DNA of 64,000 nucleotides from Actinomycetales bacterium (GTDB lineage Bacteria; Actinomycetota; Actinomycetes; Mycobacteriales; Micromonosporaceae): the NCBI GenBank assembly GCA_002919305.1, contig PKFB01000024.1:124001-188000 (forward strand). Direction: 5' to 3'. Shown in pieces: positions 1 through 64,000 of the stretch (positions are counted from its first letter, which is position 1; every line of letters begins with the position of its first letter). The notes beneath the pieces were generated by a model. The model did no database searches and had not been told where the DNA came from. It was given only the letters and a program-made list of their open reading frames with translations. The position numbers and the translations under genes are program-made.

Positions 1-2
1 CG

Positions 3-734
3 GACCGTACGCGCGCACGGGTGGTCCTGGTGGGGGAGGCGCCCCATGCCGAGCTGCGCGCCGTCGATGTTCAGCTCGATGCGCGGGGCTGCCCCGCGTA
101 CACCCTGGTGACCCCGGAGGGGAGCACCCGAGTGAGGCTGCGCCTGTCCGGTGCCCACCAGGTCGGCAACACCCTGGCCGCCGCGGCGGTAGCCCGCGAG
201 GCCGGGATGGGACTGGATGAGCTGGGTCAGGCTTTGAGTGACCTGACCGTAGTCTCCAGCCGAAGAATGGATGTGTTCGACCGCCCCGATGGTGTGACCG
301 TCATCGACGACTCCTACAACGCCAACCCTGGCTCCATGGCGGCCGCTCTCCGCGCGTTGGTCGCCATCGGGCGAGGACGGCGCACCTGGGCGGTGTTGGG
401 ATACATGGCTGAGCTGGGTGAGGCAGAGACCGCCGGCCATGAGGAGGTCGGCGCCCTGGCGGCCCAGCTGGGGGTGGACCAGATCGTGGTGGTTGGGCCC
501 GCGGCGGCGGCGATCGCAACCGGCGCCGCCACACAAGCGGACTGGGGAGGAGAGACGGTGCAGGTAGCTGACCAGGAGGCGGCAGTGGACCTGCTAACGC
601 GGCGACTACAGCCGGGCGATGTGGTGTTGGTGAAAGGATCCCGGTACCAGACCTGGGATATCGCTGACGCGTTGCGTGCCGCTGGGGAGCAGCCTGCCCC
701 GGCTACGGCCGCGGAGTGGGGGCCCCAGGCATGA
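3..734 (+). CDS. murF: MurF, UDP-MurNAc-tripeptide--D-Ala-D-Ala ligase (C-terminal part)
   Basis: This is the C-terminal part of MurF; the N-terminus lies before the window, and the frame is open from base 3. MurF adds D-Ala-D-Ala to UDP-MurNAc-tripeptide in the cytoplasm, the last soluble step before MraY. About 243 residues are visible. They include the conserved [11 protein letters not shown] segment of the Mur ligase central domain, the following VLGYMAELG segment, and the C-terminal fold ending in [14 protein letters not shown]. The stop overlaps the mraY start in an ATGA, so the two are translationally coupled. The order murF-mraY-murD is the standard dcw order and supports the call. 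The GTG at 21 is not the real start, because the family needs far more N-terminal sequence. Confidence 0.95.
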
Positions 735-1828
735 GATCGGTCATCGTCGCGGCCTTCGTCGCTTTCGCGATCTCGCTGTTCTGCACCCCCATCGCGATCA
801 AGTACTTCCGCCGGCTGCGGGTGGGGCAGCCGATCCGGGAGGAGCTGGGGTTGGCCGCCCACGAGGGCAAGAAAGGCACCCCCACGATGGGCGGTGTGGT
901 GTTCATCCTCGCCACCGTCATCGCCTACATCGTCGGCCACTTGGTGCTGGCCACCATGCCGGAGTCCGCGACCCGGCATCACGGCCCGACCGTCACCGGG
1001 GTGGTGCTGCTGGGCCTGTTCGTCTTCTGCGGCCTGGTGGGTTTCCTTGACGACTTCCTGAAGGTCCGTAAACGCAACAGCCTCGGCCTGAACAAGCGTG
1101 GCAAAGTGATCGGCCAGTTCGTGGTCGGCCTCTTCTTCGGAGTCCTGGCGCTGTACATCCCCAACAGCCAGGGCATCACGGTTGCCTCCGATCACATCAC
1201 CTTCGTCGGGGACATCGACTGGCTGCGGATCGGCAACATCGCCTCGGTGATCCTGTTCTCGTTCGTGGTGATCGCGGCCTCCAACGGGGTCAACCTCACC
1301 GACGGTCTGGATGGCCTGGCCACCGGCTCATCGGTCATGGTGCTCGCCGCGTACGTGGCCATCGGTTTCTGGCAGTACCGGCACGCCTGCGCAGACCCCT
1401 CGACCCCCCTGTACTGCTACGACGTTCGGGACCCGCTGGAGATCGCCTTGGTGGCCGGCGCGGCGGTGGGGGCCCTCTTCGGGTTCCTGTGGTGGAACGC
1501 CTCACCCGCCCGGATCTTCATGGGTGACACCGGCGCGCTCGGGCTGGGTGGTCTGATCGGTGGCCTGGCGATGGCCTCCAAGACCTTGCTGCTGCTGCCG
1601 ATCCTGGGCGGCCTCTTCGTGATCATCACGATGTCGGTGATCATCCAGATCATCTCGTTCCGCAGCACCGGCCGCCGGGTCTTCCGGATGGCGCCCCTGC
1701 AGCACCACTTCGAACTGGCCGGATGGAGCGAGGTCAACATCGTCATCCGGTTCTGGATCATCTGCGGTATCGGCGTGGCGATCGGGCTCGGCCTGTTCTA
1801 CGCCGACTTCCTGGCGGTGGTCGGCTGA
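731..1828 (+). CDS. mraY: MraY, phospho-MurNAc-pentapeptide transferase
   Basis: MraY is the integral membrane enzyme that moves phospho-MurNAc-pentapeptide onto undecaprenyl phosphate to make lipid I. The 365 residues match the usual family length and form about ten hydrophobic segments. Diagnostic motifs are visible: a [19 protein letters not shown] loop with the paired aspartates, [24 protein letters not shown] and the [10 protein letters not shown] histidine motif near the C-terminus. I chose the ATG at 731, inside the murF stop (ATGA), over the in-frame ATG at 716, which would add five residues. The stop overlaps the murD ATG by one base, so murF, mraY and murD look co-translated. Confidence 0.97.
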
Positions 1829-3306
1829 TGGACTCACCACAGCGGGGGTACGCGGACCGCGGGGTCCTAGTCGTCGGGGCCAGGGTGGCCGGTGCCGCCG
1901 CGGCCCGGGTGCTGGCCCGACTGGGCGCCCGGGTAACGGTGGTGGACCGCACCCGCACCGCTCAGCTGGAGGAGCTGGCCGACCAGGGGATCACCACCCT
2001 GGTCGCCGACGACACCTCCCCGGTGTCGCTGGAGGGGGTGGACCAGGTGGTGGTCTCCCCCGGCGTCCCCCCTGGGCATCCGCTGGTGCAAGCGGCGGCG
2101 CGCGCCGGGATCGAGGTCTTCAGCGAGCCGGAGCTGGCGTGGCGTCTGCGAGGACCGGACGCCGCGCCGTGGCTGGCGGTGACCGGCAGCAACGGGAAGA
2201 CCACCACGGTGACCATGCTGGCCGACATGCTCAGGGCGGCTGGGCTCCGGGCGGCCGCGCTCGGCAACATCGGCGAGCCACTGGTGGACGTGGTGATGGA
2301 GCCGCGCTACGACGTGATCGCGGTGGAGTTGTCCAGCTTTCAGCTGCACTGGTCGATCCGGTTGGCGCCGTCGGCGGGGGCGCTGCTGAACTTGGCCGAC
2401 GACCATCTGGACTGGCATGGCGGATTCGAGGCGTACGCGGCCGCCAAGGCCCTGATCTGGCGGGGTGAGGGCGGTGTGGATGCGCGGGCGGCCGCTGGCC
2501 GGTCCTCGGACGCTTCCGGATCGCCCCATGATCCGCTCATCCGTCTGGGGACACCGGTCGCGGTCGGAAACGCCGATGATCCCCGGGTGGCGGCGCTGCT
2601 GGCGCAGGCGCCCGGTCGGCGTGTGGGATTCACCGTGGGGCCGCCCGGCCCGGATCAGCTCGGTGTGGTCGACGGGGTTCTGGTGGACCGGGCCTTTGAG
2701 GGCGGTGAGCTAATCGCCGCCGATAAGGTCCGGCCCTCCGGCGTTCACAACGTGGCCAACGCGTTGGCGGCGGCGGCCTTGGCGCGGGCGGCGGGCGTAC
2801 CCCCCGACGCCGTCAGGCGGGGCCTGGAAGGCTACGTACCACAGCCGCACCGCAACGCGGTGGTGGCCACGGTCAACGGGGTGACGTTCGTCGACGACAG
2901 CAAGGCGACCAACCCGCACGCGGCGGCTGGTTCGCTCACCGCGTACCCCCGGGTGGTGTGGATAGCGGGCGGCCAGTTGAAAGGGGTGGAGGTGGACGAC
3001 CTGGTCGCCTCCATCCGAGACCGCCTGGTGGGTGCGGTCCTGCTCGGGGTGGACCGGAAACGGATCGCCGCCGCGCTGGCGCGACACACCCCCGACATCC
3101 CCGTGGTGGATGTGACGAGCACCGATGATGGAGCCATGCGACAGGCTGTAGCGGCCGCGTGGCGGCTCGCTCGGCCCGGGGACACCGTGTTGCTGGCGCC
3201 AGCGGCGGCGTCGCTGGATATGTACCCGAGCTACGCGCACCGGGGACGTGCCTTTGCCGAAGCGGTGGCCGAGGTGACAGGGAGTACCGGAGCGGTCGCA
3301 CAGTAA
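1828..3306 (+). CDS. murD: MurD, UDP-MurNAc-L-Ala--D-Glu ligase
   Basis: MurD is the cytoplasmic ATP-dependent ligase that adds D-glutamate to UDP-MurNAc-L-alanine. The 492 residues show an N-terminal Rossmann-like domain (VLVVGARVAGAAAARVL), the Mur ligase P-loop GSNGKTTT, an ELSSFQL segment and the C-terminal motif FVDDSKATNPHA. The ATG at 1828 shares one base with the mraY stop. It is somewhat longer than typical MurD, with an Ala/Arg/Asp-rich insert near residues 215-230 (around 2470-2530) after the GFEAYAAAKALIW segment. I see no frameshift in the insert, and the flanking motifs stay in frame. Confidence 0.96.
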   Translation: MDSPQRGYADRGVLVVGARVAGAAAARVLARLGARVTVVDRTRTAQLEELADQGITTLVADDTSPVSLEGVDQVVVSPGVPPGHPLVQAAARAGIEVFSEPELAWRLRGPDAAPWLAVTGSNGKTTTVTMLADMLRAAGLRAAALGNIGEPLVDVVMEPRYDVIAVELSSFQLHWSIRLAPSAGALLNLADDHLDWHGGFEAYAAAKALIWRGEGGVDARAAAGRSSDASGSPHDPLIRLGTPVAVGNADDPRVAALLAQAPGRRVGFTVGPPGPDQLGVVDGVLVDRAFEGGELIAADKVRPSGVHNVANALAAAALARAAGVPPDAVRRGLEGYVPQPHRNAVVATVNGVTFVDDSKATNPHAAAGSLTAYPRVVWIAGGQLKGVEVDDLVASIRDRLVGAVLLGVDRKRIAAALARHTPDIPVVDVTSTDDGAMRQAVAAAWRLARPGDTVLLAPAAASLDMYPSYAHRGRAFAEAVAEVTGSTGAVAQ

Positions 3307-3368
3307 CCCGGCCGATGCGGCCGCGGGTCGCGGATCGCGACAGGGACAGCGACGAGGAGGGCCGTGCC

Positions 3369-4745
3369 GTGGTCGCGACAGGGGCGTCTCAACCCACCAC
3401 TCCCAGGGTCGGACTGTGGGGGCCGGCCGCGGCGTTGCGTGGCCTGCTCGACCGGCCGCTGGCCTCCTATTACCTGCTGCTGGCGAGCTCCGCGCTGCTG
3501 CTGGCCATCGGGCTGGTCATGGTCTTCTCGGCCACCAGCGTCGACGCGCTGCGCGATGAGGGGAACGCGTGGGCTGAGGCCAGCCGGCAGGCCTGCTGGG
3601 CACTGGTGGGGCTGGTGGCGTTCTGGATTACGCAGCGGCTCCCTGTGCGCACCTACCGGTTTTTAGCTTTCCCGCTGTTGGTGGTCAGCCTGGCGCTGCT
3701 GTCGCTGCTCGCGGTGTTTCCCAGTGTCCAGATCGGGCCGGTGCAGACCGAAGAGCTATGGCTTCAGCTGGGGCCGTTACAGGTACAGCCATCCGAGATC
3801 GCCAAGGTGGCGCTCACCCTGTGGGGAGCTGACGTGCTCGTCCGCAAAGGGCGGAACATCGGCACCTTCCGGGAGTTGGCCGTCCCCCTCTTCCCCGTCG
3901 TCGGGCTGTTGTTCGCCACGATGTACAACGACCTGGGGACGCTGCTGTGCCTGCTGCTGATTTTCCTGGCGCTGCTGTTCGTGGCGGGGGTGCGGATCCG
4001 GATCTTCGTCGCGATGTTCGGAGTGGCGCTGGTCGGGGTTCTCTTGCTGATCGTCAACCGTTCCTACCGGCTGCAGCGGTTCACGTCGTTCCTGGACCCC
4101 GAGGCCGATGCCTGGGGCAGCGGGTACCAGGCCGTCCAAGGGCTGTACGCGGTAGCGGACGGAGGATGGTTCGGCGTTGGTCTGGGGGAGGGGCGGCAGA
4201 AATGGGACTGGCTGCCCCACGCCAACAATGACTTCATCTTCGCGATCATCGCCGAGGAGTTGGGTGTGGTCGGCTCGGTGGTGGTGCTTACGCTGTTCGC
4301 GGTCCTGGCCTACGCCGGGCTACGGATCGCGCGTCGAGTCGACGATCCGTTCCGGAGGTTGGTCGCGGCGGCGGTGACGGTCTGGTTGGTCGGTCAGGCC
4401 GTGATCAACATAGGGGGCGTCGTGGGGCTGGTACCGATCACCGGCCTGCCGTTGCCGTTCATCTCCGACGGCGGTAGCGCCTTGGTGGTGGTGTTGGCCG
4501 CGGTCGGGATGCTGGCTTCTTTCGCCCGGGCCGAGCCGGACGCGGCACGGGCCCTGCACGCCCGCCCTGCCGGACGCTTGGTCCGCCTGCTGTGGGCTCC
4601 CCTCCCGCCGCTGCCGAAGGAGCCGCCGAAGGAACAGCCCACGCGGCCTCGACCCGCTGCCACTACCCGGCGGCGGGTGCCCCCTTCCCGAGGGGACCGG
4701 CGACGCCCAGGCCTGGGCGCGGGGCGGCGCGGTGATCGGGTGTAG
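3369..4745 (+). CDS. ftsW: FtsW, SEDS-family septal peptidoglycan glycosyltransferase
   Basis: FtsW is the polytopic SEDS protein that polymerises lipid II at the septum with a partner class B penicillin-binding protein. About ten hydrophobic segments follow a short cytoplasmic N-terminus. Family motifs include GLVMVFSATS in the first helix, the HANNDFIFAIIAEELG loop and the ITGLPLPFISDGGSALV region. The start is uncertain. I chose the GTG at 3369 because a strong GAGGAGG lies eight bases before it; an ATG at 3315 would add 18 residues with no good ribosome site. The last 50 residues are Pro/Arg-rich and basic, as in other actinobacterial FtsW tails. A 62-base gap separates it from murD. Confidence 0.94.
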   Translation: MVATGASQPTTPRVGLWGPAAALRGLLDRPLASYYLLLASSALLLAIGLVMVFSATSVDALRDEGNAWAEASRQACWALVGLVAFWITQRLPVRTYRFLAFPLLVVSLALLSLLAVFPSVQIGPVQTEELWLQLGPLQVQPSEIAKVALTLWGADVLVRKGRNIGTFRELAVPLFPVVGLLFATMYNDLGTLLCLLLIFLALLFVAGVRIRIFVAMFGVALVGVLLLIVNRSYRLQRFTSFLDPEADAWGSGYQAVQGLYAVADGGWFGVGLGEGRQKWDWLPHANNDFIFAIIAEELGVVGSVVVLTLFAVLAYAGLRIARRVDDPFRRLVAAAVTVWLVGQAVINIGGVVGLVPITGLPLPFISDGGSALVVVLAAVGMLASFARAEPDAARALHARPAGRLVRLLWAPLPPLPKEPPKEQPTRPRPAATTRRRVPPSRGDRRRPGLGAGRRGDRV

Positions 4746-4802
4746 GAGAAACTAGGCGGCAAGCCGGGTATCCGTATCTGAGTGTGTGCCGAGGGGTGAC
4801 AG

Positions 4803-5936
4803 GTGAGCGAGCGAACCACAGGACGCAGCACCGCGCTACGGTCAATCGTGCTGGCCGGGGGCGGTACCGGGGGGCATATCTACCCACTTCTGGCGTTCGC
4901 GGATTGTTTGCGTCGGCACGACCCGGATCTGCGGATCACCTGTCTGGGCACGCCCCGTGGGCTGGAGGCGGACATCATTCCGGCGCGCGGCTATGACCTG
5001 CGGTTAGTGCCCGCGCACCCACTGCCGCGGCGTCCTGGGCTGGATCTGTTGCGTACCCCGCTGCGGATGCACCGGGCTGCCAAGGCCGCCCGCGCCGTGC
5101 TGGACGCGGTGGAGGCCGATGTGGTGGTGGGGTTCGGGGGCTACGTCGCGGTCCCGGCCTACCAGGCGGCGCGTCGCCGTGGCATCCCGCTGGTGCTGCA
5201 TGAGATCAACGTGCCCCCAGGCGTGGCCAACCGGCTCGGAATGCGGTACACCCGGCATGTGGCGGTGGGGTTCCCCCACCAGCGGGTCCAGTCCCCCATC
5301 CTCAAGGACGCTCGCGTGGTCGGGGTGCCCCTGCGTACCGCGATCACCCGTCTGGACCGGGCGGCTGAGCGGGAGCGGGCCCGCGAGTACTTCGGCCTGG
5401 CGCCCGATAAACCCACGTTGTTTGTGTTTGGTGGCTCACAGGGAGCGCGCACCATCAACGTCGCGATGGCCGGTGCCGCGCGGGCACTGGTGACCGCAGG
5501 GATCCAGGTGCTGCACGTGATGGGTGCCCGCAACGAACCGGTGGAGATTCCCTCCGACATCAAGCACAGCTATGTCACCCTGACCTACCTGTCTGAGATG
5601 GAGATGGGGTACGCGGCGGCGGACCTGGCGCTGTGCCGGAGTGGAGCTATGACGTGCGCGGAGGTCGCGGCGGTCGGGCTGCCCGCGGTCTACGTTCCGT
5701 ATCCGCACTCCAACCGGGAGCAGTACCGTAACGCTCGGCCAGTGGTGGAAGCCGGTGGTGGTCTGCTGGTTGATGACTCGGAGCTCACCGCCGACTGGAT
5801 TACCTCAACGATCATCCCGTTGATCACCGACCCGTCGCGGTTGGAGGCGATGGGTGCGGCGGCTGCGGCCTACGGGCGCCGTGACGGCGACGAGGCGTTA
5901 CGGCAGTTCGTGCTTGAGGTGGTGAGTGGGCGATGA
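4803..5936 (+). CDS. murG: MurG, lipid II-forming GlcNAc transferase
   Basis: MurG is the membrane-associated GT28 enzyme that adds GlcNAc to lipid I to make lipid II. The 377 residues contain the two family glycine motifs, LAGGGTGGHIYP at residues 17-28 and FGGSQGARTIN in the second Rossmann domain, plus HEINVPPGVANRL and the CRSGAMTCAEVAAVGLPA donor-binding segment. The GTG start lies behind GAGGGGTGAC. The stop overlaps the murC start in an ATGA. Length and motif spacing are normal. Confidence 0.97.
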   Translation: MSERTTGRSTALRSIVLAGGGTGGHIYPLLAFADCLRRHDPDLRITCLGTPRGLEADIIPARGYDLRLVPAHPLPRRPGLDLLRTPLRMHRAAKAARAVLDAVEADVVVGFGGYVAVPAYQAARRRGIPLVLHEINVPPGVANRLGMRYTRHVAVGFPHQRVQSPILKDARVVGVPLRTAITRLDRAAERERAREYFGLAPDKPTLFVFGGSQGARTINVAMAGAARALVTAGIQVLHVMGARNEPVEIPSDIKHSYVTLTYLSEMEMGYAAADLALCRSGAMTCAEVAAVGLPAVYVPYPHSNREQYRNARPVVEAGGGLLVDDSELTADWITSTIIPLITDPSRLEAMGAAAAAYGRRDGDEALRQFVLEVVSGR

Positions 5937-7390
5937 GTAACTCGATGGCGGGGGGTGCAGGAACGGTGACGAGCGTGACCAACGACAGTGGTGTCGAGGA
6001 GCTCACCGCCGAGGATCTGGGGCGGGTCCACCTGATCGGGGTCGGTGGGGTCGGGATGAGCGGGCTGGCGCGGCTGCTGCTGACCCGTGGGATCCCCACC
6101 TCCGGAAGTGAGTTGCGGGAGTGGCCGGCCCTCGCCACGCTCCGGGCGCTCGGTGGCAAGATCCATATGCGGCACACGGAGTCCAATCTGGATGAGGTGG
6201 ACACCGTGGTCTATTCGACCGCTATCCCGGCGGATCATCTGGAGCTAGTTGAGGCGCGGCGTCGGGGCTTGCGGATCCTGCACCGTTCTCAAGCGCTCGC
6301 CGCAGCGATGACCGGTCGGCGGGCGGTGGCCATCGCGGGCACCCACGGCAAGACCACCACTACCTCAATGGTCACGTTGGTACTGCAGCATTGCGGGCTG
6401 GACCCGTCCTTCGTGATCGGTGGTGAGATCTCGGAGGCGGGCTCCAACGGGCATCACGGCTCGGGCGAGTACTTCGTCATCGAAGCGGACGAAAGCGACC
6501 GGTCGTTTTTGCGGTACCGCCCGTATGTCGCCGTGGTTACCAACATCGAGGCCGATCACCTCAACACCTACGGCGACCTGGAAGGACTGCATGAGGCCTT
6601 CCTGGATTTCGCGCGGCGGATCGAACCGACAGGCTTTTTGGTCACCTGCGCCGACGATCCGGGGGCTCGGCGGCTCGCCGCAGCCGCCCGTGAGGCCGGA
6701 ATCACGGTGTACACCTACGGCGAGGCGGCCGACGCCGATCTACGGATCAGTGAGGTGGCCTCCTCCACCGCCGGGGTGCGTTACCGGGCGGAGCTCGACG
6801 GCGCTGATCTTGGGGAGTTCACCCTCCCGGTCCCGGGGCGACACCTCGGGCTCAACAGCGCGGGGGCGTTGTTGGTCGCGCAGCGCTTGGGCCTACCGAC
6901 GCGGGGGATCAGGGAGGCGTTGGCGTCCTTCCCCGGGGTGCGGCGGCGTTTCGAATTGAAGGGGATCGCCGATGGGGTGCGGGTTTATGACGAGTACGCC
7001 TACCACCCCACGTCGATGACGATGGCGCTGCAGACGCTGCGGGAGGTCGCCGATCAGGGACGGCTGCTGGTGGTCTTCCAGCCCTACCGGGTCTACCGCA
7101 CCCGGGATCTGCGGACCGAGCTCGCCGCCGCGCTCGCCTTGGCCGACGAGGTCATCGTCATGGAGGTCTTTGGACCTGGTGAGGTCCGTGGGCCCGGTGA
7201 GGGAGGGTTGGCGTTGTACGAGGCGATCAACCTGCCCGAAGAGCGGAAGGTTTTCGTCCCTTCGTGGTCGGATGTGCCAGGAGAGGTGGCGCGTCGGGCC
7301 CGGCAGGGAGACGTGGTGGTCACCATGGGTGCCCCTCCGATCTCCCTGATGGGTGACGAACTGTTGGCGGCCCTGGCGCAGCGCGCGTGA
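5933..7390 (+). CDS. murC: MurC, UDP-MurNAc--L-alanine ligase
   Basis: MurC catalyses ATP-dependent addition of L-alanine to UDP-MurNAc, the first peptide step. The 485 residues show the N-terminal nucleotide-binding motif HLIGVGGVGMSGLA, the Mur ligase P-loop GTHGKTTT, the FVIEADESDRSF segment and the C-terminal EYAYHPTSM histidine motif. The ATG at 5933 overlaps the murG stop. A second in-frame ATG four codons later is possible, and the first 20 residues look poorly conserved, so the exact start is less certain than the gene. Its stop overlaps the ftsQ GTG in a GTGA, giving a murG-murC-ftsQ coupled run. Confidence 0.97.
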   Translation: MSNSMAGGAGTVTSVTNDSGVEELTAEDLGRVHLIGVGGVGMSGLARLLLTRGIPTSGSELREWPALATLRALGGKIHMRHTESNLDEVDTVVYSTAIPADHLELVEARRRGLRILHRSQALAAAMTGRRAVAIAGTHGKTTTTSMVTLVLQHCGLDPSFVIGGEISEAGSNGHHGSGEYFVIEADESDRSFLRYRPYVAVVTNIEADHLNTYGDLEGLHEAFLDFARRIEPTGFLVTCADDPGARRLAAAAREAGITVYTYGEAADADLRISEVASSTAGVRYRAELDGADLGEFTLPVPGRHLGLNSAGALLVAQRLGLPTRGIREALASFPGVRRRFELKGIADGVRVYDEYAYHPTSMTMALQTLREVADQGRLLVVFQPYRVYRTRDLRTELAAALALADEVIVMEVFGPGEVRGPGEGGLALYEAINLPEERKVFVPSWSDVPGEVARRARQGDVVVTMGAPPISLMGDELLAALAQRA

Positions 7391-8181
7391 TCTCCCGACG
7401 GGGACGCACGCCGGGGGACGCCGGCTCGCCGCGGCGGTGGCGCCTGGTTAAAGCCGGTCGGGACGCCGTGCCCGCGTTGTCCCGACGCTGGGGGATCCGT
7501 TTCCGGTTGGCGCGTCTGCGGCGCAACCTGTGGGCCCTGGGGGTGCTGCTCGGGGTGGGGGTTGTGGCCACCGGGCTGTGGATCGTCTACGGCACCGGGG
7601 TGATGGGGGTGGAACGGATCCGGGTGACGGGCACGCGGATCGTCACCGCCGATCAAGTCCGACAGGCGGCCGGGGTGGCGCTGGAGACGCCCTTGGCCCG
7701 GGTGGATCTTGACGAGGTTGCTGCCCGGGTCGAGGAACTAGCCCCGGTGCGGCAGGTGGTCGTGGAGCGAGACTGGCCTCATACCTTGGTGGTGCGGGTC
7801 ACCGAGCGTACCGCTGTCGCGGTGGTCCCCACGGCCGGTGGCTACTGGCTCCTCGACGCAACTGGGGTGGCGTACCACCGGGTGTCCCACCCGCCGGAGA
7901 ATCTGCCCGTGATACGGGTATTGCACCCCAGGCCGCAGGACGCGACCACGCAAGGCGCGCTTCGTGTGCTGGCGGCGCTCACCCCCACTCTGCGGGAGCA
8001 ACTGGTGGCGTTGGTGGCTGAGTCACCGACGCGAATCAGTCTGGAACTGACCGAGGGACGCACCGTGATATGGGGAGATGCGTCCCGTAGTGAGCAGAAG
8101 GCGGAGGTGGCGACTGTGTTGCTGGAACAGCCCGGCACCATTTATGACGTCAGTTCCCCAGATATTGTCACTACCCGGTGA
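7387..8181 (+). CDS. ftsQ: FtsQ/DivIB, division protein with POTRA domain
   Basis: FtsQ is a bitopic membrane protein that links early divisome proteins to the septal synthesis machinery. A basic N-terminal cytoplasmic region of about 45 residues is followed by one membrane helix near residues 50-70. Next comes an extracytoplasmic POTRA domain (VERIRVTGTRIVTADQVRQA through RVTERTAVAVV) and a C-terminal FtsQ domain with GGYWLLDATGVAYHRV. The 264-residue length fits actinobacterial FtsQ. The GTG start overlaps the murC stop. The gene ends a tightly coupled run, and a 238-base gap follows before ftsZ. Confidence 0.93.
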   Translation: MISRRGRTPGDAGSPRRWRLVKAGRDAVPALSRRWGIRFRLARLRRNLWALGVLLGVGVVATGLWIVYGTGVMGVERIRVTGTRIVTADQVRQAAGVALETPLARVDLDEVAARVEELAPVRQVVVERDWPHTLVVRVTERTAVAVVPTAGGYWLLDATGVAYHRVSHPPENLPVIRVLHPRPQDATTQGALRVLAALTPTLREQLVALVAESPTRISLELTEGRTVIWGDASRSEQKAEVATVLLEQPGTIYDVSSPDIVTTR

Positions 8182-8313
8182 GGTTCTGGACTGTCCGATG
8201 TCGTTCAGGCTGTCAGAATGCTCTTAAGGGGGACTCGACAGCTCGTCGGCGACACGCCGGACGAGTTGCTTGGCCCATGCCCTAGCACGACATACGTTTC
8301 GGCAAGATAGTGG

Positions 8314-8342
8314 TTGACATAACTATAAACCTCAACTTGAGG
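8314..8342 (+). promoter_or_regulatory. Candidate ftsZ promoter and 13-bp palindrome
   Basis: The ftsQ-ftsZ gap contains a consensus -35-like TTGACA at 8314-8319 and an AT-rich TATAAA at 8324-8329. A perfect 13-bp palindrome follows, CCTCAACTTGAGG at 8330-8342. No good -10 lies 16-18 bases after TTGACA, so exact promoter elements are unresolved. The palindrome lies 78 bases before the ftsZ ATG and could be an operator or the base of an RNA hairpin. A separate ftsZ promoter is usual in actinobacteria; assigning it here is inference. Confidence 0.45.
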
Positions 8343-8419
8343 GTGAGGGTTTCGGAACGCGGATTGGCGTCCGCCGCCCGAATCGTCGCGGTCTCGACAG
8401 GGGGAAGGCAGGCAGTCCT

Positions 8420-9577
8420 ATGACACCACCGCACAACTATCTCGCGGTTATCAAGGTCGTCGGTATCGGCGGCGGCGGTGTCAATGCCGTGAACCGGATG
8501 ATCGAGGTCGGCCTCAAGGGCGTCGAGTTCATCGCAATCAACACCGACGCACAGGCACTGTTGATGAGCGACGCCGACGTCAAGCTCGACGTCGGCCGGG
8601 AGCTGACCCGTGGCTTGGGTGCGGGTGCCGACCCCGAGGTGGGACGTAGGGCCGCCGAGGACCACCGCGACGAGATCGAGGAAGTCCTCAAAGGCGCCGA
8701 CATGGTGTTCGTCACCTGCGGTGAGGGTGGCGGCACCGGTACCGGTGGGGCGCCGGTGGTGGCCAGCATCGCTCGAAAGATCGGTGCGCTCACCATCGGT
8801 GTGGTGACCCGCCCGTTCTCCTTTGAGGGCAAGCGTCGGCAGATGCAGGCCGAGCAGGGGATTGAGGAATTGCGCAATGAGTGCGACACCCTCATCGTCA
8901 TCCCCAATGATCGGCTGCTGCAGTTGGGCGACCGCAGCATAAGCATGATGGACGCTTTTCGGCAGGCCGATCAGGTGCTGCTATCCGGTGTTCAGGGCAT
9001 TACGGACCTGATCACCACACCTGGTCTGATTAATTTGGACTTTGCCGACGTTAAGAGCGTCATGAGCGATGCCGGTTCCGCTCTGATGGGTATCGGGTCG
9101 GCGCGAGGCGATGACCGGGCGGTGCAGGCGGCCCAGGCCGCTATCTCCAGCCCATTGCTGGAGCAGAGCATGGACGGGGCCCGCGGCGTGTTGCTGTCCA
9201 TCGCCGGCGGCTCGGATCTGGGGCTGTTCGAGATTAATGACGCGGCCCAGCTGGTCACCGATGCCGCGCACCCGGACGCGAACATCATTTTCGGTGCGGT
9301 GATCGATGACGCTCTCGGCGATGAGGTGCGGATCACCGTGATCGCCGCTGGCTTTGATGGAGGGACGCCGGAGTACCGGCCCACCGAACCACCACGGAAG
9401 TCCACCCAGCAGGCTGAGACGACTGTGCAGCTGTCGCCTCCGCCTCCTCCGCCGCCACCGCCGCCGGCGGCGCCGCGTCCTCCCGTGCCGCCGCCGCCCG
9501 CACCGGACCGCTCCGCGCAGCGGCGGGTGCTGTTCGATGACGTGGATGTGCCCGACTTCCTGAAAAACGGCGCCTGA
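8420..9577 (+). CDS. ftsZ: FtsZ, tubulin-like division GTPase
   Basis: FtsZ polymerises into the division ring. The 385 residues carry the nucleotide-binding [13 protein letters not shown] at residues 15-27, the tubulin signature GGGTGTG at 103-109, the T7-loop region with NLDFADVK, and the conserved C-terminal tail [11 protein letters not shown] cysteine at residue 100, just before [10 protein letters not shown], stands where alanine is usual. The C-terminal linker is very proline-rich, with one run of ten prolines and a second cluster; this is longer and more uniform than I expect. The start is an ATG behind GGGGGAAGG. A hairpin follows the stop directly. Confidence 0.98.
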
Positions 9578-9580
9578 CCA

Positions 9581-9599
9581 GACGCGGGGCGCCCGCGTC
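9581..9599 (+). terminator. Hairpin directly after ftsZ
   Basis: GACGCGGG and CCCGCGTC form a perfect 8-bp stem with a three-base loop, starting four bases after the ftsZ stop. No T-tract follows, which is common for actinobacterial terminators. A second hairpin (7-bp stem, 9623-9629 with 9643-9649) lies further on, before the next gene. Confidence 0.6.
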
Positions 9600-9701
9600 A
9601 TCCACATCGGTGAGTATGTCCGGGCCCGGTACGCTCTGCGTTCCGGGCCAGGTGCATGATCATCGATGAAAGGTGCCCCCACAGGTAAGGAAGGCGTAAC
9701 G

Positions 9702-10448
9702 GTGTCTGAGCGGATCGCCGAGTTGGCGACCAATCTCGCCCGGGTTCGGGCTCGGATCGCCGCGGCATGCCAGGCCGCGGGTCGGGAGCGCTCGGAGATC
9801 ACGCTGGTGGCGGTCACCAAACTGTTCCCGGCCAGCGATGTGATCGCGCTTGCTCGTCTGGGCGTGACCGACATCGGTGAGAACCGCGATCAGGAAGCCG
9901 CCGCCAAGGCCGCCGAGGTGGCCGCTGCCGGGGTTGAGGTCCGGTGGCACTACATTGGCCAGCTTCAGCGCAATAAGTGCCGTTCGGTGGTCCAATACGC
10001 CGATATGGTCCATTCCGTGGACCGGTTGCCGTTGGTCGAGACGCTGGCAGCCGCCGCTGACCGGTACCGGGAACGGCCGTTGGACGTCCTCCTTCAGGTC
10101 AACCTGGACGAAGAGGTCCAGAACGCGGCCTCAGGGAACGAAGGGGCAAATGGCGCCTCCAAACGCGGCGGCGCGCCCCCTTCCGCTATACCAGAGCTGG
10201 CTGAGGCGGTAGCGGCTCAGCCGAGCCTGCGACTGCGTGGAGTGATGGCGGTAGCACCTTTGGGAGCCGACCCGGCGGTCAGTTTTCAACGGCTCGCGCA
10301 GGTGGCTCAACACTTGACTGCCATATACCCCACGGCGACCATAATCTCCGCCGGGATGAGTGGTGATCTAGAGGCCGCAATCGCCCATGGTGCGACACAC
10401 CTGAGGATCGGCAGCGGTTTGCTCGGGAAGAGACCGTCGGCGCGGTAG
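9702..10448 (+). CDS. YggS/PROSC-family PLP homeostasis protein
   Basis: This is a single-domain fold-type III PLP-binding protein that controls free pyridoxal phosphate and amino-acid pools rather than catalysing a known reaction. The PLP lysine lies in VAVTKLFPASDV, and HYIGQLQRNKCR and the C-terminal GMSGDLEAAIAHG phosphate-binding segment are present. The usual SMGMS core reads SAGMS. I chose the GTG at 9702 because AAGGAAGG precedes it by seven bases; an ATG at 9666 would add 12 unlikely residues. An insert rich in Asn, Gly and Ala near residues 145-160 is unusual. In many actinobacteria a PgeF (YfiH/YlmD) gene lies between ftsZ and this gene; here it is absent. Confidence 0.93.
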   Translation: MSERIAELATNLARVRARIAAACQAAGRERSEITLVAVTKLFPASDVIALARLGVTDIGENRDQEAAAKAAEVAAAGVEVRWHYIGQLQRNKCRSVVQYADMVHSVDRLPLVETLAAAADRYRERPLDVLLQVNLDEEVQNAASGNEGANGASKRGGAPPSAIPELAEAVAAQPSLRLRGVMAVAPLGADPAVSFQRLAQVAQHLTAIYPTATIISAGMSGDLEAAIAHGATHLRIGSGLLGKRPSAR

Positions 10449-10562
10449 CCTACCTTTCGGGGTACCGAACTACATCGGTGTGATTCCAGGCGGTAACTAT
10501 GCCCGCCGCTGGTGACGGGCAGTCAGGACACACCAGATGGCGCTACGGGAGGGAGGCACCCC

Positions 10563-11129
10563 ATGGGTGCACTGCGCAAGGCGGGTGTATGGCTCGGCCT
10601 CATCGAGGACGAGGACGACCGTCGGTACGCCGATGACCGGCGCTATGACGACTATGAGGATGACTTTGAGGAAGAAGAGCCTGTGCCGCTGACGCCGCGG
10701 GCGCGTTCCATGGAACCCCGTGGAACGGTCCGGCCACTGGGACGGGTGCCGGTCACATCACCATCCCTCACCCAGGACAACCTGGCGCTGGCGCCTCAGG
10801 TCCAACTGCGGGAGCGGGCGGTAGCGCCTGAGGAGGAGCAGCAACAGCAGGCGTACCGGATCACCACGCTTCACCCGACCACCTATAACGAGGCGCGGAC
10901 GATCGGGGAACATTTCCGTGAAGGCGTACCGGTGATCATGAACCTGTCGGAGATGGAAGAAGCAGACGCAAAACGCCTGGTTGACTTCGCGGCCGGCCTC
11001 GCGTTCGGTCTGCGGGGTACCATCGAGCGCGTCACCAACCGTGTGTTCCTGCTCTCACCGGCCAATGTCCAGGTGACCGCGGAGGACAAGGCGCGGATCG
11101 CCGAGGGCGGGTTTTTCAACCAGAGCTGA
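10563..11129 (+). CDS. sepF: SepF, FtsZ membrane anchor and bundler
   Basis: SepF tethers FtsZ to the membrane and bundles filaments; it is essential in actinobacteria, which lack FtsA. The 188-residue protein starts with the amphipathic [13 protein letters not shown] helix, followed by an acidic, disordered linker rich in Asp/Glu/Tyr. The C-terminal SepF domain runs from [21 protein letters not shown] through LLSPANVQV. The ATG at 10563 follows a strong GGGAGGGAGG; the upstream ATG at 10512 lacks support. Position before yggT and divIVA is the standard actinobacterial order. Confidence 0.95.
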
Positions 11130-11147
11130 AACGAGGGCAAACGACCG

Positions 11148-11441
11148 GTGAACGTCGTCTGGCAGGTCGCTTACCTGGTCCTCTATGTCTTCATGATCCT
11201 ACTCCTGTCCCGTTTGGTCATGGAGTATGTCCTGATTTTCGCCCGTCGCTGGCAGCCTGGGCGTGGGTCGGCGGCGGCCATGGAGGTCGTATGGAGTGTC
11301 ACGGACCCGCCCTTGAAAGCGTTGAGGCGGGTGATCCCGCCACTTCGGATTGGTACCGTGAGTTTGGACCTGGCCTTCCTGGTGTTGCTGGTTATCGTGT
11401 ACCTGCTGAATGACGTAGTGAATAACCAGATCCAGCCCTAG
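11148..11441 (+). CDS. YggT-family membrane protein
   Basis: This is a small 97-residue membrane protein with two hydrophobic stretches (about residues 5-28 and 74-92) separated by a basic loop containing the conserved [15 protein letters not shown] segment. YggT proteins lie between sepF and divIVA in actinobacteria and are linked to division or osmotic homeostasis, but no biochemical role is established. The GTG start is 18 bases after the sepF stop behind GAGGGCAAACG, so it is probably co-transcribed with sepF. Confidence 0.9.
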
Positions 11442-11508
11442 AGACCTAGGTCTAGATCACGACACCCGTGGTTGGGCATCAGCGCCTAAGTTGTTAGGCG
11501 ATGGTGTC
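11442..11508 (+). promoter_or_regulatory. Structured leader before divIVA
   Basis: Directly after yggT is a perfect 12-bp palindrome AGACCTAGGTCT (11442-11453), within which and beside which three CTAG tetramers fall in 18 bases (11438, 11446, 11452). Next is a nested structure: outer arms GACACC (11461-11466) and GGTGTC (11503-11508) enclose a perfect hairpin CGCCTAA/TTAGGCG (11483-11489 and 11494-11500). The divIVA ATG is 46 bases further on. It could end yggT transcripts, regulate divIVA, or both; I cannot tell which. Confidence 0.5.
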
Positions 11509-11553
11509 CAGGCAGCGTGCATACGCAGCCGCAAGCTGACCCGAGGAGTTTCG

Positions 11554-12366
11554 ATGCCGTTAACCCCGGCCGACGTCCACAACGTCGCCTTCAAGAAGCC
11601 CCCTATCGGCAAACGGGGCTATGACGAGGAGGAGGTCGACGCTTTTCTCGACGAGGTCGAGCGGGAACTCGCGCGTCTGATCGAGGAGAACAGCGACCTC
11701 CGCGCCCAACTCGAACGTATCCGCGCAAGTGGCGGCGTGGCTCAGGGTGCTGACCCACGGCTCATTGCTGAGCACGCCGAACTGCAGTCTCAGGTGGAGC
11801 GCCTCCAACGGGAGAAGGCCGCCGCCGAGCAGGCGATACGCCAACTCCAGGAGGAGCTCGAGGCTCTCCGCGCTAGCAGTGCATCAGGCGGTGGAGGCGA
11901 TGAGCAGCAGGCCCTGCGGGTGCTGATGCTGGCTCAGCGTACCGCCGATGATCACGTGGCTGACGCACGCCGCGAAGCCGACAAGTTGCTCGCGGACGCT
12001 CGGGCCAAGGCCGAGGAAGTGACCCGTGAGGCACGTAACAAGGCCGAGGCGCTGGAGCGGGACGCGCGGCAACGTCACCAGGAAGCGATGGGCGGCCTGG
12101 AGACGAAGCGTGCGGCGCTGCAGAAGCACATTGAGGAGCTCAAGGCGTTCGAGCGGGAGTACCGCACCCGACTCAAGGCCTTCCTGGAGAGCCAGCTGCG
12201 TGACTTGCACGGACGCGGTGAGGGCATCGAGGCAGAACTAAGCCGCAACGGAGAGGTTGACCGTGGCACCAGCGCATCCGGTAGCCTGGCCGGCGCGGGT
12301 CTTGGCTCCTACTCCGGCGGACGTAGCCTCGGTATGGGGCAGACGGACGGGACCGGTACTCGCTGA
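11554..12366 (+). CDS. divIVA: DivIVA/Wag31 polar growth scaffold
   Basis: DivIVA binds curved membrane at poles and septa and directs peptidoglycan synthesis in actinobacteria. The 270 residues open with the DivIVA N-terminal signature [20 protein letters not shown] and [19 protein letters not shown]. Two long coiled-coil regions follow (about residues 30-110 and 130-220), separated by a Ser/Gly-rich linker. The tail is Gly/Ser-rich. I chose the ATG at 11554 because GAGGAG precedes it and the DivIVA domain begins there. Upstream lies the structured leader at 11442-11508. Confidence 0.96.
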
Positions 12367-12459
12367 GGTGACGATCATGGGTCGTCACCTGTTGGGTGAA
12401 ACCTGTGATCGTTCGTGCTCGGGAGTGCCCCGCGCACGTACGTGCGGGGGTGAGTCCTA

Positions 12460-13350
12460 GTGATCGTCGGTAGCCTGCTGCTGCTCTTGGTATCGGCGGG
12501 CTTGCTCGGTGGCGGTCTCGTCGCTGACTCGAACGCCCTGTTCGCCGGGTCAATAGGCACAAGCCTGTTGGCCGGCGTGGTGCTTTACGCCGGGGCGCGG
12601 CAGTCCACTGTCGCGCTCGGCGAGCGCCGTGCGGGGGTGCCTGCGAGGTCTCGTGCTGGGACTCGCAGGCGCCATGGTTCTTCGGCAGAGAGACAGTCGC
12701 GTTCGGGTGCCGCGCAGACCGCGGTCATTCCAGCGGTTGAGGTGGACGCCAATGAGGTGGACACCGAAGACCGACGGAGTGCAGGTCAGCGCGCCGCTCC
12801 ACCCCCCTACTCCGAGAGCTCCTCCACCCATCCCGGCCGCCCTCAGGACCGCGAGGGTGCGCCTCAACACCACGCGTCCGCCCCTGCGGGCTATCCGTCC
12901 GATGCCCGCAAGTACGAGGGCTCCATCTACCGCAGCGGGAATGCCGGGGCTATTTACTATGCGCAGAGCGAACAGGACGTTGATGCCCCGACCGCCGACA
13001 CCGTGGAGCACCGGGCGGAGCGGCCGTTGGAGGAGGAGAGTGCTCCAAACACCACACGCTACGAGGCAGCGGTGGCTGACTCCGCGGTTGATGACGCCCA
13101 GGACCTCGGCGAGGATGAAGATCCGCCGGATGAGCCCAAAGCCCAACCGACCCCACCCGCGGTGCAGGCGCGGGTAGCGCAGCTCACCACTGACGTCATC
13201 GTGGTGGATGGCCGTCCGCGCTACCATCTGGCCAATTGTGTGCATCTGATCGGTCGGGAGGCCGAGCCCCTTCCGGTCAACGAGGCCATCGAACTGGGGT
13301 TCACTCCATGCTCCCTGTGTGACCCGGACACCACCCTGCTCGCGGAGTGA
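12460..13350 (+). CDS. Membrane protein with C-terminal Cys/His metal-site-like domain
   Basis: The 296-residue protein has two N-terminal membrane helices (about residues 2-20 and 27-46), a long hydrophilic, low-complexity middle rich in Ala/Pro/Glu/Ser, and a compact C-terminal domain starting VIVVDGRPRYHLANC. That domain carries His256, Cys260, His262, Cys284 and Cys287 in an H-x3-C-x-H-x21-C-x2-C array, which looks like a zinc or other metal site. I recall such proteins beside divIVA in other actinomycetes, but no function is known to me. The GTG start follows GGGGGTGAG. The middle varies freely in composition, so only the ends look constrained. Confidence 0.8.
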   Translation: MIVGSLLLLLVSAGLLGGGLVADSNALFAGSIGTSLLAGVVLYAGARQSTVALGERRAGVPARSRAGTRRRHGSSAERQSRSGAAQTAVIPAVEVDANEVDTEDRRSAGQRAAPPPYSESSSTHPGRPQDREGAPQHHASAPAGYPSDARKYEGSIYRSGNAGAIYYAQSEQDVDAPTADTVEHRAERPLEEESAPNTTRYEAAVADSAVDDAQDLGEDEDPPDEPKAQPTPPAVQARVAQLTTDVIVVDGRPRYHLANCVHLIGREAEPLPVNEAIELGFTPCSLCDPDTTLLAE

Positions 13351-13377
13351 CCGGAGGAAGGACGAGGGAGCCCGGTC

Positions 13378-13665
13378 ATGTCGACACTCACCATCCCGGT
13401 ACGGGTACGCCCCGGTGCCTCACGCACCAAGGTGGGCGGAAGCTATGACGGCCCGTATGGGCCCGCCCTCGTGGTGAGTGTCACAGCACCCCCTGTGGAC
13501 GGGCGGGCAACCGAGGCGGTGATCCAGGCGCTGGCGAAAGCGCTGGGAGTACGTCCTCGATCCCTGACCTTGAAGATTGGAGCGACCAGCCGGGACAAAG
13601 TGTTCACCTTGAGTGAACCCTCCGCAGAGGTAGAGGCCCGGCTGGCCGCCCTTCGTGATTCCTGA
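13378..13665 (+). CDS. DUF167/YggU-family small protein
   Basis: This is a 95-residue DUF167 protein, with RVRPGASRTKVGG at the start, VSVTAPPVDGRATEAVIQALAKALGV in the middle and LKIGATSRDKVFTL near the end. The family fold is known but its role is not. It starts 27 bases after the preceding membrane protein, behind a GGAGGAAGGACGAGGGAG purine stretch, so the two are likely one transcript. Confidence 0.88.
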   Translation: MSTLTIPVRVRPGASRTKVGGSYDGPYGPALVVSVTAPPVDGRATEAVIQALAKALGVRPRSLTLKIGATSRDKVFTLSEPSAEVEARLAALRDS

Positions 13666-14007
13666 CGCCACACTTAACCACGTCACACGACACCGCGGGC
13701 CTTCGCGCTCCTTCGCGCGGGACAGTCAACCGATCATTGAACGGGCGATAGCACATTCATACGGACGAGGCTTTTCGTCGAGAAACCGAGCAACTTTTCA
13801 GTACCCTCCCGCGCTTTGAGGCGTTTTCCATGAAGTACCCGCGTAAACATGAGATCCTCACTTGAGGCAACCCTGAAACTTGTCAGGTTCCTGACCCGTG
13901 GCGTCACAGCGTGGTGCGTTGTCGTCGAGCGATCGGGTACGTATCCTTATCCATTCCGGAGTGCGTGGTGTCAGACCACGCGCCCGTTTTGCATGTAGGG
14001 AGCCGCG
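13666..14007. other. 342-base gap with promoter and leader hairpin
   Basis: No gene is visible. The left part holds short GC hairpins (CTTCGCGC appears twice near 13700) and a lower-GC stretch around 13740-13870. At 13882-13895 GTCAGG-TT-CCTGAC forms a compact inverted repeat that could compete with CCTGA at about 13872. The right part contains the promoter and leader hairpin described separately for the zinc-finger gene at 14008. Confidence 0.6.
13919..13990 (+). promoter_or_regulatory. Promoter and attenuator-like hairpin before the DksA-type gene
   Basis: TTGTCG (13919-13924) and TATCCT (13942-13947) are separated by 17 bases and resemble a housekeeping-sigma promoter. The predicted transcript would start near 13954 and almost at once form GCGTGGT (13963-13969) with ACCACGC (13975-13981) and loop GTCAG, extendable by two pairs. 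TTTT follows at 13987-13990. The ribosome site TAGGGAG comes next, so the hairpin lies in a short leader and could act as an attenuator. Confidence 0.5.
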
Positions 14008-14556
14008 ATGGCCGAGCGGACAAGTGCAGCGCAAAAGGCCACAACCGGGGCCGGAACAACGCGCACGCCAACGGGACAGTCAGGGAAATCCGCTCAGTCG
14101 GGTAAGCGGCCAGACACGTCAGCCGCGAGAAAATCAGCGGCCGTTGGCAAGGGGGAGAGGACCATCACCAAGTCAACCCAGGCGAAGTCGACTCGAACGA
14201 CCGCCGATGCCGCGCAGGTCAGAGCGGCTCTGGAAGAACGTCTGGCCGAGTTGCGTGCCGAGTATGAGCAGACGGTGGCCGACATCGCCGATCTTCAGCG
14301 GGATCGGCTCACCGACTCCGCGGGGGACGATCAGGCCGATACCGGCACCAAGACATTTGAACGGGAGCAAGAAATCTCCCTCGCCAATGGAATCCTGGAG
14401 CGGGTTAACCAGGTAGAACGAGCGTTGGAGCGGTTGGACGAGGGAAACTACGGGATGTGTGAGCGCTGCGGGAACCCCATTCCGGTGGAGCGACTCGCGG
14501 CCTTCCCCTCGGCGACCCTGTGTGTCGGCTGCAAGCAGTTGGAGGAACGGCGCTGA
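14008..14556 (+). CDS. DksA/TraR-family C4 zinc-finger protein
   Basis: The 182-residue protein ends with the DksA/TraR zinc finger CERCGNPI...LCVGCK, preceded by a coiled-coil region ERLAELRAEYEQTVADIADLQRD and the GILERVNQVERALERLDEGNYGMC helix. This family binds in the RNA polymerase secondary channel and changes promoter response, sometimes with ppGpp. The first 70 residues are low-complexity Lys/Ala/Thr/Ser, typical of actinobacterial versions and probably disordered. The ATG at 14008 follows TAGGGAG. Its 3' end overlaps the likely start of lspA. Confidence 0.88.
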   Translation: MAERTSAAQKATTGAGTTRTPTGQSGKSAQSGKRPDTSAARKSAAVGKGERTITKSTQAKSTRTTADAAQVRAALEERLAELRAEYEQTVADIADLQRDRLTDSAGDDQADTGTKTFEREQEISLANGILERVNQVERALERLDEGNYGMCERCGNPIPVERLAAFPSATLCVGCKQLEERR

Positions 14557-15146
14557 ACTCGGCACAGAGCGAGGATCATCCGATATCGGTCCAGCGACGT
14601 CCAGACGGGCAGCGGTCCGCGGTCACCATGCTCGCGGTGACCGCGGCCGTGGTTCTGCTGGTGGATATCGTCACCAAACTGATCGCGGTCGCGGCGCTGC
14701 AGGACCAACCGCCGGTGCGGTTACTGGGAGGGGCTCTCTACCTCACTTTGGTCCGGAACACCGGCGCCGCGTTTGGACTCGGCAACGGGTACACCGTGGT
14801 CATCACCCTGATCGCGATCGCGGTGACCGTGGTCATCATCCGGTTCGCGCGTCAGCTGGGGTCCCGCCCGTGGGGGATCGCGTTGGGGCTGATCCTGGGC
14901 GGGGCGCTTGGGAACCTGATCGACCGGGTGTTCCGGGACCCGGCGCCTTTTCGAGGCGCGGTGATCGACTTTCTCAGCCTGTTCGATGACTCTGGCGACG
15001 TATGGCCGGTGTTCAACATCGCCGACGCCTGCCTGGTAGTCGGCGTGCTGCTGGCGGTGGTGTTGGAGCTGACCGGTCGACGCCTCGACGGTACGCGGGT
15101 GGGACACTCGGAGCGTGACGAGACCTCAAAGCCCCAACACGGGTGA
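14520..15146 (+). CDS. lspA: LspA, lipoprotein signal peptidase II
   Basis: LspA is the inner-membrane aspartic peptidase that removes signal peptides from prolipoproteins. Four hydrophobic segments and the conserved motifs are visible: [22 protein letters not shown] with one catalytic Asp, and [11 protein letters not shown] with the other. The start is not settled. The GTG given here lies 37 bases inside the preceding gene and lacks a ribosome site. A CTG at 14553, overlapping the upstream TGA as CTGA, follows GGAGGAA at ideal spacing and may be the true start. An ATG at 14628 would begin at the first helix. Peptidase identity does not depend on this choice. Confidence 0.93.
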
Positions 15147-16077
15147 GTACCGGGCCCTACCGGTGCCGGATGGTCTGGACGGCCAACGACTCGACCAGGT
15201 GATCTCCCGGTTGTTCGGGTTGTCCCGTACCGCGGCGGCCGCCCTCGTGGAGGAGGGTGAGGTCCGGGTCGACGGAGTGGTCAGGCCGAAATCCGAGCGA
15301 ACCAAGGCCGGAGCCTGGCTGGAGGTTACTCTGCCCCCGCCCCCCGCCCCGGTTTCTCCGGAGACCGCGATCCCGCGTCCGGTGCCGGGGCTGCGGGTGC
15401 TGTACAGCGACGACGACATCGTCGTGGTGGATAAGCCGGTGGGGGTGGCGGCGCACCCCAGCCCAGGGTGGGATGGCCCAACCGTGACCGCGGGACTGGC
15501 CGCTATGGGGCAGACCATCGCGACCAGCGGAGCCCCTGAACGACAGGGCGTGGTGCACCGGTTGGACGTGGGCACCACCGGAGTCATGGTGCTCGCCAAG
15601 AGCGAAATGGCGTACAGCCTGCTCAAGCGCGCCTTCCGGGAACGTACCGTGGACAAGCGGTACCACGCCGTGGTGCAGGGCCACCCGGACCCGTTGCGGG
15701 GAACGATAGACGCGCCGATCGGCCGCCATCCCACCCATGACTACAAGTGGGCGGTCGTCTCCGGCGGTAAACCCAGCATCACCCACTACAACACCCTGGA
15801 GGCGTTCCCCGCGGCTAGCCTGGTGGATGTGCGCCTGGAGACCGGGCGTACCCATCAGATCCGGGTGCATTTCGCCGCGTTACGCCACCCGTGTGTGGGT
15901 GACCTGACCTACGGCGCCGATCCCACCCTCGCTGCTCGGCTGGGGCTCACCCGACAGTGGTTACACGCCTACTCCTTGGGCTTCACCCACCCCAGCACCG
16001 GCAAGTACGTAGAGTTCCGCAGCGACTATCCAGACGATCTGGCGAACTCCCTGCGGATTTTGCGAGGGGAAGCCTAG
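15115..16077 (+). CDS. RluA/RluD-family pseudouridine synthase
   Basis: This is an RNA pseudouridine synthase of the RluA family, probably acting on 23S rRNA like RluD; the target is not readable from sequence. The N-terminal S4 domain ([29 protein letters not shown]) is followed by the catalytic domain with [19 protein letters not shown], where the Asp of HRLD is the nucleophile, and the [11 protein letters not shown] motif. The 320 residues are of normal length. The GTG start lies inside the 3' end of lspA, overlapping by 32 bases. The lspA-rluD pair is conserved in many Gram-positives. Confidence 0.93.
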
Positions 16078-16270
16078 GGGTTCCCGATCTGCCGTCCTGG
16101 CCGGATCGCTGCCGTCTGTCACCCATGGCTGACACGACCGAGCGGTCCGGCCACGCTCCTGCCTGGCCTCTGAACATACGGGGTGTACGCTCGTGTACCG
16201 CTGCCTGCGAATCCCTCCGCAATCGTCCCGATCGGCGTCACCGCGCTCTCCCGCCGAGGCGAGCGCCGGA

Positions 16271-16513
16271 ATGAATGATCTGGCCGATCAGCATGACGGG
16301 TGGACGGAGCGGCTGTGGGAGCAGGCCGTCCGGCTGACTGACCCCAGTGACCTGGAACAGGAGCAGCGTGCTGCCTTCAAACAGGACACGCGGACCGCGG
16401 TTGAAGCCGTGGGGTATCAGAGCCAGTGTGCAGGTTGGGTTCCTAGCGCCGCTTTCCAGGCCATGGGCGAGGTCGTCGGTGAATTCGGCCACACTTTCCC
16501 GGTACCTTCTTAG
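16271..16513 (+). CDS. Small hypothetical protein
   Basis: An 80-residue reading frame with an ATG behind CCGAGGCGAGCGCC. It is acidic at the start (MNDLADQHDGW) and rich in Gln, Ala and Glu, with one Cys and no membrane segment or known motif. I do not recognise it. It stands alone between the pseudouridine synthase and the ParA-like gene, on the same strand. It could be a real small gene or a chance frame, because long frames are common at this GC content. Confidence 0.4.
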   Translation: MNDLADQHDGWTERLWEQAVRLTDPSDLEQEQRAAFKQDTRTAVEAVGYQSQCAGWVPSAAFQAMGEVVGEFGHTFPVPS

Positions 16514-16764
16514 GTGCCCTCAAGTGGCCGTTTCCAAGGCGGCTTCCGCTTTTGCTGATGGCGGCGGCCGGCGTGTTCTTCAGGCTTGCGAGCGGTTCCA
16601 TGAGTGACGACAGGATTTACGCGCAATACCGGACAAAAAGCGTGTGAGACCGGAAGACACGCCGAGAGGTCGGGGATGTTTTAAGCCCAGGAGGGATCCG
16701 GCACTGTGGGAATCGGCCAAGGGTCCGTAGCCTGTTCGCAGCAGGTCTTCGGCGGGAGGCGATC

Positions 16765-17871
16765 ATGGAGCGCACCAGATCCGGTGAGTACCCAACCGCC
16801 GGAAACGGCGTGCGCCGAAATGGTGGGTTCGCCCCTGTCGCCAATGACTTCGGGGAGGCCAGCCGAATCATGACCCGTACGGAGGTGGTAGGCGTGGCGC
16901 CGGTCAGCGGTGCGCCCGTCGGTGATGGTCGGATGGGACCGCCAGCCCACGGCGGTCCAGCCCGAGCCGCCGTGCCGTATCCCGGTGCGCCGCACGTGGC
17001 CGCGGCGGTCGATCCCCGGGTGAGGGGGGTGGCCGATCCTGGTACCCGGACGGCGCCCCCGGCCAATCCGGTCGACGCGTTGATCGCCACGCTGCGCAGG
17101 GATCTGGGACGGTCCAGGGTTCTGGCGTTCGTTAATCCCAAAGGTGGTGTGCACAAGACGACGGCCTGCGTGCTGACCGCGGCGACCCTGGGCAGCGCGC
17201 GTGGACGCGGAGTGCTGGCCTGGGACGATAACGAGCTGCGCGGCACATTGGGGCTTCGCGCCGGGACCGCGCGGCACGCCCGGACGATCCGGCACTTGGT
17301 TAAAGATCTGGATGAGGTGGAGGCATCCGGGATCCACCTCGCTGAACGACTGGATGAATACCTGCGGTATTCGGCGGACGGCTCTTTCGATGTGCTCTCC
17401 GGCGATGAGGATCCGCGGGTTGCACGTAAGCTCGATCCGCAGACCGTGCGGCGAGTGCTCAATCTGCTGACGCGTACTCACGACATTGTTTGCGTCGATA
17501 CCGGTAACAATGTTGAGAGCCCGAACTGGAAGACCATCATTCAGGCTTCCGACCAGCTTGTGGTGACAACGGTGCCGCGGGAGGACGCTGCTTTCTCCGC
17601 GGACTGGATGCTGGATCTTCTGATTGAGGAAGGGCTTGGGCATATGGTCAGTGAGGCGGTGACATTGATCAGTTGCCCAACGCCTAACCGCACTCAGTTG
17701 CATGACGATCTTGTGGCGCATTTCTCGATGCGAACCAGGGCCGTTGTGGTCGTGCCTTATGACCCGGCTTTGGAACCCGGTTCGATGATCGAGTATTCGG
17801 CTCTGCAGCCGGCGACCCGGATGGCCTGGTTGCGGGCGGCCGCCACATGTATCGAACGCTTCACGCAGTAG
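16765..17871 (+). CDS. ParA/MinD-like P-loop ATPase
   Basis: This is a 368-residue deviant-Walker-A ATPase. After about 90 disordered Pro/Ala/Gly-rich residues comes LAFVNPKGGVHKTTACVLTA. The pattern KGGxxKT is kept, but the usual glycine before the second lysine is histidine. Further motifs are WDDNELRGTLGLR and DIVCVDTGNNVESPNWKTII. ParA/MinD enzymes position chromosomes, plasmids or cell-envelope machinery; no ParB partner is nearby, so chromosome partitioning is not supported. The ATG follows GGCGGGAGG at good spacing. A strong 15-bp hairpin follows the gene. Confidence 0.82.
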   Translation: MERTRSGEYPTAGNGVRRNGGFAPVANDFGEASRIMTRTEVVGVAPVSGAPVGDGRMGPPAHGGPARAAVPYPGAPHVAAAVDPRVRGVADPGTRTAPPANPVDALIATLRRDLGRSRVLAFVNPKGGVHKTTACVLTAATLGSARGRGVLAWDDNELRGTLGLRAGTARHARTIRHLVKDLDEVEASGIHLAERLDEYLRYSADGSFDVLSGDEDPRVARKLDPQTVRRVLNLLTRTHDIVCVDTGNNVESPNWKTIIQASDQLVVTTVPREDAAFSADWMLDLLIEEGLGHMVSEAVTLISCPTPNRTQLHDDLVAHFSMRTRAVVVVPYDPALEPGSMIEYSALQPATRMAWLRAAATCIERFTQ

Positions 17872-17944
17872 GTGCCTGCCCGGGGGTGGGGGAGCGACTC
17901 ACAGTCGCGTACACCAGGACCGCTCTGTTCCCGTCACCTGCGTG

Positions 17945-17979
17945 GATTCAGGGGTACGCGGGATGCGTACCCCTGAATC
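17945..17979. terminator. Perfect 15-bp inverted repeat after the ParA-like gene
   Basis: GATTCAGGGGTACGC (17945-17959) pairs perfectly with its reverse complement at 17965-17979 across a five-base GGGAT loop. There is no T-tract; a smaller GTTG/CAAC hairpin follows. Its place 74 bases after the ParA-like stop and 72 bases before dnaE suits a transcription terminator. Confidence 0.75.
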
Positions 17980-18051
17980 GTTGTCGCGCAACGACTCTGG
18001 GTGGGAGTGGTGACCGAGAGGAGCAGCCCACGGGTACTAGGCTGATCATCC

Positions 18052-21000
18052 GTGGCCTCTGACTCCTTCGTCCATCTGCACGTTCATACCGAGTACTCCA
18101 TGCTCGATGGCGCGGCCCGGTTGAAGGATCTCTTCGCCGAGTGCCAGCGACAAAATATGCCGGCGGTCGCGATGACCGACCACGGCAATATGCACGGAGC
18201 GTACGAGTTTTACCACAAGGCGCTCGCCAGCGACATCAAGCCGATCCTCGGGGTCGAGGCCTATGTCGCGCCGGAGTCGCGGTTCCACACCAAGCCAGTC
18301 GCCTGGGGACAGCCCAGCCAGCGCGCCGACGACGTCTCCGGTGGTGGCGCCTTCACCCACATGACGATTTGGGCCCGGACCGCCGAGGGGCTGCGTAACC
18401 TGTTCCGGCTCAACAGCTGGGCCTCTATAGAGGGGTACTTCTACAAGCCCCGGATGGACCGGGAGCTGATCAGTCGATACGGGCGCGGCCTAATGGCCAC
18501 CACCGGTTGCCCGTCCGGTGAGGTGCAAACTCGGCTGCGGCTGGGGCAGTGGGAGCAGGCGCTGGAAGCCGCCGCCTTCTACCGGGATGTTTTCGGCCCG
18601 GAGAATTACTTCGTCGAGATTATGGACCACGGCATCGAGATTGAGCGTCGGGTCCGCGACGGTTTGATTGAATTGGCCCGCAAACTGAACTTGCGGTTCG
18701 TGGTCACCAACGACTCCCACTACACCTCCGAATCCGAGGCGGACGCGCACGCCGCGCTGCTGTGTGTGCAGACCGGCAAGACGCTGGATGACCCCAACCG
18801 GTTCAAGTTCGACGGGACCGGTTATTTCGTGAAGTCCCCCGAGCAGATGCGCGCCATCGACTCCTCGGAGGTGTGGCAGGACGGCTGTCGCAACACCCTG
18901 CTGATCGCGGAGATGGTGGAGGCGGACGCCTACGCCCAGGTCTTCGCGCCTCGGAACCTGATGCCGGACTTCCCGGTTCCGGAGGGGGAGACGGTCGACA
19001 GCTGGCTGCGCAAAGAGGTCTTCCGCGGGCTGGAGCGGCGCTTCCCCAACGGGATCCCCGAGACCCACCGCAAGCAGGCCGAGTACGAACTCGACGTGAT
19101 CATCAAGATGGGGTACCCCGGGTACTTCTTGGTGGTCGCGGACCTGATCCGGTACGCCAAGGAGAACGGCATTCGGACCGGCCCGGGACGTGGTTCGGCG
19201 GCCGGTGCCCTCATCTCCTACGCCTTGGGGATCACCGAGCTGGACCCGTTGGCGCACGGTCTGGTCTTCGAGCGGTTCCTCAACCCTGACCGGGTGTCCA
19301 TGCCTGATATCGACATGGACTTCGACGACCGCCGGCGGGGCGACATGATCCGGTACGCCACGGAGCGTTACGGTAAGGAGCATGTCGCCCAGATCGTCAC
19401 CTACGGCACCATCAAGGCCAAGGCGGCGATCAAGGACGCCACCCGGGTATTGGGGTACCCGTACGCACTCGGTGACCGGATCACCAAGGCGATGCCGCCC
19501 GCGGTGATGGGTAAGGACATTCCCCTGGCTGGCATCTTCGACCCGGAGCACAAGCGGTACGCCGAGGCGGCCGAGGTCCGTGCGCTGTACGAGGCCGAGC
19601 CCGAGGTGCGCCGCGTCATCGACACCGCCCGCGGCCTGGAGGGACTGGTCCGGCAGGTCGGGGTTCACGCCGCCGGGGTCATCCTGTCCAAGGAGCCCCT
19701 CATCGACGTGCTTCCGGTCTGGCGGCGGCCCCAGGACGGCGCCATCATCACGCAGTGGGACATGGGGGCCTGCGAAAGCATCGGCCTGCTGAAGATGGAC
19801 TTCCTGGGCCTGCGCAACCTGACGGTCCTGGACGACTGCCTGGTCAACATCAAGGCCAACAAGGGCTTTGACCTGAAGCTGGAGGAGCTCCCCCTCGACG
19901 ACCGCAAGACCTACGAACTGCTCGCCCGCGGCGACACCTTGGGGGTGTTCCAGCTTGATGGTGGGCCGATGCGGGCGCTGCTGCGCTCCATGGCGCCGGA
20001 CAACTTCGAGGACATCTCGGCGGTCGGTGCGCTGTATCGGCCCGGTCCGATGGGTGCCAACGCCCACAACGAGTACGCGGACCGTAAGAACGGACGTAAG
20101 CCGGTCGTCCCCATCCACCCCGAGCTGGCCGAGCCGCTCGCTGACATCCTGGGCGACACCTACGGGTTGATCGTCTACCAGGAGCAGGTTATGGCGATCG
20201 CCCAGAAGGTGGCCGGGTACACGCTCGGTAAGGCGGACTTGCTCCGCCGCGCCATGGGGAAGAAGAAGAAGGAGATCCTGGACAAGGAGTTCGAGCCGTT
20301 CGCCGCTGGGATGCGGGCCAACGGCTACTCCGAAGACGCCATCAAGACGCTGTGGGACATCCTGGTCCCGTTCTCCGACTACGCCTTCAACAAGGCGCAC
20401 TCCGCCGCGTACGGCCTGGTGTCCTACTGGACCGCGTACCTGAAGGCCAACTATCCGGCCGAGTACATGGCCGCGCTGTTGACGTCGGTGGGTGACGACA
20501 AGGACAAGATGGCCGTCTACCTGGCCGAGTGTCGGCGGATGGGCATCAAGGTGCTCCCCCCGGACGTCAACGAGTCCGCTGCGCGGTTCACCCCGGTCTC
20601 CGACTCCATCAGGTTCGGTCTGGCCGCGATCCGGAACGTCGGCGTCAACGTGGTCACTGCGATCGAGGAGACCCGCAAGACGAAGGGGGTCTTCACTGAC
20701 TTCGAGGACTTCCTGCGTAAAGTCCCTTCCGCGGTGTGCAACCGGAAGGTCATTGAATCGCTGATCAAGGCGGGAGCCTTCGACTCGCTGGGGCATCCGC
20801 GTCGGGGCCTGTTGTCGGTCCTCGACCAGGCGTTGGAGGCCGTGATCGACGAGAAGCGGCAGGCTGAGAGCGGCCAGGAGTCTTTGTTCGCGGGCTTCGA
20901 CACCCTGACCACGGGGCCAGCGCTGGCCGTGGTGCCTCCCATCCCGGACCTGGAATGGGAAAAGCGGGACCTGCTGGCCTTCGAGCGGGAGATGCTCGGG

Positions 21001-21594
21001 CTGTACGTGTCCGATCACCCGCTGGCCGGTCTGGAGCAGGCGTTGGCCGCCGCCTCCGATCGTTCGATCATCGCGTTGTCGGATGACACCGTGACCGACG
21101 GGGCGATGGTCACGGTCGCGGGCATCCTCACCGGCGTGCAGCGTCGGGTCACCAAGCAGGGACGGGCGTGGGCGTCGGCGACCCTGGAGGACTTGGACGG
21201 CTCGGTGGAGGTGCTGTTCTTTCCCAACACCTACGAGTTGGTGGGGCAGTACATCGCTGAGGATGCCATCGTAAAGATCAAGGCGCGGGTTGACCGGCGG
21301 GATGAGGTGCCGCGTCTGATGGCGATGGAGGTGGAGGGGCTCGACCTGTCGGTGGACCCCGACAACAAACCGGTGGTGCTGCAACTACCGGTCGAAAAGG
21401 GCAAGGATCAGCAGCTTGTGGGGCAACTGAAGGAGGTGTTCGACAACCACCCCGGGCAGACCGAGGTGCACCTGCGACTGATCAACGGGCGCCGCACCAC
21501 GGTGCTGAATCTGAAACGGGTCCGGGTGGAGTCCACGCCGGCGCTGATGGCCGATATCAAGGCCCTGCTGGGGCCGAGCGCTATCGCCGGCTGA
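18052..21594 (+). CDS. dnaE: DnaE, DNA polymerase III alpha subunit
   Basis: This is the replicative polymerase catalytic subunit, 1180 residues, the normal size for actinobacterial DnaE1. The N-terminal PHP domain begins [21 protein letters not shown] and includes [14 protein letters not shown]. The polymerase active-site acidic cluster is PDIDMDF near residue 422, with [11 protein letters not shown] before it and [20 protein letters not shown] after it. An OB-fold ([16 protein letters not shown]) and C-terminal tau-binding region follow. The GTG at 18052 has no strong ribosome site; a TAGGCT at 18038-18043 ends eight bases before it, so a leaderless or near-leaderless mRNA is possible. An inverted repeat follows the gene. 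Confidence 0.98.
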
Positions 21595-21644
21595 GTGGGG
21601 AGCGGCCTACGGCGCGGCCAAGAAGGCGGCCCACAAGAGGGGAT

Positions 21645-21699
21645 GCGCCGGATCCAGCCGTGACACGTTCATCGGAGCGGACGCGGCTGGATCCGGCGC
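21645..21699. terminator. Perfect 16-bp inverted repeat after dnaE
   Basis: GCGCCGGATCCAGCCG (21645-21660) pairs perfectly with CGGCTGGATCCGGCGC (21684-21699) across a 23-base loop. The 10-mer GGCGCGGCCA occurs at both 21611-21620 and 21695-21704, so the element is also flanked by a direct repeat. It starts 51 bases after the dnaE stop and most likely ends the dnaE transcript; the long loop is unusual for a simple terminator. Confidence 0.65.
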
Positions 21700-21771
21700 G
21701 GCCATGAGATCTCGGCGACGAGAAGTCAGCGGTTTTAGCGGGGGATAGCGTGAGCCTGGCAGGATTGCGCT

Positions 21772-22743
21772 GTGAGTAGACCGGCGGACGAGCGGGCGGG
21801 GAATACGGTTCCTCGCGACGGGATGACGCCTCACCCGGGGTCCGGGACCGCGTGGGGGGCCGATCCCCACGGCGCGCCACCGGCCGTACCGCCCGCCGCG
21901 GTGGCGTGGTCTCCAGAGACGATGCCGCTGGAGGCGATACCGGTCACCCCACCCCGGCGTCGGATCGAACTGAGCGTCGTCCTGCTTAGCGCCGTGATCG
22001 TGGCGGCCCTGGGAGCGCCGCTGGGCGCGCTGTGGTCCTGGCTCGCCCCGGGCATCGACATGATCAGGACTCCTAACGGCGCGGTGTACACCACCGCCCA
22101 GCCCGAGGGGTACATCGCGGCGGACGGTGTCTTCCTGCTGATGGGGTTGGGCTTCGGGGTTGTGGTCGCCGTAGCGGCCTGGCTACTTCTGCCGCGCTAC
22201 CGCGGGCCGGCGATGATCATCGCGATCACCGCTGGTTCCGTGGCCGCAGCCTGGATCGCCTCTGAGGTAGGCATCCGAATCGAGCAGGCCAATTTCGAGC
22301 GTGTGATCGCTGATCTGCAACCAGGGGACCACTTCCAATGGCCGAATGAGCTGCGCGCCCGAGGGGTCCTCATGGTGGCGGGATTAGCGACCGCGTTCAC
22401 CGGAACCCTGCTGGCCGGGTGGTCCCGCTACCCGGACCTGCGCCGCCCCACCGAGGAGGAGCGACAAGCCGCCATCGCCCAGTGGTACGCCGCGGCGATG
22501 GAGGAGGAGACGCCGCTGGCCGATCCGCGTACCCCAGGGGCCACCGCCGCCGTTACCCAGGACGGGGCTCCCTACGTCGCGTTATCCGGCGGGGAACCGC
22601 GGGCGTACCCCGGGCCCTACGGCGCCCCGGGGACGTGGGCCGGTTCCGGAGCGCCGGCTAGTTCGGGCTCATGGGAACCCGGAACTCCACCAGCGGCACC
22701 GGAACCGCCCGAAGCTCCGCAAGCAGGCTCGCCTCGCGATTGA
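21772..22743 (+). CDS. DUF2567-type membrane protein
   Basis: The 323-residue protein has a disordered Pro/Ala/Gly N-terminus, then four hydrophobic segments (about residues 68-92, 116-140, 145-165 and 199-220) with a conserved-looking GAVYTTAQPEGYIAADG extracytoplasmic loop, and a Pro/Ala-rich tail. I assign it to DUF2567 from the membrane layout and position between dnaE and the LON gene, as recalled from related genomes. No function is known. The GTG start lacks a good ribosome site. The last 86 bases overlap the convergent LON gene, so part of the low-complexity tail is encoded opposite the LON C-terminus. Confidence 0.75.
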   Translation: MSRPADERAGNTVPRDGMTPHPGSGTAWGADPHGAPPAVPPAAVAWSPETMPLEAIPVTPPRRRIELSVVLLSAVIVAALGAPLGALWSWLAPGIDMIRTPNGAVYTTAQPEGYIAADGVFLLMGLGFGVVVAVAAWLLLPRYRGPAMIIAITAGSVAAAWIASEVGIRIEQANFERVIADLQPGDHFQWPNELRARGVLMVAGLATAFTGTLLAGWSRYPDLRRPTEEERQAAIAQWYAAAMEEETPLADPRTPGATAAVTQDGAPYVALSGGEPRAYPGPYGAPGTWAGSGAPASSGSWEPGTPPAAPEPPEAPQAGSPRD

Positions 22744-23356
22744 GCAAGGTCAGCTCCGACCGCAGCCGAGTAGCGACATCCGGCGCGGCGAGCAGGTGCT
22801 GACGGTCAGCCACCGTCAGCGACGCGGTAGCGGCCACTAAATGCGACAGGACTGTCGGGTCCTCTGGCAGCTGCTCCACCACCGGTTCAGCGTTGCCGTT
22901 GGCGTTGGCCAGCAGGTCCAGGTAGCGGCGGAACGCGGCGATGACCCGGGGCACCAGCTCCTCGGCCTCGCCTGGCGGCCCGAGCTGCTCCGGAAGCCAG
23001 TCCACCTCACCGCGCAGATAGGGCGTCTGCCCGGGGTCAGTGACCCCGCGGAGCCGGAACCGACGCCGTCCTACGGTGATGATGTCGAATCGACCGTCGT
23101 CGTAGGTTTTGACTTGCTTAAGTTCTGCGGTGCAGCCCACGTCGTACAGGGCGTCGGTGTCCGTGTCACCGACCTCCCAGCCCCGCCGCAGCGCCACCAC
23201 ACCGAACTCCCGTTTCGGGCCCGACGGCTGAGCCATCAGGTGCCGGATGAGTTCGCGATACCGCGGTTCGAAGACATGCAACGGCAGGACAACACCCGGG
23301 AATAGAACAGTGCCGAGCGGGAACAGGGGGATGCCTTGTTCGGGTAGCTCGCTCAC
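22658..23356 (-). CDS. LON-substrate-binding-domain protein
   Basis: The 232-residue protein is a stand-alone LON N-terminal-like domain: IPLFPLGTVLFPGVVLPLHVFEPRYRELIRHL at the start and GRFDIITVGRRRFRLRG in the middle. It has no ATPase or protease domain. Such proteins are widespread; the role is unknown, though they may act as substrate adaptors. It ends with FRVPMSPN, the usual ending in actinobacterial homologues, supporting the full 86-base overlap with the DUF2567 gene. The GTG at 23356 lacks a ribosome site but follows TACGCT by exactly six bases, suggesting a leaderless mRNA. Confidence 0.9.
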   Translation of the reverse strand: MSELPEQGIPLFPLGTVLFPGVVLPLHVFEPRYRELIRHLMAQPSGPKREFGVVALRRGWEVGDTDTDALYDVGCTAELKQVKTYDDGRFDIITVGRRRFRLRGVTDPGQTPYLRGEVDWLPEQLGPPGEAEELVPRVIAAFRRYLDLLANANGNAEPVVEQLPEDPTVLSHLVAATASLTVADRQHLLAAPDVATRLRSELTLLNREASLLAELRAVPVPLVEFRVPMSPN

Positions 23357-23362
23357 TAGACC

Positions 23363-23368
23363 AGCGTA
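23363..23368 (-). promoter_or_regulatory. -10 box for a leaderless LON-domain mRNA
   Basis: On the minus strand TACGCT lies six bases before the GTG. With the usual start seven bases after a -10, transcription would begin at or next to the initiation codon. No Shine-Dalgarno is present. Confidence 0.5.
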
Positions 23369-23444
23369 AGCAGGAAGTCGGACACCTGCAGCGTTCCCAG
23401 GGGCCCTATTCCGCCGGCGTCGGAGTGGGCCCGATGGCTACCAC

Positions 23445-23450
23445 TACACT
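23445..23450 (+). promoter_or_regulatory. -10 box for a leaderless hisD mRNA
   Basis: TACACT ends six bases before the hisD GTG at 23457, and no Shine-Dalgarno lies upstream. No convincing -35 is visible. The divergent LON promoter lies in the same 100-base gap. Confidence 0.55.
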
Positions 23451-23456
23451 CATCGT

Positions 23457-24800
23457 GTGCTCAACCGCATCGATCTTCGAGGGTCCACCGCTGATCCGTC
23501 CGACGTGCTCCCGCGTGCCGCGTTCGATGTCGCCGCCGCGGTGGAGCGCGTACGACCCGTGGTCGAGGCGGTGCAGCGACATGGAGCCCAGGCGGTTCGA
23601 GAGGCGACCCAACGGTTCGACGGTGTCACCCTGACCGACCTGAGGGTTCCCACGGCGGCGATTCAGGAGGCGGTGACCGCCCTCACCCCGCAGGTCCGGG
23701 AGGCCTTGGAGGTCTCTATCGAACGGATCCGCGCGGTACACATGGATCAACGTCGAACCGACGTGACCACCCAGGTGGTGCCCGGCGGCACGGTCACCGA
23801 ACGGTGGGTGCCGGTCAGGCGGGTGGGCCTGTGTGTCCCCGGCGGTACCGCGCCTTTGCCCTCCAGCGTCCTGATGAATGTGATCCCGGCCCAGGTCGCC
23901 GGGGTGGAGTCACTGGCGGTGGTCTCCCCGCCGCGTCGCGACACGGGGGTGCCGCACCCGGTGATCCTGGCCGCGTGTGGCCTGTTGGGGGTCGATGAGG
24001 TGTACGCGGTGGGCGGCGCCCAAGCCGTGGCGATGCTCGCTTACGGCGTGGAGGGGTGCCCGCGCGTCGACATGATCACCGGCCCTGGCTCTATCTGGGT
24101 CACCGCCGCCAAGCGGCTTGTGCGTGGAGTGGTGGGGATCGATTCCGAGGCCGGGCCCACCGAGATCGCCATCTTGGCCGACGACACCGCCGATCCGGTG
24201 CACGTGGCGGTCGACCTGATCAGCCAAGCCGAGCATGACCCGCTGGCAGCCAGTGTGCTGGTGACGCCGAGCGAGGCCCTGGTGGAGGCGGTGGAGGCGG
24301 AGCTGGCTGTCCGCGTTACGCAGACCCGGCACACCGAGCGGATCACCGCGGCCCTGACCGGGCCGCAGTCCGGTGTGGTCCTCGTCGATGACATTGACGC
24401 CGGGCTACGGGTGGTGGACGCCTACGCCGCCGAGCATCTGGAGATCCAGACCCGTGACGCCCGGGCCGTGGCGGCCCGGGTCCGGAACGCCGGGGCGATC
24501 TTCATCGGGCCGTACTCCCCGGTCTCCTTGGGGGATTACAGTGCCGGCTCCAACCACGTGCTGCCGACCGGTGGCTGCGCCCGTCACAGCGGTGGGCTGT
24601 CCGTGCAGACCTTCCTGCGTGGCATCCACGTCGTGGAGTACAGCGCTGAGGCGCTCCAGCAGGTGGCGCATCACGTGATAGCCCTGGCGGAGGCGGAGGA
24701 CCTCCCGGCGCACGGGGAGGCGGTAGCCGCACGCTTCGCTCAGCGCGACGAGACGGAGTCCTCTTCTGAGACGGTTGTGGCCGAGGAGCTGGCGCGGTGA
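23457..24800 (+). CDS. hisD: HisD, histidinol dehydrogenase
   Basis: HisD oxidises L-histidinol to L-histidine in two NAD-dependent steps, ending the pathway. The 447 residues show [19 protein letters not shown], the [20 protein letters not shown] segment, [23 protein letters not shown] and [13 protein letters not shown] with zinc and catalytic histidines. The first gene of hisD-hisC-hisB; its stop overlaps the hisC GTG in a GTGA. The start GTG sits behind a TACACT -10, probably on a leaderless mRNA; a GTG two bases earlier is in another frame. Confidence 0.97.
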
Positions 24801-25930
24801 CCACACTCGATGACTTGCCGTTGCGGCCTGAACTGCGCGGCGAGCGGCCCTATGGTGCGCCGCAGTTAGACGTACCGGTGCGCCTGAACACCAACGAGAA
24901 CTCGCACCCTCTGCCTCCTCAGGTGCTCACGGCGCTGACCGAGGCGATCACCGCGACACTCAGCTCCCTCAACCGGTACCCGGACCGGGACGCGGTGGCG
25001 CTGCGGACCGATCTGGCCGCGTACCTGTCGGCCACCACGGGGGTGCCTCTCACATACGAGGCGGTGTGGGCCGCCAACGGCTCTAACGAGGTACAGCAGC
25101 AGCTGCTGCAGGCCTTCGGTGGGCCCGGTCGCAGCGCGCTCGGGTTCACCCCGACGTACTCGATGTATCCGCTGCTGGCCAGGGGGACCGGTACCCGGTG
25201 GATCAGCGGGCCACGCCGTACCGACTTCGAGTTGGATCCGGTCGTCACCGCCGCCGCGGTGGCTGAATACCAGCCTGACGTGGTTTTCCTCTGCTCGCCC
25301 AACAACCCCACCGGGACCGCTTTGGACCTCGCGGTGGTTGAGGCGGTGCTGGAGGTCGCCCCGGGCATGGTGGTGGTGGATGAGGCGTACGCGGAGTTCG
25401 CTCGCCCCGGTACCCGCAGCGTCCTGCACCTGCTGGAGGGGCATCCACGCCTGGTGGTGACCCGGACGATGAGCAAAGCGTTCGGGTTCGCCGGTGGCCG
25501 AGTGGGGTACCTGGCGGCCGACCCCGCCGTTGTGCAGGCGCTGCAGCTGGTGCGTCTGCCGTACCATCTGTCGGCCCTGACTCAGGCGGCGGCGCGGGCG
25601 GTGCTGGCGCACGCTGATGTGTTGCTGGCTACGGTGGAGGAGATCAAACAGCAGCGGGACCGCATCGTGGCCGCCCTCACCGACGAGGGGCTGACGGTGG
25701 CGCCCAGCGACGCCAACTTCGTCTTCTTCGGCACCTTCCCCGATCAGCGGGCGGTGTGGTCGGCGCTGCTGGAGCGGGGGGTGCTGATCCGGGACGTAGG
25801 AGTGCCTGGCTGGTTGCGGGTGACGGCGGGGACGCCTGAGGAGACCGACGCGTTCCTGGCCGCGATCCGGGCTGTCTGCGCCGACGGCAGGGCGCTGCGT
25901 CCCACCATGGTGGCGGAGGTGAGATCGTGA
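24797..25930 (+). CDS. hisC: HisC, histidinol-phosphate aminotransferase
   Basis: HisC is a fold-type I PLP enzyme converting imidazole-acetol phosphate to histidinol phosphate with glutamate as donor. The 377 residues include [45 protein letters not shown] and the PLP lysine in [18 protein letters not shown]. The GTG start overlaps hisD and the stop overlaps hisB, both as GTGA, so the three are translated as a coupled unit. Confidence 0.97.
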
Positions 25931-26550
25931 CCAGGACGGCCCGCGTGGAGCGGGAGACCGGCGAGACCAAGGTGCTCGTCGAGCTGAATCTGGATGGCAC
26001 CGGCAAGGTCAATGTCTCGACCGGGGTCGGGTTCTACGACCACATGCTCAACCAGTTGGGCAAGCATGGTGGTTTCGATCTGACCGTTCACACGGTGGGG
26101 GACCTGGAGATCGACGCCCACCACACCATGGAGGACACCGCGATCGCGCTTGGTCAGGCGTTCGCGACCGCGTTGGGAGACAAGCGGGGGATCCGCCGGT
26201 TCGGTGACGCCACCGTGCCGTTGGATGAGGTGCTCGCCCGCGCCGTGGTTGACCTGTCTGGGCGTCCGTACGTGGTCCATGAGGAGCCCGAAGGGCTCGC
26301 GCCGTACATTTTCGGCAACGCCGGACCGGTGTACGCGACCAGCATGACTCGTCACATCCTGGAGTCGTTCGGGCACCATGCGCGGATAACACTGCATGTG
26401 TCGGTCCTCCGCGCCGCCCGGCCCGGGCAGCAGCCTGACCCGCACCACGTGGTGGAGGCGCAGTTCAAGGCGTTGGCCCGGGCGTTGCGGGACGCCACCG
26501 CCTTCGATCCCCGATCCGGGGACATTCCAAGCACCAAGGGTGTCCTGTAA
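25927..26550 (+). CDS. hisB: HisB, imidazoleglycerol-phosphate dehydratase
   Basis: HisB dehydrates imidazole-glycerol phosphate; this is the monofunctional form without a phosphatase domain, as usual outside enterobacteria. The 207 residues contain the manganese-binding motifs [19 protein letters not shown] and [12 protein letters not shown], plus [16 protein letters not shown]. The GTG overlaps the hisC stop. A strong terminator 46 bases after the stop separates hisDCB from the next gene. Confidence 0.97.
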
Positions 26551-26595
26551 GGCGTTCTGTGGCAGCCTGGTGGCTGTCAGCGTCAGCGACATGCC

Positions 26596-26622
26596 AGGCC
26601 CGGGATCGGATATCCCGGGCCT
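26596..26622 (+). terminator. Terminator after hisB
   Basis: AGGCCCGGGAT (26596-26606) and ATCCCGGGCCT (26612-26622) form a perfect 11-bp stem with loop CGGAT, followed by TTGGTGTT. This is a good intrinsic terminator for hisDCB. Confidence 0.85.
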
Positions 26623-26823
26623 TTGGTGTTGAGTACCTCGAACGATTCGGAGTCCGGTTCACTCGCGCACATGCGCACATATCCCCCTTGAGCTGGGAGT
26701 ATCCCGCTCTACCTCCCCTGTGGCAGCATATGCCGGGGTTAGAGCCTTATTCAGATTCTGCCCGTCGTGGCGCATCAGCCACGGTTCAGGGCCGGACTGA
26801 TGCTCTCGGTATGGGGAGGTGCT

Positions 26824-28005
26824 GTGGCGAGCAAACGGCGTAAAAGTCCGTTACGCGCGTTGTTGAGGTTGGAGACGGTGGTCGTTGCCATCGTCATCGT
26901 CCTGATCGTGGCGGTCGGCGCGGCGTTGCGTGACTCGGAGGCGGGGTCAGAACCGGAGGGCAGCCCGGCCCCACCCGTGGATATCCCCGCCGACGCGCTC
27001 GACATCGAGGCCACCGACGCCGCCGCGGATCTGCCCGACGGGCCGGTCGAAGGTGCTGTCCTCCTGTACGGTCAGGGCGATCCGGATTTCCCGGACTCTG
27101 CCGCCGCGGACTGGACTTTGGTCACCGAGGGCGGTGACCACTACCGGCTTCCCACCGAGGGCGGGGCGGCCCTGCTGTCGGCCGATGGCACACGCCTGGC
27201 GTACCAGGGGCCGGACGGGAGCGTGGTGTTGCGTAACCTCGCCGACGGGACGGTGCAGAACGTGGCGGTGCCGGCGGAGCCGAGTAGCGGGCTGGGCCAC
27301 GCCTGGTCCCACGACGGGCGTTGGTTGCTGCTGGATCCCTGGCTGATCGACACCACCAATGGCCAGTACCGTCAGCTGCCGAACCGGACGCGGCTGGGGG
27401 AGCCGCCGGAGGATGCCTCTGAGGCCAGCCGGGAGCAGGCCAATGTCAGTGAGGTGACCATCGCCGGGATCCTGCCCGACGGGAACCTCGTGGCGGTCGC
27501 CCCCACCTACGCCGAGGATCTGGTGGTCATGGTGGGCGTCATGAGCCCGGAGCAGTTCCCCTGGGGTGAGTACCAGGCGATTGATCTCACCGGTGTGCTG
27601 GAGCAGTGGGAGGGGATCTACGCGATCGGCTCCACGGCGGGCACGACGGCGGTACTCTCCTCCGACGGTTTCTCGGTGGCGGTCACTATTTATGACAACC
27701 GTCATGAAGGAAGCGGCGAACCCAACCCGCCTGCGGCAGCCATCGTCACCATCAACCACAGCACGGGAGAGGTGATCTCCCGGTATGACCTGCCGGAGAA
27801 CCCCAACCGGCTGGAGCCGGGCTCTGCGCTCAACGGCAGGGTATGTAACTACGACGAGCAGGGGGTGGAGTTCGTCAACGGATGGCCGGACGCGGACGGC
27901 AACGGTGACGTCCACCTGTACCGTCTCGACCCGGCGACGCAGGACGCGCAGATCACCATCCGGCTGCGGGTCGACCGCCTGTCAGGATTCCGGGTCGCCT
28001 GTTAG
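26824..28005 (+). CDS. Membrane-anchored beta-propeller-like protein
   Basis: The 393-residue protein begins with a basic segment (SKRRKSPLRALLRLE) and one membrane helix (VVVAIVIVLIVAVGAAL), leaving a large domain outside the cell. That domain has repeated strands such as LLSADGTRLAYQGPDGSVVLRNLADGTV and AVLSSDGFSVAVTIYDN, resembling a WD40/TolB-like propeller with weak repeats; the fold is inferred. Two cysteines occur near the C-terminus. I chose the GTG at 26824 behind GGGGAGG; an ATG at 26800 is the alternative. It lies between hisB and hisH but has its own terminator on each side, so a histidine role is not supported. Confidence 0.75.
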   Translation: MASKRRKSPLRALLRLETVVVAIVIVLIVAVGAALRDSEAGSEPEGSPAPPVDIPADALDIEATDAAADLPDGPVEGAVLLYGQGDPDFPDSAAADWTLVTEGGDHYRLPTEGGAALLSADGTRLAYQGPDGSVVLRNLADGTVQNVAVPAEPSSGLGHAWSHDGRWLLLDPWLIDTTNGQYRQLPNRTRLGEPPEDASEASREQANVSEVTIAGILPDGNLVAVAPTYAEDLVVMVGVMSPEQFPWGEYQAIDLTGVLEQWEGIYAIGSTAGTTAVLSSDGFSVAVTIYDNRHEGSGEPNPPAAAIVTINHSTGEVISRYDLPENPNRLEPGSALNGRVCNYDEQGVEFVNGWPDADGNGDVHLYRLDPATQDAQITIRLRVDRLSGFRVAC

Positions 28006-28040
28006 GGCCGCCCGCAGGCCACGGGTCGGGTGAGGCCGGG

Positions 28041-28067
28041 GTGCGCGGACCGGGACGGTCCGCGCAC
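28041..28067 (+). terminator. Hairpin after the beta-propeller-like gene
   Basis: GTGCGCGGACC (28041-28051) pairs with GGTCCGCGCAC (28057-28067) across GGGAC, a perfect 11-bp stem; flanking GGCC on both sides could extend it. No T-tract is present. Confidence 0.7.
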
Positions 28068-28084
28068 GGCCGGTGGGCGCGGGC

Positions 28085-28119
28085 CATGAAAAGGTCATGA
28101 AAACCGGAAACGATAGTGT
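28085..28119 (+). promoter_or_regulatory. Promoter region with 11-bp direct repeat before the small membrane gene
   Basis: CATGAAAA occurs at 28085-28092 and again at 28096-28103, an 11-base period that places both copies on one DNA face. TAGTGT at 28114-28119 then precedes the ATG at 28126 by six bases. The repeat covers the -35 area, so it could be an operator or activator site for the small gene and hisH. Confidence 0.5.
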
Positions 28120-28125
28120 GGGGCC

Positions 28126-28302
28126 ATGTCAGAGGTCCTGCCGATCGTGCTGCTCGGGCTCGCCGGCCTGCTGCTCGGAGGCGCGTGGTCGCTGCGGCAG
28201 CAGGGGGCTTCAAGCTTCGCTATCGGCGTCACGTTGGTTCTGGGCCTGTTGGCGTTGCTCGGCGGGATCGCCTGGCTGTTGCCGGAAGGAGCATTCTCGT
28301 GA
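28126..28302 (+). CDS. 58-residue two-helix membrane protein coupled to hisH
   Basis: A short gene encodes 58 residues with two hydrophobic helices (about 4-22 and 31-52) joined by a SLRQQGASS turn, ending LLPEGAFS. The stop overlaps the hisH GTG in a GTGA, and the hisH ribosome site GGAAGGA lies inside its end. The ATG follows TAGTGT by six bases with no Shine-Dalgarno, so it probably starts a leaderless hisH transcript. Small membrane proteins at this place occur in other actinomycetes as I recall, but I know of no function. Coupling to hisH and clean membrane composition make it more than a chance frame. Confidence 0.78.
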   Translation: MSEVLPIVLLGLAGLLLGGAWSLRQQGASSFAIGVTLVLGLLALLGGIAWLLPEGAFS

Positions 28303-28925
28303 AGCCACGGGTTGTGGTGCTCGACTACGGGTCGGGCAACCTGCGTTCCGCTGAGCGGGCCTTGGCCCGGGTGGGGGCCGAGGTGACCGTCACCGCTGAT
28401 CTGGCAGCGGCCGCCGCGGCCGACGGGCTGGTGGTGCCCGGGGTGGGTGCGTTCGCCGCCTGCATGGCCGGTATTCATCGGATCGGTGCCGGGGAGGTGG
28501 TGGCTGATCGGGTCAGCCAGGGCGCTCCCGTGCTGGGGATCTGTGTCGGCATGCAGGTGCTCTTCGACAGCGGCGAGGAGCACGGTGTGGTGACTAAAGG
28601 GCTGGGACTGCTGCGGGGAGAGGTGGTCAGGCTGGAGGCGCCCCGGGTGCCCCACATGGGCTGGAACACGGTGTCGCCCTCAGGGCCGTCGACGTTGTTT
28701 GCAGGGATCGAGCCCACCACCCGGTTCTATTTCGTGCACTCCTACGCTCCCCGGCCGACACAGGCGTTACTGACGCAGGCGGACACGGTGACCGTGACCG
28801 AATATGGGGTGCCGTTCGTGGCGGCGGTGGAGGCGGGGCCGTTGTCGGCGACCCAGTTCCACCCGGAGAAGTCCGGAGACGCCGGAGCTGCGCTGCTGAA
28901 GAACTGGCTGGGGACCCTCCGGTGA
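28299..28925 (+). CDS. hisH: HisH, glutaminase subunit of IGP synthase
   Basis: HisH hydrolyses glutamine and passes ammonia to HisF in imidazole-glycerol-phosphate synthase. The 208 residues show VLDYGSGNLRS, the nucleophile motif GICVGMQVLF with the catalytic Cys, and the triad segment SATQFHPEKSG. I chose the GTG at 28299, which overlaps the small membrane gene stop and follows GGAAGGA. hisH is separated from hisF by priA and two hairpin regions, so the two subunits are not translated from adjacent frames. Confidence 0.96.
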   Translation: MKPRVVVLDYGSGNLRSAERALARVGAEVTVTADLAAAAAADGLVVPGVGAFAACMAGIHRIGAGEVVADRVSQGAPVLGICVGMQVLFDSGEEHGVVTKGLGLLRGEVVRLEAPRVPHMGWNTVSPSGPSTLFAGIEPTTRFYFVHSYAPRPTQALLTQADTVTVTEYGVPFVAAVEAGPLSATQFHPEKSGDAGAALLKNWLGTLR

Positions 28926-28978
28926 ATCCGGCCGGTCCGGTTCTCACCGGGGCCTGAGAGGAGGAGAGGGCCCTCACA

Positions 28979-29041
28979 GGGGTACGCGGTGGCGCGCCTG
29001 GGCCGCCGCAGCCGTCCACCGGGGCCCCGATCGCGTACCCC
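28979..29041 (+). promoter_or_regulatory. Nested inverted repeats between hisH and priA
   Basis: GGGGTACGCG (28979-28988) pairs with CGCGTACCCC (29032-29041). Inside, CGGTGG (28987-28992) can pair with CCACCG (29016-29021); the two stems share two bases, so they compete or stack. The structure starts 54 bases after the hisH stop and ends about 170 bases before priA. It could be the hisH terminator; the rest of the 289-base gap shows no gene. Confidence 0.5.
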
Positions 29042-29214
29042 CTGACAACGACGTCGGGGTGTGCTCTGGCCGATGATTCTGACGATTCCGTCGTTGATGA
29101 TTCGGTCGTGAAGGAGTCGGCTCGCAGTCACGGTCCTGGTGGGGATCGCCGCCCCCGGGGTTGTGATACTGGCGTTCGACCGTCGCCTGTAGGGCACCGA
29201 GACGAGGAGTACCG

Positions 29215-29943
29215 ATGCTGGAATTGTTGCCCGCCGTCGATGTCGCCGATGGTCAGGCGGTGCGCCTGGTACGCGGTGAGGCGGGGACCGAGACCCGCTA
29301 CGGCGATCCGCTCCAGGCGGCGCTGGCGTGGCAGGCCGACGGGGCCCAGTGGATCCATCTGGTCGACCTGGACGCGGCGTTCGGTCGGGGATCCAACGCC
29401 GAGCTGCTGGCCAAGGTGATCCGCGGGCTGGACATCAACGTCGAGCTGTCAGGCGGGATCCGCGACGATGAGTCGTTGCGTGCTGCGTTGGCGACCGGGG
29501 CTCGGCGGGTGAACATCGGCACCGCGGCCTTGGAGGACCCCGAGTGGTGCGACCGGGTGATCGGAGAGTACGGGGACCGGGTCGCGATCGGGCTGGATGT
29601 GCGGGGCACCACCCTCGCCGCGCGGGGCTGGACCCGGGACGGTGGGGAACTGTTCGAGGTGCTGGAGCGCCTGGAGCGGGCCGGCTGCTCCCGGTACGTC
29701 GTCACCGACGTCAACAAGGACGGCATGCTCAGCGGCCCCAATCTGGAGCTGCTGCGGAGCGTGTGCGCCCGCACTAAGGCGCCCGTGATCGCCAGCGGAG
29801 GCGTGTCCACATTGGACGACCTGCGGGCGCTGGCGGCGTTGGAGGCCGAGGGCGTGGAGGGCGTCATCGTGGGCAAGGCCCTGTACGCCGGGGCGTTCAC
29901 GGTGGCTGAGGCGCTGCAGACGCTCCGCGAGGCGGCGGCGTAA
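29215..29943 (+). CDS. priA: PriA, bifunctional HisA/TrpF isomerase
   Basis: This is the ProFAR isomerase of histidine synthesis; in actinobacteria without trpF the PriA form also isomerises phosphoribosyl anthranilate for tryptophan. The 242-residue TIM barrel shows [19 protein letters not shown] with the first catalytic Asp, [13 protein letters not shown], and [18 protein letters not shown] with the second. The ending [18 protein letters not shown] closes the phosphate-binding site. Dual activity is inferred from the lineage; a trpF gene cannot be excluded elsewhere. The ATG follows GACGAGGAG. A textbook terminator follows the gene. Confidence 0.95.
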
Positions 29944-29960
29944 CCACCCCGAGGCGTCGG

Positions 29961-29992
29961 ACGGCCACCCGCACTCGCCGGGTGGCCGTTTT
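29961..29992 (+). terminator. Intrinsic terminator after priA
   Basis: ACGGCCACCCG (29961-29971) and CGGGTGGCCGT (29979-29989) form a perfect 11-bp stem followed by a TTTT run (29989-29992). This is the most classical terminator in the window. Confidence 0.9.
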
Positions 29993-30084
29993 GTGTGGCG
30001 ACGCCGGACCTGGCTGCGTGGCGGGCGGCCGGGGAGCCGTCAGCGCTGGGTTCGGGGGTGGGCTGGCCCGACCGGGTCGAGACG

Positions 30085-30090
30085 TAGAAT
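30085..30090 (+). promoter_or_regulatory. -10 box for a leaderless hisF mRNA
   Basis: TAGAAT ends six bases before the hisF GTG at 30097. No ribosome site is present, and the priA terminator lies upstream, so hisF needs its own promoter. Confidence 0.6.
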
Positions 30091-30096
30091 TCCCCG

Positions 30097-30852
30097 GTGA
30101 CTCTTGCGGTGCGGGTGATTCCCTGCCTGGACGTCGACGCGGGCCGGGTGGTCAAGGGCGTTCGGTTCATGAACCTGCGGGACGCCGGTGATCCGGTGGA
30201 GCTGGCGGCGGCCTATGACCAGGCGGGCGCCGATGAATTGGTGTTCCTGGATGTCACCGCCTCCTCCGAAGGGCGGGAGACCACCTTCGATGTGGTACGC
30301 CGGACCGCCTCCAGTGTTTTCATCCCGCTCACCGTGGGAGGTGGGGTCCGCAGCGTCGCCGATGTGGACGCCCTGCTGCGCGCCGGCGCCGACAAGGTGG
30401 GGGTCAACACCGCGGCGATCGCGCGGCCGGAGTTGATCAGCGAGATCGCGGAACGGTTCGGACGGCAGGTTCTGGTGCTGTCGTTGGATGTGCGGCGTAC
30501 ACCCCAGGGTGGTTTTGAGGTGACGACGCACGGCGGGCGCCGGGGGACCGGGATCGACGCGATCGCCTGGGCCGCGGAGGTGGCCGAGCGGGGCGCGGGG
30601 GAGATCCTGCTTAATTCGATGGACGCCGACGGCACTCAGAACGGTTTCGACACCGAGTTGATCGCTGCGGTGCGGGCCGTGGTCGATATTCCCGTGATCG
30701 CCAGTGGCGGGGCGGGGCGTGCCGAGGACTTTCCGGCCGCGGTGGAGGCTGGGGCGGACGCGGTGTTGGCCGCGAGCGTGTTCCACTTCGGGACGCTGTC
30801 GATCGGTGAGGTCAAGGAGGCGCTGGCCGCGGCCGGTCATCCGGTCCGATAA
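30097..30852 (+). CDS. hisF: HisF, synthase subunit of IGP synthase
   Basis: HisF is the cyclase barrel that combines HisH-derived ammonia with PRFAR to make imidazole-glycerol phosphate and AICAR. The 251 residues include [18 protein letters not shown] with the first catalytic Asp, [32 protein letters not shown] with the second, and [15 protein letters not shown]. The GTG start lacks a Shine-Dalgarno and follows TAGAAT by six bases. It is separated from priA by a terminator, so the his genes here form at least four transcripts. Confidence 0.97.
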
Positions 30853-30893
30853 CGCCTTCTTTTTCTGTCCCCAACGCCGTCGAGGTTTTGAGC

Positions 30894-30950
30894 TGAATCG
30901 GTTCAGGGATTCAAAATATTTTCCTCTTATCCCTATACTTAATCGGTTCA
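30894..30950 (+). promoter_or_regulatory. Promoter with two copies of an operator-like site
   Basis: TGAATCGGTTCA (30894-30905) and TTAATCGGTTCA (30939-30950) share the ten bases AATCGGTTCA, 45 bases apart. The first is an imperfect palindrome around GAAyCGrTTC. A TATACT -10 (30934-30939) directly abuts the second copy, with a weak TTCAAA -35 18 bases before it. A partial third copy, TGAACCGGT in reverse sense, lies at 30972-30980 across the esterase start. The AT-rich block contrasts with its surroundings. A LacI-like repressor is one possible binder; none is encoded nearby. Confidence 0.6.
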
Positions 30951-30978
30951 CTAACCCTTTTCCTCAAGGAGTGAACCG

Positions 30979-32238
30979 GTGTACACCGATCCCCGCCCCC
31001 CTCTGCGGCGATGCCGACTTGCGCTGGCCGCCTCCGCCGTTCTGATCGCAGCCCTGATAGTGGTGTTCGCGGCGCCCGCCGCCGCGACCCCGGGGCACCG
31101 ATGGGTCGCCAGCTGGGCCGCCAGCCCGGTCGTAGGCAGCCACATCCCCTGGTCGGACTGCCCGGCGGGTGAAGGCCTGATCAACCAAACGGTCCGCAAC
31201 GTGGTGTTTCTCAGCGCCGGCGGCTCGTCGGTACGGGTGCGACTGACGAATGTCTTCGGGACACAGCCGGTGAAGGTGGGGCGCGCCTCCGTGGCCGTTC
31301 AAGCCTCGGATGCCAACGCGGTCCCCGGCACCATGCGGAGCCTCACCTTCCGGGGCCGCACCAGTGTCGTCCTGCCCCCTGGCGAAGCGATTTTTAGCGA
31401 CTCGGTCCCGTTGCGGGTCCGCTCCCTGTCCACCCTGCTGATCAGCGTGTACGTGCCCGGACCCACCGGTCCGATGACCAATCACCCCTTCACGGCCCAA
31501 GGCAACTTCCTCGCCGACGGTGACCGGGCGCTGGCGCCCACAGGGGAGGGGTACCGGAACACGCCGTGCTGGATGCTCATCGACGGGGTTGACGTACGCC
31601 CGTCGGGACGGGTGCGGGGCACGGTGGTGGCATTGGGCGACTCCATCACCGACACCTCCGCCACCAGCGGCAACCTCAACCGGCGCTGGCCGGACTTCCT
31701 GGCGCGGCGTCTGGATGCGGTACGCGGCCCCACGCTGTCGGTGGTGAACGCCGGCCTGGGCGGGAACCGACTTTTGGCGCCGCGTGACGGGGAGCCGTAC
31801 TACGGTGTCCCGGCGCTGGAGCGGCTGGAGCGCGATGTATTTGGCCAGACCGGCATACGGGCCGTGATCGTGTTGGAGGGCGTCAACGACATCGGGTACG
31901 ACGCCACCGCGGAGGAGCTGATCGCCGCGTACCAGGAGATCATCGACCGTGCCCATGCGGCCGGGCTGCGGGTCTACGGCGGCACCATCACCCCGTTCGG
32001 GGGTTCCTTCATAGAGACCGAGTCACGGCTGGCGACCTGGCGCGCCGTCAATGACTGGATCCGCCACAGTGGACAGTTCGACGGAGTGATCGACTTCGCC
32101 GCGGCCCTGGCCGATCCCGATGATCCGACCAGGCTGCGGGCGGAGTACGACAGCGGTGATCACCTGCACCCCGGTGACGCCGGGACCGAGGCGATGGCCA
32201 ACGCGGTGGATCTGAGGATGTTGCTTCGCCACGTGTGA
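30979..32238 (+). CDS. Secreted SGNH/GDSL-family esterase
   Basis: The 419-residue protein starts with a basic N-terminus and a Sec signal peptide (LALAASAVLIAALIVVFAAPAAA, likely cleaved after AAA near residue 36). The SGNH blocks follow: VVALGDSITDTS with the nucleophile Ser, a GGNRLL Gly/Asn region, LEGVNDIGYDAT, and the Asp-x-x-His pair in SGDHLHPGDAG. A domain of about 180 residues precedes the catalytic part. It probably deacylates or de-esterifies an extracellular lipid or carbohydrate; the substrate is unknown. The GTG follows CAAGGAG. It has its own operator-bearing promoter, and a bidirectional terminator follows. Confidence 0.9.
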   Translation: MYTDPRPPLRRCRLALAASAVLIAALIVVFAAPAAATPGHRWVASWAASPVVGSHIPWSDCPAGEGLINQTVRNVVFLSAGGSSVRVRLTNVFGTQPVKVGRASVAVQASDANAVPGTMRSLTFRGRTSVVLPPGEAIFSDSVPLRVRSLSTLLISVYVPGPTGPMTNHPFTAQGNFLADGDRALAPTGEGYRNTPCWMLIDGVDVRPSGRVRGTVVALGDSITDTSATSGNLNRRWPDFLARRLDAVRGPTLSVVNAGLGGNRLLAPRDGEPYYGVPALERLERDVFGQTGIRAVIVLEGVNDIGYDATAEELIAAYQEIIDRAHAAGLRVYGGTITPFGGSFIETESRLATWRAVNDWIRHSGQFDGVIDFAAALADPDDPTRLRAEYDSGDHLHPGDAGTEAMANAVDLRMLLRHV

Positions 32239-32268
32239 GCCGGCCCGTCAAGCCGCCCGATACAAGAA

Positions 32269-32331
32269 ACACCCCGTTGATCATGATGTTGTCGGTGCGC
32301 CGCTACGGCGCCTTCATGATCAACGGGGTGT
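32269..32331. terminator. Bidirectional terminator between convergent genes
   Basis: An 18-bp perfect inverted repeat, ACACCCCGTTGATCATGA at 32269-32286 with its complement at 32314-32331, encloses a 27-base loop that itself holds GCGCCG/CGGCGC. It lies between the esterase stop and the opposite-strand gene stop at 32344 and serves both. Confidence 0.85.
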
Positions 32332-32343
32332 GACGCGTGGTGG

Positions 32344-33942
32344 TCAGGGCGTGCTTTCGGTGTTACGGACGCTCTGCAGCGAGGGGCCCGCTGAATTGTG
32401 GGGCAAGAACGATGGGGAGGAGCGCCCAAATACGACCCAGGACTCCACACCCAGCAGCATCACCCAGATCACGGTCGTACTGACCAATTCGTCCTCGGTG
32501 ATGCACTGCACCGCCGCGGCCAACGCGATGATGGGGGCCCAGATGGGCGTATGTCGCCGCGTGGTGTGCCACAGGATGACGATCAGTCCCACCAGCGCGG
32601 TCAGCGCCCCCACCGCGCCGCTGCGACGCAGCGCCGCCACGAAGGCGTTGTCCGCCCCCAGCTGGGTCTGCCCCTCATACTCGGGGTGGCCGGGCGGGTA
32701 GCGCTCGATCGTGCCTCGGGTGTTGTCGCCGGTGCCCAGCGCCTGTTCGACCACTGTGGACTCAACAAAGTCCTCGAAGATCAGTGACCACACGTCCGGG
32801 CGGCCGCTGAGCGCGGTATTGAGCCAGCGCGGCGCGATCAGCACCCCTCGCGGCTCGGTCTGCTCCTCGGCCGAGTATCGGGGCCGCATCAGGTCGCTGC
32901 CTCCGGTAATACCGACCACCAGGCAGGTGAGTGCGAACGGGATTAGGGCCCGCCCCACGATCCGACGCCACTGGCGGGTCGACAGCCAGGACCAGAACCG
33001 CCACCGAGGCAGTCCGGCGCGCCAGATGACGAGCAGCGCGTACACCCCTGAGGCGAACAGGGCCACCAGCATCGCGGTCCGGGAACCGGTCAGGTACAGG
33101 GAGAAGGCAGCGACCGCCAGCGCGGCGTACCGCTGCCAGCGCGCCAGGGCGTACTCCGGTCCCAGTCGCATCGCCGCGAGCAGCGCCATCATGGCCGTGG
33201 CGTTGGGATGGAAGACCAGCAGCGGCCCACCCCAGAACCGGTCGCCCTGACCCGCGCCGTAGTTGTTCGTCGCGGTGTAGCGGTCAGTGGTCTCAAAGAC
33301 GTACTGGCAGCCGGCGGCCAGCAGCAGCGCCAGGCTCAGCAGCAGACCGGCGGCGATCCCGACCGTCACGTCGCGGCCCCGGCGCCGGACCGCCTGAACC
33401 ACCAACAGGGTCACCGCCAGCGCGTACCCGCCGTAGACCAACCGCTCGACGGCGACCTCGAACGCGCCGACCCCGATGGCTCCGAGAACGCCGTACGCCC
33501 ACAGCGGCGCACCCACCCAGAAACCCCCTAGTCGGAGTGGGGACCGCCAGTCCCGCCACCACGGGAAGGTCCATACAACGGCCACCAATCCGACCACACC
33601 GGTCATGGCCCAGACGAGGTATGCCGGATGCGTCCAGGCCACCATGCCGATGAAGGCGATGCCGAAGCCGAGGAGGAAACCCTCGGGAGAGCCGTGTCGG
33701 ATCGACAAGGCCAAAACCGCGACGGCGACGGCGATCAGGGTCGCCACCGCGGTGCCGATACCGCTGAGGATGTCGCGTTCCTGGCTGTCCCAGATCCCTA
33801 CCCCGATCGCGACGAGCACCGCGAGGGCGGCCACGACGCGGAGCGGGCTCGGGTGGGAAAGCCACCGTGAAGGTTGTGGGGGTGTGGCCGGTCGCGGTGA
33901 GGCGCTCCCGGTCTTATCCGCCGTGTCATCGAGATCCCGCAC
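32344..33942 (-). CDS. O-antigen-ligase-like polytopic membrane protein
   Basis: The 532-residue protein has about twelve hydrophobic segments and a large extracytoplasmic loop (about residues 340-450) containing GTGDNTRGTIERYPPGHPEYEGQ, an arrangement typical of the Wzy/WaaL O-antigen ligase superfamily. FHPNATAMMALLAAM carries a conserved-looking histidine. Family members polymerise or ligate surface glycans; no glycan genes surround it, so its substrate is open. A TTG at 33951 would lengthen it by three residues. I prefer GTG at 33942 because TACGTT (33950-33955) precedes it by seven bases, as for the leaderless genes nearby. Confidence 0.78.
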   Translation of the reverse strand: MRDLDDTADKTGSASPRPATPPQPSRWLSHPSPLRVVAALAVLVAIGVGIWDSQERDILSGIGTAVATLIAVAVAVLALSIRHGSPEGFLLGFGIAFIGMVAWTHPAYLVWAMTGVVGLVAVVWTFPWWRDWRSPLRLGGFWVGAPLWAYGVLGAIGVGAFEVAVERLVYGGYALAVTLLVVQAVRRRGRDVTVGIAAGLLLSLALLLAAGCQYVFETTDRYTATNNYGAGQGDRFWGGPLLVFHPNATAMMALLAAMRLGPEYALARWQRYAALAVAAFSLYLTGSRTAMLVALFASGVYALLVIWRAGLPRWRFWSWLSTRQWRRIVGRALIPFALTCLVVGITGGSDLMRPRYSAEEQTEPRGVLIAPRWLNTALSGRPDVWSLIFEDFVESTVVEQALGTGDNTRGTIERYPPGHPEYEGQTQLGADNAFVAALRRSGAVGALTALVGLIVILWHTTRRHTPIWAPIIALAAAVQCITEDELVSTTVIWVMLLGVESWVVFGRSSPSFLPHNSAGPSLQSVRNTESTP

Positions 33943-34040
33943 GGAGGTCAACGTAGCGGGTCCTGTCGGAGCGCGCCGGACGCCCCTGACGGTGGCGATC
34001 GGTTCGTGACCGGATCCGACCGGTCCCAGGCGCCGGATGT

Positions 34041-34082
34041 CGCCCCTGCCGCCTGACGGCGCGGCACGCCGCGGCAGGGGCG
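34041..34082 (-). terminator. Terminator after the proA-like gene
   Basis: CGCCCCTGCCGC (34041-34052) and GCGGCAGGGGCG (34071-34082) form a perfect 12-bp stem with an 18-base loop, starting 14 bases after the proA-like stop on the minus strand. Confidence 0.75.
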
Positions 34083-34095
34083 GACACCAGCGTCG

Positions 34096-35445
34096 TCAGT
34101 GGCGATCCGAGGCGGCGGCGCGGGGCACCACGACGTACTGCCGCAGGAACAGGTCGTGGAACGTCACCGGGCCGCGCGGGCCGGGGACCTGGTCGACGTT
34201 AATCCCCGTTTCGGGCACCGCGAGCATCTTGAAGCCGTCCACCAGCCGCGTGGTGGCGTTCCACAACGCGGCGGTGCCGTGGTAGGCCTCCAGGAACGTG
34301 CGGGCGGCCTCCGGGTCCTCGGTGAGGATGGTGGCGGCCAGCCCTGAAGTCTCGGTGTTGGCGATCTGCGCCGCCTCCAGAGGGCCGGACACCGTGTCGA
34401 TGGTCACCGTCGCCTCGTTGCCTTCATCCAGCGCCCACTCGTGCCCCCGCGGATGGGGGTGCGGGGGCAGGGAGGCCTTGATGCCGAGCCCGGTCAACTG
34501 CTCCAGGATCGACGGCAGCCGCTCCTCGGCGATGTCCTTGTGGAGCAGGAGCAGGTTCAGGCGGTTGCACACCCCCAGCCGGTCGAGGCTGGCTTCGATC
34601 ACCTTGGTCACCGTCGCGGCGTCGGCGGCCCGGTCCACATAAAGCACGCCCCCGCCTTCGGCGTGTGCGAGGACGCGGACCCCGTGGCGTGCCGCGGTCT
34701 CCGCCAGCCGCCGGGTGCTCTCGCCGCTGCCACGCAGGATCACCAGCCGAATCAGGTCCGGCTGGGCGACCAGGGCGGCGGCGGTGTCGCGGCCCGGGAT
34801 GCGAACCAGCTGGATCGCCTCCGGGTTCAGACCAGCGGTCTGCAGCGCCGGGGCGATGACGTGGTCGATCAGGGCCGTGGCGGACCTGATGGCAGCCGAG
34901 CCGGTCCGCAGCACTCCGGCGTTGCGGGATTTGAGTAGTTGGGAGGCGATGTCCACCACGACATTGGGACGGGCCTCGAAGTTAGCGCCGACCACTCCGA
35001 TGGGGCGACGGTGCTCCTCCAGACGGAGGTCACCCGGCAGGTCACGCACCCAACGGCTGGTCGGCTCGGGCTCGACAGCGGCCAGCGTCTGCAGCTGGGT
35101 GGCGATGGACTCCAACCGTGTGGGGTCCAGGCGGAGCCGGTCGATGGTCGCCGCCGGCATCCCGCCGGCCTCGGCGGCGGCGACGTCCTCCTGGTTGGCC
35201 TTCAGCACCTCGTCAGCCCGGGCCAGCAACGTCTCGGCTATGCCCCGCAGCGCCGTGTCGATGGTCGCCGCGTCGGCGCGGGCAAGGCTGTCGACCGCCG
35301 CGCGGGCCCGTCGCGCGCAGTCCCGGACGGCCTCCACCGCCTCCGCCGTGGGGGCAGGACCGGTCGCCGCGTCAGACCGGGGCGCGGTGTCCGGCTGGGA
35401 GGAGTCGGTAGTGCCGACTGTGTCGGAGTTGTCCGAGGAGATCAT
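34096..35445 (-). CDS. proA: ProA-family glutamate-5-semialdehyde dehydrogenase
   Basis: The 449-residue protein is a member of the ProA family of the aldehyde dehydrogenase superfamily; ProA reduces gamma-glutamyl phosphate with NADPH in proline synthesis. It shows GVVGANFEARPNVVVDIA, LRTGSAAIRSATALI, a catalytic-type Cys in RLGVCNRLNLLLLH, and ETGINVDQVPGPRGPVTFHDLFLRQY at the end. The active-site and cofactor segments differ from canonical ProA (usual VCNAxETLLVH), so it may be a paralogue. The ATG at 35445 follows TACTAT by six bases. Divergent to a GntR-pxpB-pxpC unit, it would link 5-oxoproline and glutamate/proline metabolism. About 45 Ser/Thr/Asp-rich N-terminal residues are extra. 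Confidence 0.75.
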   Translation of the reverse strand: MISSDNSDTVGTTDSSQPDTAPRSDAATGPAPTAEAVEAVRDCARRARAAVDSLARADAATIDTALRGIAETLLARADEVLKANQEDVAAAEAGGMPAATIDRLRLDPTRLESIATQLQTLAAVEPEPTSRWVRDLPGDLRLEEHRRPIGVVGANFEARPNVVVDIASQLLKSRNAGVLRTGSAAIRSATALIDHVIAPALQTAGLNPEAIQLVRIPGRDTAAALVAQPDLIRLVILRGSGESTRRLAETAARHGVRVLAHAEGGGVLYVDRAADAATVTKVIEASLDRLGVCNRLNLLLLHKDIAEERLPSILEQLTGLGIKASLPPHPHPRGHEWALDEGNEATVTIDTVSGPLEAAQIANTETSGLAATILTEDPEAARTFLEAYHGTAALWNATTRLVDGFKMLAVPETGINVDQVPGPRGPVTFHDLFLRQYVVVPRAAASDRH

Positions 35446-35451
35446 TCGGTC

Positions 35452-35482
35452 ATAGTACAGTCGACAGTCGATCGTTGAACAA
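35452..35482. promoter_or_regulatory. Shared GntR operator and proA promoter
   Basis: TCGTTGAACAA at 35472-35482 matches TNGTNNNACNA, the operator pattern of FadR-type GntR regulators. On the minus strand the same bases supply a -35 (TTCAAC, complement of 35474-35479), followed by 16 bases and the -10 TACTAT (complement of 35452-35457), six bases before the proA ATG. The operator also lies just 14 bases before the GntR ATG. Binding would block proA directly and probably gntR too. Confidence 0.65.
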
Positions 35483-35496
35483 TCGAGGGGAACCGT

Positions 35497-36198
35497 ATGG
35501 TCGACAGCTCGCCATCCCCCCGTTCCCGTCACGCCGGGCTCCCCGTGGAGTTATCCCCGCTCCCGTCCCTGCCGACCGCGGCTGAACGGGTCGCTGAACT
35601 GATCAGGGAGCGCATCTTTCGAGGGGAGTTCGCTCCCGGCAGCGCGTTACCGGAGGCCTCCTTAGCGTCGGCCCTGCGCGTTTCCCGAACCACCGTGCGT
35701 GACGCCTACCGGATGCTCACTCATGAGCACCTGCTCGTCCACGAGCCGCGACGGGGAGTGACGGTTCGTGCCCTTACCACCGCCGATGTACGGGACATCT
35801 ACGCCCTCCGGCGGCTCCTGGAGCTGCCGGTCATTGATCATCTTGAACGCGGTGGGCGCTTTGACCCAGGGCCGCTCCAGGCGAGCGTGACCGCCGGCAA
35901 GACCGCCGCCCACGAGGGGCGTTTCCGGGATGTCGGCACCGAAAACCTCACGTTCCACGCCCATCTGGTCGCGGTCATGGGCAGCCCACGGACGGACCAG
36001 TTTTTCCGTCGCCTGATGACGGAGCTGCGGCTGGGTTTCTTAGCCGTCGGCTCCGACGACTTCCATGTCCCCTATGTGGAACGCAACGGAGAGATCTTGG
36101 AGCTGCTGATCAAAGGGCGGTACGCCCAAGCCCGTGCTGAACTCGCCTCCTACCTCCGTGACGCGGAGCGTCAGGTGCTCGCGGCGGTCCAGTCATGA
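35497..36198 (+). CDS. GntR-family regulator, FadR/FCD type
   Basis: The 233-residue regulator has an N-terminal winged helix (AAERVAELIRERIFRGEFAPGSALPEASLASALRVSRTTVRDAYRMLTHEHLL) and an all-helical FCD-like effector domain with DIYALRRLLELPVIDHL, FHAHLVAVMGSPR and the ILELLIKGRYAQARAEL segment. FCD domains bind small carboxylates with a metal ion. The ATG follows GAGGGGAACCG. The stop overlaps pxpB in an ATGA. Its own putative operator sits at 35472-35482, so it likely controls itself, pxpBC and proA. The effector could be 5-oxoproline or a related acid; that is inference from the neighbours. Confidence 0.9.
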   Translation: MVDSSPSPRSRHAGLPVELSPLPSLPTAAERVAELIRERIFRGEFAPGSALPEASLASALRVSRTTVRDAYRMLTHEHLLVHEPRRGVTVRALTTADVRDIYALRRLLELPVIDHLERGGRFDPGPLQASVTAGKTAAHEGRFRDVGTENLTFHAHLVAVMGSPRTDQFFRRLMTELRLGFLAVGSDDFHVPYVERNGEILELLIKGRYAQARAELASYLRDAERQVLAAVQS

Positions 36199-36869
36199 CC
36201 ATCCACCGGGTGCTGCCCGTGGGCAGGACAGCGATCCTGCTGGAAGTCGGCTCCAGTGACGACGCTCAAGCGCTCTACCTGCACCTAGAACGGCTGCGCG
36301 CCACCGGTGAGCTGCGGGGCGTCTTGGACCTGGTGCCTGGCGCGCGGACCGTCCTGGTGGATGGCGACCCGGAGTTGCCGGGGCTGGCCTGGTGGGATGA
36401 GCTGCGTCGCACCTGGCGGCCCCCACCGGCCCGGGAGCTGGCGACGCCGGTCGTGGAGATCCCGGTGTGGTACGACGGGCCCGACCTGCCCGAGGTCGCA
36501 CGGCTGACCGGACTGTCCATACCGGAGGTCATCGCCGCCCACACCAGTGTGGAGTTACGGGTGGCCTTCTGTGGATTCGCGCCGGGCTTCGCGTACCTCA
36601 CAGGGCTGCCTGACGCGCTGCGGGTCCCCCGCCGAGACACCCCGCGTACCGCCGTCCCTGCCGGGTCGGTGGCGCTCGCCGGCGGATACACCGCGGTGTA
36701 CCCGCGGCGCTCTCCCGGAGGGTGGCGCCTGATCGGCCGCACCGCGATGCGGATGTGGGATCCGGACCGGGAACCCCCTGCCCTGCTGACCCCAGGGACC
36801 CGGGTCCGGTTCGTCCCGGAGAGCACCGAGGCCCACCCCGAGGCGGGGACCCCGGAGGTGAACCCGTGA
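36195..36869 (+). CDS. pxpB: PxpB, 5-oxoprolinase subunit (KipI-like)
   Basis: PxpB is one of three subunits of prokaryotic ATP-dependent 5-oxoprolinase, which opens 5-oxoproline to glutamate. The 224-residue protein shows the KipI/allophanate-hydrolase-1 signature VAFCGFAPGFAYLTGLPDALRVPRRD, TPRTAVPAGSVALAGGYTAVYP and RSPGGWRLIGRT. ATGA links it to gntR and GTGA to pxpC, making gntR-pxpB-pxpC a coupled unit. The usual PxpA (LamB/YcsF) gene is not here. Without PxpA the pair could have other carboxylase or hydrolase-like activity. Confidence 0.9.
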   Translation: MTIHRVLPVGRTAILLEVGSSDDAQALYLHLERLRATGELRGVLDLVPGARTVLVDGDPELPGLAWWDELRRTWRPPPARELATPVVEIPVWYDGPDLPEVARLTGLSIPEVIAAHTSVELRVAFCGFAPGFAYLTGLPDALRVPRRDTPRTAVPAGSVALAGGYTAVYPRRSPGGWRLIGRTAMRMWDPDREPPALLTPGTRVRFVPESTEAHPEAGTPEVNP

Positions 36870-37765
36870 CCACAGATGCCCACACGACCCACACGCGCGA
36901 AGACGAGGCGGCGTGTGTTGAGGTGATCCAGGCGGGTGCGCTCACCACGATCCAGGACGCGGGGCGACCGGGGTACGCCCACCTGGGTGTGCCGCGTTCC
37001 GGAGCAGCGGATCTAGCGAGCCTGCGACTGGCTAACCGGTTAGTCGGCAATCCGGCGGATACGGCCGCGCTGGAGACCACCATGCTGGGCATGACCGTAC
37101 GGCCGCGTACCGGACGCTGGTGGGCGGTGACCGGCGCACCGTGTCAGGTCCGCGTCGCCGACCGCGTCGTCTCCTGCGATCAGCCCATCTACGTCCCCGC
37201 CGGCGCCGTCCTGCGGGTCGGCCCGGCCGTGGAGGGGGTACGCACGTACCTGGCCGTCAGCGGCGGGATCGCGGTCCCCGCGGTGTTCGGCAGCCGGGCG
37301 ACCGACACCTTGTCGGGGATCGGCCCGCCGCCGGTGCGGGACGGTGACGTACTCCCCTTGGGCACCGCCGCGGCCCCACCCTCCACTGTGGATGTAGTAC
37401 CTCGCCCGGCGTGGCCGCAGCGGCCCCAAATCCGGCTACGGCTATGCCTGCGGACGGACTGGTTCACCGCTGCGTCGGTCGCACGTCTGGCGGCGGCGAG
37501 CTACCAGGTCACCGCGCACAGCGACCGAGTAGGGGTGAGGCTGGCCGGGCCGGCGTTGGAGCGGACTGTCCACGAGGAGCTTCCCAGTGAGGGGATGGTG
37601 CTCGGCGCGGTCCAGGTCCCACCGGACGGGCAGCCGGTGATCCTGTTAGCCGATCACCCCACCACCGGGGGGTACCCGGTGGTCGGTGTGGTGGAGCCCG
37701 ACGACCTGTGGCTGGTGGCCCAGGCGCGTCCCGGCACCGAGGTGCAGTTTCGTCTGATCCGCTGA
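36866..37765 (+). CDS. pxpC: PxpC, 5-oxoprolinase subunit (KipA-like)
   Basis: PxpC is the larger biotin-independent carboxyltransferase-like (AHS2) subunit working with PxpB. The 299 residues begin with a variable stretch, then VEVIQAGALTTIQDAGRPGYAHLGVPRSGAADLASLRLANRLVGN, the family signature, and later SDRVGVRLAGPALE and ILLADHPTTGGYPVVGVV. I chose the GTG at 36866, overlapping the pxpB stop. The 139 bases after it hold a 12-bp palindrome ACCACCGGTGGT (37859-37870) and then the convergent redoxin gene. Confidence 0.9.
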   Translation: MTTDAHTTHTREDEAACVEVIQAGALTTIQDAGRPGYAHLGVPRSGAADLASLRLANRLVGNPADTAALETTMLGMTVRPRTGRWWAVTGAPCQVRVADRVVSCDQPIYVPAGAVLRVGPAVEGVRTYLAVSGGIAVPAVFGSRATDTLSGIGPPPVRDGDVLPLGTAAAPPSTVDVVPRPAWPQRPQIRLRLCLRTDWFTAASVARLAAASYQVTAHSDRVGVRLAGPALERTVHEELPSEGMVLGAVQVPPDGQPVILLADHPTTGGYPVVGVVEPDDLWLVAQARPGTEVQFRLIR

Positions 37766-37904
37766 CGGGCCGGGCGGCGATCCCGGTGGGCGCCGCAAGG
37801 CTCTAACCGGCGTCGATCGGACGGGCCGGTGGGCGCGAGAGGGCGGAGGTGAAAGACAACCACCGGTGGTGCTGGCGGTGGTGAAGGGGCATGATTACCG
37901 CGCT

Positions 37905-38426
37905 TCACACGGCGACCGCAGCACGGTGGTCGGTATCCGCCCGGGTAGCCCGCACCACAAGCCTGCCGGTTGAGTCCGGCGCCACCCGCAGCAGCGCCGG
38001 ATGGGTGTGGAACTGGAAAGCGACGCTCAAGGGGCCGCCGGGTGCTTCCACGACCACTCGAGCGATCGCCTGGAGGTCAGCGGCGACCGGTGGGCTGTCG
38101 TCCATGCTGACTAAGACGACCAGCACCCGGCGCCGCCCACCCGGGAACCGGCGCGCATGTGCCGTGAACTTGGGCAACCGCCTCAAGCAGCGCCCGCAGT
38201 CCGCGACGAAAAACGCGACCAGGGTTTCGCCGAGTAACAGTTCGGGGACAAGTAGTTCCCCGTCGATGGTCGAAGTGACAAAGTCACCGACCCGCTCGCC
38301 GACCGCGATACCGGGTGAGTCATAGCGCGCGCCGAGCCAGCCGTCCGGGCGTGCGCGGAACCATCTGACCAGGACCAGCGCGCACAGCACCAGCGTCAAT
38401 ATCGCGATCGCGGCCACCAGAGGCAT
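37905..38426 (-). CDS. Membrane-anchored TlpA/MauD-like thiol-disulfide protein
   Basis: The 173-residue protein has one N-terminal membrane helix (residues 4-22), then a thioredoxin-like domain outside the cell. VAFFVADCGRCLRRLPKF carries a CGRC active site at Cys77-Cys80; SVAFQFHTHPALLRVAPDSTGRLV resembles the redoxin cis-loop and end. Such proteins reduce or isomerise cytochrome, enzyme or peptide disulfides. The ATG at 38426 follows AAAGGAGG. It lies divergent to the SARP regulator across a 238-base gap, so shared control is possible. Confidence 0.8.
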   Translation of the reverse strand: MPLVAAIAILTLVLCALVLVRWFRARPDGWLGARYDSPGIAVGERVGDFVTSTIDGELLVPELLLGETLVAFFVADCGRCLRRLPKFTAHARRFPGGRRRVLVVLVSMDDSPPVAADLQAIARVVVEAPGGPLSVAFQFHTHPALLRVAPDSTGRLVVRATRADTDHRAAVAV

Positions 38427-38545
38427 CGCGCGCCTCCTTTGCGTCGGAGCGAGTGTGTCAGTCGCGTCCGCGCGGGCCCCGATCCCACGACGAACCGTAG
38501 AGACTTTCAATGAGGTTTGAGTTTCCGGGTAGCATCTGGGCGACA

Positions 38546-38563
38546 GTCTTATGAATGTCTTAT
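38546..38563 (+). promoter_or_regulatory. SARP-type direct repeat
   Basis: GTCTTAT occurs at 38546-38552 and again at 38557-38563: heptamers with a four-base spacer, an 11-base period. SARP regulators are known to bind direct heptamers with that spacing near a -10. The site lies 102 bases before the SARP gene, in the gap shared with the redoxin gene. Confidence 0.5.
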
Positions 38564-38664
38564 CGCCGTTCGCCTCGGGGGTGATGCGCGTTATGCGCAG
38601 GCGCTTCTGAATACGGCATCCGGCGGGTAGGAACGGGCCAGCGGTCCGAGCGTTTGGGGGAGCT

Positions 38665-41475
38665 GTGGCGGAGTTTCGCCTGCTCGGCCCGGTAGAGCTG
38701 CGGGTGGATGGAGACGTTCTAGAGCTGGGCCCTCCCAAACAACGGGTGGTCCTGGTGGCGCTCCTCATGGACGCCGGCCGTCCGGTGCCGGTCAGCACGT
38801 TGGTGGAGCGGGTCTGGGGTGACCCGGCCCCCACCGAAGCGCGTAACGCGCTGTACGCGCACATCATGCGGATCCGACGGATCCTCACCCGGGCCACCGA
38901 AATCGACGGGGTCCCTCGTGGACTTGAGCGGACCCCGACCGGCTATGTCCTGCACGTCGATCAGGATCAGATCGACCTGTGGCGGTTCCGCCAGCTGGTG
39001 GAGCAGGGGCGGCAGGCACGGGACGAGGCGGCTAAAGCCGCGGCTTTGACCGAGGCGCTTCAGCTGTGGCATGGAACGCCGTTGGCGGGCTTGACCGGCG
39101 CGTGGGTGGAGCGGATCCGGGAAAGCCTGCGTACCCAGCGTTTAGACGCGGTGTTGGCGTGGGCTCGGGCCAAGTCCTGCCTGGGGCACCACGACGCGGT
39201 GATCGACCAGGTCCATGAGCTGATAGCCGAGTACCCAATGGCCGAGCCGCTCGCCGCGGTCCTGATGCGGACCCTCGCCACGGTCGGCCGCACCGCCGAG
39301 GCCTTGGACTGTTACGCCGCGATCCAGCGGCGGCTAGCCGAGGAGCTGGGCGTAGACCCCAGCGCCGAGCTGCGGGCGCTCCACGAAGCGATCCTGCGGG
39401 GCGAGTTCGACCACCGGGCTGTGGAGCCCACCGTGAGCACACCGGGATACACCGTGCCCGGGCAGCTCCCCTTGGAGGTCGGGGGATTCGTGGGGCGTGA
39501 GGAGGAGCTCAGTCGACTGGACGCCCTGCTCAGCATCGGGGAGCGACGGCCGACCGCGCCGATCGTCTCGACCGTGTCAGGCACCGCAGGGATCGGGAAG
39601 ACCGCCTTGGCGGTCCGGTGGGCGCACCGGGTCGCTGACCGTTTCCCGGACGGTCAGTTGTATGTCAACCTCCGCGGCTTTCACCCCACGGGGAGAGCGG
39701 TCAGTCCGGAGACGGCGATCCGCGGTTTTCTGGAGGCGCTTGGGGTGCCGCCGCAACGGATCCCGACCGACTTTGAGGCGCAGGTGGGTCTGTACCGGAG
39801 CCTGTTGGCTGGGCGGCGGGTACTGGTGTTGCTCGACAACGCCCGCGACTCTGGGCAGGTGCGCCCGCTGCTGCCTGGGGCACCGGGGTGCCTGGCGTTG
39901 GTGACCAGCCGCAATCACCTGTCCGGCCTGGTGGCGACGGAGGGAGCCCACCCGATCACGTTGGATCTGCTTCCGGCTGAGCAGGCGCGCAGGCTGTTGG
40001 CGGAGCGGTTAGGGGCCGATCGGGTGGCCGCCGAACCCGAGGCGGTCGACGAGATCATTGCGCGGTGCGCGCGGCTTCCGTTGGCGCTGGCCATCGTGGC
40101 GGCTCACGCGGCCACCCGTCCGGATTTCCCGCTGCGGGTCCTGGCCGCCCAGCTGCGGGACGCGCAAGGCGGCCTGGATGCGTTCTCTGGAGAGGATGAG
40201 ACCACCGACATCCGGGCGGTGTTCTCCTGGTCCTACCGGGCGCTCAACGCCGATGCGGCTCGGCTGTTTAGGCTGCTGGGGCTGCATCCGGGGCCGGATA
40301 TCGGAGTCCACGCGGCGGCGAGCCTGGCCGGGGTGTCCCGGCAACAGGTACGCCCGTGGCTGGACGAGCTGACCCGGGCCAACCTGATCACCGAGCACGC
40401 GCCTGATCGCTTCACCTTCCATGACTTACTGCGGACTTACGCCGCCGAACTGGCCCGCACGATCGACTCCGACGAGGACCGGCGTGCGGCGCTGCACCGG
40501 CTGTTCGACCACTACCTGCATACCGCGGCGGCCGCCACCGCCCTGATCTACTCTCCCCGGGACCTGATCGATCTGCCGCCGGCACACCCGGGCTCATTCG
40601 TTGACGCGTTCAGCGACCGTGGGCACGCGTTGACATGGCTGATTACCGAACAGTCGGTGTTGGTGGCGGTCGTGGACCACGCCACCGCGATGGGGTGTGA
40701 AACCCACGCCTGGCAATTGGCCTGGACTTTGTTCAACTTCTTCGATCGACGCGGACATTGGCATGACCAGCTCGGCATGCAACGGTCCGCGCTGCAGGCG
40801 GCGCGTCAGTTGAGGGACCGGACTGGGGAGGCGTACGCCCACCGCGGCATCGGGCGTGCCCAGCTGCGATTGGGGCGCTACCAGGAGGCGGTCACCCATC
40901 TGCAACACGCTTTGGAGCTGTATCAGGAGCTGGGCGACATCGTCGGGCAGACCCATATCCACCTCGGCCTTGGCGGGGCGTACACGCGGCAAGGCCGGCA
41001 TGAGGAGGGGATGCGGTACGTCCGGAGCGCCTTGGAACTGGCCACCTCGATCGATTACCGGTACGGACAGGCCAGGGCGCTGAACAACATCGGGTGGGTG
41101 CTCGCAAACACAGGACAGCACAAGCAGGCGTTGAACTACTGCCAACAGGCGCTGGCATTGCAGCAGCAGATCGGGGACCGGCTGGGACAGGCCGCCACCT
41201 GGGACAGTCTCGGCTACATCAACTCCCATCTGGGGCGATATGAGCAGGCTGTCGCCTGCTACACGCACGCGTTGGATCTGTACCGGCAGGCCGGTGACAG
41301 ATACAACGAAGCCGACACGCTGGTCTCGCTGGGAGACGCCCACCACGCCGCCGGTGACCCAGTCGCCGCCCGGGAAACCTGGCAGCGGGCTTTAGAGATC
41401 CTCGATCAGTTCGGCGGTTCCATCGCCGAGGACGTGCGAACCAGGCTGCGGAATCTGGGCCACCGGGCGGGGTGA
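38665..41475 (+). CDS. AfsR/SARP-family regulator with NB-ARC and TPR domains
   Basis: This 936-residue regulator has an OmpR-like DNA-binding domain (residues 1-95; ELGPPKQRVVLVALLMDAGRPV), a BTAD domain (about 96-245), an NB-ARC ATPase with P-loop SGTAGIGKTALAV near residue 315 and RVLVLLDNARD, then TPR repeats from about 720 (YAHRGIGRAQLRLGRYQEAV, ALNNIGWVLANTGQHKQAL and others). AfsR-like proteins control secondary metabolism or development, switching when ligands or phosphorylation reach the ATPase/TPR part. No biosynthetic cluster is adjacent. The GTG follows GGGGGAG. It ends seven bases before the convergent YczE-type gene. Confidence 0.93.
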   Translation: MAEFRLLGPVELRVDGDVLELGPPKQRVVLVALLMDAGRPVPVSTLVERVWGDPAPTEARNALYAHIMRIRRILTRATEIDGVPRGLERTPTGYVLHVDQDQIDLWRFRQLVEQGRQARDEAAKAAALTEALQLWHGTPLAGLTGAWVERIRESLRTQRLDAVLAWARAKSCLGHHDAVIDQVHELIAEYPMAEPLAAVLMRTLATVGRTAEALDCYAAIQRRLAEELGVDPSAELRALHEAILRGEFDHRAVEPTVSTPGYTVPGQLPLEVGGFVGREEELSRLDALLSIGERRPTAPIVSTVSGTAGIGKTALAVRWAHRVADRFPDGQLYVNLRGFHPTGRAVSPETAIRGFLEALGVPPQRIPTDFEAQVGLYRSLLAGRRVLVLLDNARDSGQVRPLLPGAPGCLALVTSRNHLSGLVATEGAHPITLDLLPAEQARRLLAERLGADRVAAEPEAVDEIIARCARLPLALAIVAAHAATRPDFPLRVLAAQLRDAQGGLDAFSGEDETTDIRAVFSWSYRALNADAARLFRLLGLHPGPDIGVHAAASLAGVSRQQVRPWLDELTRANLITEHAPDRFTFHDLLRTYAAELARTIDSDEDRRAALHRLFDHYLHTAAAATALIYSPRDLIDLPPAHPGSFVDAFSDRGHALTWLITEQSVLVAVVDHATAMGCETHAWQLAWTLFNFFDRRGHWHDQLGMQRSALQAARQLRDRTGEAYAHRGIGRAQLRLGRYQEAVTHLQHALELYQELGDIVGQTHIHLGLGGAYTRQGRHEEGMRYVRSALELATSIDYRYGQARALNNIGWVLANTGQHKQALNYCQQALALQQQIGDRLGQAATWDSLGYINSHLGRYEQAVACYTHALDLYRQAGDRYNEADTLVSLGDAHHAAGDPVAARETWQRALEILDQFGGSIAEDVRTRLRNLGHRAG

Positions 41476-41482
41476 GCGGCGG

Positions 41483-42145
41483 TTACGCCGACTTGGAAGA
41501 CAGTGCGGCCTCACGGCCGGAGTCAGTGGGCGTGCGGCTTTCCGGGACGGTAAACAGCTGCAGGAATAGCTGGCTGAGCGGGCCGATGCCCAGCGCGTAC
41601 ACGATCGTGCCCGCGCCGACCGTACCTCCCAGCAGAAAACCGATCACCAGGACAGTGATCTCAACCAGGGTGCGTGCCCACCGGATGGACCAGCCGCGGG
41701 CAGCCAGCCCGACCATGAGGCCATCCCGCGGACCCGGACCCAGACGCGCGCCGATGTACAGGCCGGTGGCCATGCCGTTGAGGACGACAGCGGCGATCAG
41801 AAGCGCCCACCGCGCACTGAAGTCATCAGGTGTGGGAAGGAGGGGCAGGGTGAGATCGGTGACGGTGCCGATCACGAGCACGTTGCTGATCGTGCCCAGG
41901 CCGGGGCGCTGCCGCAGCGGGATCCACAACAGCAGAACGAGCGCCCCGACGATGTTGACGATCCACCCCAGGGAGATGCCGGTCTGTTTGGAGACCCCTT
42001 GGTGGAACACATCCCAGGGATCCAGCCCTAACGTGGCCTCGACCTGCATGGCGAGGCTGACACCGTACAACGTCAGACCGGCGTACAGCTGACACAGACG
42101 ACGGGGCAGTCGATCAACGGCGCGGAGCTTGCTGATCAAAGCCAT
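41483..42145 (-). CDS. YczE-like membrane protein
   Basis: The 220-residue protein has about five hydrophobic segments, with LYAGLTLYGVSLAMQVEATLGLDPWDVFHQGVSK near the start and GMATGLYIGARLGPGPRDGLMVGLA in the middle, matching the YczE/YyaS/YitT group. Such proteins often stand divergent to a MocR regulator, as here, and may be transporters; substrates are unknown. I chose the ATG at 42145, which begins MALISKLRAVDRLP; an in-frame start at 42166 is less likely. Direct repeats shared with the MocR gene lie in the 65-base gap. Confidence 0.85.
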   Translation of the reverse strand: MALISKLRAVDRLPRRLCQLYAGLTLYGVSLAMQVEATLGLDPWDVFHQGVSKQTGISLGWIVNIVGALVLLLWIPLRQRPGLGTISNVLVIGTVTDLTLPLLPTPDDFSARWALLIAAVVLNGMATGLYIGARLGPGPRDGLMVGLAARGWSIRWARTLVEITVLVIGFLLGGTVGAGTIVYALGIGPLSQLFLQLFTVPESRTPTDSGREAALSSKSA

Positions 42146-42161
42146 GAGTGACAGCCTTAAG

Positions 42162-42222
42162 GCCAATAGCGAGAGTCAGTAGAGCCAATCGTGTGAAGGT
42201 GGCTTGATCTATGGTGGCCAAT
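42162..42222. repeat. Three GCCAAT boxes on one helix face
   Basis: GCCAAT occurs at 42162-42167, 42184-42189 and 42217-42222, with starts 22 and 33 bases apart, exact multiples of 11. The first and third copies extend to GGCCAATAG. They span the divergent YczE-MocR gap and enter the first codons of the MocR gene. MocR regulators are known to bind direct repeats, so this is a likely MocR site. Confidence 0.6.
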
Positions 42223-43680
42223 AGAGCGATTCGTGGCCGGCAGCTCGCGCGGATGTTGGCGTCGTGGCGTACCAATGGACGCGGTGCCGACGGTGCGCCA
42301 CGGTACCTGGCGCTGGCCGCCGCGATTCGTGGGCTGATCGTGGACGGGCGGCTCCCGCTGGAGCTGCGGCTGCCGGCCGAACGGGATCTGGCCGACGCGT
42401 TGGAGATCAGCCGGACCACCGTGAGCGCCGCCTACGCCACGCTGCGGGACACCGGATTCCTGATCAGCCGTCGTGGGTCCGGCAGCTACACCGCGTTGCC
42501 GCCCGGGTACCGCCTCACCAGCACCGGGCTGCTGTCGTTGGAGGAGGTCCGCTCCGAGCGGCTGGATCTGACCTGCGCGGCGCCAGCGGCGCCCGAAGAA
42601 CTGACGGCTGCGGTGGCCGAGGCCGCCGAAGAGCTGCCCCGATACACCCACGGCCACGGTTACTACCCCATGGGCATCGCGCCGCTGCGTGAACAGGTGG
42701 CGCGGTGGTATACCGCGCGCGGCCTGCCGACCACCCCGGATCAGGTGATCATCACCAATGGAGCGCAACGCGCGTTGGATCTGGCGCTGCGGGCCTTCAC
42801 CGCGCCCGCTGAGCCGTTCCTGATGGAGTCACCGACCTTTCCTGATGCGCCGGCGGCCGCCCGGGCAGCCCGGGTACGGCTGCACAGTTACGGCATCGGC
42901 CCCGACGGGTGGGACACCGAGTTGTTGGAGACCGCGGTGACGCAGATCAGGCCGCGTCTGGCGTACCTGGTCCCTGACTACCACAATCCGACCGGCCAGG
43001 TGATGTCCGAACAGACCCGGGCGCGGCTGGTGGCTGCGGCGCACGCCGCCGGATCGCTGCTGGTGGTGGACGAAACCTTCAGTGAATTACGGTTTGACGG
43101 GCCACCGCTGCCCCCGCCGGTGGCCGCCATTGACCGGCACAACCGGGTACTGTCGGTCGGCAGCATGAGCAAGGCGTACTGGGGTGGCCTGCGCGTGGGG
43201 TGGATCCGTGGAGCGCCGTCGCTGCTGGCCCGTCTGGTTACCGCCCGAGCGACCGTTGATTTGGCGACCGCCGTGCTCGATCAACTGGTGGCGTATCGCC
43301 TGTTGGAGGACGAGCGTCGGGAGAACATCCTGCGGGCGCGGCGCCAGGCGCTGCGGGCGGCGCGGGACACGGTTACCCAAGCCCTGCGTCAGCGGCTGCC
43401 TCAGTGGCGGTTCCGGGAACCCAACGGCGGAATGTCGTTGTGGATTGAGTTGGACGCGCCGATCAGCACCGCGTTGACGCGTGCGGCGGAGACACACGGG
43501 CTGCGGTTGGCTCCGGGGCCACGGTTCGCCGTCGACGGCACATTGGAACACTTCCTACGACTGCCGTTGAGTCCGTCCGTGCAGGAGTTGACCGAGGCGA
43601 TCGAGCGGTTGGCCAACGCCGCCGCGGATGTGGAGGCGGGGACGACGGCGTCGTGGCCCACCCCACTGGTGGTGGCCTGA
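42211..43680 (+). CDS. MocR-family (GntR/aminotransferase fusion) regulator
   Basis: The 489-residue regulator joins an N-terminal GntR winged helix (YLALAAAIRGLIVDGRLPLELRLPAERDLADALEISRTTVSAAYATLRDTGFL) to a fold-type I aminotransferase-like domain from about residue 110. PLP-domain motifs are visible: NGAQRALDLALRAF, LVPDYHNPTGQVMS, VVDETFSEL and the lysine in VGSMSKAYWGGLRVGWI. MocR proteins use PLP or PLP adducts as signals. With the divergent YczE-type gene it forms a known kind of regulator-membrane protein pair, sometimes linked to B6. The ATG at 42211 follows GAAGGTGG; one GCCAAT box lies inside its first codons. Confidence 0.92.
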   Translation: MVANRAIRGRQLARMLASWRTNGRGADGAPRYLALAAAIRGLIVDGRLPLELRLPAERDLADALEISRTTVSAAYATLRDTGFLISRRGSGSYTALPPGYRLTSTGLLSLEEVRSERLDLTCAAPAAPEELTAAVAEAAEELPRYTHGHGYYPMGIAPLREQVARWYTARGLPTTPDQVIITNGAQRALDLALRAFTAPAEPFLMESPTFPDAPAAARAARVRLHSYGIGPDGWDTELLETAVTQIRPRLAYLVPDYHNPTGQVMSEQTRARLVAAAHAAGSLLVVDETFSELRFDGPPLPPPVAAIDRHNRVLSVGSMSKAYWGGLRVGWIRGAPSLLARLVTARATVDLATAVLDQLVAYRLLEDERRENILRARRQALRAARDTVTQALRQRLPQWRFREPNGGMSLWIELDAPISTALTRAAETHGLRLAPGPRFAVDGTLEHFLRLPLSPSVQELTEAIERLANAAADVEAGTTASWPTPLVVA

Positions 43681-43714
43681 CAGCGGGACGAGGCCAGACA
43701 GACGGAGAGGGCCG

Positions 43715-44056
43715 ATGACAGAGCAGGCGAGCGTTGACGCCTTCTTTCAAGCGGAGATCAGAGCTGGGGTGGTGGTGCGGGCGGAGGTCCTCCCCAAGGC
43801 TCACATCCCCGCGTACAAGTTGTGGATCGACTTCGGTGAGCTGGGGGTGAAACAGTCCAGCGCGCGGATCACGGTGCTGTACACGCCTGAGGAACTGGTG
43901 GGACGAACGGTGCTGGCCGTGACCAACTTCCCTCCCCGCCGGGTCGCCGGGTTCCGGTCTGACGTGCTGGTTTTAGGGATTCCGGTTGGGGGTAATGGCG
44001 AAGTCGTCCTGATCCAACCCGATAGGGAGGTGCCGCGGGGTTCCCGCGTCTGGTGA
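43715..44056 (+). CDS. csaA: CsaA-like tRNA-binding-domain protein
   Basis: The 113-residue protein is a stand-alone tRNA-binding (EMAP-like OB-fold) domain. The family pattern runs IRAGVVVRAEVLPKAHIPAYKLWIDFGELGVKQSSARIT, then NFPPRRVAGFRSDVLVLGI. CsaA binds tRNA and, in Bacillus, acts as a secretion-related chaperone; the latter is known for one species only. The ATG at 43715 follows GGAGAGG and starts 35 bases after the MocR stop, so they may share a transcript. Confidence 0.9.
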   Translation: MTEQASVDAFFQAEIRAGVVVRAEVLPKAHIPAYKLWIDFGELGVKQSSARITVLYTPEELVGRTVLAVTNFPPRRVAGFRSDVLVLGIPVGGNGEVVLIQPDREVPRGSRVW

Positions 44057-44311
44057 CCATCGGCGACCCATACGGTGAACGTCCGCCGGGCGGGTGGCCG
44101 TCCCGTTCGTCGACCCCATGCCTTCTACGCAAGTTTTGCTGCCAGTAGCGATCCTGTGACCCTGTGCATCGCCGTGGTCTCCTGCCGCGCCGGTCTGTCG
44201 ACATTGTGGGACGCCACCGGTGCCGACATGTCATCACGCGCTGGTTTGGACGTCGCATCGGTTTTCAGATGAGCGTCATCGGGCCGGGATGAGCAAGGGG
44301 AGGGACGGCCG

Positions 44312-46441
44312 ATGCAGGTCTGGCCGGGGAAACGGTATCCACTGGGCGCCACCTACGACGGCATGGGCACCAATTTCGCGTTGTTCTCGGAAGTTGCCGA
44401 GGCTGTCGAGCTGTGCCTGTTCGATGAGGATGGAACCGAGACCCGGGTTGTACTGCCCGAAGTGGACGGGTTCGTCTGGCACGGTTATCTGCCGGGAGTG
44501 GGGATCGGGCAGCGGTATGGGTTCCGCGTCCACGGCCCGTGGGATCCCGTGAAAGGATTACGCTGCAACCCCCACAAGCTGCTGCTGGACCCCTATGTCA
44601 AAGCGGTCGAGGGCCAGGTGGACTGGCATCCGTCGCTGTTTAGTTATGAATTCGGCGGATCTCCGGAGCAGATGTCGACCACTGATTCAGCCCCCCACAT
44701 GCCCAAAGGGGTCGTGGTCAACCCGTTCTTCGATTGGGGGGATGACCGGCCCCCACATCGCCCGTACCACAGGACCCTCATTTACGAGACGCACGTTCGG
44801 GGCATGACCATGCGGCACCCCGCGGTCCCTGAGCATCTGCGGGGTACCTACGCGGGGATGGCGCATCCGGAGGTGATCGGCCACCTGGTGGATCTGGGAG
44901 TGACGGCGGTGGAATTGATGCCGGTCCACCAGTTCATCCACGACCACGCCTTAGTTCAACGCGGGCTGCGTAACTACTGGGGCTACAACACTATCGGTTT
45001 CCTGGCGCCGCATAACGAGTATTCGGCCACCGGCCAGCGTGGACAGCAGGTGCAGGAGTTTCGAGCCATGGTCAAGGCGTACCACGCGGCCGGTATCGAG
45101 GTGATCCTGGATGTGGTCTACAACCACACCGCCGAAGGCAACCACATGGGTCCGACGCTGAGTTTCCGGGGCATTGACAATGCCGCGTATTACCGGCTGG
45201 TGGACGACGAGCCCATGTACTACATGGACTACACCGGGACCGGCAACAGCCTCAATGTCCGCAATCCCCACGCCTTGCAATTGATCATGGATTCGTTGCG
45301 GTACTGGCTGTTGGAGATGCACGTCGACGGATTCCGGTTCGATCTGGCCTCGGCGCTGGCGCGGGAGTTCTACGACGTGGACCGGCTGGCGACCTTCTTC
45401 GACGTCGTTCAACAGGATCCGTACGTCAGCCAGGCGAAGCTGATCGCCGAGCCGTGGGACGTGGGACCCGGGGGGTACCAGGTGGGGAACTTCCCGCCCC
45501 GCTGGACGGAATGGAACGGCCGTTTCCGGGACACGGTCCGGGACTTCTGGCGGGGAGAACCAGCCACATTGGGAGAGTTCGCCTCCCGGTTTACCGGCTC
45601 AGCCGACCTGTATGAACACACGGGCCGTCGTCCGGTGGCCAGCATTAACTTCGTCACCTGTCACGACGGCTTCACCCTCACGGACCTGGTCTCCTACAAC
45701 GAGAAGCACAACGAGGCCAACGGCGAGGACAACCGCGACGGGGAGAATTACAACCGCTCCTGGAACTGCGGTGTGGAAGGGGAGACCGACGACCCGAAGA
45801 TTCTGGAGCTGCGGGCCCGGCAGCGGCGGAATCTCATAGCCACCTTGCTGCTGTCCCAAGGCGTCCCCATGTTGTCGCACGGAGACGAAATAGGGCGTAC
45901 GCAACGGGGGAACAACAACGCGTACTGTCAGGACAATGAACTGACCTGGGTCGACTGGGAGCAGGCCGACAAACAAATGTTGGCCTTCACACGCTGGTTG
46001 ATCGAATTCCGCCGGCGACATCCGATCTTCTGGCGTCGACGATTCTTCACCGGGAAGCCGATGGATTCGTCGGATGGTGGCCCGCCACTGCCTGACATAT
46101 CCTGGTTCGCTCCGAATGGTCGCTTGATGGGGCGCGATGATTGGGAGGCCGACTTCGGTCAGGCGGTGGGGATCTTCCTCAACGGGGACGGTAATCCCAG
46201 TCGAGATGCCCACGGAGAGCGGATCCTCGACGAGTCATTCCTCATTTTCTTTAACGCAGGGGTGCGGTCTATTGACTTCGTTATCCCCTCTTTGAAATAC
46301 GGTGGAAAGTGGCAGTTGAGTCTGGACACCTCCAGATCGGACTGGGAGACGGTGGCCGAGGGGGAACCTCAGATCGTTGAGGCGGGGGAGCGGATCACGG
46401 TGCAATCCAAGTCCCTCATGCTCCTGATGAGGATGGTGTGA
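44312..46441 (+). CDS. glgX: GlgX, glycogen debranching enzyme
   Basis: GlgX is a GH13 isoamylase-type enzyme that cuts alpha-1,6 branches in glycogen. The 709 residues carry an N-terminal CBM48 (KRYPLGATYDGMGTNFALFSEVAEAVELCLFD), YNHTAEG, the nucleophile motif VDGFRFDLA, LIAEPWDVGPGGYQVG with the acid/base Glu, and INFVTCHDGFTL. Debranching yields linear chains used by TreY next door. The ATG follows AAGGGGAGGG. The 255-base gap before it shows no gene. treY starts one base after the stop. Confidence 0.96.
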   Translation: MQVWPGKRYPLGATYDGMGTNFALFSEVAEAVELCLFDEDGTETRVVLPEVDGFVWHGYLPGVGIGQRYGFRVHGPWDPVKGLRCNPHKLLLDPYVKAVEGQVDWHPSLFSYEFGGSPEQMSTTDSAPHMPKGVVVNPFFDWGDDRPPHRPYHRTLIYETHVRGMTMRHPAVPEHLRGTYAGMAHPEVIGHLVDLGVTAVELMPVHQFIHDHALVQRGLRNYWGYNTIGFLAPHNEYSATGQRGQQVQEFRAMVKAYHAAGIEVILDVVYNHTAEGNHMGPTLSFRGIDNAAYYRLVDDEPMYYMDYTGTGNSLNVRNPHALQLIMDSLRYWLLEMHVDGFRFDLASALAREFYDVDRLATFFDVVQQDPYVSQAKLIAEPWDVGPGGYQVGNFPPRWTEWNGRFRDTVRDFWRGEPATLGEFASRFTGSADLYEHTGRRPVASINFVTCHDGFTLTDLVSYNEKHNEANGEDNRDGENYNRSWNCGVEGETDDPKILELRARQRRNLIATLLLSQGVPMLSHGDEIGRTQRGNNNAYCQDNELTWVDWEQADKQMLAFTRWLIEFRRRHPIFWRRRFFTGKPMDSSDGGPPLPDISWFAPNGRLMGRDDWEADFGQAVGIFLNGDGNPSRDAHGERILDESFLIFFNAGVRSIDFVIPSLKYGGKWQLSLDTSRSDWETVAEGEPQIVEAGERITVQSKSLMLLMRMV

Positions 46442-46442
46442 G

Positions 46443-48716
46443 GTGACGCCGACGTCGACCTACCGCGTGCAGGTTCGACCCGACTTTGATCTTTTCGCCA
46501 CCGCTGGGATCGTCGATTACCTGGCCGCTTTGGGAGTAACCCACCTGTACGCCTCACCATTGCTGCAGGCGGCGCCCGGCTCGAGTCACGGCTACGACGT
46601 TGTCGACTTCTCCCGGGTGAACACCGAGCTCGGATCCGAGAAAGGACGACTGGCGCTGACCGAAGCCCTGGCCGAGCACGACATGGCGCTGGTGGTCGAT
46701 GTCGTCCCCAACCACTGCGGCATCCGGGTGGCTGAGGTCAACCAGGCCTGGTGGGACGTGCTGGCTCACGGTCCCGCCTCCCCCTATGCACGCTGGTTCG
46801 ACATCGACTGGTCCGTCGGCCGGATCATGCTCCCAGTCCTCGGAGACGAGCCGAACGCTCTGGACGACCTCCGTGTGGTGGACGGCGAATTGCGCTATTG
46901 GGAATACCGTTTCCCGATCGCCGCCGGGACCTTGGGAGGCACTCCGCAGCAGGTGCATGACCGACAGCACTACCGCCTGATCTCCTGGCGCCTGGCCGAC
47001 CAAGTCAACTACCGGCGTTTCTTCGCGATCAACGACTTGGCGGCGGTGCGGGTGGAGGATCCAGAGGTTTTCGAGGCCACCCACCGGGAAGTGCTGCGGT
47101 GGTACGCCGCCGGGGAACTCACCGGGTTCCGGGTGGACCATCCCGACGGGCTGCGCGATCCAGCGGGGTATTTCGCGCGGCTGCACGACGCGGCTCCGCG
47201 GGCCTGGATCGTCGTGGAGAAGATCCTGGAGCGTGGGGAACGGCTCCCCGACTGGCCGGGCGTCGCCGGCACCACCGGGTACGACGCCTTGCGGCAGATT
47301 GGTGGCCTGTTCATCGACCCGGCCGGCGAGGCCGCCTTCACCGCGCTGGACACCGCGTTGACGGGGCGTGACGTGAGCTGGCAGGACTTCGCGTACCGCT
47401 GTAAACGCGAGGTGGCCACCACGATGCTGATCCCCGATGTTCGGCGCATGGCGCGTCTGGTTCCCCAGGTGCCGGAGGCGGAGGAGGTGCTTGTGGAGGT
47501 CCTCGCCTGTTTCCCGGTCTACCGCTCCTATCTGCCCGTGGGGCGGGAATATTTGCAGTACGCCGTGACTGAGGCGATCCGGCGCCGTCCGGATCTACGG
47601 ACCGGGATCGAGGCGGTGGCCTCGCGGCTGGCCGACCCCACCGACGAGTTGGCGGCGAGGTTTCAACAGACCTCCGGGGCGGTGATGGCCAAAGGCATCG
47701 AGGACACCGCCTTTTACCGCTGGACGCGGTTTGCGGCGCTGAATGAGGTCGGTTCGGATCCGGAGCGGTTCGGTCTGAGCGTGACCGAATTCCACGCGGT
47801 CGCCAGCTACCACCAGCGCCGATACCCGACCGGCATGACCACACTGTCCACTCACGACACCAAGTGGTCTGAGGATGTCCGGGCCCGGATGGCGGTGCTG
47901 TCCGAGATACCCGACGAGTGGGCCTCGTGCCTGCAGCGCCTGATGGCGCGCGCACCACTGCCTGAGCCTGGGCTCGCTCACCTGCTGTGGCAGGCCACCG
48001 TCGGTGCCTGGCCTCTGGTGCGGGAACGGCTGCACGGGTACGCGGAGAAGGCCGCCCGGGAGGCGCGGACCGCCACCTCCTGGGAGAACCCCGACGCCGA
48101 GTTCGAACAGACGCTGCACCAGGTAGTGGACCGCATGTACGACGACCCGGTGCTGAACGCGGAGCTGTCGGCGTTCGTGAAGCGGGTCACCCCGTATGGC
48201 TGGTCCAACTCTCTGGGGCAGAAGCTGCTGCAGCTGATGATGCCGGGGGTGCCGGACACCTATCAGGGCTGCGAGCTGTGGGACAACTCCCTCGTCGACC
48301 CCGACAACCGGCGACCGGTCGATTTTCGACTTCGTCGAACGCTGCTGGCGCGGCTGGACCAGGGATGGCTACCCCCGGTGGACGCCAGCGGAGCCGTCAA
48401 ACTGCTGGTGGTGAGCCGGGCGCTCCGGCTACGCCGGGACGCTCCACAGCTGTTCACCGGCTATCACCCGCTCCGGGCACGTGGCCCCGCGGCCGACCAT
48501 CTGGTGGCGTTCGACCGCGGGGGTGCGGTGGCGTTGGCGACCCGGCTGCCGGTGGGGTTGGAACGACGGGGCGGTTGGAGAGACACCGAGGTGCTGCTGC
48601 CGCCGGGGCGCTTTGTGGAGGTCCTGACGGGGCGACACATCACGGGCGGGCCGGTGGCGCTAGAGGACCTATTCCAGCGGTATCCGGTCGCGCTCTTGAC
48701 ACGCCAGCAGGCCTGA
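46443..48716 (+). CDS. treY: TreY, maltooligosyltrehalose synthase
   Basis: TreY isomerises the reducing-end glucose of a linear malto-oligosaccharide to an alpha,alpha-1,1 linkage. The 757-residue GH13 enzyme shows STYRVQVRPDFDLFATAGIVDYLAALGVTHLYASP, DVVPNHCG, ELTGFRVDHPDGLRDP with the nucleophile Asp, IVVEKILERGE with the acid/base Glu, and TTLSTHDTKWSEDVRAR. The GTG start is one base after the glgX stop. With GlgX before and TreZ after, it forms the glucan-to-trehalose route. Confidence 0.96.
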   Translation: MTPTSTYRVQVRPDFDLFATAGIVDYLAALGVTHLYASPLLQAAPGSSHGYDVVDFSRVNTELGSEKGRLALTEALAEHDMALVVDVVPNHCGIRVAEVNQAWWDVLAHGPASPYARWFDIDWSVGRIMLPVLGDEPNALDDLRVVDGELRYWEYRFPIAAGTLGGTPQQVHDRQHYRLISWRLADQVNYRRFFAINDLAAVRVEDPEVFEATHREVLRWYAAGELTGFRVDHPDGLRDPAGYFARLHDAAPRAWIVVEKILERGERLPDWPGVAGTTGYDALRQIGGLFIDPAGEAAFTALDTALTGRDVSWQDFAYRCKREVATTMLIPDVRRMARLVPQVPEAEEVLVEVLACFPVYRSYLPVGREYLQYAVTEAIRRRPDLRTGIEAVASRLADPTDELAARFQQTSGAVMAKGIEDTAFYRWTRFAALNEVGSDPERFGLSVTEFHAVASYHQRRYPTGMTTLSTHDTKWSEDVRARMAVLSEIPDEWASCLQRLMARAPLPEPGLAHLLWQATVGAWPLVRERLHGYAEKAAREARTATSWENPDAEFEQTLHQVVDRMYDDPVLNAELSAFVKRVTPYGWSNSLGQKLLQLMMPGVPDTYQGCELWDNSLVDPDNRRPVDFRLRRTLLARLDQGWLPPVDASGAVKLLVVSRALRLRRDAPQLFTGYHPLRARGPAADHLVAFDRGGAVALATRLPVGLERRGGWRDTEVLLPPGRFVEVLTGRHITGGPVALEDLFQRYPVALLTRQQA

Positions 48717-48731
48717 CGGGAGGCGGACGCG

Positions 48732-50474
48732 GTGCGGTTCGAAGTGTGGGCGCCCAAACCCGAGCGGGTTCGGCTACGGATTCGGGATCCGGACGGAACC
48801 GAGCACGACCTGCCGATGCAGCGACAGGGTGAGTGGTGGTGGCGTGAGGTCCCCGAGGCCAAAGCCGGCACCGACTACGGCTTTCTGCTCGACGATGACC
48901 CGACGCCGCTGCCTGATCCCCGGTCCCGGTGGCAGCCGGAGGGCGTTCACGGGTTGAGCCGGATCTACGATCACGGCGCCTACCAATGGGGTGACCGGGC
49001 TTGGACCGGGCGGACGCTGCCAGGCTCGGTGATCTATGAGCTCCATGTGGGGACCTTCACCCCCGAAGGCACCTTCGATGCCGCTATTGACAAGCTCGAC
49101 TATCTGGTCGACCTCGGGGTCGACTTCGTCGAGTTACTGCCGGTCAACGCCTTCAACGGGGTGTACAACTGGGGCTACGACGGCGTGGGGTGGTACGCCG
49201 TCCATGAGCCCTACGGCGGCCCTGACGGGCTTAAACGCTTCGTGGACGCCTGTCACCAGCGCGGGCTCGCGGTGGTGATCGACGCGGTCTACAACCACTT
49301 CGGCCCCTCCGGCAACTACGCGCCTCGGTTCGCTCCATATTTAAAGCAGGGGCGTAACACCTGGGGGGATTTGATCAATCTGGACGGTCCTGGCTCCGAT
49401 CAAGTACGCCGGTTCATCATCGACAGCGCGTTGGCGTGGCTGCGGGACTACCACGTCGACGCGCTACGCCTGGATGCCGTGCACGCTTTCATGGATCAGC
49501 GCGCGCTGCACCTGCTGGAGGAGCTCGCCATTGAAGTGGAGGCGTTATCGGCCGCGTTAGGGCGACCGTTGAGCTTGATCGCCGAGTCCGATCGCAACGA
49601 TCCTCGGTTGATCTTGCCGAGAGAAGCGGGCGGCTACGGTCTGACAGCCCAGTGGGACGACGATGTCCACCACGCGGTACACGCCCTGCTCACCGGGGAG
49701 CGCCAGGGGTACTACAGCGATTTCGGCTCCGCTGAGTGCCTGGCGACGGTGTTGACCGGCGCCTTCTTTCACGATGGCCGGTACTCCACATTCCGGGGCC
49801 GTTCCCACGGACGGCGGGTGGATCGGGAACGCGTCCCCGGACACCGTTTCGTGGTGTGCCTTCAAAACCACGACCAGATCGGGAACCGGGCGCTCGGGGA
49901 CCGGATCGCCACGCTGCTGTCCCCTGGCCTGGTGAAGATAGGCGCGGCCTTGATCCTCACCTCCCCGTTCACTCCCATGCTGTTTATGGGGGAGGAGTGG
50001 GGCGCGACCACCCCGTGGCAGTTCTTCACCAGCCATCCCGAACCCGAGCTGGCCACGGCGGTGGCCGACGGGCGTCGCCGTGAGTTCGCGGCGCATGGAT
50101 GGGCCACCGACCAGGTGCCTGATCCGCAGGATCCGGAAACGTTCCGACGTTCCCGGCTGGACTGGACCCAGTTGCATACCTCACCCCATAAGGAGATCTT
50201 GTCCTTCTACCGACAGCTGATTCGGTTGCGCCGCTCCCGGCCGGACCTGACCGATCCCCGTCTTGATCGGGTACGCGTGGCTTACGGCGACGGATACATC
50301 ACGGTGTACCGCGGGCGTCACACCGTGGTCTGTAATCTGTCGGCGGAGCGTCTGGCGATCCCGTTAGAGGGGACGCCGGTGGAGGTGGCGTTGGCCAGCG
50401 AACCGGGGTTCACCTTCGCCAACGGAGTCATTGAACTGTCACCCGAGTCTGTGGCCGTGGTCGAGCTGCTTTAA
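48732..50474 (+). CDS. treZ: TreZ, maltooligosyltrehalose trehalohydrolase
   Basis: TreZ cuts free trehalose from the product of TreY. The 580-residue GH13 protein has an N-terminal domain (FEVWAPKPERVRLRIRDPDG), ELHVGTFTPEGTFDAAIDKL, LPVNAFNGVYNWGYDGVGWYAVHEPYGG, the catalytic segment DYHVDALRLDAVHAFMD, LIAESDRNDPR and FVVCLQNHDQIGNRALGDR. The GTG start follows GGGAGG, 15 bases after treY. A 255-base gap without a visible gene precedes the next gene. Confidence 0.96.
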   Translation: MRFEVWAPKPERVRLRIRDPDGTEHDLPMQRQGEWWWREVPEAKAGTDYGFLLDDDPTPLPDPRSRWQPEGVHGLSRIYDHGAYQWGDRAWTGRTLPGSVIYELHVGTFTPEGTFDAAIDKLDYLVDLGVDFVELLPVNAFNGVYNWGYDGVGWYAVHEPYGGPDGLKRFVDACHQRGLAVVIDAVYNHFGPSGNYAPRFAPYLKQGRNTWGDLINLDGPGSDQVRRFIIDSALAWLRDYHVDALRLDAVHAFMDQRALHLLEELAIEVEALSAALGRPLSLIAESDRNDPRLILPREAGGYGLTAQWDDDVHHAVHALLTGERQGYYSDFGSAECLATVLTGAFFHDGRYSTFRGRSHGRRVDRERVPGHRFVVCLQNHDQIGNRALGDRIATLLSPGLVKIGAALILTSPFTPMLFMGEEWGATTPWQFFTSHPEPELATAVADGRRREFAAHGWATDQVPDPQDPETFRRSRLDWTQLHTSPHKEILSFYRQLIRLRRSRPDLTDPRLDRVRVAYGDGYITVYRGRHTVVCNLSAERLAIPLEGTPVEVALASEPGFTFANGVIELSPESVAVVELL

Positions 50475-50729
50475 AGTCATTCAGGACTTGACCACCCCGT
50501 CTCCAAACACCACGACAAACCGGCGCACAATGCTGTTTGGCAACCAGGCCGCCCCACGGTCAGGAGCGCCATAATGTCACCCCTCACGGGGATGATGCGG
50601 TGTGGACAAACAGGTGGTCCGGAGCGTCACGACCGGTCTGTTTTCGGGAAGGACGGGCCGGCCTTTCCGATCTGGGATGCGTCTTGAGATACTTCACCGC
50701 GCCTGGGCCGTCCTCCAAAAGGAGCCGTG

Positions 50730-53000
50730 GTGCCAGCGTTGAATGATCTGAAAGCCGCCCTGCCTTCGGTGCCGTCCACCCAGGTGCACCAGGTGGTGTG
50801 GGGGCAGGCCGCCGCCGCACCGCTGGCTGCCTCGCTGGCTCCGGAGGAGTTGGCGCCCTGGAGCGAGTGGATGGCTGATCATCCGGCGCTCACCGGGCCG
50901 CAGGCGCCCACCGGTAGACCTGGACTGGGGACGCCGGACCTGGTCTATCTCACGATCGCTGGCCAAGGGGTGCTGGCCCGCCGCGCCGTCCGACGGGATC
51001 GGACCTTGGTCTGTCACATCCTGCTGTTCGCCGCCGACGAAGTCGACGCGCATCTGGCCCTGGGGTTGCACGACTGGGACGGCTGGCTGGTCCCGGGGCC
51101 GTGGCAGGGGACCGGTACCGCCCCGCTGTCGTGCCTGTCCACAGCAGAGTTGAGAAAGGCGGCCGTGGCGGGGCTGGAACGGCTCCGTGAACGGGCCCGT
51201 GCGTTACCACCGGAGCATCTGACGGCGTTGGTGGCCGCGGTCCTGGACGACCCAGCGGGCCGGTACGCCGCGGTGGGGACGGTGGCGGATCCCCCCGCGC
51301 TGCTGTGCGGACTGCTGGATATCACCGGCGGTATCACCGGCCAAGCCTCGCCATCCGGCGACGGCTTGTGGGGCCCGAGCGGCGCCGGGGACCGGACGCG
51401 GCACGTGTGGACCTTCGCCACACGACAGGCCAACGAGCCCGCCACCGAGCAGCCCCGCGTCGTCGTGGTGCCCGCCACCGCAGCCCGCCCTCCGCATCCC
51501 TCTCGGCGTCGGATCCATCTGGATGAGGCGACGCCGATGGAGGAGACAGAGCTGGCCGCCTGCATGGTCGGGCTCTACCAACGCGCCGGTGCGGACGAGG
51601 TCCATGCCCTGTGGCCTCCAGATGGGGTGCCACGACCCGAGTGGTACGCCGGTGTGACCCTGGCTCCTGGTGTCCTTGGGCCGATGACCCGGTTGCTGAC
51701 GCGGGCCGCCTCAGGGGTGCTGTCCGAGGCGGAGAAGAAGTATCTGGCCAGCACGGTGGCGGGGGAGCGCGCCAAGGAGATCGTGCCTGAGCTGGACACC
51801 GCCCATTTGACGCGCCTGATGCGGGGCTGGCCGGAGCGTAGCTGGCCGGCGGTCACCCGGTTGCTGCAGGTGGAAGCCGTCACCCGGTGTTTGAGAACCC
51901 AGCCGGGGTGGGAGGAGCTGCTGGAAGCCACCGCGCGGCTGGCGGGCAGTGAGGCCTTGGTCCGCTCGAGCCTCGCTGCCTGGTGGCGGGAGCAGAAGCA
52001 GCGCCCTCCGGTTCCGGAGCGGTTGACTCGGCTGCGGATCGCGCTCGCGCTCGGTTTGCTGCCGCGCGCCGGGGATCCCCTGGTACGCCAGATCCTCAGT
52101 GATCTGTCGACGGTGGAGCTTGTCCGGTACGCGGCTGTCTTCGCCGAGCGGGATCCGGTACTGGCCGGGCTGCTGCTGGATAGCATGGCCGAGCGGCCAC
52201 GGCAACCCGCGGAGCGGGCGGAACTCGGACGGATCCTGGACGAACTGGATTACCTCGTGCCGACCGTGGAGCGGATCGCGGCTGAGCGGCCGCAGACCGC
52301 CGTCCGGCACTACAAGGACATCCTGGCCCACGCGTACGGGGCCAGCCTGCCCGATGTGGCGACCGCCCGGGCGGTGCTCGCCCGCGCCGCCAAGCACTAT
52401 GACCCGGTCCCCACCAGCCTGGTCCAGGCCCTGCTCGCCCACGCGCCACAGCCCCAGATCCGTGCGGTGATCGAGCAGGCGACGGAACAGGCGACGGAAT
52501 CGGAGCGGAACTCCCCGGAGGAGCAGCAGGCTAATGCCACCCCGTCTGACTCGGCGAAGCCGACCGGCGCTGGTGAAGGATCGGGTACCGGTGAGCCGGC
52601 GGTGAAGGCCCAGCCTCGAGCGCGGCGCCACGAGGCGCGGTCGCCGGCGCCGGAGGGGGAACCGGTCAGTGCGGTAGGCGGGGCTGACAGCGCAGCGACA
52701 CCCACTGTCGGGGCCGTCGCGGTCTCGGTGGGTGCTATGAAACCTGCCAGTGGCACCGTCGCGGCTTTCGGCGGCGCTGTCGCGGTATCTGACGCCGCTG
52801 CGGGGGAGGACCGGGTGGCTGCAGGAGCAGAGGCGGAAGAGCACCCGATGTCGACGGGGAATGGGGTTACGCCGGAAAGCAGCCACCGTTGGCGGTCGGT
52901 TGCGGCTCAGGGTGAATGGTTCAGAATTGATCGCCCCATCGTCGCCACAGTGCTACTTGCCGGCATTATGTGCGTCCTGATCCTGTTGCTTCTCGCTTGA
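50730..53000 (+). CDS. Tail-anchored protein, possibly GAP1-like
   Basis: The 756-residue protein is not readily recognised. Its start (VHQVVWGQAAAAPLAASLAPEELAPWSEWMADH, then VLARRAVRRDRTLVCHILLF) resembles GAP1-N1, the N-terminal domain of GTPase-associated proteins in bacterial conflict systems; this is my pattern memory and not a search result. Residues 270-600 are helical and leucine-rich, 600-720 low-complexity Ala/Glu/Pro/Ser. A single C-terminal hydrophobic helix (about 735-756) ends the protein, so it is tail-anchored with most of it in the cytoplasm. I chose GTG 50730 over GTG 50727 because AAAAGGAG is five bases away. No GTPase is adjacent; the next gene is an EAD1-CHAT protein 161 bases on. 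Confidence 0.7.
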   Translation: MPALNDLKAALPSVPSTQVHQVVWGQAAAAPLAASLAPEELAPWSEWMADHPALTGPQAPTGRPGLGTPDLVYLTIAGQGVLARRAVRRDRTLVCHILLFAADEVDAHLALGLHDWDGWLVPGPWQGTGTAPLSCLSTAELRKAAVAGLERLRERARALPPEHLTALVAAVLDDPAGRYAAVGTVADPPALLCGLLDITGGITGQASPSGDGLWGPSGAGDRTRHVWTFATRQANEPATEQPRVVVVPATAARPPHPSRRRIHLDEATPMEETELAACMVGLYQRAGADEVHALWPPDGVPRPEWYAGVTLAPGVLGPMTRLLTRAASGVLSEAEKKYLASTVAGERAKEIVPELDTAHLTRLMRGWPERSWPAVTRLLQVEAVTRCLRTQPGWEELLEATARLAGSEALVRSSLAAWWREQKQRPPVPERLTRLRIALALGLLPRAGDPLVRQILSDLSTVELVRYAAVFAERDPVLAGLLLDSMAERPRQPAERAELGRILDELDYLVPTVERIAAERPQTAVRHYKDILAHAYGASLPDVATARAVLARAAKHYDPVPTSLVQALLAHAPQPQIRAVIEQATEQATESERNSPEEQQANATPSDSAKPTGAGEGSGTGEPAVKAQPRARRHEARSPAPEGEPVSAVGGADSAATPTVGAVAVSVGAMKPASGTVAAFGGAVAVSDAAAGEDRVAAGAEAEEHPMSTGNGVTPESSHRWRSVAAQGEWFRIDRPIVATVLLAGIMCVLILLLLA

Positions 53001-53055
53001 ATTTTCACGCAATTCAACACTGTGCTCATCAGCCAGTAGTGGGTGTTGTCAAGCC

Positions 53056-53134
53056 TTCACCCGCTGGTTGCTTGGTGACTACACTCGTCCGCGCAGGTCG
53101 AACCACCGCTGGAGCGTCTCCCACCAGGAGACGC
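53056..53134 (+). promoter_or_regulatory. Promoter and leader hairpin before the CHAT gene
   Basis: TTCACC (53056-53061), 18 bases and TACACT (53080-53085) form a weak promoter. The leader then contains GCGTCTCC (53114-53121) pairing with GGAGACGC (53127-53134) across CACCA, a perfect 8-bp stem ending 27 bases before the chosen GTG. It suggests separate control of the CHAT gene from its upstream neighbour. Confidence 0.45.
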
Positions 53135-53161
53135 CCTTAGTTTGTGGAATGGGGGGCGGCC

Positions 53162-54040
53162 GTGATTAGGCTTACCTATCACGACGCGCGTCGTAAAGGC
53201 GTCTTTGAGCTGTTGGGAGACCTCTTCTCCGACGCTGACAGTAGCCAGCAGTTACTGGAAGTGCTGGGGGTACCCGCCTCGAACCTGCCACCGTTCGGCG
53301 CCGACCGCCCAGCGGCCTACTGGGAAGAAGTAGGTCGACAGATTTCTCGGGGTAGGTTCGCCTTCCAGCTGCGGGATCTGTTGTCGGCAGCGGCGGTTCG
53401 TTATCCACAACATGCGCGGCTCAAGGCCTTGACGCGTTGGCAGTCCGAGCCGGCGGAGGTTCGGATTCTGATGCTTCCGGGCAGCCCGTCGGCCGCCGCG
53501 CAGACCCGGCTGGACTTGGAGCTGCGTCAGCTGCGCGCCGTCGGGACGGTCGCGCGATGTCCCATGACCTTGATGGCGCGTCCGGTGACCCGGATCGCCG
53601 ATGTGGTCACCGAGCTGACCGAGACCCAACCCACCATCGTTCACTTTTCGGGAGCCGACCCCGACGGCAGGCTGCTGCTGGACACCGACGATCAGCGTCG
53701 GAGCCCGATCACGGTCGATCAGCTGTCGACTCTCTTCTCAGAAGCCGCCGAGCTGGACTGCATTCTGCTGGGTTCCTGTTTTAACGAGGAGTACGTCGAG
53801 CCGCTGCTGCGGCACGCGCACGCGGTTGTAGGGTCGAGTGGGCCGCTGTCCGATGACGCGGCGGTGGCGTTCACTCGCGGCTTCTACACAGCCCTGGTGG
53901 CGGGCCGGAACTTGGAGACCGCGTACCGGTACGGGCTGGAGGAGATGGAGTTGGCCGCTTACCCCACTGACCAGATGCGTCTGGTGCGGCGACAAGCTCA
54001 TCCCACTGGTGGGGGACAGCAGCACATGACCCACACGTGA
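53162..54040 (+). CDS. EAD1-CHAT domain protein with degraded CHAT site
   Basis: The 292-residue protein begins with an effector-associated domain of EAD1 type (about residues 4-88; VFELLGDLFSD, AAYWEEVGRQISRGRF, LLSAAAVRYPQHARL) and continues as a caspase-like CHAT fold (about 98-265). The CHAT block TIVHFSGADPDG keeps VHFSG, but the usual following histidine (SGHG) is Ala165; LLGSCFN keeps a Cys (206) where NAC is usual. EADs recruit effectors in NTPase-controlled conflict systems. Loss of the histidine suggests a pseudo-protease or altered mechanism. I chose GTG 53162 behind GGGGGG; GTG 53144 would add six residues. Confidence 0.8.
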   Translation: MIRLTYHDARRKGVFELLGDLFSDADSSQQLLEVLGVPASNLPPFGADRPAAYWEEVGRQISRGRFAFQLRDLLSAAAVRYPQHARLKALTRWQSEPAEVRILMLPGSPSAAAQTRLDLELRQLRAVGTVARCPMTLMARPVTRIADVVTELTETQPTIVHFSGADPDGRLLLDTDDQRRSPITVDQLSTLFSEAAELDCILLGSCFNEEYVEPLLRHAHAVVGSSGPLSDDAAVAFTRGFYTALVAGRNLETAYRYGLEEMELAAYPTDQMRLVRRQAHPTGGGQQHMTHT

Positions 54041-54060
54041 GAAACGTGAATCTTGTTTTT

Positions 54061-55179
54061 TCAGAAACGATCAGGTCGGTAGGGAGTTAACACAGGATCG
54101 AGGTGGTCGTCCAAAAGCTCCCGGCACACCAGCCGTGCCAGAAGCGGAGCCAGGGTGATCCCGCTGTGGGTGACCACAACATAGAGACCGGACGCTAACC
54201 ATCCCACGATCGGATGACCATCAACGGGGAGGGGACGGACACACACCTGGAACTGGCGGGATCCACGCGGTTCCCAGTCGGGAAGGAGCCGCTGTGTCCG
54301 CGCCACTAAGTCGGCCGACATCGCCGCGCGTTCCGCATCAGGGGTGTGTCGGTGGATACGGTCGGTGAGATCAGGCGCCTCAACGCGGACACCCCCGTCC
54401 CCTCCAGGACGCGCCGTTATATCCGGGGCCAAGATGACGCGTCGGATCGGAGCTGGCTGCCCTAGCCCCAGGTCAGCGATCAGGCACGGCGCCTTTGACC
54501 CCACGGTGTCCACTGGGACCAACGACACCTGTCCTCCGGCCAGTTCCTCCACCAGATCGGGGGTACGCCAGCCCGCGCAGCACACGTGCAGATCTCCTGG
54601 CACGGTACGACCGGAGGCCAGGCGGACTCCACTGACTCGGCCACCCACTGTTGTCAGACCCGTCACCGGTTCGTGCGTCAGAACCTGAGCGCCGTGTGCC
54701 TGCGCCCGGGTCAGTAAGGCGTCGACGACGGCCGGGCCGTGGGTGTACGCCTCGGCGGGAAAGAACACAAAGGAGGCGTCGGCGGGCAGACGCAGCGCCG
54801 GTTCTAGCGCCGCCGCGGCGGAGGCGGTCAGCTCCTCCACGGGGTACTCCCAGTCCCGCAGTCGAGCCACTTTCTCAGCCAGTGCCGCACGGCCGCGGTC
54901 GGTGACGGCCCAGGTCAGCGCGCCGGTGGCGGTATACCAATCAGGCGCGCCGAAACTCGCGGCCAGCTGGCGCCACTCGGCCATCGCTCGCACCGACAGG
55001 TCGTGGTAGTGGCGCGGTGGTTTGTTGTTGGAATTGATCCAGGCGAAGCTCCCGCCGGTGGCCTGTCCAGCGGGGAGCGCCTGGTCAATGACGGTCACCT
55101 GTGCGCCGCGGCGCGCGAGGGCGTCGGCGAGTGTAGCCCCGCAGATACCGGCCCCGATAACCGTGATCCGAAGCGCCAC
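54061..55179 (-). CDS. DadA-type FAD-dependent oxidoreductase
   Basis: The 372-residue protein has the Rossmann FAD motif VIGAGICGATLADALARRGAQVTVIDQ at the N-terminus, the GGSFAWINSNN loop, and the C-terminal FAD/substrate region PLPVDGHPIVGW with VVTHSGITLAPLLA. This is the D-amino-acid/glycine oxidase family. The amino-acid or amine substrate is not readable. The GTG lies three bases after the TIGR03085-like gene, so the two form one transcript. It converges with the CHAT gene across 20 bases including a TTTTTT run (54056-54061). Confidence 0.88.
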   Translation of the reverse strand: MALRITVIGAGICGATLADALARRGAQVTVIDQALPAGQATGGSFAWINSNNKPPRHYHDLSVRAMAEWRQLAASFGAPDWYTATGALTWAVTDRGRAALAEKVARLRDWEYPVEELTASAAAALEPALRLPADASFVFFPAEAYTHGPAVVDALLTRAQAHGAQVLTHEPVTGLTTVGGRVSGVRLASGRTVPGDLHVCCAGWRTPDLVEELAGGQVSLVPVDTVGSKAPCLIADLGLGQPAPIRRVILAPDITARPGGDGGVRVEAPDLTDRIHRHTPDAERAAMSADLVARTQRLLPDWEPRGSRQFQVCVRPLPVDGHPIVGWLASGLYVVVTHSGITLAPLLARLVCRELLDDHLDPVLTPYRPDRF

Positions 55180-55182
55180 GTC

Positions 55183-55812
55183 TCACACCCCCAAACGCGC
55201 GCTACGTAGCAGCGTGACCGCCTCGTCCGGGCCGGTCAGCTCCACCCGCGCCACTTTCTGCCGACCGAAGCAGAACAGTGTCAGCTCACTCGGCGCGCCG
55301 ATCAGGCGTACCGTAGGGCCACCGCCTCCGGCGGTGAACTGACCGAATCCAGGCGCGGACACGGTGACGGTCACAGGGACCTTCCGCAGCAGCATCCGGG
55401 CCAGCCATATCCGTCGCCACAGCGCGGCGTCCAATCCAGTCGGCAGCTGTCGGGGTTCCCACCCCAGTTGGGCGCGTCGGACATCCTCGTGGTGCACGAA
55501 AAACTCGACGGTGTTGGCGACTTCGTCGGTCAGCGGGTTACTCAACAGACTCCACACCGGTGGGCGACGGAGCAGCTCGACCAGCTCAGGAAACGAGTGG
55601 CTGTCGCGTAGCCGGCGGCGGATCTGCTCGCTCCAGCGGATGGTGGGGGGTAGAAGAACGCTCAGCAGAAGATCGGGGCGCCGTTCCCGCACCAACAGGT
55701 GCGCGGTGAGGTCGGCGGTGGTCCACCCCTCGCACAGCGTGGGTGCGTCAGGGCCGAGGTGCTCAAGAAGAGCGGCCAGCGCCAGGCGTTCCCGGTAAGC
55801 GAATGCGGTCAC
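55183..55812 (-). CDS. TIGR03085-like, maleylpyruvate-isomerase-type protein
   Basis: The 209-residue protein opens RERLALAALLEHLGPDAPTLCEGWTTADLTAHLLVRERRPD, the four-helix DinB/maleylpyruvate isomerase-like metal-binding fold of TIGR03085, with FFVHHEDVRRAQLGW as its likely metal/His region. Some relatives are mycothiol-dependent enzymes in actinobacteria, but this subgroup has no proven reaction. The GTG at 55812 follows GGGAGG. It precedes and is probably co-transcribed with the FAD oxidoreductase. Confidence 0.85.
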   Translation of the reverse strand: MTAFAYRERLALAALLEHLGPDAPTLCEGWTTADLTAHLLVRERRPDLLLSVLLPPTIRWSEQIRRRLRDSHSFPELVELLRRPPVWSLLSNPLTDEVANTVEFFVHHEDVRRAQLGWEPRQLPTGLDAALWRRIWLARMLLRKVPVTVTVSAPGFGQFTAGGGGPTVRLIGAPSELTLFCFGRQKVARVELTGPDEAVTLLRSARLGV

Positions 55813-56331
55813 TGTCCCATCCTCCCGGTTTTTATGGGCGGGGCGCATCCGGGGGGACACGCGGCGCATCCGCTTTCACGTCACTTTTCATGTTCTCATT
55901 CATCCATATGCATCTATCAATAGACATGAGTCATCACCAGTTGTCATGCATGCTCAGCGGCGCGCCGCTTCTGGGACATACCTTTCATCGCACTCATCCT
56001 GATCTATCAGGATCCGCTGTGTTTGTCGTTGGGGCCGCGCAGGTCCGGACAATGGAACAGCGTCTGTGAACTCGCCCACAGCGCACGCGGCGGTATCTGG
56101 TTGAAGGATTTATGAAGTGGCATCCACATCTACGGGGCGGTACTTGATTGACGTGAGGGGTGATGACGTGGAAACCGGTTGTCAACGCGATACCGACTGT
56201 CATGGCGCATGGGTGAGACGGGCGGCGGGGCCTGCCACCGTACCGGCAAGCGGACTGCACACCGGGAACGCGCCTCCGGGTCGGTGCCGTTCTGACAGCC
56301 GTCCCGTCGGATCCAACGTCAGGAGTAATCG
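55813..56331. other. 519-base divergent gap with palindromes
   Basis: I see no convincing gene. The block at about 55880-56015 is clearly lower in GC than its surroundings and holds two palindromes: AGCGGCGCGCCGCT (55956-55969, perfect 14 bp) and TCCTGAT-CT-ATCAGGA (55997-56012, 7-bp arms). CAT and ATG triplets recur around 55890-55950. The region separates the TIGR03085-like gene from the ABC exporter and probably carries both promoters and an operator. The ABC ribosome site is AGGAG near 56322. Confidence 0.6.
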
Positions 56332-58233
56332 GTGACCCCTCGTGCGGTGATCGCTCGCGGCCTGCGGGTGCTGGGATACGCGATCCGGGAACAACCCGCC
56401 ATTTTCGCCGTCGCTGTCCTCGGCAGTGTGCTGTTCGGCGGCATGACGGTGGGTAGCGCCTACGTGGTGGGCGCCGTCATCGGTCAGGTGGTGGTTCCGG
56501 CCTTCGCCGAGAACCGCGTGACCGTCGGGGCGTTGGCGTTGGGTGCGACGGCGATCTTCGGGGTGAGCGTGATCCGAGTCGTCGGTATCTTCGGCCGGCG
56601 ACTGGGGGCGGGAGCGATGCAGTACCGGCTCCAGGCGAGCTACCGGCGCCGTATCACCCGCCGCTACCTGGAATTGCCGCTGGCCTGGCACCGCCGCCAC
56701 CAGACCGGAACGTTGCTGTCGAACGCGAACTCCGATGTGGAGGCGGCGTTCGTCCCCATCGCCCCACTGCCGTTTGCGGTCGGCACTTTGGTGATGCTGG
56801 TCGGTGCGGTGGGGGCGATGTACGCCACCGACTGGGTGCTGGCGCTGATCGGTACCGCGGTGTTCCCCGCCGTGTTCGGCCTTAACGTCATGTATTCCCG
56901 GCGGATGTCACCGCGCGCCACCCGGGCCCAACGGTTACGCGCGGAACTGAGCGCGATGGCGCACGAAAGCTTTGACGGTGCCCTCGTGATCAAAACGATG
57001 GGGCGGGAGGCCGAGGAGACCGCCCGGTTCACGGCCCGAGCCGACCAGCTGCGGGACGCACTGATCTCCATGGGGCGGGTACGCGGCCTGTTTGACCCCA
57101 TCATGGACGCGCTGCCTAACCTCGGCACCTTATTGGTGCTGGTGCTGGGAGGGTGGCGCTTGTCCAACGGGGCCATCAGTGTGCAGGAAGTGGTCAGCGT
57201 GGCCTTCCTGTTCACGGTGCTGGCCTTCCCGGTGCGGGCCATCGGCTGGGTGCTGGGAGACCTCCCCCGTAGTGTGGTCGGATGGGAACGGGTCCAGGCG
57301 GTGCTGGCGGCCCGTGGCGACACCACATACGGTGAGCGGTCCCTGTCTGGGACCGGCCCGGTGGAGCTGACCTTCGACAACGTGAGCTTCCACTACCCGG
57401 CCAATGAGGCCGTCGACATCGCCGATACCGACGAGGACGGGGAGCGGTTGGGTCCGCCGGTGCTGCAGAACGTGAGCTTCACGGTGCCGCCCGGGCGTAC
57501 CGTGGCTCTGGTCGGACCCACCGGATCCGGAAAATCCACGGTGGCTGCGTTGGCGGCCCGGCTGATGGATCCCCAAGCGGGCGCGGTGCGGCTGGACGGG
57601 GTCGATGTGCGTGAGCTGTCCGCCGACGCGTTGGCGGCCACCGTCGCCCTGGTGCCGCAGATCCCGTTCATCTTCGACGACACCATCGCCGGCAACGTCG
57701 CGCTGGACCGGACCACCCCGGAGGGTACGCCGCTGGCCGAGGACAACCAGCGGGTGTGGGACGCGCTGCGCCTGGCACAGGCCGACGGTTTCGTCGCCGA
57801 GCTGCCGCAGGGGGTGGCCACCGAGGTCGGGGAACGCGGCACCAGCCTGTCCGGCGGGCAACGGCAGCGGCTCACTCTGGCGCGGGCCCTGGCCGGACGG
57901 CCCCGGCTGCTGATCCTGGACGACGCCACCAGCGCCGTGGATCCCCGGGTGGAGGCGGCGATCCTGCGTGGCCTGCGTGAGTCTGACCTGTCGGCCACTG
58001 TGCTGGTGGTCGCGTACCGACGCGCCACGATCGCGCTCGCCGACGAAGTCGTCTACCTGGAGAACGGGCGCGTGGTGGCACATGGCACCCACAGCGAACT
58101 GTTGGCCCGAGTACCGGGGTACGCCGATCTGGTCACCGCATACGAGCAGCAGGAGGCCGAACGCGCGTACGAGCAGACCCTGAACGAGCAGCGAGTAGGC
58201 GACATGGACGAGCAGGATGAGGTGACAGCGTGA
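56332..58233 (+). CDS. Heterodimeric ABC exporter subunit with degenerate ATPase site
   Basis: This is a 633-residue ABC half-exporter with six membrane helices (residues 15-310) fused to an ATPase domain. Walker A is GPTGSGKST near 395 and the signature LSGGQRQ near 506 is intact. Walker B ends LILDDATS, with Asp where the catalytic Glu is normal, and the H-loop His is Tyr562 (VVAYRR). An acidic insert of about 15 residues (DIADTDEDGERLG) lies in the ATPase domain. With its partner it forms a type of asymmetric exporter seen for drugs or lipids. The GTG follows CAGGAG; the stop overlaps the partner as GTGA. Confidence 0.93.
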   Translation: MTPRAVIARGLRVLGYAIREQPAIFAVAVLGSVLFGGMTVGSAYVVGAVIGQVVVPAFAENRVTVGALALGATAIFGVSVIRVVGIFGRRLGAGAMQYRLQASYRRRITRRYLELPLAWHRRHQTGTLLSNANSDVEAAFVPIAPLPFAVGTLVMLVGAVGAMYATDWVLALIGTAVFPAVFGLNVMYSRRMSPRATRAQRLRAELSAMAHESFDGALVIKTMGREAEETARFTARADQLRDALISMGRVRGLFDPIMDALPNLGTLLVLVLGGWRLSNGAISVQEVVSVAFLFTVLAFPVRAIGWVLGDLPRSVVGWERVQAVLAARGDTTYGERSLSGTGPVELTFDNVSFHYPANEAVDIADTDEDGERLGPPVLQNVSFTVPPGRTVALVGPTGSGKSTVAALAARLMDPQAGAVRLDGVDVRELSADALAATVALVPQIPFIFDDTIAGNVALDRTTPEGTPLAEDNQRVWDALRLAQADGFVAELPQGVATEVGERGTSLSGGQRQRLTLARALAGRPRLLILDDATSAVDPRVEAAILRGLRESDLSATVLVVAYRRATIALADEVVYLENGRVVAHGTHSELLARVPGYADLVTAYEQQEAERAYEQTLNEQRVGDMDEQDEVTA

Positions 58234-60050
58234 GCGTCACCACCGCGGCCACCCCCCGAACCGACTCTCCACGGACAGAGTCACCCGCTTCGGAATCCAC
58301 CCTGCAGACCCTGCGTCGCGGGCTGGCGTTGTCGCCGGAGCTGCGCTGGGGCCTGGCCGGCACCCTGGCGCTGGCGCTGCTGGCCACCGCCGGTCGGGTG
58401 GCGGTTCCGGTGGCGGTGCAGCTGGGAATTGACCATGGCATCCGGGCCGCCGGCGGTCCGGACATGGAGGTACTCACCCTCATCGCCGCGGTCACCGCCG
58501 GGGTGCTGGTCGTGACCGTGGCCTGCACGTACCTGATGAATGTCCGGCTGTACCGGGTCTCTGAGACCGCGCTGGCGGGGCTGCGGGCCCGTACCTTCCG
58601 GCACATCCACGACCTGTCGATGCTGCATCAGCAGGCCGAACGGCGCGGCTCGCTGACCTCCCGGGTCACCAGCGACATCGATCAGATGAGTCAGTTCCTC
58701 CAAATGGGAGGAATGGCCCTAATCGTCAACACCGGCCAGCTGGTGATCGCCACCGCCATCATGCTGATCTATTCCTGGCAGCTCACCTTGGTGGTGTACG
58801 CGGCGTTCGCTCCTCTGGTGTGGCTGGTGCGGCACTTCCAGCGTCGCTTGGGGGCGGCGTACTCCCTGGTGCGGCGCCGGGTGGGGACGCTGCTGGCCGC
58901 CATCTCCGAAAGCGTGGTGGGGGCCGAGGTGATCCGTGCCTACGGGGTGCGGGAGCGTACCCGCCGCCGGTTGGATGACGCGATCGAGCGGTACCGCGTG
59001 GCGCAGTTCCGGGCGCTGCAAATCAGCGTCTTCACCTTCTCCGCGGGAGAGTTGACCGCCGGGCTCGCCAACGCCGCGGTGATCGTCACCGGGGTTCTGC
59101 TGGGGGTGGACGGTGACCTGACCGTGGGTGAGCTGACCGCGTTCCTGTTCTTAGTCGCGCTGTTCGTCCAGCCGGTGCAGATCGCCACCGAGGTGCTCAA
59201 CGAGGCCCAGAACGCCATCGCGGGGTGGCGGCGGGTGCTCGACATCATCGACACCGCGCCGGACGTGGCCGACCCTGGCGAGGCCGGGCGTGACCTGCCG
59301 CCGGGGCCGATCGGGATCACCTTCTCCCACGTTCACTTCGCCTACCCCGGCGGGCCGGAGGTGCTGTCCGATGTGGACCTGACCATCCCACCCCGAACCC
59401 GGGTGGCGGTGGTGGGGCAGACCGGTAGCGGCAAGAGCACCTTCGCCAAACTGCTGACCCGGCTGATGGACCCCACCCGGGGTGAGGTGCGGCTGGCGGG
59501 CATCCCCCTGACCGACGTGCGGTTCTCCTCCCTGCGACGTCGGGTGGTGATGGTGCCGCAGGACGGCTTTTTGTTCGATGACACGGTGGCGGCCAACATC
59601 CGCTTCGCCAACCCCGACCTCAGCGACGACGATCTTTACCTGGCCTTTTGCGAGCTGGGGCTGGAGGACTGGCTGGACAGCCTGCCGGCGGGCCTGCGGA
59701 CCCAGGTAGGGGAACGGGGTGAGGCGCTGTCGGTGGGGGAGCGGCAGTTGGTCGCGCTGGTGCGGGCGTACGTCGCCAACCCGGATCTGCTGGTGCTGGA
59801 TGAGGCGACCAGCGCGGTGGACCCGGCCACCGAGGTACGCCTGGCCCGGGCCTTGGACGCGGTGACGCGGGGCCGCACCACGGTCGCGATCGCGCATCGA
59901 CTGTCGACGGCGGAGGCGGCCGATGAGGTGATCGTGATGGATAAAGGCAGGGTGGTGCAGCGTGGCCCGCACGCCGTCCTGGTCGCCCAACAGGATTCGG
60001 TGTACGCGCGGTTGCACGCCTCCTGGCTGGAGCAGACCCGCTCCAGTTGA
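58230..60050 (+). CDS. Heterodimeric ABC exporter subunit with consensus Walker B
   Basis: The 606-residue partner has six membrane helices after a Ser/Thr-rich N-terminus, then an ATPase domain. GQTGSGKST is intact, Walker B LLVLDEATSAVD has the catalytic Glu525, and IAHRLST has the H-loop His. Its signature is degenerate, LSVGERQ near residue 500 instead of LSGGQ. Joined with the first subunit's intact signature, one composite site is active and the other degenerate, as in LmrCD/TM287-288-type exporters. GTGA couples it to the first gene. The cargo is unknown. Confidence 0.93.
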   Translation: MSVTTAATPRTDSPRTESPASESTLQTLRRGLALSPELRWGLAGTLALALLATAGRVAVPVAVQLGIDHGIRAAGGPDMEVLTLIAAVTAGVLVVTVACTYLMNVRLYRVSETALAGLRARTFRHIHDLSMLHQQAERRGSLTSRVTSDIDQMSQFLQMGGMALIVNTGQLVIATAIMLIYSWQLTLVVYAAFAPLVWLVRHFQRRLGAAYSLVRRRVGTLLAAISESVVGAEVIRAYGVRERTRRRLDDAIERYRVAQFRALQISVFTFSAGELTAGLANAAVIVTGVLLGVDGDLTVGELTAFLFLVALFVQPVQIATEVLNEAQNAIAGWRRVLDIIDTAPDVADPGEAGRDLPPGPIGITFSHVHFAYPGGPEVLSDVDLTIPPRTRVAVVGQTGSGKSTFAKLLTRLMDPTRGEVRLAGIPLTDVRFSSLRRRVVMVPQDGFLFDDTVAANIRFANPDLSDDDLYLAFCELGLEDWLDSLPAGLRTQVGERGEALSVGERQLVALVRAYVANPDLLVLDEATSAVDPATEVRLARALDAVTRGRTTVAIAHRLSTAEAADEVIVMDKGRVVQRGPHAVLVAQQDSVYARLHASWLEQTRSS

Positions 60051-60186
60051 GCTTCAGTCGACTCTGGTCCGTGGGTGTCCACGAGGTGGCCCGGTCGTGC
60101 CCAGGAGCGGCGCCATGTGGGCGCCCGACGGATCACGACTCGACAGCTCACCACGTGATGAGCGCTTAACAAGATCGACATCGGTG

Positions 60187-60235
60187 CGCGGGGCGGTTGG
60201 CGTGTGCGACCCCGCGTACCCTCGTCTTGATTTTT
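60187..60235 (+). terminator. Possible terminator after the ABC pair
   Basis: CGCGGGG (60187-60193) and CCCCGCG (60210-60216) form a 7-bp stem with a 16-base loop, and a TTTTT run follows at 60230-60234. The distance from hairpin to T-run is long. It lies 137 bases after the exporter and 34 bases before the next start. Confidence 0.4.
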
Positions 60236-60268
60236 GATCTTTCATCGGGCGACCAATGGAGCGACGCG

Positions 60269-61069
60269 ATGCGACGGGTGCTAGTGACCGGGGGGTCGAG
60301 TGGGATCGGCCGGGCCGTGGTGCAGCGGTTCGCCCGGGAAGGCGACGTGGTCTGGCTGACCTACCGGCACGGTCGGGAGCGGGCCGAGGCGCTGTTGGCG
60401 GAGTTGCCCGGGGAGGGGCACCAGGCGTTCGAGCTGGCGCAGGGCGAATGGGACAGCCACCAACGGTTGTTGCAGTCCCTGCCCGGCCCGGTGGACATCC
60501 TGATCAACAACGCCGCGGTCGGCTCGAAGACGGTGGAGAATTACGCGCCCGCCGAGCCTCATCTGCAGGATGAGGCGTTCCTGCGGATCAACAGCGTCGG
60601 ACCGTTGTGGTTGATCCAACAGATCGTGCCGGGTATGCGGGAACGCGGCTACGGCAAGGTCGTCAACATCGCCAGCGTCGGAGGCGGGATCGGGCAGTTT
60701 CCCGGGTTCCGGCTTGCCGACGGGATGAGCAAGGCGGCGCTGGTGTACCTGACCCGCCAGTTGGCGGCGGAGCTCACCCACGATCCGGTGGAGGTATTCG
60801 CAGTCTGCCCCGGGGCGGTCCACACTCCGATGTTCCAGGCCAGCACCCTCAACGCCATCCCGACCGAGCAACGCGCGGCGTTTGAAGCTCGGCTGCCCAA
60901 GGGGCGGCTGATTCAGCCTGAAGAGATCGCCGACGTGGTGTGGTGGCTGTGCACGGAGCAGGCACGGGTGCTGCACGGGGCGGTGCTGGACGCCTCCATG
61001 GGGCTGGGCGTGCATCCGGGCCTGCTGACAGGGGTCTCGATCGACCGGGGCGCCGCAGGGCCGCACTGA
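60269..61069 (+). CDS. Short-chain dehydrogenase-fold protein without catalytic Tyr
   Basis: The 266-residue protein has the SDR cofactor motif VLVTGGSSGIGRAV at residues 5-18, LINNAAVGS at 79-87, NIASVGGGIG with Ser136, and LADGMSKAALVYL with Lys155. The tyrosine of the YxxxK motif is replaced by Asp151, so normal SDR oxidoreduction is doubtful. Possible roles are a degraded or reassigned enzyme. The ATG at 60269 follows TGGAG; an upstream ATG/GTG at 60197 lacks support. It is followed after 96 bases by an ACC-synthase-like gene on the same strand. Confidence 0.85.
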   Translation: MRRVLVTGGSSGIGRAVVQRFAREGDVVWLTYRHGRERAEALLAELPGEGHQAFELAQGEWDSHQRLLQSLPGPVDILINNAAVGSKTVENYAPAEPHLQDEAFLRINSVGPLWLIQQIVPGMRERGYGKVVNIASVGGGIGQFPGFRLADGMSKAALVYLTRQLAAELTHDPVEVFAVCPGAVHTPMFQASTLNAIPTEQRAAFEARLPKGRLIQPEEIADVVWWLCTEQARVLHGAVLDASMGLGVHPGLLTGVSIDRGAAGPH

Positions 61070-61165
61070 GCCGCAGAGCCCCTAAAAGGAGCCCAAAGGA
61101 TACAGCCCTACGGCCGGCGAAGACCGGCGGGTGAGGGAACACGACGAGCGAAAGGACGGCTGCCG

Positions 61166-62383
61166 ATGGTGTCACGCCGGGTTAAAGCGTTCACGGCCGA
61201 GCCACCTGCGCTGGTGACGGCGCATTTTCGGGTGGAGCAGCGCCCCTACCACCCGGATAAGGACCCGGGTGGGTACGTCAACTTCGGCACAGCCGAGAAC
61301 CGCCTGGTGTGGGACCTGCTGGCGCCGATCCTCACCGGCCCTCGTCCGGTCACCGCGGAAGACACCCGGTACGCGCCGTTATACGGCGCAGCCGCCACCC
61401 GCGAGGCGATCGCGGGCTACCTGAACCGGTACGGCGGGCCCTCGGTGGACCCCGACGACATCATCGTGGTCAGCGGGGCGTCGGCGGCGTTGGACATCAT
61501 CTCGTACATCCTGTGTGACCCCGGCGACGCGATCGTGGTGCCCGCGCCCTACTACGGGGGTTTTGACCCGGACCTGACTGGGCGGACCGAGGCACGGATC
61601 GTGCCCGCGCCCCTGGCGTACCCCTTCTGGGTAACCGGTGACGCCGTCGAGGCGGCGGTGACGCAGGCGCGCCGGGACGGCTTAACGGTCCGGGCGATCG
61701 TCCTGAGCTCCCCCCACAATCCGGTGGGGCACGTCTACCCACCCGACACGCTCCGGGAGGTCGTCGAGGTGGCGGAGCGGCACGACCTGCACTTAGTAGC
61801 CGACGAAATCTACGCCGGCTCGGTGTTCGGCTCCCGGCCTTTCACCAGTTTCCGGACGGTGACGGACAGTCCACGGCTGCATCTGGTGTGGGGGATGGCC
61901 AAAGACTTCGGAGTGTCGGGTTTCAAGGTCGGCGTGCTGCACACCCGGGACCCCCAGGTACGCGCCGCGGCGCGGATCCTGGCCGGGTTCGCCCCAGTGT
62001 CCACCGACACCCAAGTGATCGCGCGGAGGATGCTGGCCAACGCCGACGCGTTCCTGACCGAGAGTCAACGCCGGTTGGGGGTGGCGTACGCGCACATCAC
62101 CGAGCTGCTCACCGCCCACGGCATCCCGTTCGTGCCCGCGGAGGGTGCCTTCGCCGTCTGGGTGGACCTGCGCGGCTGGCTGTCGGCGCCGACGTTCGAG
62201 GCCGAGATGGAGCTGTGGGAGCAGGTCTACCGGGCCAAGGTGAGCATCTCCCCGGGCCGGACGTTCCACAGCCCGGAGCCGGGATGGTTCCGCATCTGTT
62301 TCCCGTCGGATCCTGTGGTCGTCACCGAGGGCATCACCCGGCTGGGGCGGGTCCTGGCGGAGCGCTCCTCGACGACGCGCTGA
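61166..62383 (+). CDS. ACC-synthase-like PLP aminotransferase
   Basis: The 405-residue fold-type I PLP enzyme resembles 1-aminocyclopropane-1-carboxylate synthase and related aminotransferases: RPYHPDKDPGGYVNFGTAENRLVWDLL at the N-terminus, YAPLYGAAATREAIAGYL, PAPYYGGFDPDL, VLSSPHNPVGHVYP, VADEIYAGSVFG and the PLP lysine in WGMAKDFGVSGFKVGVL. Bacterial ACC synthases are rare and occur in natural-product pathways; C-S lyases or plain transaminases are also possible. The ATG follows GAAAGGA. Together with the SDR-like neighbour it may form a small biosynthetic or modification unit. Confidence 0.85.
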   Translation: MVSRRVKAFTAEPPALVTAHFRVEQRPYHPDKDPGGYVNFGTAENRLVWDLLAPILTGPRPVTAEDTRYAPLYGAAATREAIAGYLNRYGGPSVDPDDIIVVSGASAALDIISYILCDPGDAIVVPAPYYGGFDPDLTGRTEARIVPAPLAYPFWVTGDAVEAAVTQARRDGLTVRAIVLSSPHNPVGHVYPPDTLREVVEVAERHDLHLVADEIYAGSVFGSRPFTSFRTVTDSPRLHLVWGMAKDFGVSGFKVGVLHTRDPQVRAAARILAGFAPVSTDTQVIARRMLANADAFLTESQRRLGVAYAHITELLTAHGIPFVPAEGAFAVWVDLRGWLSAPTFEAEMELWEQVYRAKVSISPGRTFHSPEPGWFRICFPSDPVVVTEGITRLGRVLAERSSTTR

Positions 62384-62425
62384 CGATCCGGCGGCGTGTT
62401 GACAGCCTGACCGCGCTCGCCGGCG

Positions 62426-63079
62426 TCACGATTCTCGCGGTTCTGCGGCCTCAACAGGCGACGCCTTCCAGGTGGCGCTGTCCTGATCCGGCGCCGGCGG
62501 CAGCGGCATGGTCAGGTAGCGCTGGATGGTCGGGCCGTACACCGACACCAGCCACTCAACCGGGGCACCGGCGAGCGGTTCCAGGCGCAGCACATACCGG
62601 ATCATGGCCAGGCCGACCAGTTGGGAGGCCACCAATGGCAGCCGGAGCGTGGCGTCCGGTAGATGCAGCGCGTCGGCGATCCGACGCAGGATCTGGGTGG
62701 TCAGAAAGTCCCGCAACATGCGGGCCGACCACTCGTGGTTGAGCGCGCTGCGCAACAACGCTACTCCGGCCGTACCGGCCGGGCTGTCCCAGATACTCAC
62801 AAACAGGCGGATCAGCCGCTCACCCAGCCCATCGGGGCCGCCTTCGAGCAGGTCAGGCAGGACCGTCCCCGGATCGATAGGGAAGTGCAGCGCGGCCACA
62901 AACAGCTGGTCTTTGGAGCCGAAGTAGTGGTGAACCAGGGCGGGGTCGACCCCGGCGGCCGCGGCGATCTGTCGAATGGAGGCCTTGTCGAACCCATGTT
63001 GAGCGAACGCGGACCGGGCGGCCGCGAGAATCGCCTCACGGGTGCCCGACCGGCCCGGCCGGCGACCGGTACGCGCCAT
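62426..63079 (-). CDS. TetR-family regulator
   Basis: The 217-residue regulator has the TetR N-terminal domain: TREAILAAARSAFAQHGFDKASIRQIAAAAGVDPALVHHYFGSKDQLF. The rest is a helical ligand-binding domain. I chose the ATG at 63079; the GTG immediately before it (63082) is equally close to the GGAG at 63089-63092. It converges with the aminotransferase and diverges from PadR across 283 bases. Its likely targets are neighbours, perhaps the aminotransferase, SDR and exporter; no operator was identified with confidence. Confidence 0.92.
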   Translation of the reverse strand: MARTGRRPGRSGTREAILAAARSAFAQHGFDKASIRQIAAAAGVDPALVHHYFGSKDQLFVAALHFPIDPGTVLPDLLEGGPDGLGERLIRLFVSIWDSPAGTAGVALLRSALNHEWSARMLRDFLTTQILRRIADALHLPDATLRLPLVASQLVGLAMIRYVLRLEPLAGAPVEWLVSVYGPTIQRYLTMPLPPAPDQDSATWKASPVEAAEPRES

Positions 63080-63300
63080 CACTGCTCACTCCTGACCGTT
63101 GTCGCTGCCCCGCCGCGCCAGTGCCGTCATCAGCGTGCGCCACATGCGCTTTCCACCTCGGTGTCGAGGCCGACCGTCGGTGGTCCGGCCACGGGACGGG
63201 ATACCGGGATTATCGGAAACCCAGCGCGACCGGACCACGAACAGCGGGCTATTTATCCCTCGGAGAGGCGGATAGCGGCCGAAAGCGGAATATAGGCGGG

Positions 63301-63356
63301 CGGCGTTACCTCCGGCGTTACCTGTGGCGAGAGGGGGAACGCGGTGGACGTAGCAT
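63301..63356 (+). promoter_or_regulatory. Tandem 12-bp repeat and -10 before the PadR gene
   Basis: CGGCGTTACCTC (63301-63312) and CGGCGTTACCTG (63313-63324) are consecutive near-identical 12-mers. TAGCAT at 63351-63356 ends six bases before the GTG at 63363, suggesting a leaderless start. The repeat lies just before where a -35 would be and could be an operator for PadR or TetR. Confidence 0.55.
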
Positions 63357-63362
63357 CACGCC

Positions 63363-63998
63363 GTGACGTGCCCCGACGTCATGGCGGAGGTGCCGGTCGA
63401 GATGTCTTTGAGGCACGGACTACTCGGTCTCCTCGCCGAAGCACCCGCTAGTGGGTACGACCTGACTCGCCGGTTCGCCGAGGTGCTGGGCCCGGTCTGG
63501 CCGGCCCGACACCCGCAGATCTACGCCGAACTGACCCGCTTGGCCGACGAAGGGCTCATCGAGGTCGCCAGTCGCGGGCCCCGAGGGCGTACCGCGTACC
63601 GGATCACCGACGCCGGACTGGCCGAGGTGCGACGCTGGCTGGCCCACACCGAAACCGACCACACGCTGCGGGTCGAGGGGGTGCTGCGTTCAGTTTTCTT
63701 CTGGCTGATGTCCCCACAGCAGCTGCAGCGGCATCTGCAGCGGGAAGTTGCGTTTTACACCGAGATGGCGGCGCGCTACCGCCGCCTGGCCGAGGCCGAA
63801 GACCGGGGGGAGTACGGTGATGAGCCACCGGTTCGGTCCCTGAGGCTGGCGGTGGAGGCCGGAATCCGCCTGTATGAGACGCTCGCGGACTGGGCGCGGT
63901 GGGCCGCCACCCGCCCGATCACCGCACCGGCGTCGACCGCCGCACCGGCCACGTCTGCGGACCCCACGGAGCCGGCGGCGGGGACCGGGGCAGAATGA
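63363..63998 (+). CDS. PadR-family regulator
   Basis: The 211-residue protein shows a PadR winged helix: LRHGLLGLLAEAPASGYDLTRRFAEVLGPVWPARHPQIYAELTRLADEGLIEV and GRTAYRITDAGLAEVRRWL. A helical C-terminal dimer domain (LQRHLQREVAFYTEMAARYRRLAEA) and a low-complexity Ala/Thr/Pro tail follow. PadR proteins repress detoxification or transporter genes in response to phenolic or other small molecules. The GTG at 63363 is favoured because TAGCAT lies six bases upstream and no Shine-Dalgarno is visible; ATGs at 63381 and 63402 are alternatives. The target gene may lie beyond the window. Confidence 0.9.
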   Translation: MTCPDVMAEVPVEMSLRHGLLGLLAEAPASGYDLTRRFAEVLGPVWPARHPQIYAELTRLADEGLIEVASRGPRGRTAYRITDAGLAEVRRWLAHTETDHTLRVEGVLRSVFFWLMSPQQLQRHLQREVAFYTEMAARYRRLAEAEDRGEYGDEPPVRSLRLAVEAGIRLYETLADWARWAATRPITAPASTAAPATSADPTEPAAGTGAE

Positions 63999-64000
63999 GT

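Follow-up and report, generated by a model that had tools for sequence, protein, structure and literature searches.

The window analyzed in this study is a 64,000-bp stretch of contig PKFB01000024.1 from an Actinomycetales bacterium of the Micromonosporaceae. In this window, a gene for the membrane protein YczE and a gene for a MocR-type regulator, YczR, are arranged divergently on either side of an intergenic gap of 65 bp (42146–42210). The two genes and the elements in and beside the gap are:

41483–42145, minus strand: yczE, membrane protein YczE of 220 amino acid residues, divergent to yczR, with the likely start at the ATG at 42145
42149–42157, minus strand: place of the family's conserved TGCCACTCT, degenerate in the window (TGACAGCCT) and adjoining the yczE start
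42161–42167, plus strand: box 1, GGCCAAT, predicted direct half-site 22 bp upstream of box 2
42183–42189, plus strand: box 2, AGCCAAT, predicted left arm of an inverted repeat
42200–42204, minus strand: inverted arm, TGGCT on the plus strand and AGCCA on the minus, separated by 12 bp from the AGCCA at 42183
42211–43680, plus strand: yczR, MocR-type regulator of 489 amino acid residues with a GntR wHTH domain and an aminotransferase-like domain
42216–42222, plus strand: third GGCCAAT, in yczR codons 2–4 (GTG GCC AAT, coding for Val-Ala-Asn)

The initial annotation had read the neighbors of the gap as YczE- and MocR-type genes, and both proteins scored above the cut-offs of the corresponding NCBIfam models. 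YczE scored 262.1 bits against NF052291 (membrane_YczE, cut-off of 205), with no Pfam match at an E-value of 0.001. YczR scored 592 bits against NF052290 (MocR_like_YczR, cut-off of 487.4) and matched GntR and Aminotran_1_2 of Pfam. The yczR frame is open from the ATG at 42211, which was taken as the start because translation from it leads into the conserved N-terminus. For instance, the regulator of the nearest relative, L040, is 65% identical to YczR and aligns to it from residue 2, and the DNA of L040 aligns through the start. Milano et al. (2016; PMC4944035) describe as traits of the YczR group Val-Asp-Glu in the AAT domain, Glu-Arg in the wHTH domain and Trp in the PLP-lysine loop. Candidate counterparts in YczR of the window, in its own residue numbering, are VDET at 286, PAERD at 55 and SKAYW at 320. 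Further out, a long regulator-like protein of 936 amino acid residues, which we take to resemble BTAD/NB-ARC/TPR regulators, is encoded at 38665–41475, convergently towards yczE. After yczR and on the same strand, 43628–44056 encodes a small protein with a tRNA_bind domain (Pfam PF01588) that is presumably CsaA-like. Two large reading frames at 44312–48716 presumably resemble the glycogen-debranching and maltooligosyl-trehalose synthase genes of a trehalose cluster.

The cluster of GCCAAT copies that drew attention to this gap is real. As first reported, the copies start at 42162, 42184, and 42217 on the plus strand with spacings of 22 and 33 bp, and the extension to GGCCAATAG was confirmed for two of them, at 42161 and 42216. 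None of 500 first-order Markov sequences contained three GCCAAT on one strand within such a span. Over the whole window, GCCAAT occurred 17 times on both strands, without enrichment over the shuffle mean of 21.8. Absent from the initial annotation was the inverted arm TGGCT at 42200–42204, and because this arm had been missed, the site should be read as direct-direct-inverted and not as three direct boxes. Box 2 and the arm form AGCCA-N12-TGGCT at 42183–42204, in which the core GCCA-N12-TGGC is exact and the outer base pair carries one symmetric change. A Shine-Dalgarno-like GAAGG lies between the two arms, and 6 bp separate the right arm from the start codon of yczR. Our automatic inverted-repeat search, with a minimum length of 8, is blind to 5-bp arms. 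Consensus scans of 42000–42400 revealed neither a sigma-70 promoter nor a terminator, which carries little weight for an actinobacterium.

Relatives of the locus were obtained by whole-genome searches; a single-protein contig scan had given two relatives. YczE was divergent beside the regulator in 130 of the 151 loci gathered. The 21 loci without a MocR or YczE match, including the family loci L013, L037, and L120, were left out, as was L009, a duplicate of L011. The gaps compared were 82 from Micromonosporaceae (29 genera, window included) and 47 from other families. The family set is not random, as it consists of the window, 43 best-match loci and 38 of 39 stretches chosen for genus coverage. 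Moreover, two genera supply 24 and 11 of the 82 gaps, so per-genus counts are also given. Box 2 and the arm were anchored by score without using box 1. The counts for box 2 and the arm are thus partly selected, which is why the controls matter.

Among the 82 family gaps (window included), box 2 was an exact GCCAAT in 80; 81 had TGG in the arm, and 73 the full TGGC. Box 1 was found with at most one mismatch in 75 gaps and exactly in 62. In 48 of these 62 gaps, boxes 1 and 2 were 22 bp apart; the distance was 21 bp in 10 others and 23 bp in the remaining 4. When each of the 29 genera was represented by a single locus, the columns of box 1 held 0.96–1.78 bits. In the same per-genus set, the spacer columns as far as 5 bp ahead of box 2 held less than 0.5 bits and the 4 bp directly before GCCAAT held 0.87–1.78 bits. 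All 82 family gaps scored at least 7.6; in the controls, so did 11 of the 1640 shuffled versions and 7 of the 164 shifted stretches. When box 1 was required in addition, the numbers were 75 of 82, 1 of 1640 and 0 of 164, respectively. Box 1 was below threshold in the other 7 family gaps. In L040, box 1 was reduced to GGCAAAT. We predict, with a probability of roughly 85%, that 42161–42204 is the operator, with three half-sites, of the YczR-type MocR encoded at 42211–43680. This predicted operator is probably autoregulatory.

With the ATG of yczR at 42211, the third GCCAAT lies in coding sequence, probably outside the core site. No GCCAAT with up to one mismatch was found at an offset of 32–34 from box 2 in any of the 81 related gaps, leaving the window as the only case (1/82). 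An exact GCCAAT at offsets of 20–61 was found in 7 of the 82 gaps: at 33 in the window and at 43–44 in the six others. In addition, the third-box columns held only 0.09–0.31 bits. L040 has GCCACT at an offset of 31, 2 bp off and aligned with the third box of the window, and its ATG-GCC start accounts for most of this match. Three direct boxes as a unit were rejected because the third is unconserved at its offset in the family gaps.

A reading in which all three GCCAAT copies are functional half-sites at 11-bp phasing, the third being an in-gene accessory site for looping or bending, is improbable on these counts. The Markov result given above would agree with it, but a third box at an offset of 32–34 is confined to the window and its columns are nearly empty. 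The TGGCCA of L040 at the aligned place counts in its favor, but most of that match comes from the ATG-GCC start. A different candidate half-site within yczR, CAATTGGC written in rare codons, does occur in many relatives; the third box of the window, however, codes for Val-Ala-Asn in frame, and its AAT codon is not rare in yczR (4 AAT, 4 AAC).

Thus, of the three boxes that the initial annotation had placed between the genes, two are in the gap and one is inside yczR. Conservation across related yczE/yczR gaps, which had been suggested as a check, holds for boxes 1 and 2 and fails for the third. Likewise, among the 62 family gaps in which box 1 is exact, the phasing is kept for boxes 1 and 2 only. 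The proposal of a MocR operator beside yczE stands with regard to a conserved direct repeat about two helical turns apart, whereas the layout of three direct boxes has to be given up.

The candidate in-gene half-site of the relatives lies at a Gln-Leu in the N-terminus of the regulator, which is found in 80 of the 82 family loci (all except L011 and L055). The TGGC position is 32–36 bp from the arm in 73 of these 80 loci and 33 bp in 57. Among the 73 loci, TGGC is present in 53 and CAATTGGC is complete in 38. L019, L045–L047, and other family loci, for instance, have CAATTGGC with rare codons at about yczR codons 10–12, about 33 bp from the arm. The yczR of the window is without this half-site. 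At the in-gene site, Gln is encoded by CAA in 57 of 73 and Leu by TTG in 41 of 73, vs. 8/141 for CAA elsewhere in the same genes (codons 2–130) and 59/1481 for TTG among the Leu codons after the site. In the next 12 codons, CAA accounts for 0/53 and TTG for 23/212, which points to a mild general excess of TTG near the start. Counted per genus, CAA is mostly used in 14 of 22 genera (binomial p = 7e-13, relatedness ignored). At the seven loci with other distances, window included, CAA is used in 1/7 and TTG in 0/7 (Fisher p = 0.0014 for CAA, with loci that are few and partly related). In other families, a weak test gave CAA in 5/11 near vs. 0/4 far (p = 0.23).

These codons suggest, rather tentatively and with the odds against the full proposal, that the YczR operator of Micromonosporaceae extends into yczR. 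It would then have a fourth half-site, CAATTGGC, whose distance from the arm, about 33 bp or three turns, is maintained by synonymous-codon selection. Genomes whose start codon has moved from the arm, including this one, would tend to lose it, and here the GGCCAAT in codons 2–4 may have been regained as a substitute at another phased position. The main rival is that CAA and TTG at this site form a codon ramp for translation, but other Gln codons show no excess of CAA. As to half-sites, the published account treats the intergenic region (PMC4944035). The codon evidence suggests that a search limited to intergenic DNA may miss part of the site.

On the other side of the gap, the family's TGCCACTCT was represented by GCCA at its place in 76 of the 82 family gaps. 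The minus strand carried the hexamer [TC]ANNNT there in 69 of the 82 gaps, vs. 19 of 410 at shifted places. This hexamer is missing from 42149–42157 of the window. Box 1 of the window is just as far from the yczE start as it is in relatives such as L022. The [TC]ANNNT element of the relatives is perhaps the −10 element of yczE. Box 1 and this element may touch promoter elements. This could speak for repeats that arose by chance or belong to a promoter and are unconnected with YczR binding. We consider such an explanation very improbable, because the boxes are conserved across 29 genera whereas conservation is low in most of the spacer, shuffled and shifted controls rarely give the pattern, and the site agrees with a published motif (PMC4944035).

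The complete three-part pattern occurred once in the 4.94 Mb of the source genome, with 0 occurrences for the control. Box 2 plus the arm alone occurred five times, with two for the reversed control, so this looser pattern is not unique. CCAAT-box factors of that name are known from eukaryotes. A reading of the boxes as CCAAT boxes for another, general DNA-binding protein has sequence resemblance in its favor and nothing else, and is next to negligible given a three-part pattern that is found once in the source genome and accompanies yczR in relatives.

Of the 21 loci without a MocR or YczE match, 20 were also scanned (L008, which has no MocR match, was left out); the lack of a YczE hit may also reflect divergence of YczE or a flank that is short. 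In the source genome itself, six further loci resembling MocR or aminotransferase genes, from 11 other matches, scored at most 6.0, with starts that were extrapolated. Among 14 related loci of other genomes without a YczE match, nine (L010, L013, L039, L077, L084, L087, L120, L142, and L147) scored at least 7.6 before the regulator and five scored below. That 9 of 14 loci without a YczE match reach this score before the regulator leans towards autoregulation of YczR.

In the 47 gaps of other families, CCA-N12-TGG was present at the anchor in 30 and absent from 17. A reversed upstream box (ATTGG) was found in 14 of these 30 gaps, 13 of them with TGG at an offset of −17, and a direct GCCAAT in 2. 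For comparison, an exact direct box 1 was present in 62 of the 82 Micromonosporaceae gaps and any ATTGG upstream in 8. These counts indicate that the direction of the outer box differs between families, whereas the inner pair keeps its place. At L028, L033, L090, L092, L139, L140, and L145 of other families, the upstream half-site is reversed to ATTGGC and the inner pair is in place with some base changes.

Two binding modes can be proposed for the predicted operator. A YczR dimer would occupy either the direct pair (boxes 1 and 2), whose members are 22 bp apart and would lie on approximately the same helix face, or the inverted pair (box 2 and the arm), as described for PdxR. The PLP or effector state of YczR would set the choice. 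Binding to the inverted pair, which covers GAAGG and ends 6 bp before the start, could repress yczR (autorepression), and box 1, which adjoins the likely yczE promoter, could switch yczE. The difference in box 1 direction between families may offer a handle on what makes a MocR dimer settle on a direct or an inverted repeat.

Sites of this kind have been described before. YczR regulators are divergent to yczE (Milano et al., 2016; PMC4944035). For Actinobacteria, GGCCA with an inverted TGGCC at a 12-nt spacing was reported in the YczR/YczE gaps; Mycobacteriaceae and Streptomycetaceae were described as having an extra direct repeat, and Streptomycetaceae also a fourth repeat (PMC4944035). Micromonosporaceae are absent from the regulog names of Table 1 of that paper and may be among the 58 actinobacterial regulons of its Table S2. 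Our search for literature on Micromonospora, MocR and operator combined found none. Among MocR regulators in general, direct-direct-inverted is the commonest layout (245 regulons in Table 2 of Suvorova and Rodionov, 2016; PMC5320631), and the distances between half-sites correspond to one or several helical turns (PMC5320631). YczE and YczR are unnamed in the main text of PMC5320631.

Similar to the YczR/YczE operator of Actinobacteria (RegPrecise regulog PdxR3), the window has divergent yczR and yczE with an inverted pair between them, and its box 1, GGCCAAT, matches the extra direct repeat (PMC4944035). Different from the published site, in which the outer base pair is G/C, that of the window is A/T (AGCCA...TGGCT). 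Moreover, box 1 is direct and about 22 bp away in Micromonosporaceae, whereas it is reversed in 14 of the 30 usable gaps of other families. The layout of the window is the same as that of the direct-direct-inverted MocR sites (PMC5320631). PdxR of Bacillus clausii also combines direct with inverted repeats, and PLP is said to decide which of them is used, but it belongs to a different regulator group and has different target genes from YczR of the window (PMC5320631, PMC4944035). The predicted site of the window is a further case of the published YczR/yczE operator type, a kind already known (PMC4944035). It represents a well-conserved predicted operator for the MocR subgroup YczR and shows that the published motif occurs in Micromonosporaceae, a family unnamed in Table 1 of PMC4944035.
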